A stretch of 64,000 nt of DNA. It comes from Caprimulgus europaeus (taxonomy: Eukaryota; Chordata; Aves; Caprimulgiformes; Caprimulgidae). The stretch covers positions 23,766,015 to 23,830,014 of the forward strand of contig OU015528.1 of NCBI GenBank assembly GCA_907165065.1, written 5' to 3'. How positions within the stretch are numbered: position 1 is the stretch's first letter; every line of letters begins with the position of its first letter. The translations under genes and the position numbers were made by a program. Below are positions 1 to 64,000 of the stretch, in pieces. The notes beneath the pieces were generated by a model. That model ran no database searches. It had not been told where the DNA came from and saw nothing but the letters and a program-made list of their open reading frames with translations.

Positions 1-3000
1 CAGTGCAAAGTATTTCATTTAAGCAGCCACTCTAGAATTAGGAAACCTAGAAAATCCAGATAACACACTGCAAGATAGTAGATTTTGTCCTGAAAGACAA
101 ATCTTTTATACTGAAGATTTTGTCCTGGAGCCAAACAACTGTGCAAGTACAGACTCTGTAGCAATTGTAAAACATGCTGGTGGGAACTGCAGCAGAGGTA
201 GGAGTCCTGAGTGTTCCATGTTTTAGATTTACAGCAAAATTAAAAATAATAACTAGAACTAACTCCCTCACGAATAGGAAGACCAGTAGCTGCAATGCAA
301 TCAGATGCTAACACCTTTAAAAGATGTGGGAGTAAGAAAGGTAAAAACTTGAGGGAAATCTACGTAACATGAAAATTAGTCTTCATGCTCTTTACATTTA
401 CAGCCAGGTCTTTCATAAGAACTTTCTCTTGCACAAAGGAGGTGTGCCCTGCCCATTTATATCAACTTTAGGGGCAACAACATTGCCAGTGGTGCTGGAC
501 TGAAGTTCTTCTCCTTTTCTCCTGCTGACCCCACCACATGCCCTTCCAAATTCCCAGCAGCCCTCCAGAACAGTGTGAGCATTTTATGAAATTCCACTTG
601 CTTAGTATTTTTCCATTCAGACTCTAGAATCAGACACCAGCTTCCCTCCTCCAACAACACGTAATTTAAGACTGCCAGGCTTCACAAAGCAGTCAAGATT
701 TTTTCCCACCTCATGAATTTTGGAGTCCCCAGAGATCACTTTAAAGTTATTAAGGGGGTTTTTGTTTGTTTTTGAGGAGGGGAGCATTTGGGGAACATCA
801 CACTAAGGAGCTTCAAGATTTTGTATGGCAAAAGCTGCAGTTTTTATGCAAGCACGTGGTACCAGAGGCTGAAGCAAGGAGCTCTGGTCTCCTGCTTGTC
901 CTCTATGGTGGGGTGGCAGTGGCAGGCAGGGCAAGGCAACACTGCTGCCTGCCGCTGCCTCCTCATGTGCACCATGGCAGCGGCCTCCCTCACTGCAGCA
1001 GTGGGGTGGGGGCCTCTAATACGCTCCAGTACCTGAGAAATACGTAGAAATATTCTTTCTTAACTGCTTTGTACCTGCTTGTCTCTCATTATATGAAACA
1101 GCAATAGAAAGTTTTAAACAATCATCTTCCTTATCTGTTATTTTTATTCCCTTTCGACACCTTAATAATTGTCTTTTAATAAAGGAACATATTTTACTAC
1201 TTAATAATGAAATAAATTATTAAAATAAAGTTAATCCATTCTGGACATTAAATGAACAAACATCTCAATTATTCAACTGAAAATATAATAAATTTTCTAG
1301 GCTTTAAAAATTATCCACTGCCATTTAATAATGCTAAAAATGGTATTTGGTATTAAAAGACATTATTTTGATACTGCTTTTGCAAAATAATACAATTTTT
1401 TCAACATATCTACTCTCATGGCCAAGGCATACAGGTTTTTGTGAGATCTTTAGAGAACAGCAGTAGAAGTAATCACTGAGGGAGTAACCCTAGACCTAAG
1501 GTAGGAGATAAATGAATGAGGCACAAGAAGCAGCATCAAGCAGAAGGCAGGAGCAAATGAATTTTTCTGTGGCTAGTCCACTCAGTGTTGGTTGGCATCA
1601 GCTGGTATTGGAGGAAATCAGAGATTTTTCCTCCCACATGGCTGCCTTCTGAAGTCATGTTAATAATTTGGTTTGAATAAGGTTGTCCTTCTGAACAGCT
1701 ACAAGCATTGCTGTGATGTGTGGCTGTTTCAGACTAGGCACTGCCCTATCTTAAGAAAAAGGAAAGAACAGCACAAGACCAATAACTGGAATACAGAGAA
1801 CGTCATGCAGATGTTGATGGGTTGGCCGTGTTACCTTCCTTAGGGAGAAAACAGGTAAACCACATGAATTAAACAGATATTTATCCCAGTCTTTGCATAA
1901 CAGGATTTTAATTTCTTCCCAAATCAGTTTTAAAAAGTTAAATCCATTTATGAGCATGGTCTCATTCCTTGGAAAAAAACAGTTGTGCAGTGTTAGCCAT
2001 GTGGTATTGTGATTCCTAGGATCTGGCTTTCACTAGTAAAAACTAAACAGCAGGTCTTAGCATGAAGACACGTAACAGAAAATTTAAATGACTAGATAAT
2101 TTAAAGGCCATAGACTATAGTTTAAAAGTTTATTTTAGATTGCTACAGAGGATGCATTTGCTTAATCAGAAATACCTCAAAATTATTATATTTATTTTCT
2201 TTTAAAAAGTAACAAAAAGCTCAGATTTTCTCTACAGTGAGGATGCCAAGAAGTTAGAAGGATATAAAGAAATAAAATTTCTCCACGTTTTTTCTAACCT
2301 ATTTTATCCTGCTTCAGGTAAGCACTGTATGCTTAAGCATCAGGCTGCTGTGGGTTTTCCCAGTGCGGCTGCACACTTCTACAACAAAGAGTGGGCATGT
2401 TAAAAAAAAAAAAAAACAAAAACAAAAAAACAAGTCATATCAGAGAAAGTATTACTATTCCTTCACTGTTCACACATTCATTACTTCTGGCAAGTCACAA
2501 ATGTATTGGGTCTCTTGCCCTTGTACATATTTAATCTCTGTAAAAGTGAGCTATGTCCTGGGTGCATTGGAGCTACTGCAGAGACCACGACACATCCAGG
2601 TGTGTCAGTGATTTTTCACAGCTGATTGTGCTGTGTAAGTTATCTGGATAATGCAAGAGGCTCTGCACTTTTTCATTAAATATATGACTGGTGCAGTTTT
2701 CTCTAGCAACCAGATAGTTAAAATCAGAGTTTGGCATGGCAGAAACAGAATTCAAACCCCATATGCAAAAAAGGATAGTTTGGAAATACATCTAAGATAT
2801 CTAATGTCTACCTACTGCCCAAAGGGGCAGTCCCGCTGCCTTTCCCAGTCTGAGCAATCAAGCTTCTCACCTGCCCCAAAGCTGGCAACTGACACCATAG
2901 TAAGGCACTTCATGGAGCCAGCTTGCCAGAAGATCTGAACCATTTCCCTGCAGGACCAGATAAGCACCAGTGCCAACACAGGAGAGACAACTGGAGCACA

Positions 3001-6000
3001 CGGATTAAAGAAGGGAACAGAGGTAGGAAAACAGAGCTGTCCATTTTTTGCAGCATCTGATTCAGTTTAGCTGTACCATAATACCACCCTGGAAGCAGTA
3101 GAGCATCTAACACTGACAGGAAAGACTAAATGCAAAATAGGAAATCCAAAATCCTATTACCTCTGCAGAGTTTATGTTCCTGAACTAGCCTTTCATCCAT
3201 ACAGGAAGCATTCTCCTAAGAGCTGGCACTTACAAATGCTATTACCAAGAACAGAGCAGGGATTACTATTATTTTTTTTAAGTCACAGTGAGATATATTT
3301 ATTAGTGAAAGCAGGCCTGTAGTATGAGGAAGACTCATATGGAAATCTATTTTAAGCATGAAGAGGTCCATACCACATTTTCCATTTTCTAAAATAGTAC
3401 CCTCTCCATCAGACCCTATTCAGAGCAGAATAGGAGACCAGCATTTATAGTTTACAATTCACAGTGCCTAACCTTGCAAGCCCTAATCATGAGCACATGA
3501 AAAATCACTTTTTTTTCAGTTGGCCACATTAGCAACTGTAGTACACAGTTAGCCACTTTGAAAATATTAGCCCTTCTAGGCTCTGAATAATACCACTGAA
3601 ATGGCAGAATATGAGTCCTTTCAAACTTGTGCTGTAGAATACAAGAAAGTCTAACTCATAACAGAATGCCATTGTATGAAAAATAACTTTCACCTTAGCT
3701 GTGGTTTTCCTGTCCATATATTCTAGAATTACCCACAAAAGAGGCAGTTCAAATAGAGTTCATAAAAAGTGAGTGGTTGTGTACAGCAACTGTCTTTAAA
3801 GATTAAACTCCCTTTGCCTATACCAAAGACAGGATCTGTAGGAGAGTCACCTTCCCCAAAATTGTAATGTAGATCTTGAGAGCACAGAAAGAATTTGCTG
3901 TAAAACATGGAAGCAATTTGAGCAAAAATGGTAGCCCGTGATGACAGCCCATTTTATGCCCTCTGTGATTGAAGAGGTGATTGAGTTAAAAAAAAGAAGC
4001 TACAGCATGGTTAAGAGAGACTCTGAGACCTGAACTACACTTCAGGATACTGAAAAAAACCCTATTGCTATGTTCTTTGAATTATTCTTTCTGTACTCCA
4101 TTCATATCGTTCCCAAAGAGAACAAAAGGTAACAGGTAAGACCAAATGTTTTATGCTTTTTGCAATATTCTGTGATCAGTGCTCCCAGTACCTAAGCAAA
4201 GACATGGCTTAAATGGAATGAGTATTCAAAACTCTCGTTTCCAAGCAAGGGGAGGGAATATTACATACGAGGAGAAAATTTTGATTGTTACAATTCTAAA
4301 TTGCTGCGAGCTGATGAATCTGTAAGTATATTTTTAATTAAAATTCTCTGGTGAAACTTCAGGTAAACCCAGAAAAAGGATATGGGAACTAAAGCCTATG
4401 TATCCAGCAAGCCACAAGGGAAGTGGCAGAGGCACTTTTTTATCATCCATCATTCCTCTTGAACCAGTCTAAATGTGCAGCAAATTAATGAAACCAGAAC
4501 TGAAGGAGATGGGATGAACATGACTCTCTAACCAAGGGTTGGCAAAGCCATTTGGGAAGGCAAGCTCAAGCCTACGCTCACTGCAGCTAAAGCTTTTACG
4601 TATTTTATGTTACATAATAACTGGATATAAGCAAAGAACCCAGGTACCCAGACAAAAAATTTAGAAAATCATCTGTCTGGAGAAGGCCCCTTAACTTGAG
4701 ACCCTTTCCTACAGTTGCACTTTCTTGATCACTCAGGGAGTCTTGAATTCTTTTCTAGGTGATCATAGAGTTTCAATGGACAAAATGGAAGAGAACTACA
4801 CACAATAGCCTGCAGGTGAATGCACTTTTTTTGGAGATGGGAAATAAAGTTTTAACCTCTCCCATGCCACAGCTCGGATGGAGGCATGGAATGAGTCTCA
4901 GCTGCTAAAACACACACCACCTGCGCTTCAAAATACAGAAATTCTCACCTTCATGTGCATTAAGTGCTTTATTACAAAGCCTTCTGGAATAAGCCCCTCT
5001 TGGGAATGGAGGCAGAGGAGAGCTTAATTTCTGGGTTCTGTTTGGGCTGAGGCTGGAGTCAAGCACAGAGTTACGATGCCTGGGCAGTTCTGACAACCTC
5101 TGCAGGCATGCAACAGTCCCGGGTCTAGGCATTCTTTTCCAGAAACACAATCTTCTGCTTAGGTGCCTAAATTCTTCCTGAGCCTCACTTCCAGTCCCTA
5201 AGTCCTCTCTCTGATCTAGCAGTTTGTGCTACCAAGACATATGGTCTTAAAAAAAAATTACCATAAAAACCAAGCATAAGTTTATGAAACCAAGAGTTAC
5301 TATGCAATTTATTATTTAAAATTAAAAAAACATTCTAAAAATAATGTTTTTACTTACAAAATCAAATATTCCAAGTCCCACAGCTGATCCTACAGTTCAG
5401 CTAGAATTTGAGCATCTCTGACTGGCTGTGTGAAGCATCCTCTCTCTTCCTCCCCCAGAAGAATTAAGATAATCAGACCTCAGACAAAGAATGCAGAGAA
5501 CATAGAAAATATCAGAAAAAAAAATCATATTCTGCCTGAAAAACAGCATAACAAGGCCTTGTATTCTTTTTTGTGAATCAGCATGTTCTCCTATTAAATC
5601 TTAATCAATTGAATATTTGTTCTGTCATATAATATGGACTAAAAAATTACAATCCATAGTAGGTAGAGTAGACAGTTAAAAACTGGAAAATAGTACCCAC
5701 ATCATTTTGAGAGATGTGGTACTGTACAATCCAATATTAGGCATTATATGCTTTTGCTTTAAAAAATATAAACACTTTGCACCCCTCATGAAATGATTTG
5801 GTATGCTTCCCTCTCAGCTTTCAAAATAGATTTGCATAGCATGTACCACTGACTTATAGAAGTCTGGCCTGGGGTGTGGTGAACATGATGCCTAGACTAT
5901 TTTCTGTATGAATTACAACTGCAAGAGCAGGGAGAATATTCTCACAGCTCTCATCCAACAATACACAATAAACATTCCTTCACTTTCTTTGCAAAAACAA

Positions 6001-7897
6001 TTGCAGAAGAGTTTTTAGATTGCCATTATCCACATAGACCTTGGAAACGCTGCCAGAGGCAAAAGCCATCTGTCCAGAGACCTTGTGTTTCCACACAGCT
6101 GTTCTGAACATACTTTCTTTACTTAGAATTAGAGGATGTAAGATGTACTGTTGTAGGTTCTAAGCTCCCTTCCCTTATAACAAAGGAATCTCATAAAAGG
6201 AGAGGGAAAACATTTAACCCTCATCCCATCACCAAGTAGCAAAAGCCTAGTGCTGAACTAATAGACCTTTCTCCCCAGTAAATCAATGACAGAATTAACG
6301 ACCTTTATTAATGAGGGAGAGAATTAGGTTACAAATTTGAGAGCCCTTTGCAGAAAAATCTCAGCCAGCAGCTCTTTGTGTTTTTGAACAACTACAGTTA
6401 TACTTGTAGTGCTCCCATTGTCCCAGTCATTCCAGTAGCTGCATAAGGACACAGAGAAAAGTCCCAAGCTGACTCAGGAATTTTTTAGATCAAAGTCAAT
6501 GTCTCAAAGTCCATGTGGAAATAAATGGATGTTGCACATTGTGAAGTACTTTTGTTGTATGCTCTTGGAAAAAAGTAGGCAGCTCATTTCTCCGCAGTGT
6601 CACTTTCTTTTTCAAGACAACGCAGTAAACAATGCACCACATACCAGTATCTAATATTAAGTATCAACATCCTCCTCCAAAACAAATATTTGGGTCTTAC
6701 TGGGCAGCAGAAACAGAAAAACCTGCCATGCTTAGCTAAGAGCAGCAAGCAATACGCAGTTCCTCATAAATCTGAACTTTAATCACAGCTGGCAGTCGCA
6801 CAACATTAAAATGCAAATAAAAACTGTCTTCCAGAAGTTTTCCTCCACCTCGTAGCGTTGCCTCAGTCTAGAGTATTGAACTGTATCCATCTGTTTCCCA
6901 GCCCTGTCCTAATCAAAAACAGGTAAAAGGTAAAATTATGAAAAGCAACAGTAGTATAGTACTGTATAATACCTTATGAATAATACATTAACCACCCACT
7001 TTCAGTACTGGCTATCTTCTTTAACAAAAAATGGAAGAATAACTGTTTCAGCCACACATACTTCAGTGGTTACTAGAGTCTGAAAATAGCTCAGCATAAT
7101 TAGCTGATTAAACTAGGAAGCAATGTAGAAAACTATTGATTAGATAGCTAGGAAAGCAAACATATATAGTGGCATTGCATTCCAGTCAAAAAGTAATTAA
7201 GAAACATCAGGGTAGCAATTATCTCCCACTATGCCTCTTTCCTTTCAGGTCAATTTCTAGTATTGGAGATTTTTCTTCTTGAAGGGTGTAAAATGGGTAA
7301 ACCACATGCCAAATTTCAAACTGATAGAGCATTTCATAATGTTAAATTGCAAAAAGCAGTCATCTTCCCAAAGCATTGGGTATGTAATTAGATGTAGATC
7401 AGATTAGATTACTTCTAGATTAGATTCTAAAGCATTAAATACTCAAAGTTCACATCAAGTGTAATGATCCACTTGTCTATTTTTTATGAGCTTTGTTATT
7501 TATAATTTCAGGCTTCAATAAGGGCACTCATAGTCCTAAATGCAGATTCTTCCTTGCTTCCAGGTGTCATGTGCAGGTAAATATTTAGTCATATACAACA
7601 TTCTTCCTTCATGATGCTTCTCTACTATGATTTCCCCAAGGACAAGATTGTCTTTCTTCAAATCAATTGTCACCTCAAAATTTTGAGAATTCCTGCTTGG
7701 TCATTTTTGGTCATCCGTATTGCCACCTAGATAGATAAACAAGGCTCAAACTGAAAGCTGTCTCTCAAAAATCTAAGTAGTCAGAAAGCTTCTCAAAGAT
7801 TTAATGTCTGCCTAAGGAAGATTACCTTTAATATCTTAAAGACTTTCTCAGAAAGCATTTAGTCTCTGAGAGGAAATTCTGCAATGATGCACAGCAA
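1..7897. other. AT-rich non-coding DNA, nothing recognised
   Basis: Short unmatched ORFs on both strands, A/T homopolymers (for example A14 near 2402) and no CR1 tail, tRNA-like or exon-like structure that I can support. TMEM168, the next gene after LSMEM1 in mammals, is not present here. Confidence 0.6.
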
Positions 7898-8100
7898 TTT
7901 TCTTCTCCTCTCCTCTCCTCTCCTCTCCTCTCCTCTCCTCTCCTCTCCTCTCCTCTCCTCTCCTCTCCTCTCCTCTCCTCTCCTCTCCTCTCCTCTCCTC
8001 TCCTCTCCTCTCCTCTCCTCTCCTCTCCTCTCCTCTCCTCTCCTCTTCCCCTCCCCTCCCTTCCCCTCCCCTCCCCTCCCCTCCCCTCCCCTCCCCTCCT
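7898..8100 (+). repeat. 203-nt polypyrimidine tract: (TCCTC)n then (CTCCC)n microsatellite
   Basis: Uninterrupted C/T on the plus strand. 7904-8045 is about 28 near-perfect TCCTC units; after CTTCCC it switches to about ten CTCCC units up to 8098. A short (TC)n run follows at 8105-8116. Mirror-symmetric purine/pyrimidine DNA of this kind can form intramolecular triplex. The RRGEE- and LLSSP-repeat open frames across it are artefacts. Confidence 0.97.
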
Positions 8101-8116
8101 GCTGTCTCTCTCTCTC

Positions 8117-11100
8117 ACATATACACATTGTTGCTTTAGAAGAATTTCAGGATTGTAAAACTGTAAGAAATCAGACACAATTTTATAATCGATATTAAAG
8201 CAGAAATAATGCTATCCACAAAAATTTTAATTCTACAAAAGCACAAAGTACAAAAGAGTTTTTCTCCTTCTAACCAATAGTAGCCTAAGCAACAAGGAAA
8301 GGAGGGGTCACCAGTGTGCCAGGAGGCACTGGACAGAAAACCCAATGGCAATGGGGGCTTACAACTTGCAAATTATTATAAAAACAGATTACTATCAAAT
8401 GTCTGTACTTTTCAGGTGGAGCTATCTTTGCAGTAGAAAAAACGATTGAGAGAATGAACAAATGAATTTATAAATGGAAGAAACAAATGAAGACTTTATC
8501 AAAAAGTATGAAGACAACAAAAATTGAAGAAAAAAATGAACTTACATTCAGAACTCTATCTTGAGATGCAAGTGGGTAGAGAGGAATTAAAGAACTGAAC
8601 CCAGGAAAAGAGAGATGCAACAGACAATTCATACCACATCAATGTACAGTCCTTCTGTATGCAGTTTGACTTACTTTTGAAGTTAATCCAGAAACTAAAC
8701 TTGCAGTGCTATTTTCCTCAGCACAGCAGTTACAGTAGGGTAAAACTCATGTAAATGAAATTAGGCAATCATGTTTTATCAACAGACTTTGGCCATATTA
8801 GTTCCTGGTGAGATGTGATATTCACTTCATTGCACCTGAGTGAGTTAAATACTTTTCATATGGAAATAAGGTCATTCATCATAAGGATTTCTCTTCTTTT
8901 TATGTCATGAAATAAAAGAAAACAAAATAAGTCAACTTTTTAATCAAATTTCCCCACTACTGTTTTGATTAATCTAGTTTTTTCTTACAATTTAACATAG
9001 ACTCAAACATAAGTATTTGAAACAGAATTTGTTCAGCGATGCTGGTGTATGGCTTTTTATCTTAGCTAAAACTTTGATGAACTGTTTCAAAGTAAGAGGT
9101 AAACTCCAGAGGAGTCAGTGTGGGAATGCTTTGGGATGCTGAAGTTCCCTCATTTCTTTAGCATGGAAAGCTGCATCAGGGAGTCAGAGGTCTATGAATA
9201 CAAGATATTAGAAACCTAACAGTTGTAACAGTACAAGGAAGATATCAAGCTCTTAGATTTTTCTTTCCGTGGGTAGAAGCAACAGACATCCAACACAGAA
9301 CAAGCACACCTGTTTGCATGGGTGTCCTGGTTTTGCTACCCAAACCACCACAGTGGCTGTGCACTTGCGGCCATGTGTGGGGTAGCATAGCAGGAAGCAA
9401 CCATTGCACAAGGCAACATCTGGAATATGTCTTTCCCTATGATTTATGTCTCTCTGTGTTGCAGTGGATGACACCACATTAGTTCTAGTACACCACCACA
9501 GCCTCTCACAGTCATGACCCTATATACCATACATTGATCATGGATCACAGGCTTGACTGCTGACTGCATCTGGTGCATGGAGTTGCTTCACAGAAGTTGA
9601 TCTGCTTGGCTGCCCTTCACACACCTGGGCCAGGGGATCACACTGCACAAAAATCTATAACCTCAACAGTTCTGTCATTTAATCACCATCTCATTTCAGA
9701 CACATCTGGTTCCATATTAATTTTTTTATTATTTCCATCTCAGCTTTTCTATTTTTTCTGTCTTTCGGTTCATTCTTAAATCTCAAACACTCGTTAGATA
9801 AGTCAGAAAACACAATTCTCTGTGGTTAGATGTTTCTCTGTTCATTACATGTTATGGGTAAAATCTTCATCCAAATTGAGTCAGTGCCAAAATTTATATT
9901 GGTATCAGTGAGTCTGAGATTTCATTCTCCAGATATTTTGCATGTAAGAAGTCATGTCAAGAGAACAATAGTGCTTCATTATCGAGCACCCAGAAAGACA
10001 AATAAATAATAGTTTAACAAACAGAATTCAAGTTGGTTTAATTTCAGTCCCCTATCACATGCTCTTTAGCTACGGCAGAGAAGTTCTACTGGCACAGTTC
10101 CTGGTACACTTCTTGCTATTGTTCTGCCTCCCACTGTAGCTCCTTCACCTGCTTGGGCTTCTGCTTGTAAGATAACTCTCCCCTGCCCTCTGTCTCCTAC
10201 TGTCTGTCCCCAGAGCTGCTGCTTCCCATGAGAGGAGAAACTAGCTCCTGGAAGTATCCCCCAACTGGCTCCTCACTCTCAGACATGAAAAGCATACACT
10301 GCCTTGAAGTCAGACATTACTAAGTCATTTGCCAAATGTTTTGTGGTGTTATTCTGCCTCTTAGAGTGAAAGGAAACAGGGCACAGTTAAGACACGTGCT
10401 GGGGCCTCTTGCTTGTCCATCAGCCTTTCTCAGCCTTCCTGCTTACCCCAGCCCTGCTGAAGTTTGATCTCGCATAAATGCTGTTTAAAATCAATGGAAC
10501 CAAAAGGAGCATGATCAAGAGGAAATGTGACACTATGGCTCTGGGGTTCCCAGCCCTTTTTTGACAAGCAGCACCACTACTTCTGCCTTCTCCTTTTCTT
10601 TGTTCCTGCAGGGTCCATCACATTCACACTTCCCTGGACCAAAAATATTGCCTCTCTTTACCTCCTTGACTGGTCTCTTCTTGTCTCATGGAGCCAGTCC
10701 CTCCTCTGCACTCCCAGCACCGGGACCACAAGGACTGAGCAGCAGGACAGGAAGAGAAGGTGTAAAGTCATCTTCTCTTCCTCCTCCATGCTGCCTGTCA
10801 TTACTGGTGGGACATGGAGTAGTAATGCAACATTACATCTAATTTTTAGAGTGCTTTCCTGGTGGGTAGCCAGTCCTGGACCACAGGATGAGGATGTTTG
10901 TGCTGCAAGTAGTCCATAAAAATATGCAAACAGGTTTGGAAGCAGAGATTGGACTATGCAACTCCATGTCTGCCATCGGAATTAGGTCTGATGATGCTTA
11001 GACTGTGTATCTTGTGTGGTCTTAGGAGGTGGATCCCAGTTCTCTCAGGCAGAAAATGTGCAGTAGCAGAAATTCAGGAACAAGAGAAACTTACGGGTAA

Positions 11101-14100
11101 ACTTAGGTGCTTATGGACTTTGATTAGACAGGATTTGTGTAGACTGTTCTGTTGACATCTTTTGGCTGTCCAAGTTTCTGCTGAGCAGGTACAAACTGAG
11201 CCCTTTCAAAAGTATGATCAACCTGGAGTGGCATTGCATTGCATAAGGCCATTCTGGCCACAAATACTGCTTACTGTCCAATTGCAAGCCCTACTTGAAA
11301 CTTATGAATGCAAGACCCAGTCAGAAGAAAGTTTGCCAAAATGCTTTTTAACTTAGCAGAACAACATTTTTTCCTTTTGTCTCATTCTCAGAAACAGATT
11401 AAACTTTGAAGAAAAAGGGGTGGAGCAGGGAAAGGGAAAATCCTGTGTGAACCAGGAAGCCAGCAGGAAAATTTTCAGCACAGCATTTAAAGTTTGGCAA
11501 AACTACAGCAAACAAAGTTTGGATCTTAATGTTGAAAGTGGCATATCATATAGTTATATTCACCAGCACTGCTACCAACCCAGCTTAATTTGGCGCATCA
11601 GTATCTTTCCATTAGTGCTAAATAGAGTATTCCAAAATCATTATTTGTTCAAACAGATGCCACTTACTACAAAAAAAAGCCACATAATTTTTTCTTTCTT
11701 TCTCCCACATAATCTCTCCCCTCCATTATTAAAACAATAAGTGATATGAGATGGGTAACACTTAGGCCTAGCTACAATGTGAGCAAGGCAATTCTACACC
11801 TGCTATCCACTGTTGGAATAGTCACTGTTGTTTTAAGAAATCTATTCTCCCAAGAGAAAAAAACACTTTATTTTTTCAGTGTACTCACAATTTCTGCTGC
11901 AATTCACTGATCAGTATCACTATTGTTTTCAGCAATAGGGTTATGTTTATAGGTCTGCTTTCATTGAGTCATTTTGTTCTAATAAATCATTTAATCTCTT
12001 GCAAAGCTGCAATATCATACTTGGGCTGCACAATATAAAAATAGATGGATGCTTTGCAGCCAGCAAACCAGACATTTGGAGCTCTATATGCTTTTTCATG
12101 AGTAGTCTACAAATAACATAATTTCATAATTTAAAAAATGTTGCTTTTCTTCTCTTAGACTCTGCTTTTAAATGCACAAAGTTTAATAGTTAGTCCTTCA
12201 AAATTAATTAAAATATAGGCAGATCTACAGATAACATTGTGCATAAACAAAAGTAACCCAGAAAATCATTTGAAGCAGTTGCTTCTTTAAATATATGTAT
12301 TTATGGGGCCCAGTAAGAAATTATCAAAATGCCAGGTAAACTATGTGTCTCCTTGCAGATAAGGTCTGGTATATGTTTTTATGAAGAGTGTCGGGCTATT
12401 TCTTATGCCTCTATCTAAGCAGAATTTAGAGCTAGGTCTCACTGAACAAGTTTAATTATTCCAGAACAAGAAATGTCAACATTTTAATGAATTGTATGGT
12501 AACCTGTAAAAAAACACTGTAAAAAGACACAGTGCTAAAGACTAATTAGAGACTGTGCTCTCACACTATGAGTAGCTTTATCAAAACCCATGGCCTTGTA
12601 GAGAACACAGAAAAACATTTAGATAACAAGCATTGCAGAAGGAATGCATTTAGTAAAGTTAGATATACTGAACAAGGCTCAAAGCACATCTGCATATCTA
12701 AAATGGTGACTTTATTGCTTGCATTATTTTCAGTGGTATGCACAAGATAATGCTGAAAATCTTAAAATATTACACTCCATAAGCTACATGTTGTGGTTTC
12801 TTCCTCAGAAAACAGTATGCTCTAAGTGCCGCTATCCTTGCTGAGAGACAGATATATTATGAAGAAAAGATCTTCTACTTTAGTTGTGTCGAATTTAGAT
12901 TTTGCATTAGAAGACTGTCAGCATAAGAAAGTCTTTATTAAAATAAGAACAACAATACTTAGCTTTAAATAAAATGAAATCTCATGAGGCATCTTAAAAT
13001 GATCATATACAGCAGAACCTCACCACTCTGGCCATTTGAGACCTTTTTACTATTCAGATGATGAAAAGCTTGTATTGCTGAAATGTGATTGCTAGTAGCA
13101 TAAGTCTATGTTCTTCAAACTCTAACATTTTTTTAAACAGAATATAAGTATTTTGCCCTAAAATAAAATACAAAAAGCAATAACTTTAAAACGTACACAC
13201 TAAACTCATACAAGTATGGGGCCAGAACAGCAGCAGAGGCAGCACTAAAGTGTATTTTCTCTTTTTCATTCAAGGGTATGTTTAGAAATGTGTATATGTG
13301 TGTTTGTATGTTTGTGGCCACAAATAAAAATGAAGATGTAAGCAAAATACTTTAACAGCTATAGCTAAAAGTCTAGGGCAAGTGAATGCACAAGACAATC
13401 CTCAATGGACTAAACAGAGGAGATCTCAGGACCTCAAGTAGAGACAGTACATCAGACTCCATGTTTGCTAACGCTTTCCTTCCACTGAGTCATAAATGCC
13501 TGTTCTAGCAGTTTTTTGAAAGAGCAAAGAAAGCAATGTGGTGCCTCATTACTGATTCTGATACAGAATCAGGAACCTGATTCTGTTCTCATTTGGAGAT
13601 AAAAGCCATTTTTGGGTAAATCATGCATAGCTCTCCTGAAGTCAATAGATTTAAAACACTGTAAAACTGGGGTGAGGGAGAAGACTTATATCTCTCAGCC
13701 GCGTAGGAAAACAATTTCCATGATATATTCTATAAATTTATAGGAAGCCTACATAAAATTTTCCATTTAGGCAATTTCCTGTAGCATAGCTAATTACCAT
13801 CATCTAACTAAGAGGAAAAATGTAATTGCTATATGACTCACTAAAACATTAAAGTACTCAACAGAAGATATAGTTTGCATAAACAATCTCAGCAGCAAAT
13901 TAATCTTTGAGCAATGCTGTTCTCTAACTATTTATTTCAGTTTTTTGCAAAGAGAGATTTAAAAACAGCAAAACTGCTTCATGGTTAAGGTTCAAGATCA
14001 GGAGGATGTGCAATGACTTATTTTCTTAATGTTGCTTCAAAGTTGCCATAATAGCCACAAGATTATAAGCACAAGGTTTTCTACAATAATGTCTCCTGGA

Positions 14101-17100
14101 TACTTAACTGCCTGCTTCTGGGCAGGCTGAAATGTGTCTTAATTTTGATAGGGGCGAGAAGCTCCGACCTTTTTGGCACACAGAGACCAGGCGTTTCTTC
14201 CATGCTGGGATGATTAGGTAAACATTCTCAACCACAACTGCCAAGCCAACACAAGGCTGAAGATACAATACTTCAATGGGTTGAACATACTTTTGAGATG
14301 TGGGACACCTACTTTGATTTTTAATCCATACCATGAAGAGAACTTAAGTGCACAGCTCCAGGATGAAGTTCTTCTCTGTGTAGGTTAAAAGTGTAGGAGG
14401 GCACCACTCTAAAGCCTTGTGGTGGGTGTTCAATTTTTCTTTTCCCAGTTGAAATTCCCTCAGATCAGCACACAGACTTGTCTAGATTCAGTTGTGGCAC
14501 TCTCAGCTAGTCCAGCTGTATCCGGTCTTTTGGTAAAAGATGTCACCTTTCTCTGCAAGTGTTGCCTACCTTACGTGCTTAGGATTCTCAGCTGTAACAG
14601 AACTACTGTTGTGGTGGGGGTTGTGGGGAGCATAGGAGCACATGAGCACAGAGCCTATTAGGTGGGAAAGCACTTAAAAGTTTGGTGATAGCCAGATAGA
14701 TACAGTCAGAATATTACTGTCCAAAGACCAAAATTTCCTTCAATACTGGAAGGGAATATATTTGTCCTTTAGAGCTGTTGGATTCATTTTGATGCAGTGC
14801 ACAGACTTTGAGAATCAAAAGGATTAACACAGCTCTGTCACAATATGAAATTCAATAGTTGCTTATAATCTGTCAGTTCTGGTACTGAAGCCTGCTTACT
14901 GTCGACTACCATTAAAAATTTTTTGTTCCCTTTATCAAAGGTACAGACAGTGAAGGGGGGAAATGAAAGCACTAGCAACTGAATTCATTCATTACATGTC
15001 TTCTTTTTAGTTGCCTTTTAGAGGTCAGTGATTGTCCCGTTTGAGTGGCAAAAAGGAAAAGTTACAGAGACTGCAACTGCAGCTGTTGCTATTGCTATTG
15101 AAATCTAATTTGGTTTTGTGAAGATAAATCAAAACAAGCATGTACAAAACAAGACAGAAAAGATAACCTGCAGCTTTTCATTCTGGTATTGATTGGTTTT
15201 CAGTGCCGATGCACCTGGTCTTACAAACCTTCCCTCAACATTAGATTGCTCCTTTGATAGCATCTCCTGTCTGCAGCCTCTTCCTGATATTTGAAGACAA
15301 ATGCTGCTTTCTAAATCTACTTTCTGAATGGTCCGTGTGAGTATGGAACCTCATCTTCTGGATGAGGACCAGAAGCATCCAGCTTTGCCTCATGCTTTGT
15401 ACTAAAGCTCTAACCATCAGCTGTCACTGTTGTCCTCTCCTGCCTTCTCGTACCAGTGTCCAGAAGGACATAAGGAAGTCTGACAAAGCCAGGTAAAGAT
15501 AAAATTCAAAAAGAATTTCAGTTAGTAGTAGACTGTCCTACATTTTCTTGGGTTAAAGGGCAGTCTGCCAATGCAAGTGGCCAGACATACATACAATTTT
15601 TGTCTTAAGCAAGGGACTAAAAAGATATTTCCGAATAATTTGGAAGCCAGTTCAGATTATGCAGAAGAGTAGAGAAAAACAAGACTGTTCTTCTTTGTGA
15701 ACCACTTGAATAGGTATCTAGAAAAGCCCACAAAGGAAGGAGCTTCTGAAACTGTGCTGCATTTGTCCAAAGAGGGGATACAGCTGTACTTCCTTGCACC
15801 ACCCTCTGGAGCTGAGCTGAGAGAACTGGACTGCATCCTTCCCTACATGGTAAATACTTCTTTTACAGCATAACTGGCAGAGCAAAAGAGGAAAGATTCC
15901 TAAGTGGCTGCTTTAATATAATGTTGCCAGAGACTTCTATTTTTCTGTGTTCAACAACATGCCAGACACGTCATTGGACACTTATAGTTGTGACTAAGAA
16001 GACTACAGTGCTCTGCTATTCAACTTTGTTCTTGCTACTAGATAGACATATTTTTCTTGCACAGATCTGAGAAGTGTGAGGAACAGCAGCTCTTATCTAT
16101 GCATCTTCTAAGATGGCTATGAATTTTAATAGATTTCCTAATGTGATTAAACACTGCAGACCTCTAGTAGAAAAATATCAGATTTCTAATTTTTTTCCTG
16201 AATATCTTTGTCCTTTGAACAGAGGAATATAAAGAACACTGGGAAATGATCAGGGTTCAACTCATAAGTTTACTGGATAAGTGTCCAATAAAATTTAGAA
16301 AACAACATGAAGGCTGGTATTCTAGTCTCCTTGCTTACAAAAATGGGATTGAATCAATGTTTTCCTGGGAAAGAATGGCACAACTGAACCTCAAACACAT
16401 GTACTGCAATACGAAGATGTTTCCTTTATTATAGCATCTTTCCTTCTCCCTAGATCATACGTATTTTACTTTACTTACATTACTCTATCCACCTCAGAAT
16501 TTTCCATGGTGACCTGCATGCTGTGAGCATAAAATATGGTATAGCACAATGGTAGCAATCAACATCTACTGGCCAAATGCCTACAGCTTACAGAGGAGGT
16601 GAAGAATATGTCTCATTTTATAGTATACACAATTAAGCCCTTCCCAAATTTTCTAGAGTGAAAACACACACAGCATTGCCTATTAATAGACAGCAATCTC
16701 TTTTGGCTGTAGCCTCTCTGTTCAAATCTAGTCTTTCCACAGACACTAAAACCACAATGCCCAGTTCACTTCTGTTACTTTCATTTCAGTGCAACTCCAG
16801 TAGCTCAGTCTATAAAAGCGGAATTACAACTTGGGTGTTGCTGGTGTGAAGTGAATAGAGCCCATTATTTTACATTTGGTAGGATACCTCGGGTTGTTCC
16901 AGTTGCTTTGTGTCACTATGATGACATACACCATTGGGGAACTCTCCCTAACTGGTAGTTGCTGTCTGTTTTGTCTTTCCAAAGTGGGAATTTCCATGGT
17001 TGTAACATCTTTTATCCAGAAATACCCTAGGAACTCAACAGGCTTCTCCATGGCTGCTCTGTGCAAAATGTACTCAATGGAAGTATTTGAGGAAGAAGAA

Positions 17101-20100
17101 CTTTGGCCTGGACGGTTACCATCTAATTGCCACTGAAGTCAGAGAATACATCGAAAAGGAAGCAGCTCTGGTATTAAAGTACAGCTTTTCCTTACAACAT
17201 CTCTTAGGAAGCAGGAAGTGATACAAAAAATGGAATTTCCATTGAATTGTGCCATTTGCATCCAGACTGAGGTTGCTCAGGATGCTGGATATGCATGACA
17301 TTTGCAGACCCTTCAAACTGCTAGTTTAGAAATAGTTGGCATGAAGAAATGATAAAAATATTAAACTGAATCAGCTATTTTCATGTTTGTTGCTTAAAAT
17401 TCAAAAGGCATTCCTAGGCTTACAGTGACTGAGCTCCTTAGCTATTTCCACATAAAAAGGCATAGATGGAAAAACACTATAAAGCAATAACCTGCAGCTA
17501 AGTTGTCCTTAATGTACTCATTTTCTCTCTTTTGTAACAGTTCACGTACTGTGACTGACTCAATGTCCTATTCTAATATAAATGCATTTTATCATTTGTA
17601 GCCAATGAACTATAAAGCAGTTTTGGATAAAAATCCCATAATACCAAAATAGCAATTTTTTAATAAATAGATTTGAAAAAGTAAAATCAGTTTCAGCCTG
17701 CCTATTTTTTTTTTTAATTTGACTAACAGTACTCCATATAATTTCCAGGACTTTCAATATAAAACTAATTCACATTCATATATAAAGCTGGATATTCCAA
17801 ACCTTTAAAAATTTTTTTGAAACAATTTCTGGCAAAATATCAATAAAATTTAAGCCTGAAACTACACTCCCAAGTGAGATTTTAGGATGCTAAAATATTC
17901 TCCACAGCACTGAACACTTTCATATATTTTTAACAGTCTCTGGGTTTCAAAACAGCAGAAAAAGGGTAAATGTTCAAATTTCAGATCTGAAAGAACAGTT
18001 TTATTTAAATGATCAAAATATTTTTTATTATTAAAACTTCCCCAAAAAACACATCAAAAGTGACTCGGAGGTCTTCCAGGACTTTAAGCCTTTACAAAAT
18101 ATTTTTAATAGATGAACAAGTGCATTGTAAAGTTTGCATACTGTAAAGTTTGTTTTAAGTCTGTTCACATTATGAAACCTCCTGCTTATCCCAGTTTTCT
18201 TCTGAAGAGTGAATGATGCTGATACCCCAGATGAGGGCTGACAGCACATAAAACAATTTGGACTGCACTGTAATTGCTCTGTTCCTCTCTTTCATATGCC
18301 TGATCCAGTAATACAGTCATATTCTTCCTTTCCTGTCAGACCCATTTTCTTTCTCCCTTTCCCTCCCTCTAACACTGTTCTGTTTGTTTTAACCCTCATG
18401 CCATAGGGCATCTTAAGGAACCATAAATGCTGGCAGAGGATAATGATCGAGAATACTATTCATACCTTCCCTTAGCAGCTCTGAGGACAGAGGTTTATGG
18501 GGTAAGCCTAGAAACTTTACTCCCTGCTGCTGCTGCAGGCAGCAGTGGAGCCCTGATGCTGGGCAGACCTCTCACCCCACCGCCCGTCCCCAGGGCAGCA
18601 AGACTCTCCTGCAGCTACCTGTGCACTCACCCAGGGAATGAGCAGCAGGGTGGACAAATCCAAATTAAGCTCTTTGGCTTCATGGGGTCTGCAGCCCACA
18701 CATGACCGAGTGCTGTCTCCACAGGGTTACATGTAATCTGCACAAAGGAACATTCTCTGCCATTTTTGTTGAAGCTGTATACTGCATACCAAGAGTAAAT
18801 ATTTCATGACTCATACAAATTCATGATATAAGATGGAGAAGGACATATAAAACAAGCAACCTAGAGCATTGTGAACAGGATATAGAAGATCAACCTCTAA
18901 ATCCATGCTCCTAATCAAGGCTTTTCATGTACGCTGCCTCTACAGACATTTTCCCGTACCATTTAGGGAATACAATATTTCAGGCAGAACAAACACTCCC
19001 AGGAGCCATAGGAAGAACAGCTCCAGCTTCAGTCACTGTGCAATTTTCCCAGATCCTCTATGGATGTATCTGCACCTAGTTCTAAACATAACTGGGTGAA
19101 AATTTCTGAAGTCAGTGGCAAAACTCCCATTGTATCCATCGGGGACAGACACTACCTGAAGGAAGCAATGCGCTCAGATGAGTACAAGGTTTTACTAACT
19201 CAGATGTAAGGAAGCAAACAAAAAGAAAGTTGTTCTCACAATCACATAAATCTACACAAGGTTTGATGCAACCCTGCACTCAGTATTTAAGCAACTGATA
19301 TCACTAGCCACACCTGTTCCAGCTTTGCACGATGGTTGGTGGCTGTGACCTTACACACCACAGCAATCGATATAAAACAGTTTCAAATTATTGTTGATAC
19401 TGGTTGAGAATTAATAGAACAAGCCAGAAAATCCAATGGCTTACCTGTAAATAGGTTAAAGTCACCCTCAGTGCCTGCAGGTACAGGTGCTTCTCTTCAT
19501 TTCTACAGTGAGATTAAGACTAGGAGGTCTGTTAAATTGAAAAAAAAAAAAAAAAAAAAATCAAATTGGCTTCATGGTAGCAAGAAAACTGATAGAAATT
19601 GGAAGAGGAGCTATTTTCAGTACAAGAGCAGGTGAAACCATTTCTTGTAATAATTAATTTAGGAAGCCTTATAAGAGATTTATGGAATTCTGAACCTTGA
19701 AATATAAAGAAAATTGTTCCTATAACATGTTCAGTCCGCAGTTTCCTATCATGTATTAAATTCAGTGTCAGACAGAACAGTTAACACTTGGAATTTGTGT
19801 CATGCTTACCAAGCAATCTTTCAGACTACTGTAAAATTGCCCCCATTGGACAAAAGCATTTTTTTAATAAAAACGAAATGTGATCACTTTTCCTAAAAAA
19901 GTACATGTTAAGATGAAGTGTTATGTCTGTACTAACCTACGCTTACACTTTTAATCTGTTTTTGCAACTGCATCTGTAAGATCAAAGGCATTTTGGAGGA
20001 GCAACAATATTTTTTTATTTTATTATTTTATATGCTTAGATGTGTGCAAATTTAATATAGTTTGCATATGTGCATTTAAGCATGTCCATACACACGCGTA

Positions 20101-21393
20101 TGTCTGTGTGTAATACAAAAAAACCTTCAGTAAAAGAATATTCAGGTTGCAATTTCAGGTATTCAGCAATTAGAAAATGCTAGAATGAAAGCTGCCAGTA
20201 CACCATCATTGGCTCCCTTTTTCAGAAGTAAGAATGTAATAGATTCTTTTTCACTTTTAAAATGTTATTTCTGCAGCTCCCAAAGCATCATAATGCCCTA
20301 CACAGACACATACACATCTTTAGTAATTCCACTCATGCATTTGCCAACCCTTAATTGCCAGCCTCTCAGAAAACACATGCATACACAAAAGAAACAGTTG
20401 TATCGTCACTATTATTATTATTGACCCATTTCATACTTTTATCTTCCATTCCACATTCATACTTTTATTTGAATAGGTGTTAACATTTTCTGTTTCAAAC
20501 GTGGATAGCCATTTAGAATACAGGGACTAGGAGAGTACAATTATTCCTCCATCAAGTTTCTCTCTGACTTTCTACCTACCCTTTGATCCCCTCCCCAGCT
20601 GATAGCTCAGAGGTAGTATCCCTCTTTTGCCACAGTGGTACAATTACCAAAACCACAGGCCTGAAGCAGCCAGCCTGGGTGATTGGCTCTATAGCACTCT
20701 AATTTATGAAGTGCTCTGTCTTCCAGGCATCTTGCTTAGGTTGATCTCTTTCTTCTTTTTACACTAAGGGAATTGCAACAGCATCCAGTTATTGCTAATA
20801 TATAGGTGAGTTGGGTATGCTCCTGACTTGAATATTATTTTAGGGGGTTTATTATGATACTTAAGACCAACTGAATTTGAATTTGCTTTGTTCTAGAAAA
20901 AATACAAAAACAAGACAATAAAGAGCCCCTACTGCAAAGATCTTACACTAAAAATAAACACAGGAAAAGGGAAGGTATGTACCAGCTGGGGATCAATTGC
21001 TTGAGCAATTAACTACTTTACGTTGGGAGCTACCTAGGCACATCAGACAAGCAAGAATTAATAAAAAACAATTTCTTCATACTGCTGTTGCTGTGCTTCT
21101 CTCTCTTCAGAGAAGCAACTCCAATGTTACAGTGCTGTGTGCTACAGGAATCCCTAAGAAGACTTTCCAGCAAACCATCTAATGCCATGATGCATTCAGT
21201 TATGAGACTGTGACCCATAGTTTCCTAGGAATCTTCCATCCTGGCAATTCCTTCCAATCTTACCTTGGGCCACTAGGGTTATTGGGCAGCGGCGCTGCCT
21301 CTCAGTGGTGGATCAAACTAAAGAACACTTCACTGAAAACCGGTCTTGTAATACATGTAGGAATTAATAATTTCAACAAATGTGAACAAACAA
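8117..21393. other. Non-coding DNA, nothing recognised
   Basis: The longest frame is 130 codons (10527-10919, plus) and matches nothing I know. Slightly GC-richer patches occur at 10100-10900 and 18500-18720. Stretches near 9250-9560 and 19090-19380 have an LTR-like feel (TATA-like ATATAAAA at about 19371) but no defined ends, so they are not called. Confidence 0.55.
19540..19560 (+). repeat. A21 homopolymer
   Basis: 21 consecutive A preceded by GTTAAATTG. No recognisable retrocopy lies upstream of it, so it may be simple slippage or the tail of an unrecognised insert. Other long runs: T18 at 23982-23999 and A20 at 48891-48910 (IFRD1 intron 9). Confidence 0.85.
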
Positions 21394-21924
21394 GATCATA
21401 GGATAACTCAGATTGGAAGAGGCCTCAGGAGTTCTACAGTCAAACCTTCTGCCCAAAGCAGGGTCACCTGTGAGCTCAGACCAGGTTGCTCAAGGATTTA
21501 TCACATCAGTTCTTGACAAACTTCCAAGGCTGAGATAGCACAAACTTTCTAAGCAGCCTGTTCCAGTGCCTGACTGTTCTCACAGGAAAAAAAATGTACC
21601 TTATATTCAGTCAGAACCTCTCTTCTTTCAGTTTATGTTCCTTGATGCTCATCCTTCTGACATGCACTCTTTTGAAGAGTCTGTCTCCATCTTCTTGATA
21701 CCTTCCCCACAGGTGCTGGCAGGATGCTGTTAAGTGCCCCCAAAGCCATCTCTCCTCCAGACTGAAGGAACCCCCTTCCCTTAGCTTATCCTCACAAGGC
21801 TGGTGCTCCAGCCACTGAGCATCCTGGTGGCCTTCTGCTGAACTCATGCTACTTTATCAGGGTCCTTGTATTGGGGCGTCCAACACTGGATGTGGTATCT
21901 AGATGTGGTCTAACAAGCACTGAG
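21394..21924 (-). mobile_element. Older, degraded CR1 LINE fragment
   Basis: About 530 bp. On the plus strand the typical inverted CR1 3' features appear in order: ATCATAGGATAACTCAGATTGG, the segment GCAGCCTGTTCCAGTGCCTGA, GGTGGCCTTCTGCTGAACTC, GGGGCGTCCAACACTGGATG and ATGTGGTCTAACAAGCACTGAG. The reverse-transcriptase frame is broken. It extends further 5' in the element than the other copies, and its divergence suggests an old insertion. Confidence 0.9.
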
Positions 21925-22860
21925 TAAGCCTACATTAAATTTACATAATAAAGTAAATTCTGATTCGCAAAAGAAACTGTAAGCTGCATAGGTATAATGA
22001 CATTAATTGGAACTGAGCTTGCTCCAAACCCTGAGATAACAGTCACATTGTGGCAATTAGCATCATAAACTCTGAAGCTTGCCTCTTCAGTCAAATGCCT
22101 GATTAGTAAAACTGTGTGAACCCTAACACAGGGTTGTAGGTGAGTGTGGGTCCTCAGAGAAATTTAGCTGTTACAGCACAACATTCAGCACAGGCTTGCC
22201 CCTGTACTACTTACTGCCTTGGGAGAGCACTACAATCTGAGATAGGAAAGAAAAGGTGATGAGAAGGGCTCTTAAATGGAATTGAACAAGCCCTCTTCTG
22301 GTCACCACCACTAGTGCTGGAGTTCATGGTCATTCTCTAGAAAGGTGCTAACATGTTTCCTGATTTGCTTTCCACTTGGCTGTGAATTTCTTTTTCAAAA
22401 TTCTCCTGATAGTACCCAGCCACATTAAGTACGTAGTATAGCTTAATTTCATAATCCTCTAAGCACCACAGGGACAACAAAATGGCCTTCATATAGAAAA
22501 ATCTCTTTATGTTTATATGTATAAACAAACTCTGCTATTTCTAGCATGTTATGTATATTTTTAATTATTTAGCCAGCTAGGAACTTCACAGATCTCACTC
22601 TGCTGCACAGCATGAGCATGAGGTTTATGGGATGAAGAAGGACACAACTTGCTGGTGTCTGTTTCCTGTGCATGCATCTCTAACAGCAGAGGTACAGCAG
22701 AGGCAAAATAACCTGATAGCATCATAGGTCACACAGAGCATTCCCACTCAAACCCACTGAGTACCGGGATGTAGTGGCAAGTTCATCATTAGACTATTTT
22801 CAGTCACTATGCATCCTATCAAAAGCAATGTTGAAAGTAAATTTTAACTGAATGTGATAC

Positions 22861-22906
22861 ATGTATAGAAGACAGGAAGAGACATGTATAGAGCAGGAAG
22901 AGAAAT
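22861..22906 (+). repeat. Short imperfect tandem duplication (about 22-23 bp)
   Basis: ATGTATAGAAGACAGGAAGA recurs immediately as ATGTATAGAGCAGGAAGAGA. Two copies in non-coding DNA. Confidence 0.6.
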
Positions 22907-24814
22907 GCTTTGATGTTCTGGAAATGACAAATGTAACAGCTACTGTAATTTAGGGCAAAGAGCTAATTACTATATACTAGTCAAGATATTTAACCTAAGA
23001 TCGATCCAAATCCAGTCCCTGACTGGACAAAGTAGGAGAAGAGAAGCAGCAGAAATAAGATTGATACTGCCACAACTAAGTCCCAGAACCCAGCCAATAA
23101 TAGTGCTCCAATAAAAATACCTGTTTGGATGGCAGGGATGGAATTCTCTGGCTATGAGGTTGCTGGGGATGAAGCTAGCCTAGTTCTGCACAGCCTGCCT
23201 GCTTGCAACATCGCTGCCTAACTGCAGTCAGAAATCGGTGTCTGACTGGAGGAGGAAGGAGAGATGTAGATAAGAAGGGGAATGGCACAGAGAGAGATAT
23301 TTCTGAAGATGGCAAAGGAAAGCTTGCTGATCAGGAATCTTAGGAATGCAAGATCTCTTTGACAGAAAGAGCAAGTATCACAGCTATTGAGTAGATTGGA
23401 GGTATACCCATGCGACACGTAGGCTGCTCAGAGATCAGGCAGGCCAAGAAGAGAGATCAGATGGCAAGATCATATTCCCTGGCAATGACATGAAGAAGTA
23501 GAGTTGGTGTGACCCTCACCGACAGGACCAGAAGAGCACTGATTAGCAGCAAATCATTAACTGGAGGCTCATCCCAGTCCTCTGAAGAATTCAGCCTTTT
23601 AATCCCATTATGAGCCATTTTTATGACAGATGCCAAGAAGAAATCAAGGAATTCAATAGCAAGACTGAGGTTTGTCTATGCATAAATGAAGAAAGATTTC
23701 TGTGTGATGAGCAGAACTCAAGATTCATAATGACAGCACTGAAGCACATTATGGCTGCATTTGCATCCAGTGTTTTTCCAGGACACAAGGTGTAGACATT
23801 GGTTATAATTGATGAGATTGGATGTTTGCAATATAGGGTCTGATAAAATGCATCAGAAAGTGAACCCAGCATGCTCAGAATGACGTTAACAAGAACATGA
23901 TTTATTGTATCCTGTGCAATAAATGGAGGCAAGCTCACTATCTAAATGACAGATTCTTTAAACCAGGTATCTCACCATCTCTTTTTTTTTTTTTTTTTTC
24001 AAAAATTATGATGTGTCTGCATTCTATGAGATGTATGAATTGCTACTGAGATAACAGCCATGAACTTCAGTGAAAAGGGGGGTCCTCAATATCTTTGAAA
24101 ACTGTGTCCATGACAGTTGCTTTCTTCTTAAAACGTGAATCAAATGTCAGATATAGCTTGGGAGTAGCTTTGAAGGAAGAAGGGTAGAATAAAGTCAGCA
24201 GCAGTCGTCTGTTGGTGCTGTATTAGAAGCAAGTGACTCTGCAAATTCTTGTTCCTTCTGTGATGTTAGTACCAGAGCATGTGCTTTGTCTCTGCCGTTC
24301 CAGACACGAATTATGCCAAGAACAGAAAATTGTGTCATTTTCAAATCTGTTGTTGTTAAATAATTGATCGTTTTGCTGCCACCATGAGGACACCTTGAGA
24401 AACAATGCTTACATGGCAGCGAGTCTTGGACTGCAGGAGATGTGTGAAGCATGTTAATTAAAATTACTAATATAAAAAATATATTTTGGCAGTTGAAGAT
24501 AAATAAATGCATGAGAGATTTGTTTCTTGAGCTCCTATGGTCTGAAATTACAGATGACAGTCCTTCTGCACAGGGTGAGAGAATTCATTTAGATTAAATT
24601 ATCCTTTCATTTCCTTTTCTAAAACATCAGAAAACCTCCCTAACTGACATTTTTGCCTTTGTGTCAGGGATAGCATTAAGAATAATTTTCTATGATTGCC
24701 TCTTCCACAGGCAGAGAACTCATTTTTAATCGATACATCGTAAGCTGTTATTACAGCTATTTTCTATCTTAATTCAGCCTGCCCTTCATAATTACGTGGG
24801 TTTTTTCCTGTTTT

Positions 24815-25357
24815 TTAAATGCTCCGGACGGTGGCAGATTTCCACCACCTAGTGGAAAAAGGCTGTATTGTCTCCTGAAAACCAGTCAGATTTCTCTTCA
24901 GTGCCTGTTCTAAACCTCCCGATTGTAAGCTCCCTTTTGCCAGCACTCGTGACTGAAGGAGTTTTCTTTTTTTCACGTACTGGTGAGTGCATGCAGGGTA
25001 CGCAGCTCCTCTTGAAGGCTTTAGAACGTTACATATTCCACAAACCATATGTCTCAATGTACAGGAATTGCTGTAATGTGAATGGGAAATCGAAAAGCTT
25101 AAAAAACGGAGCAAGATCTGCCAAGGAATATCACTGTTTCCCTGAAGCCCATCTTCTTCATGGGCAGCCTGATCCCCATTCAAGTGTGCACTCCAGTTCA
25201 GACTGTGCCAAAACCCACCATACTCCTTCAAGCAATGTTCTGTGCCAGAATGCTCTGAGCTTTGGCTGCCAAGACTGAAATGCCAAATGGAGTCAGGGGG
25301 AAACTTCCAGAAAGGAGAAGGTTGAAGAAAGGCAAATGCAAGTGCTGGCATTGTCAC
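24815..25357 (-). other. Unidentified 180-codon ORF, coding status doubtful
   Basis: An uninterrupted minus-strand frame of 180 codons, with a 136-codon frame on the opposite strand (24868-25278) inside it. Local GC is modestly raised. Neither translation shows a domain, a signal peptide or low-complexity bias that I can name. A chance open frame or part of a decayed retroelement is the most economical reading. Confidence 0.15.
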
Positions 25358-28300
25358 CTCTTCCTATTCCTGCCAGGAAAGCCTCTAGCCCTTGCAGACC
25401 TGCAGAGCATCCTCTCCCTTCCCACCTGTTCCAAAATGAGCAAGTGATGCCCCCTTTGGCGTCAACAGAGAAGAAACCACTTTCAGATTCAGCTCTTGAG
25501 TGTGAATTGCCAGGGGTAAGAGCAACAGGGTAAAAAGCTCTCTTCTTTTGACATCATCCAGGGGGAATGATGACTCTGAGGAAAATTCTGTGCCTGTTGA
25601 ACCCAACTGGATTTTTCCTATGGTTTCCCTGGAAAAAGACATCATTCTGTGGTTTTTATCATTAGATGCCTCACAGTAGTTAGCTTATCTCCATGAGGCT
25701 TCTCTGAATCAGGAAAATGCTACTACCTCCACTTCACACCTGGAGATGTACAGGCCTGGCAGATTAAGGTGCAGATTTACAAAAGGCTGTTATCACAACA
25801 GTTAGTCACCTTCAGGAGTTACAGGCGTTATAAAACTTCTAGGAGATACTGGTATTTGAGTGAGATCCTGAGAATTCTCCTTCTGTTTGGTTATCTTCCT
25901 AATCGTTTGGACTGAGTTCCAGGATACAGCTTTTTTCCAGCATCTTATTTCCAGCTAACTTGCCACTTAATTTGTTTGTGCTCAAAATTGAGATCTTCAA
26001 AACTCCACCTAATTTGCCATGGAACGTTGGAAGCATGCAGACACACCTTTGCAGCAAAAACTTTCCCTGAGCATCTAAATACCCTCTCCTGGCAATGCTG
26101 ATCAGTTAGCATCTAGTTCACAGAGAAAATCTGCCAGGATTCAGAAATGAGCTGTTTGCCCATCTCTCTCTCTACAGTGCCAAATCCACTCATTTTTTTA
26201 GAGCACATCTGATGAATCATGGTCTATGCAGGATAAAAAAAGGCAATGGTGGTGTTAGTGTCCCATCTCCTGCTTTGTCCAGTTGCTCAGCTATCATGTG
26301 GCAGGCTGATTTCAGCTATTGCTTCCTGTTTCCTAGGCGAGGGCCACAGCTCTCAAATAATAGGGCATTGAAATGTAGCCCTTAGTAACACTTGTTAAAG
26401 TTATACCATTTACATGGGAAAAATACATTTGAGAAAGAAAAGTTTGCAAGTAAATATATTCAGTAGTTAGCATTTTCATAGGAAGTTAAAGTTTTTGCAG
26501 GAGGAACGAGAAAATACAGTGCATGACTGGCTGGCAAGAAATTAACAGCAGGTGAGAAGTATAGTCTGCGGTATTCATAAAAGAATCCCCCAAGGAGGCA
26601 AATTAATTAGAAATTAGAAACTCCATTGCTTTTTTAGATACCTAAAAAAGAACCAGAACTAGTCTATACAACACAAATTGTTGGAAACTATCATAACAAC
26701 TTTTACTTGTCAAGGACACCTAGAGCTGGCAAGGAGAATCTGGATGGAAAGTTTTCCTAATAGTTTATTGCATGACAAGTAATGGTATTAGTGCTTGTTA
26801 TTCCTAAGTAAAGGATAGGAGACTATATAAACCGTTTGGGAAAGGTGTGTTTCCCTTACAATGAACCTGTGTGATACTTTTGAAGTTGCAAAAATGAGGA
26901 GCCTGCAGTCCTTTAACAGGACTCTGCCCCAAGATGTACAGAGTCATGAAAATATCTGTTTCAAATAAGATGCTTCACTTACTGCCAAGATGGATAGCTA
27001 AATTGACTATAAATACTGGTCAAAATTCCTTATATACCAGATGACAGGTTTAAGGAGACAAGGAAGAGTGTGTCCTGAAATGTCTTAAATTGCAACAGGT
27101 TGCAATCACTCAGAGCAGAGAAATCAGTCAGATGGCAGTATCCTGTGAGGACTAAGCCCAGACCAGAGGTCCCCCAGAAGGAAATTTGAATACAGAGGAG
27201 ACTGCAGTCCCTCAGTGAGGAGCGGTTTGACCCATTTTGAGTAGACCCAGTTCACTCTGCAGCATTTAACCACTCTTAGCAAGAGCAGAAAGAGGCAGTT
27301 TGCTGGCTACTTTGGGATGGCAGGTATTGCATAATAACATAATATTGGGACAGCTAGTGCAGCTACTTCAGTAGGATTATAGAATTTCAAGCTACAAATC
27401 ACAGATTCTTATGGAAAGGGAAATATTGGTCTAGAAAGCATAATGCAGGACATTTCTTTAAAGAAATGGCTTAATCTTTACTAGCTCTGCAGAGTACTGA
27501 GAAGGGTTCTTTAAGTGGCCTAAGAAATTCCCCATCTTAAAATGAGTGGAAAGATCATGGATATAAGATTGCCCCTTGCATTATAATAATTTTCAAGAGG
27601 GCCTACATCTCCCCCAAATCAATGCATATGCCTAACCCTTGTCAAACTAATTACTTAAGTGTGTGCTTCCATGTCAATGATTGTCTAATAGGCTTAGCAG
27701 TACATTCTCCATCAGTGTGCGAATGGCTATTCTAGTCAATGGCAAAATGTCATTTGATCTGAAGGAAGAAAAAATGATGCTGGACAGACTAGAGAGATCC
27801 AAGTTAACCACCTCTCAGAAAACACTCCCCCAGCTCCCAGGACTGGCAAATGCCACAAGCTGAGCACAGGCCTCCTTGGCTCCTGCCTCATCTACCCCCA
27901 GGCGGAGTTGCATGTCCACAGGGGCCACCACAGACCCTTCCCCAGAATGCACACAACAGGTTCTCCTGTCCCAAAAATGCCTATTCCCCACTTCCAAGAT
28001 GGGCTGAGGTTCCTCCTGTGACAGTCCCTACCCCGGCTCTGCCCCTTACAATGGCAAAGCAGGTATTTGAGAGGTCCACATTTTCTGGGGTTGACTCATC
28101 AACTCATCAGACACCACCACCCCATCCATCTTCTTCCTCAGGTGGAGGCCTCACCTGCCCACTGCTCCTTCCTTCCTTCCCCAGGGTAGGAGAGGAGTGC
28201 AGACTTCATCTTGGTGATTGGTCTTCCCTGTTCTCGTGAAACACTACCATGTTTACAGTGAAGGGGAATGCTGAAATGCCCAGGGACATTTCAAAAGACA

Positions 28301-28589
28301 CTTACATCGTTAATTTCCTTTTTAGGCTTGATTTGATCACGAGCCCCTGGGTGTACGTTGTAGTAGTACATGGCAGAGTAGCTTCACAGACCTGGCGTGA
28401 TGGAGTCAGCAGTGCCTGGACTGCCAATACTAAAAGGAAAATCTACACTGGTACATTCATATTTCTCTCAAGTTAATGTTTGTGATCAGCTGCACTTTTG
28501 CCAAACCGCCTCGCTCTTTCTCTGTACATAAGCCTGGCAAGTATACGACTTGACAATTTCCATCAGAATAGCAATAGGTATCTAAAAAC

Positions 28590-29480
28590 TCCTTTAAAAG
28601 GCACCACCGACGCCTTTGCGGGTGGGGGTGTGGAGCGGAGCCGTGGGTGGGCGGGGGAGAAGACAAAAGAGAGCCAAGGAAGAAAACCAGGCTGTTCTCG
28701 CAGCGGACCCTGAACAGCAGCCGCCCTTTTGCCTTAACCGCGGGGAGGCGTTCATTTATCCTCGCCCCCCACCCCTCTGCGCTGCGGCCCGCGCCCGCGG
28801 GCTCAGCCCCGCCGTGGCTCCTGCCAAGCCCGGCCCGGCCGCCTGACAAGCGCCTCGGTCTCAGTGCGGATTATCCGGCTGCAACAGCGCCCGTCCCCTG
28901 CGCCCCGCTCCCCGGCCTGCCGAGGTGGTGCCCAGGGCTCCCCGGGCTGCAACTGCGAGGCCGTGGATACCCCTGCTCAGCGGACCTGCCCTCCGAGCCC
29001 GTTCCCCTCCCTGTGCCCCGCAGCCCGGCCGCCCGCGGCCGCCAGGGGTCTCCGTCGACCGCGCGGAGCAGTTGGCCGCGCTCGGCGTGCGGGGCCCGGG
29101 GGGCGGTGGCAGCGGGGCCGCCCCGGCCGGGGTTGGGTGGGGGACGGCGGTCAGCGGCAGAACTTCCCAGCCGGAAGGAGAGAGCTACGGAGCTCGTTTT
29201 GTCCGGGCTGTTTGTCGTTGCCAGCAGGCTTCCGTTACTACAGAGGCCACAGAGGTTTAATAGATGGGACATCTTTCCAGTCTTACACAACACAAAATAC
29301 CTGCCGTTCTCGGGGCACTGCCAACGGCGAACTAGGGAGGTGACCCGGTCTCAGCAGGCCCCACAGGAAACGTCAAAACCCAGCGATGGCAGCCGCTTCC
29401 CTCTGCCGGGGCGCTGGGATAGAGACTTGGAAGCAGCGGCTCCGGCTGGAGAGAGAGGGAGGGAACCTCTCGGGGAAGAC
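28590..29480. promoter_or_regulatory. Orphan CpG island
   Basis: GC- and CpG-dense sequence embedded in AT-rich DNA, about 6.4 kb downstream of the LSMEM1 stop. It contains multiple GGGCGG/CCGCCC boxes and CCGGCC-type runs, and a TATA-like CTTTAAAAGGC at its left edge near 28592. The open frames across it (up to 281 codons) are Pro/Arg/Ala-rich and match nothing I recognise, so I treat it as regulatory rather than coding. It could be the promoter of a non-coding RNA in either direction. Confidence 0.75.
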
Positions 29481-29589
29481 ACGAACACGTGAAGAGCACC
29501 GAGGAAGAGCTTTCAAACGCAGGGGGCTGTTTCCTCTTTTACCAGCTTATGTCAAATCATGAGCAGCGTTCCCCGAGGAGGAGGCCTCA

Positions 29590-29680
29590 GTAAGTCAGCC
29601 GGTGTTTATTTATAGCCGCTGAATCAGTTCGCTCCGTTGGATTCGCTCCCGGTGCTCCTCAGCGGGCTGACTCACCTGCT
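29590..29680. promoter_or_regulatory. MEF2-like, AP-1 and E-box motif cluster beside the orphan CpG island
   Basis: TTATTTATAG at 29606-29615 fits the MEF2 consensus YTA(A/T)4TAR; it is equally a TATA-like element. TGACTCA at 29668-29674 is a perfect AP-1 site that runs into the E-box CACCTG at 29673-29678. These are motif matches only. Confidence 0.4.
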
Positions 29681-29875
29681 GCCGGTAGCTGGGGATCCTC
29701 CTGCGGCGGGTTTCTGTCTGAAGCCGAATGCACTTCAAAACAGCCTCAAAACGCTGGGACCCCAGGGAGCTCTCTAATTTTAAAGTAATTCACTTATCTG
29801 TGTCGAACAAGGAGTGCCACCCAAGAGCTGCTTCGAATCAAAGCAGCAGCTCGAGCACACCAATCTGAACAAAAT

Positions 29876-29890
29876 CCTCCAGGTGAGCAT
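29876..29890 (+). other. Consensus splice donor downstream of the orphan CpG island
   Basis: CCTCCAG|GTGAGC with GT at 29883-29884, about 400 bp beyond the island. It would suit the end of a first exon of a plus-strand transcript started in the island. No acceptor partner was established. Confidence 0.25.
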
Positions 29891-32800
29891 CTGCGAGAAG
29901 CGCTGCTCAGAAAACTGTCTTTCCACTCCACGATAGGTTAGTTGACATTGGGGTTTTGGTTTTGTTTAAAATAATTTTAAAAAACCCCTTACACCTAAAA
30001 ATCTATTAAAAATAATATCATTAGAATCTCTGTTTGTTATTGTTGGTTTACAGGTAGCAAACTTTTCCACCACTATGTAGTTATTTAAGCTTGCTTCAGG
30101 ATGCCAAGCCAGTCGGTCACTGCTGATGCACAGAAAGAACAAGAATCCATGTCGTGTCTTTTGTTGAAAAATCAATAAAAATATTATCACCTATATATCT
30201 ACCAATATGATTTTGAGTACTCGGGGAGAGGTATTCTGAAGAAAATGTTCCTTCAGAAACATTTTCTTCAGTGTTTCTTTCAGAAAAAAAAAAAAAAAAG
30301 CATTATTGAAAGTTAATAAATTAGCCATGAGCTTTTGCTGAGGAGCAAAGGGTATCTGTGAGTTTCAAAATTTCGTGTCACCTTGGAGACCAGCACTGTT
30401 TTCCAAAGTCAGTTATGTGGCAAAGAAGATGTTAAGATTAAATGAGCAGTGCAGAACTTGAGAAGCAAGCCCATAATTATTAATAGATTTTTAAATTGGC
30501 AGGCAATCGATTTTTAAGTTGTCCTTTCACCCTTGTGTGTAATGTGGTTTGCCTCACAGTGATAAATTAGCAGCAGCACTGTGCTGTGACTGTTTCTACT
30601 GGAAGGTTCTCATTACCATTCAGGGGTTTTGCTGAGTCATCAGTGAATCTTGGACAGCGTTGCTGAAGTGTGGCCCAGAAACCAGAGAAGGGATAGGACA
30701 CAGAGTCTATAAAACCTTCTATTGACTTCTGAGATTGATTGGGATCTTGAGTAAGACTAACCTCTTTGGCCATAGTGTTACTATTTCTTAAGTATGCCAG
30801 AGGAAGTGACAGTACATTCATCCCCTCTGTCCTTCTCTTTAAATCTCAGTATTCTTGTTAATCTGTCAGAAAAATAAGAACAGTAGCATGTGATGGACTA
30901 AATGTGCTTTTTTTTCTTAATTGAAGAGAACAGTTCCCTTAATCCCAGTAGCACTGGGCTGCAATCTAAGGTTTTGATCCAGCTTTCATTATTTATCAAC
31001 ATCTTCCAAGATAAATTACACTAACAACCTATAAGAAGATCAAGTTAAGCATCTTGTCAGACAGATTATTTTCAATTACTAGTCAAAACGTAAATCAAAT
31101 TTTTAGTTGCTATTTGGCATTTATTTTATCCAGATGTTGCTTAATCAGAGTTCTATTTAGAACTGGTTGCAATTTTCTTTGTTAAAATAAACATTTTCAA
31201 AACACTAAAGCTTTTGTGGAGCACATTGCTTTGCTGTCATTTCCAATGAGGTAGGTTCTGAATCTCAGACCAGAAACTCCAGTCAGATAGGGTAAAATGA
31301 GTAAGAAAACTTGAAATTTGCGATCTGAAAATGCATATTTGCAGGCAATTTCATGTGTAATTTTTACAAGATTATGCTTTAGCACAATGAAAATAAATAT
31401 TTAATCTGAAAAGACTTCAGAACTCCATGAAATGGGGTTTTGTTCTTCAGATAGTTCTAGTTCTGACAGTACTACTTCTGCTATGTTCAACATCATTGTT
31501 CCACTGTGCTCATTTTGCAAATGCCTTGACAACACATTTAGTGTTCCTGAACAGTTTGGATTGTGTGCAACTCACAGCACATCACCTTCGAGAGCATGTG
31601 GTCTAACAAAACTTTGGACAATCCTTTTGTCACTCCTGGAATTTTCTTTTCTCTTTTTCTAGATTCAGGGCACGCACATCATTATTGTGTTTTACCTGTG
31701 TTCAGCTTTGTTTTGTTACACTGAACGAAGCACGTCAGCTGAACTCATACTAGAGTTTAAGAATAAATGTTGTATTAAAATTCCATGTATCTCAGAGGTA
31801 AAAAAGCTTTTTTAAGAGTAAAATTGCCTTGCAAAGTTAGTGCAATATAAAGTTACTGAAAACCTGGAAAGTAGCAAACTACTTTTCATATTCACAAGCA
31901 ATAGGTCAGGTAATAATGGACTTGAATTTCAGCAGAGAAAATTTTAGTTAGACTTTGGGAAAAAAAAACCAAACAAAACATGGTTACTTAAGCACTAGAA
32001 GAGGAGACCTGTGGAAGCTCCATCATTTAAACAAATATTTTACAGTGTGAATGGACAAGCATCTATGAGGAATTCTTTGAGTAAGTAAGCATTATTTGTT
32101 GTCAGGCAAAGGGATGGGTTTGTTTGCCTGTCAAAGTCCGCCTTTACTGTCTGAGCATCATTTTCCACTGAAGATACCCACCGTCTGAGTTTTCCTAACC
32201 TCTGACTTGTTCTTAGACAGGAGTCTATGAAGAATGTTTTGTCCTGAGTTCTTACACGCTGCTTGTAGACACTGAGCTCTGTTTCCTCCTAGAGGAGCAC
32301 AAGACAAGGAGAACAAGCTGATTTCACCATGGTAACATGACCCAAGGAATGCAAGCAAATGCCTGCACTTGCTGACTCTCTAGTATTTATTACTGTATAG
32401 TCTCTCCACATGTAGTTTCACATAGTTAGATACAGTCTGATGGTTTTGGATTAACAAGAACATGGACTGTTGAGAATATCTGGAACAAATGAATGAATTT
32501 CTCAGCAAGCTAACTAGGGGAAGAAAGTATTTTGTCTACTGATATTACCTAACCACCTAAAGATTCAGCCAACACTTGAGGAACTGGCACCATGATGCTT
32601 TTGATGGAAGCTGGAGATAATTTCTTGGTTAGATCTTCCAAGTGTTTCTCCTTGCTTACCAGCATCTTTCTAATATTGTTCAGATTTATTCAGCTGAAAA
32701 TTTCCTGAAGCCAATTTGTCACTTCAGTAATGATAGTAGTTGCAGCTTTTGAGAGAGATGAATGTCAGTGGCATGTTGTTAAATATATCTGAACCCTTTG

Positions 32801-32958
32801 TGCATGATTTTTATTTACAGTGGACTCAGAGAAATACTGAAAAGCAAATTACTTTGGATAGATTTGCTATATAGCCTGCAAATAAGAGAAAAAGTAAAGA
32901 AGTACTACTGAGCAGAACAGCTGTGGCTACTGTAAAATGAAACTATTACTGTCAGATC
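29891..32958. other. AT-rich non-coding DNA between CpG island and CR1
   Basis: It contains the hairpin at 30236-30271. No recognised exon or repeat otherwise. Confidence 0.5.
30236..30271. repeat. Perfect 14-bp inverted repeat with 8-nt loop
   Basis: CTGAAGAAAATGTT at 30236-30249 and its exact complement AACATTTTCTTCAG at 30258-30271 enclose CCTTCAGA. A 16-nt A run follows at about 30283. It can form a hairpin in RNA of either strand. Confidence 0.8.
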
Positions 32959-33033
32959 CTGCCATGGCAGAGGGGTTGGAACGAGATGATCTTTAAGGTC
33001 CCTTCCAACCCTAACCATTCTATGATTCTATGA
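32959..33033 (+). mobile_element. CR1 LINE 3' tail fragment
   Basis: It reads GCCATGGCAGAGGGGTTGGA, then ACGAGATGATCTTTAAGG, then CCCTTCCAACC, and ends in CCATTCTATGATTCTATGA, the hallmark CR1 3' terminus with its ATTCTATG octamer repeat. It is about 75 bp, heavily 5'-truncated and non-coding. Confidence 0.92.
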
Positions 33034-34181
33034 GATCACCTTCCTCCTATTCTTTGTTGTAATACCAGACATTGCAAAGGTTCCTGAGATGTGCATCCAT
33101 ACAAGAACACAGATCTTATGTCTACAGGAGACATTGTAACATTCATATACAGCACAGTCGTTATGCCACATGCAGTTAGAGCTTGGAGTTTACTAGTCAT
33201 TTAGCTGTTTATTCAAGATGAGGATTATGGAGCTCTGGATTTAACTGAAATTCACTTCAAGGTCAAGTTTGTAGAAGATTTTAAGAGTCAAGTATTGGTT
33301 TGTTTGGGACTACTTTGCTGTCAGTAGATTAGACAGACATCTTCCCCTGAAGGAGCTGTTGCTTCTGTTTAGGGGGGTACTCCAGAAAACATTGGTGGAG
33401 TGGTGTCAACCCTTGCTCTGGTCTTACGAGGAAGCCACTCTCACTGTAAATTATGATTTAGGGCCTCAGTCCTGAGTGATACAGAGCATGCCTGCACATT
33501 GCTATGCCCCAGCTGGTCCTAAGTCTGTGGCAGTTGAGGGCACTCAGCACCTTGCAGGCTCAAACCATGGAGTGAAAAAACCCCCAACACTTCTAATCAA
33601 TAACAGGGACAGATAAAGTGGATTTATTATGAGTACTGATTGAATAACTAGATTAAGAGTAATTGAGGACAAGATCAGAAAGATGAGGAAGATTTCATTT
33701 CTGTTGCTGTAGCACAGGTTTTATTTACAGTCTCCTGACAGAAAAAAAAAAAAAAAAGAAATTTCCTATTGGTGTCAGTTTCTAGTGGACCACAGACGGC
33801 TCTGATAGCTGCAATTACAACAAGGGATGTGACAAATCCATGTGTTTCAGATGCACCAAGTGCCAAATACTAGAGTTGTTTCTCCCTTGCTAACAAGTAC
33901 AGATGTGGGCCAGTGCAAGACAGGTGCTTAAAAGCAGTTACAGTAGCTACAAGATGAGTGGGAGAGATGAGAACTTAATACTGTCATTAAAAAGCAGCTA
34001 ACAGCTTAGAGAAGAATAGAGAAACAACAGTGCAGTGTCATGGTTTTAGTCTTACAATACTTTTTCTTTCATCATTTAACAGTTATATTTAGCAGTTACA
34101 GTAAGATATTTGGGTTGGCATTTTAGGGTTTCTTTCCTGACATGGTATTCTACACTTACTTTTATCATTCTCTGTTAGCTG

Positions 34182-34500
34182 TCATAGAATCATAGAATGG
34201 TTTGGGTTGGAAGGCACCTTAAAGATCATCTAGTTCCAACCCCGGTGCCATGGCAGGGACACCTTCCACTAGACCAGGTTGCTCAAAGCCTCAGCCAGCC
34301 TGGCCTTAAACACTTCCAGGGAGGGGACATCCACAACTTCCTTGGGCAACCTATTTAAATGTCTGACCACCTTCACAGTCAAGAATTTCTTCCTAATATC
34401 TAATCTAAATCCACCCTCTTTCAGCTTAAAGACATTTCCTCTTGTTCTGTCATTAACTGCCCTCATGAAAAGTCCCTCCCCAGCTTTCTTGTAGGCCCCT
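34182..34500 (-). mobile_element. CR1 LINE fragment with the ORF2 C-terminus
   Basis: The plus strand starts with TCATAGAATCATAGAATGG, the complement of the CR1 tail. Reading on the minus strand, 34466-34269 is open for 65 codons: RGNVFKLKEGGFRLDIRKKF, then HLNRLPKEVVDVPSLEVFKA, the classic C-terminal end of the CR1 endonuclease/reverse-transcriptase protein. It is 5'-truncated at about 34500 and of low divergence, so relatively young within this window. It is not a host gene. Confidence 0.95.
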
Positions 34501-35884
34501 ATATTAAAACCGTCTTTGTAACAACTACTTGTGATGTCCAGAGGAGATAACTACAACTGCCGCTGGGAATTAACAGCAGGAGTAATAAACTCTTAAGACC
34601 AAACCTCACAGTTTTCATGTGAATGACTTGAGAGTAATACGTCAGGAAAAGACATATTAGAAAGAAGGTGATGTAAAACATAGGTGTAAAGCAAAGCACT
34701 CCTAATAGCGGGAATTGAATTGGTAGACAAATCCAATTCCTGGGCCTAGTTCTTCACTCTGTTGTAGACAATGAGTAGTTGTCACACAAAGGCCTATCAT
34801 TCATTCTGGAAAAGGAGACTGCAATGCAAGTTGTTGACTTTGGTGACTTTTTTGAAAAATTTTCCAGAAGATGTAAGAAAGCATTGGATGAGAAAGGGAA
34901 CTTGAAGAGAAGATGTTGGACATACTCCATAGTATCAGCTGCCATTGTACTGCTGTGATGGGAGTAACCAATTTATTTATTGGTAATGGAGGTGGCTTCT
35001 TAACGTATCTACCAGTAGAAGGTTTTGAATACTAAAATTATAAAGCTACCCACCAGTCCCTTATGTAATCACACTTTTGGATGTCAATCTCCACAAGTGT
35101 GTAGAGTCAGAGTGAGAAAGCATCATGAGAAACCTCACCCTCTGAGGTTCTGCTCCATTTTAAAAACATGAAGGTTCAGACCAGATTTCACCTGGCTCTT
35201 CTCCCCAAAATTGTCAAGAAATACTGAGTACTAGCATTGCTATGAGATGGGTACTATCAGACTGAGGGCTCTAAACCCATTTCCCATACAAGACAATATG
35301 ACACCCACTTTCAGTCAATACAAATTTTTGCTGAATGTGGCATGTTATGAAAGGGTTTGTTTTTATTCAAGTTTGTTTTTTTCACAAAAGGAGCAGTAAG
35401 TCAATCTATTTAGATGCACAGAAAGGAAAACCACCAAACTCTGTGGCAGAATTTGATTTACTTTTAAGTTATGGAATATGAAGTTATCCTTAAATACAAA
35501 TAATATAGAAACAAACACAAAACTTGTTCGGAAGAAACAGGAGAATTACTAAGTGAACAAAGTCACACTGGAATCATGTGAATGGAAATCATTAGTTTCT
35601 GTGACCATTCACTTACATTTAAAGTAAAACTAAGCCCTTACCCTTGCAATTTACAATGCACAGAGATCTGGAACTCTTGCCCAAAATTGTTGACAATCCA
35701 TTGTTTATTATAAATCTCATGGGCTTAGTTTTCAAAATCTATATTCACACAAACCAGGATAAAGTATTATTTTATAGTCTTTTTCATTCAGATAGCTTTT
35801 CCAGTGCTCCTGTGACCATATCAGAATGTTTAAGTAATCTGTGTGCCATATGTGAAAATATCTGAGTACATGAAAATGCTGAAT

Positions 35885-35890
35885 TTTATT
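35885..35890 (-). terminator. Candidate LSMEM1 polyadenylation signal very close to the stop
   Basis: AATAAA on the minus strand begins 12 nt after the LSMEM1 stop codon. If used, the 3' UTR would be only about 30-40 nt. Another AATAAA at about 35704-35709 is the alternative. Confidence 0.35.
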
Positions 35891-35901
35891 CCAAAGAAGA
35901 T

Positions 35902-45941
<10,040 letters not shown>

Positions 45942-46530
45942 TTATTCCAGAAGTTAAGCATCCAATTTCAGAACATGAGAATCTTGGTTTTATTTTACAT
46001 TGAGGCAAGTATTTGTCATTCACTACTTAACTGTAAGAGAAGGTAACTCAAGTTCATAGTCCTTTTCAGGATAAAGTCATACTACATGGAAATTTCTTTG
46101 TTTACCTGCTACTGAAGTAAAAAGCTACTAAAATAACTCCACACAAACAAGCCCATCTCTTCATATTAGCACATTCTTACCAAAACACTTGGTCATTGAA
46201 TTAATTTAATTTACCTTTATATAAAGTAAGGAATCCAAATCTGACACAGGGTATTTGACTACAGTTATCCACCCCATTTAACAGTTCAGTTACAACATAT
46301 TCAACCTTTGGAGCAAGTTGCATCTAATGCAAGTGCTATAATGTATCCCTGCACCCAGTCTTACATCAATCTATATACAGCATATATGCACCTAAGCAAC
46401 AACATGCATTGTATTTACAGACTTTATACAACATCCCTGGGCACAAGTGGAAGCTTGATTACAGAAATTAAAAAATTCATTTAAAGGTTACAAATCTATT
46501 ATTAAAATTGAACACCATGGAAAAAGAGAT
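45942..46530 (-). other. IFRD1: IFRD1 3' UTR with candidate polyadenylation signals
   Basis: Downstream of the stop on the minus strand, AATAAA occurs where the plus strand reads TTTATT, near 45990 and at about 45942-45947; an ATTAAA occurs near 46205. The first AATAAA gives a 3' UTR of roughly 550-600 nt. Another AATAAA lies near 45507. I cannot say which is used. Confidence 0.4.
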
Positions 46531-46620
46531 CTAGAAAAATTCCCCCACGTCTGTTCTTTTATCACGACATTTACTTCTAGCCTTTGTCCGAGCCTTGAAT
46601 GCTGCAGAGTTGTACAAGTG
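46531..46620 (-). CDS. IFRD1: IFRD1 coding exon 12 (residues 406-434, stop)
   Basis: The acceptor is ATTTTGTAG|CA. The exon encodes HLYNSAAFKARTKARSKCRD and ends KRTDVGEFF followed by TAG at 46533-46531. This basic C-terminal helix is the most conserved part of the family. In IFRD2 the corresponding helix enters the ribosomal mRNA channel. Confidence 0.97.
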   Translation of the reverse strand, partial: HLYNSAAFKARTKARSKCRDKRTDVGEFF

Positions 46621-49600
46621 CTACAAAATAAAAGGAAAAATTAATCATAGATGTTCAAAAGGCTTATGTCGATCAGAGATTTTTTATGCTAAAAATCAGC
46701 TGAAAGTATCTTTTTATTAAGCTCTGAAGAAAATTGGTAGGCCTTCTGAAATTTATAGTATAATATTTTTGCACCAAAGGCTTATTTATTTTAATATATT
46801 CACATTTAAAAGAAACTTGGGACTGTGTAAGGAAGGCTGAGCTACACGCAGTTCTGGAAGCCAGTCAGTCTTGAAGATCATACAGACACAATGTAGATTA
46901 AGTCTGCCCCCTGGATTAAACTTGGGGGCACCATTCCACAAATGGTTCACACACGCAACAAGTACCTTCACAACCAACAGAACAAAGTCATCCTCCTAGT
47001 GTCCGTTTCACACTGGAGCGTTTAGAATGCTATCTTTATAAACACTCAGTTTCTATGGTTTCCTGTAGGTCCCTACTCCAAAAAACAGAGCTCTCATAAG
47101 AGCCCAAGTTTCACACGTATGGAACGTGAATCTGGTACCCATCACCAACCACCTTCAGAGCTCCTTGGGAGAAAAGCAGTAGCAGATACATGCCCAGTGG
47201 AAACTCTAAAATAAGAGCTCAGACACATACAAGCAAGGTTTGGTTTCATTCAGGCCAATATGGGGCACTGCTAGAACTGAAGTGGCAAGTTTAAAGATGA
47301 TAGCTTCTAAAGTGCATGTTTGGATAACCATTTAATTCAGGAGAAATATATTAGTGTAGGAAGTAAAGAAAATACATTAAGGTGCAATAACCTACCCTTT
47401 CAAAACGGGATATCTTCATTGTTTTAAGAGCTGCAGCATCTAGCATTACTGGTGGACCAAGCTCAAACACATTCCGAAGAAAGTCATTTGACTAAACAAG
47501 AAACACATCGAACCATCAGTTTCTCGTAATTATCAAATGTCCAAAGAAGATTACTGATAAATATCAAGTATTCTCGTAAGAAACAGCAGCAATTTTACAC
47601 ATCTCTTAGCATCTGTTGCAATTAAGCCACAGAACACTTCTTCCTTAAATCAGAATAAGGCTAAGAACTAAAACTGCCCTCTTGAGGAGACAGACAGCTC
47701 CCTCCTCTCCAGTGATTTTCTTTCTGTCCCAGCAAATTAGACACTGTTCTGTTACATCCTCTACACAAGATTAGGTAGCTAGACACAGACAGGTATGGCT
47801 ATCAATTTTAATATATCTGGCTGTAAAAGCAGTATTTGAAAAATAACAAAAAGCTGCTACATGCCTGGGCTCCTTCAGTCACAAAGAAATGCAACAGACA
47901 CTAGACTGAAGATTTTAACCCCGTGATTATCATAGCCTTTTGGGAGCATACACTCCTAAAACACAATTCGTGCTTCTGCTACCATATCTAAACAGATGAC
48001 TAGTGAACAAGCAGTTCCCAGAACAGAGATAAGCACTTATCCCTTCCTGTCTGGAATGCTGTCATCACTGGCCTGCAAGCTGTGTTCCTTATTTTTGACT
48101 AAAACTTTGCATTCCTTTTTACAGGCTTGAACAGGAAGGGTGGAAGCATGCAGCTTTATAGCAGCCAGATGACTAGACCACTCTGTTGAAAGACTGTAAG
48201 GATTCAGGAAATACCCTGAAGCTAAGAAGATACTCAGCTTGAATCTCTTCCTTCTTGGAGAAGTCTTAAAATTGCTAACCCAACATCTCCAGGCTGCAAC
48301 TCAGAAGCAGCTCACCCAGACGGTTCTAGCTCACCACAGTTCATTTTGTAAGTAGGTGCCATCTTTTAGAGCTTCTAATGCAAAGCCCATCATTTCACCA
48401 AGTTCTACTCATGATTTTGTAATTCAGACTGAATTGCTACAAAGAGACCAGACAGGGAACAGACATCTGAGCATGTATCAAACAGCAGCTCACCTGCAAA
48501 TGATACTGCATCCCCGACCCCAGAATCTCCTTGAAGGTATCATAAGTTTGTTTTTTAACCCAGCAGTCGATATACATGCGCTCAGGTCCAAACTTAACCA
48601 TCTCTGTCGGAAAGTCACGCTCCTATCCAAAATTAAAAGAAATAATATATGTCATTTTAATTTAAACAGTCTTTTGTATCAGGACTTTATCAAAACCTTC
48701 CAAATAATGTAATATGCATATACTAAAGATTATATTTATTCATAAACTGATGCACATCTGAAGTTAAATCTCATGTAAGACCTGAAGCTGACATTCTTCA
48801 GGTCAGGAAGAATTTAAGGAAAAAAAAAAAAAAGAACACTTAACTTTCATCTTTAAAATTACTTTAAAGAATTGGATTTATGTCCAGGGGAAAAAAAAAA
48901 AAAAAAAAAAGAGTTCTGAGTGCAGTAGTCACCTTTCAGTCAGTCTGTAAGCCTCATTTAGTCCCCACCTTTCTAGTGCACTGAGCTACATTTGTGACAA
49001 TGGCATGTAACAAGTACCAATAAGTGACTCAGATTCTTCTACAGTCAGAATCTCAAAGGTGACTTCAAATCACTTTAAAGCCTTCTCCCTTAGCTTCCGA
49101 GATGTTTAATTGTTCTGAATGCCAACTAATATTTAGTTGGTCTTATTCATACAGCAATGTAAAAAGTAATTATCCGACAAGTAAAAAAAATCTAGTTTGA
49201 GAGGTGTAATATATCAATGTTCTATTAAAGTGGTAGAAGTCTGATATGTCTTAGAGGCTTTACTAAAGTTACTTCACTAACCCAGTCTTTTTAGAGTTCT
49301 GCTTTATGTATTGTTCTCTTAATCTGGATATGGAAAACCATAAGATTACAGCACAACAACTAGGACAACTCCTCCCCCCATACATAAACACTTCTTTGGT
49401 CCCTGACAGAGGGACCATTTGGAAATGTATCTTACTACTAAGTTGTTTTTTATTTATTATGCACAGCAGCTAAATCAGAGATTTTACAATAAATCTTTTC
49501 ACAGAATTCAACATACTAATTTGGATGTCCTACAAAGTTTTCTATGAAAAAAATCAGCTCATGGTATAAAATTAAAAAATGTAGTATTTACAGTGTAATG

Positions 49601-52600
49601 TTTAGCTTTTTTTTAAAAAAAAAACCAAAACAGCAAAAAACTCCTCAATATGGAAGTCAATTTTGGAGCAAAATAAACGAAGTTTGACTTTCTTTGTTCT
49701 ACATTCCTAAGAAAGCAGTTATAGTTCACATAAGTGATCAGAATTTGAAATCTGATTTAAAATAATTTTTTCCAGTTGCTTTCACTGAAACAGTAATTCC
49801 CTCTAATAATAAAAGTATTTTCATTAAATTGTACTCTACATAGTTACAATCTAGACATTCAAAATAAGACAAGAGAATCACCTCAACAGCTCGTAGAACA
49901 TCTCTGAAGACAGATCGCTGCTTTCTTTTATCTACTTTGGCTCGGTGCTTGTTTCCATCAGTAGCCAGAGCTCTTAGTTTCTCTGTTAGAAGTTCCATAT
50001 CTTCATAAAGGAAATCCTAGTCCAAAAAAAAAAAATTTTTTTTTTTTTTTTCTGGCTTTAACATCTTTTCCTGCAAATAGGAAAACACATCTCTCCAAAT
50101 TCTGGGCACGAAGACCTCTACAACCTGCTACTTTGTTATTTAAAGAGACAGAGATGGCACTAACTTCCTGCAGTTCCATTTGCAGCGTTTAAGCCAGCAA
50201 GAACAAAGCCACAGCATCCAGTTTACCCAAGCAGACCACTATCAAACTCTATTCTGGTAGTCAGAGCCACATAGAATAGAATCATACAATCGTTAGGCTG
50301 GAAAAGACCTTTGAGATCGAGTCCAACCGTACCTATCCACTACTAAACTGTAGTATCTCTGAGCACCTGATCTACCCATCTTTTAAATTCCTCCAAGGAT
50401 GGTGAAACAGTACAGCTCCTTCCATGTGTGTATATACCTGTCAATCTCTTCTGCTCCATAATTCCAAGGAACTCAAACTGCCTAACTGATCTGCTGAACC
50501 TGGCTGCCACTCCTGTTGACAAGCTGAGGGCACTTGCAGGTTATTAGCACAGAATTCATGCTGCTGGAGATGGATCATGAGACATCATTAGACTGACAGT
50601 ATGAAATATTTAGTCATAAGTCTTGTAAGGAGTAGAAAATTAGAAAGTAGTTTTAAAAAAATGCTTAACAAAACACTCTAAGTAAACTTCAATGCATAAT
50701 TGTTTAGCAGGAAGTATTTTCTCCCTTCCACTTACTAATTCAGAGTAATTTACCTGGATTAGTAAGAATGTATGTACACAAAACAAGTTTTTGTGGTTTG
50801 TTTTTTTGTTTAATCTGAACGTTTTGTCATGTCAACTGACTAGGCCGACTTGATTGCATGCTTTTTGAAATAAACTGGTCAAAGGCAAAACACAGTGAGA
50901 ATTCCAAATCTGAGCTGACTATCAAGGATCCAAAGAGAGTAACTGGTAAAGATTAAAAGGCTGTTTTCTCAATGGAATGGAAGAAGTTTTTAATTAATAT
51001 AGTCTCATTCATTAATGCATTTTAGATTTTAGTTACTTGCAGTCAGTCTGACCAAAGCAAAGATCAAGTCTGGTCTCTCTTTTTGTTTCAAAGTTGGCTT
51101 CCATAGCCAAGAGACTCAAATCCCTAACTTTGCAATTATACAGAAGTCTCAGCATATTGTTCCAGATTATGCAGCGTTAGTGTGTCGTGTCTCCTGACTC
51201 AACTGGAGTTATCTTTCACTTTGGACAGTGTTCTGGCAAAGCACAGCAGCCTTGATTGAGCCAGGAGCCATTCAGGCAGCTCTCCCAAACTGTGCCATGG
51301 GTAAGTGGAGACTGTCTCCTTCAGTGCTGTCAAGAAAACAGTTCAGAAATTCATAAGGCATACTGAAAAATGTAAAGCAAGCTTAGCTGTGCATGAGGTG
51401 ATAGTGAGAAGCTTGCACCTAATCAAACTCAAAAGCAAACCCCAAGAAACCTCACCAAATATAGCAATACTGGTATCTGTGCAAAATCTGTGCAAATCCT
51501 TTCAAAATCTCCTCTCCCTCTGAAGACTAATTAGTCCTCAGATAACTAAGATAGTCACAAATGGTGTAAATCCATCACGTAATACTAGGTACTCTTCTAT
51601 GTAGAAGTTACTCTTTCTGTGCAGGCTGTGAATCACTGGAAGTTGTGTGCGTAAGTATCTAATGAGTGTTCCCACTACAGTAAACAATGCTGTTTTGGCC
51701 TGGAATCTCCCTAGGTATATTTTTTTGGGTTTTTTTTAAAGCCAGTGTTGGATTTAGACTTTAAAACTTGCATACTACATTTTTAGTTGCTCTTAATACT
51801 GTCTGGTGTGTTTTGGCCCTGTTCTGCAACATGGAAATTTGTGTAAAAGTGATAGCTACATTGCTATGAATCACTGCTATACCCACTTAGATTGGGGCAG
51901 ACTCAATACAAAGAACATAACCCAGTGAATTATCTGCCACCTGTCGAGATCTGAGGTGCTATGAAACACAGGTTAAATAATTTGTCTTGCCATCATCCGA
52001 ATGCAAGAAAACTCAGCTGCTGACATCTACTTACAGCATCTGTTTCACGTGCAAGTTCAAACAGAAGGGCTAGTGTTTCTCCAGCAGCTATTCTCATGTT
52101 GAGATCATCACAAGACAGCAGACTTGGAAGTTTATGCAAGTGCCTAAGGAGTAAGTCACATATCATTAAGATATAAATTTTGTTTACACTGCTTCACTGC
52201 ATATAAAAACAGTCATTACAAATTTTGTTTTCCAAGAAGGATACTCACATTTCAATTTTCTTCTTCACTTCATTCATTGGACAAATGGTCAACAACAGTG
52301 TCCATGCTAGGAGAGCACTGATGTGAAGCACAGTATTATGGGTACTCGATACACCATTAGCATCTCTGTCTCGCTGATAGGCCTTTGTGAAGATGTTTTC
52401 CAGGCATTCCATAGTAGAGTACAGTTCCTGAACAGGGGAAAAAATATCATGGAAGTGGTTTAAGATCCACACATTTTCATACTGTCTATTTATTAAAAAA
52501 AAAATATTATTTATCCTCACCGTAATGTCATCGGTGACGATGAAACAGCAAATCCCTAAACAGGTTGCACACTAAACGCAAAAGAAAAAAGTGTCAGTAT

Positions 52601-55600
52601 TTGACATTAATGTTACTGTTAACAAAACTTTCAAACTTTGACCTCTGAAATTCAGCAGAGTAATGGAAACTTGAGATTAAGACCTTGGCAGAGCATAAGC
52701 ATTCAACAATGTTTAATTCAGTTACATTATAAACAGTTAGCCCTCAGTTCCCCTCCACTTTCAGGATGATTTTACAACATATGCTCCTCATAAGCCTTCA
52801 TTTTCATGCTGTATTATTTAATATAGCTTACAAAGCCCCTCCAAAAAGCTACATGTAGCACTCCTTCCACCCACTAATTTTAAAACCCACTAGCATTCAC
52901 CAGCAGAAGCTATGCTGATAAACAGTAATGGACATATGATATTTATTCACAGCTGTGGGCAATATTTTGCCCTCTCTGCCCACTATTACATGGCATGAAA
53001 ACACTGGATTTCAAAAGCCTTTCTTGGTACTTTCCAACTTTTACTGCAAGGTCCTACACATTTCTTCTCTATCCCCTGTACTCTACTTAGTCACCTCATA
53101 CAGAGGGCAAGAAAAAAAAAATGTTTGAAAGTGACTGCACTAACTACACAGGACTCAAAAGTACACTTGAACAGGACAAGCTTTAATAGCTTCTGTTTGT
53201 TTGTAGAAACAACTGCTGCTGAACTAACACTACCTCCTCTTGCAGCTGACAATATCTATTGTAACATAGCTTAAGTAAACAGGAGAAGTAGCCATCTATA
53301 TAATGATATAGGCAAGTTAGAGAATATTAGTTAAAACTCTGAAGTTTAAAGAAAACCCTCTTGGCAAGAGCTTTAGACTATCTTCAGTCAATATTTCAAG
53401 CATACCGCTGATATATAGATGAGATGACTGGGTGAAAAACTCAACAATACTTTTGTTAGTATAAATATATCAAGTATGTAGTTCTCTATCTGCTATATAT
53501 AATTTTATCCTATATAAGATATATTTGCATAGCTAATATTCCTCTGCTGTTGAAGAAGTTAAAATTAATACAGGAAGGATATACCAGTCTTTGGGAACAA
53601 ACTTTCTTTTTTTTCTCTAGGACTTAAACATCAGCCCTCAGTAAGGAGACTGCAACACAGTGAGTTAAGACACTTGACAAAGTACTAGGTGTAACAGCTC
53701 TTTAAGGAAGTTCCTAGGTTGAAGATGAGAATGACGCTCAACCTTTAGGTGGAACTTGTTAAGCCTGTGAAAACTGCTATGCATCATTCAGAGCACACGT
53801 CAGTATTATGGGTTTACGCTACTGCAGTAACCTTTAGTTCTGGATTACACAACAGTGAACTGGTTAGAAACTGCCCTCTGCCCCTGCTTGACAAATAACA
53901 TTTCATACTTACAGCCTGTCTGACTTGGATACTGGCTGTCCCATCACAGACAATTTTCTTCAGAACTGGACCAAGGGTCTTAAAAACCTCTTCGCTTTCA
54001 ATTCCTGACCCCATCTGCACACACAGAAGACATGCCAGTCCAGCAGCTGCACACTGTTCGTCGCTCTTACCTAGAGATTAACAAGCGATTATGAGTAATC
54101 ACCTTGTGCATTGCTTCCCTCTCCTTTAAAGATAATTAGTCTGAAAACTTGCAAGCGGAAATTCAGAAACCAATGATGGAAGATAACTTCAGTTAATTTC
54201 CTAGGTCAGTTAAAATATAACACCTAAGTTCAAAAAAGAAATGTTGTTAACATAACTAAATCAAGCATTCTATAAAGTACTAGAGAAGCCTCACAGTCTT
54301 AATTCCTTTTAAACAATAAGCTATCTCATAAGTATTATTGCTTTCTATTAGCATGTTAATTACCTTTCTTTATGCAGCGTTCAATGCTATCAGTTAGTGT
54401 CATTCTCCTTTCCATGATAAATTCATATAGTATTTTAGAAGAAAAAGCACTTTTCAGACTTTCAAGAGCTGCTTGTCTTGTCTTCGCACTGTTAGAAGAG
54501 AGAAGGAAGGCATCTGAAATCAGCACACATCAGTTAAAGATCAGCCTTTGTTTTTATGGTAGTTTATATTTGCCTGTGCCCAATAGAAGAGTAGTCCACA
54601 GCAATCCCACAAAGCATGAAATGCTATGAATTGCCTCCTTCCTCAAGGCCAGAGAAACTTAGCTTGGAGAGAAGAGTTCACAATAGTACACCAAGCTTGA
54701 AATGAAGTCACTCTACTTCAAGCTATTAGGAAAGGGAAGTCTGCCTCTCACTTATCCAAAAACTTGGTAGAGGCAGAAAGGTCTTTTCAGATCCAGAAGA
54801 AAAGCAAGTCCTCCCCAGCATGAAATAATTAGAATTTCAGTAAGCATATAAAAAGTTTGATGAGTATTCCTTTATTATATCAGGGAAAGACAGAAAATAA
54901 TGTACAAATATATATCTTCAAAGCGTACTATACCTCTTGTCCAATGTAAGATCAATAAACCCCTTCAATTTGTATTCTAAGTCTTCTTGAGTGGCTTCTT
55001 CATCAACTTCAGGCCCTAATCCAGAGGAAATAATTTAGTCCTACTGATATACATTTTATTAGCAGACACAGTGGTATGCAATGCTTAATGTTTTTAATAC
55101 TAATAAGAAAGCAATTTAACATAGGCAACAGCTACAGAATTCGCAGTATAACAGCAACAGAAGGGTGTTAAGCCTACTATATCAAACTGCCCCTTAAAGC
55201 ACTTCTGTAAGAATGGATCTATTGATACATCTGTGCTATTTCTATACCTGCTTCCTACATCTGCCAAGAATGAATGAGGGAGCTAATCAGGTCTTACATG
55301 AATTCGCTACAACTAACATGCATCAGCCAATCCTGTCGGCAACGCGTTTTCATCCAGCCCACTACATCTGCCCCTGGAGTACAGTGGGGTGTTTGCTGTT
55401 GATGCAGCGAGTACAGCCTAAGCAGCCCGTCCTGTCTGGCCTCACTTCAGATGCCTCTGCAACAGCAGCTCAGTTAAGTGTAGCAAGTATACACAGGGAA
55501 GGCTCCTTGCCTTATTCTCCCTCTAGCAGGCCTTCAGGTCCCCCCTCCTCTCAACAAAATGACTTTAGAGCAGCCCAGGTTGCTGAGATGGTAGTGGAGA

Positions 55601-58220
55601 CAAAGCACAAATCTAGTTCAAAACAGGCAAGTATGACTCAAAATTCTTATTGTCTCCAGGAAAGGTAACATTGTATTACTCTAACAGAAAGAAGTCTAAC
55701 AGTTTCACAAGAGGCTCATAAAACTTGAAGTATAATCTTACCAAACAAAACAGTAACCACTAGATTAACAATCATATAGTGTTTAACAATGTCATTATTT
55801 TGCTACTGCTACTTACAGTCTAGCACTTAAAGTCTCAAGTCAACTCAGGTCCTATGTTTTTAAAAAAATTGATAAAAATGAAAGAACTTACCATCCTCAG
55901 TGAAGCTAGCAGGATCACTGAAGCCACTGCAGTGGCTCATAGTTTCAATTGAAGCATCTTCATCACTAAAAGGCTGCACATTTCTGGGCTGACCACCTTC
56001 AGGGAAGATGAATACAATAGTTTGGTCATTTTTCATACACAAAAGGAGAAGCCAAACACTGAAAGTAGAATTTAACCCTCACAACAGATTCACTCTCCCT
56101 GACCCAGACACAGAAAGCACATTCCTTTCCTTTGCTAGGTCCTTTATTCCCACTGGTTCTGAAGACTTAGTTGGCTCTGCTATGGAAGGTAGTTTGTGAA
56201 TGGTGGGGAAGAGCCCACCTCATTTTCAAAGTATTAGTAGAATTCCTAACTCTAGATTTAGGATCTTTCTACAATCAACTTCAAGTTCATCCAATTTCTT
56301 GTGACTGTGCTTTAAAAATAGCTCGATATTAATATATCTGTTAGGATAAGCTAACTAAAAAAACTGCCATACAATCTTTTATTTTTACATTTTGAGGGAC
56401 TTCAAGCCAGGATAAGTTATACATTTAGGCAAACATACACTACTTGGTTTAATGCAGGATTTACAGGATTAAGTATAGCATGTGCAGGATCAGCAATGTC
56501 CAACTCTATTTTAATACTGAATTACAAATACAAGCCAGAACATCAAATGCTTCAATAGAGTAAAGAAGTTTTCCCTCTCGGAATCAAGGTCTCAGTGCAG
56601 TAACTTCAGTCTTTTTGAAGAAAGCAGTGTTATTTTCACCACTGCTCATGTCTACAACTTTTCACACCTGTATCTTATTGTTATAGCAATACTGTAATTT
56701 CTACTGCTGTCCTATCCTAGCCCTTAATTTGCATCTAAAGTTGAGGAACAAAAGAATACTTTAACTGTTATTTCTCCAACACCTCCCAAATATCATTTAC
56801 AGAACTCAGAACTTCACTCTTCCATCTATTTTTTGTGGTATAATTGAATCTAAATTATTTAAGAATGCAGTGCACAGTGCTTGCCAGCTTCAGTCAGGCT
56901 TCCTGACTAGCCAAGACCCTCAGAAAGCATTTTTTTCTAGACAGAATCAACCTTAACTGATCCCTGTCTGAGTGCTTTCCAATAAAGTTAAATTTACACT
57001 TCAGAGGTTTTGCAGCTGTTGGTCGCAAACCATCCACTCCTGCCATTGACCATAACTCTGATGTTTTCCTATAGTTATGAAGGACAAACACTGGCCAATG
57101 CACAGACCAAGAAACTTGGAAGCTCAGAGCTCTGGCATGGCCACCTTCTTGCTTCTAGTGATGTCAGGCAGGGAAGATCTTTGGGAAAAGTGGCACAAAT
57201 GACTGCCAGCCTTTCACAAACTCAAATAAAAACAGCTGCAGAAAGTCCCAGTGAGCTGATCACTTCCTGAACATTTGACACTAGAGACAGACTGCTCACA
57301 GCTGTGGTAGCCTGAAGTGAAATTTCTCACCACCCCATCAAACCTCCATTCTGCCCAGGGATCAGCACCTCAGCCACACACACTCTGGACCTGTATGGAC
57401 TCCGTTTATTTTCTAATACCCTCTTTTACGTTAAGAAGTCTGTTGTTTCAGGTTTTTGTTGATTTTTTTTTTTTTTAAGTAGTGTAGCCTTTCAGAGTAC
57501 AATGCGCAGACACATAGCCACACCAGCCACCGGAGTGACAGCAGCAGCCGGCCCCCGCCTCGGCAGGGCCCACGCTGGCGCCGCTGCACACCCAGGGCTG
57601 TTCGTGCTCCCCGGGGACGCGCCCCAGCGCCTGCAGCACCCCGCGGGCCCGGCTCCCCGCGCTGCCCCAGGGACAGCGGGCGGCACCCGCCACCGCGGCG
57701 GCCAGGAGGCCCCCGGCGGGGCCGGCGCCGGGCGGGGCCGCCGGCAGCCCTCAGGGCGCTGCTGACCGCCGGCGGCGCCAGGCACGGCCGCCGCCCGCCG
57801 CCTCCCCGGGGCCGCCGGGCGCATGCGCAAAAACGCCGTGAGGTGGATGCTTCGGGGCCAGCTCTTGTCAGCCCGGCAGCGCCACGCGGCCCCTGCCCGA
57901 CTCCGGCCCCAGCTCGGGCTCCGTTCCGCCCACCGCGAAGCCCCGCGGCCGCCCCTGCCCGTCCTGCCGCTAACCCACTAGCCCCGCAGGTAGCCGGGGC
58001 GCAGCCGGGCACGGCGGCCCGTCCGGCCGCGGCCTCTCCCGTCGGCGAAGGCCGCCCCACCCGCTCCCCCACCTCCCACCCCAACCCCACCAGCGGCTCG
58101 GGCGGCCACGGGAAAGGCCGGGTGAAGCCGGCGCCCCGCGAGGTCGCCCGCTCCGAGCCCCCGCCCGCCCTCACCGGCTCCGCGCTGGTGGTTGCTCCCC
58201 CGCTTCTTAGGCTTGGGCAT
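46531..58220 (-). CDS. IFRD1: IFRD1, interferon-related developmental regulator 1 (12 coding exons, complete)
   Basis: Joined coding exons, 5' to 3' on the minus strand: 58220-58175, 55996-55892, 55015-54934, 54488-54364, 54070-53913, 52571-52521, 52427-52249, 52143-52035, 50016-49882, 48622-48494, 47491-47396, 46620-46531. They total 1305 nt (434 residues plus TAG), every intron is GT-AG and all phases agree. Recognisable IFRD1 stretches are NVQPFSDEDASIETMSHCSG in exon 2, LLAWTLLLTICP in exon 7, NKHRAKVDKRKQRSVFRDVL in exon 9 and the C-terminus RSKCRDKR..DVGEFF. From family knowledge, an N-terminal acidic/Ser-rich leader is followed by the alpha-helical IFRD domain (about 35-330) and the IFRD C-terminal domain (about 380-434). 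IFRD1 is a nuclear/cytoplasmic co-regulator linked to SIN3-HDAC and MyoD/MEF2 activity; its paralogue IFRD2 binds idle ribosomes. Human IFRD1 is 451 residues as I recall it. Nearly all the difference is a shorter Gly/Ala linker in exon 1. LSMEM1 lies downstream on the same strand. Confidence 0.97.
47396..47491 (-). CDS. IFRD1: IFRD1 coding exon 11 (residues 374-405)
   Basis: 96 nt, symmetrical, with acceptor TTGTTTAG|TC and donor GAAAGG|GTAGGT. It encodes SNDFLRNVFELGPPVMLDAA and TMKISRFER, the start of the conserved IFRD C-terminal domain. Confidence 0.97.
48494..48622 (-). CDS. IFRD1: IFRD1 coding exon 10 (residues 331-373)
   Basis: 129 nt, symmetrical, with acceptor TTGGATAG|GA and donor TTGCAG|GTGAGC. 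It encodes ERDFPTEMVKFGPERMYIDC and WVKKQTYDTFKEILGSGMQY, the segment joining the IFRD core to the C-terminal domain. Confidence 0.97.
49882..50016 (-). CDS. IFRD1: IFRD1 coding exon 9 (residues 286-330)
   Basis: 135 nt, symmetrical (45 codons), with acceptor T12-GGACTAG|GA and donor GTTGAG|GTGATT. It encodes DFLYEDMELLTEKLRALATD and the highly basic NKHRAKVDKRKQRSVFRDVL, essentially identical to mammals. Its polypyrimidine tract is one half of an A12/T16 homopolymer pair at 50024-50051. Confidence 0.97.
50024..50051. repeat. A12/T16 homopolymer pair at the IFRD1 exon 9 acceptor
   Basis: The plus strand reads A12 followed directly by T16. On the transcript strand this is A16 then T12 then GGACTAG|, so the T run is the polypyrimidine tract of exon 9. 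Confidence 0.9.
50270..50410 (-). mobile_element. CR1 LINE fragment in IFRD1 intron 8
   Basis: The plus strand reads AGAATCATACAATCGTTAGG, then TGGAAAAGACCTTTGAGATC, then GAGTCCAACCGTACCTATCC and TCTACCCATCTTTTAAATTC, a CR1 3' region of a different subfamily from the 34 kb copy. It lies in the same orientation as IFRD1, about 250 bp upstream of exon 9. Confidence 0.88.
52035..52143 (-). CDS. IFRD1: IFRD1 coding exon 8 (residues 249-285)
   Basis: 109 nt, with acceptor CTCCTTAG|GC and donor GATGCT|GTAAGT. It encodes HLHKLPSLLSCDDLNMRIAA and LALLFELARETDA, part of the IFRD helical array. The end (RETDA) differs from the mammalian RGIES. Confidence 0.96.
52249..52427 (-). CDS. IFRD1: IFRD1 coding exon 7 (residues 190-249)
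   Basis: 179 nt, with acceptor TGTTCAG|GA and donor GAAAT|GTGAGT. It encodes ELYSTMECLENIFTKAY, a variable loop, then NTVLHISALLAWTLLLTICP and the following helix. The loop (QRDRDANGVSSTH) is the least conserved part relative to the mammalian sequence. Confidence 0.97.
52521..52571 (-). CDS. IFRD1: IFRD1 coding exon 6 (residues 173-189)
   Basis: A 51-nt in-frame exon (17 codons, CATCLGICCFIVTDDIT) with acceptor GCGTTTAG|TG and donor ATTACG|GTGAGG. It is Cys-rich and hydrophobic. Being symmetrical and very short, it could be skipped without a frameshift. The intron after it is only 93 nt. Confidence 0.95.
53913..54070 (-). CDS. IFRD1: IFRD1 coding exon 5 (residues 120-172)
   Basis: 158 nt, with acceptor ATCTCTAG|GT and donor CAGGCT|GTAAGT. 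It encodes KSDEQCAAAGLACLLCVQ and GIESEEVFKTLGPVLKKIVC, helical repeats of the IFRD domain. It joins exon 6 in phase 0. Confidence 0.96.
54364..54488 (-). CDS. IFRD1: IFRD1 coding exon 4 (residues 78-120)
   Basis: 125 nt, with acceptor TCTAACAG|TG and donor AAAG|GTAATT. It encodes SAKTRQAALESLKSAF and YEFIMERRMTLTDSIERCIK, amphipathic helices of the IFRD (ARM-like) domain that closely match the mammalian protein. Confidence 0.96.
54934..55015 (-). CDS. IFRD1: IFRD1 coding exon 3 (residues 51-78)
   Basis: 82 nt, with acceptor GATTAG|GG and donor AAGAG|GTATAG. It encodes GPEVDEEATQEDLEYKLKG then FIDLTLDK, the start of the helical IFRD domain. One residue is missing relative to the human GPEVLDEE segment. 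Confidence 0.95.
55892..55996 (-). CDS. IFRD1: IFRD1 coding exon 2 (residues 16-50)
   Basis: The acceptor is ..CCTGAAG|GT and the donor GATG|GTAAGT; the exon is 105 nt. It encodes GGQPRNVQPFSDEDASIETM and the following Ser/Asp/Glu-rich segment, the near-invariant acidic leader of IFRD1. This is the best exon for telling IFRD1 from IFRD2. Confidence 0.96.
58175..58220 (-). CDS. IFRD1: IFRD1 coding exon 1 (residues 1-15, start codon)
   Basis: The ATG at 58220-58218 has A at -3 (ACC ATG C). It opens the basic N-terminus MPKPKKRG, equivalent to MPKNKKR in mammals, and follows the stop of the upstream ORF by 86 nt. The exon ends GCC G|GTGAGG (donor at 58174-58173), leaving one base of a Gly codon that exon 2 completes. 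The Gly/Ala-rich linker that mammals carry here is about 16 residues shorter. Confidence 0.93.
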
Positions 58221-58497
58221 GGTCGCAGCGGCGCTCGGCTCGGCTCCCGCGGCCCCTCTCCGGGTCTCGGTCTCTCTGCTCCCCCCCGCCCGGGAATCAG
58301 CGACAATCAGCCGATGGAAGAGCAGGATCGCTTTTTACTCCAACGCCTCTGCGAGGCCGACTTCCCGGGCCGGGGCAGCGGAGGTGATTGGCGAAAGCAG
58401 GCGAAGGACGAACCGGCGGCGAAGGCAGAAATCCCCGTGGAGGCCCGTGAGCGGAGTCGATACATCTTTCTCCTCTCAGACACCTGGGGCTAAAGGC
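58221..58497 (-). other. IFRD1: IFRD1 5' UTR (inferred)
   Basis: The upper boundary is inferred by placing the start site about 25-30 nt downstream of the TATA box at 58519-58526. The leader of about 275 nt is GC-rich and contains a single upstream ATG (58465-58463). No splice pair inside it is needed to reach the main ATG. Confidence 0.55.
58307..58465 (-). CDS. Upstream ORF in the IFRD1 5' leader, 52 codons
   Basis: ATG at 58465-58463, TGA at 58309-58307: 52 residues beginning MYRLRSRASTGIS, rich in Arg and Ser, with a basic WSKKRS segment near the end. It is the only ATG between the inferred start site and the main ATG. It has A at -3 but T at +4, and its stop precedes the main ATG by 86 nt, so re-initiation is geometrically possible. 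From literature knowledge, mammalian IFRD1 mRNA carries a uORF that represses translation and destabilises the mRNA until stress lifts the effect. I recall that uORF as being of the same length class. Whether the peptide itself is conserved cannot be judged here. Confidence 0.75.
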   Translation of the reverse strand: MYRLRSRASTGISAFAAGSSFACFRQSPPLPRPGKSASQRRWSKKRSCSSIG

Positions 58498-58518
58498 GCG
58501 GAGGGGGCGCCGGCGCGG

Positions 58519-58526
58519 TTTTTATA
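58519..58526 (-). promoter_or_regulatory. TATA box of IFRD1
   Basis: On the minus strand the sequence reads GGCTATAAAAACCG. It lies about 300 nt upstream of the IFRD1 ATG and is the only TATA-like element in the GC-rich promoter. It predicts a focused start near 58490-58497. Confidence 0.7.
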
Positions 58527-58540
58527 GCCCGCCGGGCTGT

Positions 58541-58668
58541 GGGGGCGGGGCCACGCGACGCGCCGTTGCCGCGACCAATGGCCGGGCGCTGCGACAGCGA
58601 GCGGGTGACTCAGCCGCGTGAGCCGGTGACGCGCAGCTTTGCTACCCAGGGGCGGGGCTGCGACGTCA
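58541..58668 (-). promoter_or_regulatory. IFRD1 proximal promoter element cluster
   Basis: Plus-strand motifs moving away from the gene: a GC box at 58541-58550 (GGGGGCGGGG), CCAAT at 58575-58579, GTGACTCAGC at 58605-58614 (a perfect AP-1 core and also the antioxidant-response consensus RTGACNNNGC), a second GGGGCGGGG around 58650, and CGACGTCA at 58661-58668 (CRE/ATF-like). This fits a gene first described as phorbol-ester inducible (TIS7). Binding is inferred from the motifs only. Confidence 0.6.
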
Positions 58669-58914
58669 TCGCCGCTTCGCGCGCCATGCCGCGGTGCACG
58701 CTGGGAGCGGCGGGCTTGGCCGCCCGCCCGCGGAGCGGGGGAGGCGAAGGGACGGCATGGCCTGAGCCGCGGCCGCCGGCGGCGACTGGCAGCGGCCGCC
58801 GGAGCCCAGACCGTGCGCGGTGCCGCTGGAGGCTGGCGCCTGGCTGCGTTCCCGCCCTGGGGCTCCTCATCGGCGGGGCCTCCTCAGGGTGCCCAAAAGT
58901 ACCACGGTGCCGGC

Positions 58915-58934
58915 GGGGCGGGGCGGGGCGTGGG
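58915..58934 (+). promoter_or_regulatory. G-quadruplex-forming GC-box array
   Basis: Three GGGG runs separated by single C bases, then CGTGGG: four G-tracts with loops of 1-3 nt. It also reads as overlapping Sp1/KLF sites. It lies about 400 bp upstream of the inferred IFRD1 start. Confidence 0.6.
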
Positions 58935-59100
58935 AGGTGGCGGTGGAGTCCCCGTCCGTGCAGGGTGCCCCCTGCCGCCCTGCGCCCGTCGCGGGTGGGA
59001 GCGGCGCTGGCGGCGCCGCACAGAGGGCACCTGAGGCCGTGAGGGGCGGGGAGACACCTCGGGCAGCCCAGGCGGGCCGGAGAGCGGGGCGGCGCCGCTG

Positions 59101-62100
59101 TGCCCGGGCAGACGTGTACGTGCAGGTGGTTTAACCGCGGCCGTGCGCTGTGCTGGTCGCTGGCAGTGGGAAGTGTAAGCCCGGTTCTGTCGCAGGAAGG
59201 CTGGTCGGTGTACAGGGACATCTATCTTCGGCACTGGTCCCGGCGTACGGCTTATGGGAAATGCCAAGGGGTCCGGCTGTGCCTCGTTTAAAACCAGATA
59301 CACAGGACAGGGCTTACTTCACAGCGGATTTCCTTACACACACGCAAATTATTTGTGTTGTCACATTTTTATCAATTATATCTTCCAATTTAGAGACTTG
59401 TACTTTAAGTCTGTATGAATCTATTTTTAATCCAAAATTGGTTCTTTCTCTGTTTTCTGCTGAACTTCAAATAAAAAAAAAATAGCAAAGCATTCCTACC
59501 CACCAAAAAGAGATTGTATTCTAATATTTCTGAAATGTGAATGTTTGGGAAGTCTCACTGCTGGGCCATAACAGTGCTGCAGTATTTGAAGGGGGAAGGC
59601 AATTTTGCAGAACACGTTGAAAAGTTATGTAAGACAGAACAGTGATTACACCATTTGAATTCCTTTGCATACAAAATATGTTTACACTGACTTCCAGAAA
59701 GGTAAACTTTCATAACAATTCTACATAAATGCTACATGAAAAATAAAGGAAATGGAGTGTAGTGACCCATTTGTGGTTGTTGAGTAAGGAAATGCTGGTA
59801 GTGTCTATTTCTAGAAAGTAGTAGCTGTCAGTTGTGATACCTGTGGGCACTGGCAGAGCGTGATGTTCTGCATTACTGTGCAGTGTGAGCCTTCTGGTGA
59901 ACAATTCCTTGGGTGTGGGAGAGTCAAATTTCCAAAATGTTCTAGCTGGTTCTTTTAGTATCCTATTTAAAAAGAGCAGAAAAGGGACAAAAGTCCATAG
60001 ATACTCTGTGTGTACAGGACAACACAAGCGTGTCTCAGAGGCACCAGTTCTCCATCGGGGTAAAACGTTAGAGCAAAGGACAGCCTGCCAGGTAAGTAGG
60101 TGGAGGGGTTGCAATTAAATACAGAAGACATAACTGCACCCTTGGGTACACAAGACTCTGTTAGAAGAAGGGAGCAGTGCTGAGTAACCTACAACAACTA
60201 ATAGCAGCTGGGAAAACTTGTATGATGGGAGTATTTGAGATGCAAGATGCCAATACCATTTTAGCGATGTTGGCCATGTCCTAATAATTTCCTGTGTGCT
60301 GGCCCTCTTAATATATAGATTAATCTCAGAGGTGCAGGCTGACTGGCCTAGACTTAACTGAAACCATGGCCTTCATGCTGGTAGCCCCATCTCTCGACAA
60401 TGCTGTCTGAGGCTGACAGCGAGGATTGGGTTTGATGCTGAACTCCTTGCAGGTGTGACAGAGTCTGAACAACAGGAAGAACTGCATGTACACATGGTAG
60501 TCCAGGTGTCCTGTAGCGACAGCAGTAGTACCTCATATTGGATCTGGAAGAATGAAGAAAAGTGTTGTAGCCCTTCTGTGTTTGAAGATGGTCTCACCAG
60601 GACAGGTGGATGTAAAGAGAATGTTGCAGCTGAGGTGGGAAAGGCAACTGCTAAGGTACAAAAAGTTGTTGCCAGATTTGGACAACCAAAATAAATTACA
60701 AAAGGTGACGAAACCAAAGAACTCACTACTACTTTAGATATATGACCACTTTGAATTTTACTTGGGCTTCTGAAATACACAAGTCTTCAGGTTACCAAGA
60801 TTCCCTGGTTATCTGACCACCAGTTCAGTGAGTTCGCACAAGGGGAGCTGTGTATCGCTGCTTGGTTGTGCCATGTCTGTGACAGAACAGACTCTTTGTC
60901 TCGATTGCTGACTTCTTGCCCACTACCCTCATTTATCCCGTTGGCAGCAACACGTGGCACCGGTAGGCTGGTTCAAGACAACTAACAAAAATCTTTGGCT
61001 AAAAGAAGAGTCATGTGGTGTCAGTGATCCGTTTACCTGTTGTCTGGCTTGTATTGGAGCTACTGGTGTCAGGGCCGTCAAAGTCCCACTGACGCCAGTG
61101 ATACCAGTGGTAGCTGAGAGGTGACATCCTTTGGAGAAATGCATTTTATGAAGCAGCAAGGCAAGCTGGGAGCAGAGGGTGACAGCAACACAGGCATGGC
61201 TGTGGCTTCACTACCAAGCCCCTTAGTACCCAGAGCAGGTCTGGTGGTGGTTACGAGTTTCAGCTAAGTGTGCAGATTGCCAGTGAGGATCCAAGTGACA
61301 AGGAGGTCTGAGGTCAAGCCAGAAAGCCAAGTCAGTGAGTCAAGGTCAGAATTGGGTTCAGTGACAACAACCAGGGCTAACCAGCCACCGGTCTGGTCAT
61401 CATCAGGCAAGCCCACAGTGATGGGAAGGATCAAAGATCAGCCCTGGTGGATCAGGGTCTGGACCAGGGCATACATGGCCAGACACATGCATATCTGTAG
61501 CATAGCTCAGGCAAGGACCAAGGGACAGTGCTCCAGTGTAAGTGCAGCTCGTGAGCGAAAGTAACTGGCCCTCACTTCTTACAGCTCTTTCTCGTGCAGC
61601 AGTCTGGTCCAAGGCCATTCAGCTGTACCATGGCAGAGCTGCTTTTGAGCACAGGCAGCTTAATGCTGATAAAGGCCCCAAGAAAAGGTCTAATGAAGAC
61701 CTTCAGTACATCTGAGGGACATACATCTGTGACTGACTCAGTATGTGTGGCTTAGTAAGTATTTGTATGCCAGAGTTTATTTGAGAGACATGTAAACCAT
61801 CATCATTTATCAAAGATTGGAGGCATGGACAGACATACTCTGTTTACACTATTAAATGCTGTAAAGAAGTCAGAAATGAGGGAATGACATGGATCCTTGA
61901 TTCATATGGGTGTGTTTTTCTTCTCTTCTGACATGATGCTTCTGCTGTCTTTGCAGACAAAATCATTTGGATTATCTTTCTTCTTTCTGCCATTCTGTAG
62001 GATATGACTCTTCAGACACAGAAGAGAATCCCAGGCTTGTGCTAGTCACCTGGCATTGTGCAGTTAACTTTCTCACAATCATAAAAGATCTCAGAACCAA

Positions 62101-63548
62101 GAAAATAGTCCAAAGCTGAAAGAAGGGCCATGCTAAAGCAGTCCCTGGATGAATACTCCAAAATGCCTGTGTTTCTAGTGATCTAACAGGACTGACAGGC
62201 CTTCAGAGCGTGAACCTGTTAGCAGTGCCAGAGTCCTCACTCTGAAACACTTAATGCTCCAAATGCTGTCAGCATCAATGTCTAGCCTAACTGCCCAAAA
62301 TAAACCTGCCCATAACAAATTGCAGCCATAGCCCTGTTCTGTTCTGGCTGCTGTTGCTGCAGTGGTATGCTTGGTTTGGACTTACTTGACTCTGTAGGCA
62401 AAGGCAACTCATTCATTTCTTTTGCATGGTTGGGGCACCTGGTCTTCTATCCAGGGAGAAAGATTAAGCCTTGGAAGGGAAAGCTTGTGTCAGATCTTCA
62501 CTGAGAAGGTGCTCAGGTGAATGCATGTACTTCCAGGCATACATGCAAGATGTATCAGATCAGTTCTAACAGAGTGATTAGTGACATTTCGAAGATAGCG
62601 ACTGCAAGTGATGTGAATTTTTAACGGACAACAGTAAGATACAAACTTCAAATAAAAATATATAGAGGGAAAGCCAAGACGTGCGGCTTTTTTGCCTTTG
62701 AAAGCTGGAACACATATTGGAGGGATAAACAGTTCCTGCTATAATATTTCAGGGGTATTACATTGCAGCAAAAGTTGTACAGCATCCAGGTTGGAGGTCC
62801 TTTCGGTTTTCTTGAATCATTTACCTCCCATCTCCTTATTTATATTTTGGAAGCCTGACCAGTTGTGGTCCAAGTACATCCAAGAACCCCAAATCCAGAA
62901 TAAAATCAAATGTGATGGCAGGCTTACTATTTGGGTTACTATTATTAGAGCCTGAGGGAGTTTTGGCCTTAGCTGAAGGAATAACTTCAGACACCAGGGG
63001 ATGCTCCTGATGTCTACAGCTGACTGTAGTCCAGAGCTGTAAGGTGATGAAAAAGCAGCCCATAATCTTTTCCCTAATTTTGGCAGCCCTGTGTGTATGG
63101 ACAGAGGCAGAGGACATTTTGAAGGGAAAAGAAAGCAATCAGGAAATAAATTATTTATGGTGAGCAGATAGATTTAGCAAGCCTGCCTGCTGTGACAAAG
63201 GCATGGGCATGACCATGCGAATCAGCTAAGTGGGTACCTGGGGGTACCACAGATACCATCTTCTCACAGCCTGGTGGTGTTTCTATTATATAGAGAGTGC
63301 TAGAGGCAAATATTGTGCTCTGCAAGATCTCTGAAATGTGGCTCATGCTCTTTCAAATTTACAATCCTCTTTAAATTAACTATTTCTCCTGCACAATATA
63401 TGTGGACTTTATCAAACACTGCATATTTTATGCAGCTGAGCATATCTTCAGTCACACACTACCCTGACTTTCCACAGCAGGGGGGGTTCAGCTGCATTCA
63501 TACTCCAGATATTTTGTCTGATTTTATCCATGCTATACTGATATTTAC
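59101..63548. other. Flank upstream of IFRD1, mostly unidentified
   Basis: Composition falls back to AT-rich after 59300. No known protein is recognised on either strand. Apart from the exon-like segment at 59959-60091, the region holds an AATAAA at about 60692 on the plus strand and moderately GC-rich stretches at 60350-60700 and 61000-61600 with short unmatched ORFs. Confidence 0.5.
59959..60091 (+). other. Exon-like segment on the plus strand (possible divergent lncRNA exon)
   Basis: It is bounded by an acceptor-like TGGTTCTTTTAG and a perfect consensus donor, CTGCCAG|GTAAGT (GT at 60092-60093). It lies about 1.5 kb on the divergent side of the IFRD1 promoter. The enclosed 133 nt show no recognisable protein, so a non-coding exon is the likelier reading if it is real. 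Confidence 0.22.
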
Positions 63549-63713
63549 CTCCTTTTCTTGAGGCAGATCCTTCACTCCATATTTATGACTTATTTGTGCC
63601 AAACTTTCTTGGACCTCGGTAAGAATTTTTCCTGATAAGTCATGAAGAAACAATGCATACTTAAGTTCTCTGGTACATATGCCATTATTAATTTCATGTC
63701 TAAATTTGGCCAC
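63549..63713 (-). other. Exon-like ORF segment of 55 codons, unidentified
   Basis: A 165-nt minus-strand segment, an exact multiple of three, with GTTTAG|GTG on its 5' side and CAAGAAAAGGAG|GTAAAT on its 3' side. The open frame begins VAKFRHEINNGICTRELKYA and ends SHKYGVKDLPQEKE, with a protein-like composition. The same frame continues upstream through an in-frame TAG (63716-63714) to a much stronger acceptor (T9 CAG at about 63799), reading GAQLLCNAVIVRDNVCGQ there. Two readings are possible: a real internal exon with a weak acceptor, or a longer exon or retrocopy broken by one stop. The synteny expectation upstream of IFRD1 is ZNF277, but I see no C2H2 motif and no match to what I recall of that protein. 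Function unknown. Confidence 0.3.
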
Positions 63714-64000
63714 CTAAACTTCAACTGTCACTGTCAATAGCAACTGACCACAAACATTATCCCTAACAATAACAGCATTGCAGAGCAACTGTGCCCCCTG
63801 AAAAAAAAACCCAAACAACAAAAACAAAAACGAGACGCCTTGTCGGATATAAAGCCCTTGCAAACTTTTTGCAATAACTAATAAGATTTTTCTAGAATAA
63901 GGGTGAACAAATTTTTTAACAAAAAAGTGTATGGGACACTAGATTTGTCTCTAGTTTATTGTTTCTTGTGGGGCTTTAGTCAACAAAAAACTCTGAGTAA

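Follow-up and report, generated by a model that had tools for sequence, protein, structure and literature searches.

The IFRD1 gene and its upstream open reading frame

The minus strand of the window (the whole 64,000-nucleotide stretch of DNA that was analysed) carries a gene whose main open reading frame is identified from its sequence as IFRD1. The main ATG lies at 58220, and the coding part of exon 1 (58175 to 58220, minus strand; MPKPKKRGSNHQRGA) ends in phase 1 before a GT donor at 58174-58173, a boundary placed from the phase and the splice signals. The other coding exons and the introns, running from GGQPRNVQ to DVGEFF, occupy 46534 to 55996 on the same strand; they were located by tblastn with a human protein sequence as query, and the acceptor of exon 2 was read in the sequence. 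An approximately joined translation comprising the exons after exon 1 matched the Pfam families IFRD (E = 1.7e-94) and IFRD_C (E = 1.2e-23).

Upstream of the main ATG, a TATA box (TATAAA, minus strand) is present at 58526-58521, and because of this motif transcription is predicted to start near 58496. Three further motifs, each a motif match only, lie upstream of the predicted start: TGACGTC at 58662 to 58668 and TGAGTCA at 58606 to 58612, both on the minus strand and CRE-like and AP-1-like respectively, and an inverted CCAAT (ATTGG). The 276 nt from 58496 to the main ATG contain a single ATG, and other ATGs of the minus strand, for example that at 58758, are found upstream of the TATA box. 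This upstream ATG (uATG) has the context AGAAAG-ATG-T, with A at -3 and T at +4, and it opens an upstream open reading frame (uORF) of 52 codons and a TGA stop at 58465-58307 on the minus strand, with the translation MYRLRSRASTGISAFAAGSSFACFRQSPPLPRPGKSASQRRWSKKRSCSSIG followed by the stop; on the strength of its frame and of the match of its start to 24 nt of the human sequence, it is probably orthologous to the uORF of human IFRD1. The predicted leader 5' of the uATG is 31 nt long (58466 to 58496, its start taken from the TATA box), and a spacer of 86 nt (58221 to 58306, read directly in the sequence) separates the uORF stop from the main ATG. The preliminary description of this DNA had proposed a lone upstream ATG with A at -3 and a complete 52-codon frame that stops 86 nt short of the main ATG; the frame and its position are borne out, as is the lone ATG, given the predicted start at 58496.

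A genuine uORF could nonetheless be absent from most of the mRNA, if that mRNA arises from another promoter or first exon. In humans, the uORF is found in only one of two transcript variants (PMC4383229, citing Zhao 2010); however, the uATG has the TATA box 61 nt upstream of it, which puts a start upstream of the uORF, and we regard such a loss of the uORF from most transcripts as improbable.

Other features of the window

Elsewhere in the window, an array of TCTCC units (about 39 copies, 96% matches) occupies 7904-8100. The sequence ATTCTATGATTCTATG, which we take to resemble the 3' end of CR1 retrotransposons, is present in two exact 16-base copies, at 33017-33032 on the plus strand and 34183-34198 on the minus strand; when up to two mismatches were allowed there were three matches in the window, a number reached in 0 of 100 shuffles. 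The two exact copies are consistent with a bird, the likely assignment of this DNA, although other reptiles would be compatible with them as well. Pfam searches were run on ten of the 286 stop-free stretches, and nine of the ten gave no match. A stop-free stretch of 304 codons at 28578-29489 (plus strand) had no match in a Pfam search, and because its translation is rich in proline, arginine and alanine, the data suggest GC-rich DNA, perhaps the CpG island of another gene, rather than protein. A protein-like open stretch at 16225-16386 (plus strand), beginning EYKEHWEMIRVQLISLLDKCPIKFRKQHEGWYSS, likewise had no match in a Pfam search and is possibly an exon or a transposon fragment. The tenth of the stretches searched, at 16713-16955 (plus strand), gave a sub-threshold match to FAM135 (17.8 bits against a cut-off of 27), which was rejected because on reading it had the look of a chance match.

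Chance expectation for the frame

To measure how often such an architecture arises by chance, the 276-nt leader was shuffled 20,000 times with its dinucleotides preserved. Of the shuffled leaders, 8.6% contained a complete ATG frame of 52 or more codons, and in 1.2% a lone ATG opened such a frame; the proportion fell to 0.075% where the frame opened by the lone ATG was of exactly 52 codons, and to 0.035% when a purine at -3 was also required. By itself, the uORF architecture is only mildly unusual for such GC-rich DNA and is weak evidence. The notion that the frame is striking in its own right was dropped, as the shuffles revealed that long open frames are frequent in this leader.

The frequency of long frames in the shuffles favours a reading in which the uORF arose by chance as an open frame in a GC-rich leader, with no relation to the mammalian uORF. 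Against this, its length and start context are as in human, and its start matches the human one far above shuffles (see below); a chance origin is therefore given very little credence. The excess over chance, as judged by sequence comparison, comes from how well the start of this uORF agrees with that of the human one.

Similarity to the human IFRD1 uORF

One of the primers given in PMC4383229 consists of the opening 24 nt of the human uORF, which encode MYRFRSQL. When these 24 nt were compared without gaps over 58221-58600, the top match, at 17 of 24 nt, fell exactly where the uORF begins, and a value as high was reached in 0 of 2000 mononucleotide shuffles; with the ATG left out, the match was 14 of 21 nt, which was reached in 22 of 2000 shuffles. 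The uORF begins MYRLRSRA, so that MYRxRS is common to both species and the differences among these eight residues are at positions 4, 7 and 8. There are seven nucleotide changes relative to the human 24 nt, two of them synonymous in Arg codons. Among 222,699 random stretches (stop-free, 7 codons, from 3000 shuffled leaders), 137 had at least four of the seven post-Met residues in common with the human start, and 2 had YRxRS. Sequence homology was thus found over the 24 nt compared, at the beginning of the human uORF.

The flanks of the uORF were compared with two oligos used for cloning a human IFRD1 5'UTR (PMC12221301). The matches were at chance level both before the uORF (58466-58600; 11 of 21 nt, 935 of 2000 shuffles) and after it (58221-58306; 8 of 14 nt, 1966 of 2000 shuffles); this control is weak, because the oligos are shorter and the IFRD1 transcript from which they derive is unspecified in the available part of PMC12221301. 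In a full-text literature search, four short strings taken from the human uORF start were found in PMC4383229 alone. The uORF peptide pattern gave 121 and 592 pattern matches in viral_contigs and genome_contigs respectively, with no relative among them, as expected of collections of viruses and prokaryotes, and an Rfam search of the whole window returned nothing at gathering scores.

The uORF has in common with that of human IFRD1 (TIS7, PC4) the gene, a single uATG and 52 codons plus a stop, and also the A at -3, the T/U at +4, MYRxRS and a short leader before the uATG (PMC4383229). For the human uORF, both 51 and 52 codons are in print, PMC4383229 being among the sources, and an IFRD1 uORF has been reported in mouse Ifrd1 too. 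In contrast, the spacer is twice as long here (86 nt, compared to 43 nt in human), and the predicted leader before the uATG is 31 nt, compared to 19 nt in human (PMC4383229). The proposal that the architecture is the same as that of the mammalian IFRD1 uORF held up in the codon count, the start context and the similar N-terminus, and because all three agree, common descent is much likelier than coincidence. Altogether, these data indicate that the uORF is very probably the orthologue of the mammalian IFRD1 regulatory uORF and would act as it does in mammals.

Predicted regulation of IFRD1 translation and mRNA decay

A stop codon more than about 50 nt upstream of an exon junction can lead to mRNA decay. 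The uORF stop lies 132 nt upstream of the predicted end of exon 1 and its donor, beyond this distance, and decay would therefore be permitted. Decay of IFRD1 mRNA driven by the uORF was reported by Zhao 2010 (as cited in PMC4383229, PMC3738444 and PMC7083229), and in mouse cells decay was observed along with the binding of factors to the Ifrd1 uORF (PMC7083229). The IFRD1 leader lowered the translation of reporter mRNAs in human cells about sevenfold relative to a control leader, and a change of the uORF AUG to AUA raised reporter expression eightfold, abolished stress resistance and rendered translation sensitive to eIF2 inhibition (PMC4383229). Under arsenite, the level of IFRD1 mRNA did not change significantly (PMC4383229), so that the decay arm may be confined to certain stresses. 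Repression, stress resistance and decay were thus seen in mammalian cells, and we infer by analogy that the same would hold here.

In the mechanism proposed for this gene, ribosomes entering at the cap would reach the uATG after about 30 nt, mostly translate the 52 codons and terminate, leaving few ribosomes for the main ATG and hence a low level of IFRD1. With the first exon junction 132 nt beyond the uORF stop, the mRNA could also be marked for decay. Under stress, phosphorylation of eIF2 would lower uORF occupancy, and scanning ribosomes would get past it, so that IFRD1 translation would be kept. A single uORF is likewise enough for resistance to eIF2 phosphorylation in PPP1R15B and DDIT3 (PMC4383229, PMC6033536), although PPP1R15B, a different gene, has two uORFs in its leader (PMC4383229) and in DDIT3, also a different gene, a specific peptide stalls the ribosome (PMC6033536). 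The resistance conferred by a single uORF has been modelled as elongating ribosomes dislodging scanning ribosomes (PMC6033536).

Some features of the leader fit the human mechanism less well. In human reporters, stress resistance was lost when a stem-loop was added at the 5' end (PMC4383229). Here, the uATG sits in a hairpin in the predicted fold, and the 49 nt up to and around the uORF start (counted from the predicted start position) fold at -10.1 kcal/mol, with a z of 0.03 against shuffles. The whole leader (z of 0.56) is neither more nor less structured than shuffles. The hairpin at the uATG, a leader that is no less structured than shuffles, the 86-nt spacer and the steady mRNA level under arsenite in human cells are the points of poorer fit.

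Possible selection on the encoded peptide

Beyond the length and place of the frame, the encoded peptide may itself have been selected, whether for a role as a microprotein or because the nascent chain slows the ribosome; we consider this possible but doubtful. MYRxRS is kept between human and this DNA, and the two synonymous Arg-codon changes point the same way. However, the G+C of the uORF by codon position (0.47, 0.74 and 0.70) is unlike the pattern expected of ordinary coding sequences, a Pfam search of the uORF translation gave no match, and the eight comparable codons are too few for dN/dS. In the literature, IFRD1-uORF-MP is listed among conserved microproteins, and in earlier screens it had an influence on viability and was a hit in Perturb-seq (PMC10032668); moreover, it has been suggested that the IFRD1 uORF might work via ribosome stalls (PMC9648851). 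On the other hand, at least two uORFs, those of SLC35A4 and MIEF1, are named in PMC4383229 as likely sources of functional proteins, and that of IFRD1 is not among them. A further reading, that the amino acids of the peptide, MYRxRS especially, have been under selection since before the bird-mammal split and that the peptide acts in one of these two ways in addition to its positional effect, is likewise tentative.

Conservation of the IFRD1 uORF

The preliminary description also held that the element predates the split between birds and mammals. This conclusion is sound in view of the length, the start context and the N-terminus, with the regulation itself assigned here by analogy. In PMC4383229 the uORF is described as highly conserved, and an alignment of 46 vertebrates is presented; this alignment, in which chicken and zebra finch are reportedly included, likely shows the uORF in birds. 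In PMC10032668, IFRD1-uORF-MP is called conserved in the sense of conservation across non-primate mammals, and at least 375 of 758 such sORF products are also significantly similar in chicken, frog and/or zebrafish. The main text of PMC7530721, which surveys conserved uORFs in a set of species with chicken among them, makes no mention of IFRD1, and no study of the IFRD1 uORF in birds was apparent by title and term counts among the matches listed in a full-text search.

Conservation of the IFRD1 uORF is already in print, and the uORF found here is no new kind of element. It is probably a further example, from a bird or reptile, of a stress switch that has been studied in detail, and the length and the start context have been kept in it. 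The kept length and start context argue for a lasting constraint on the uORF.
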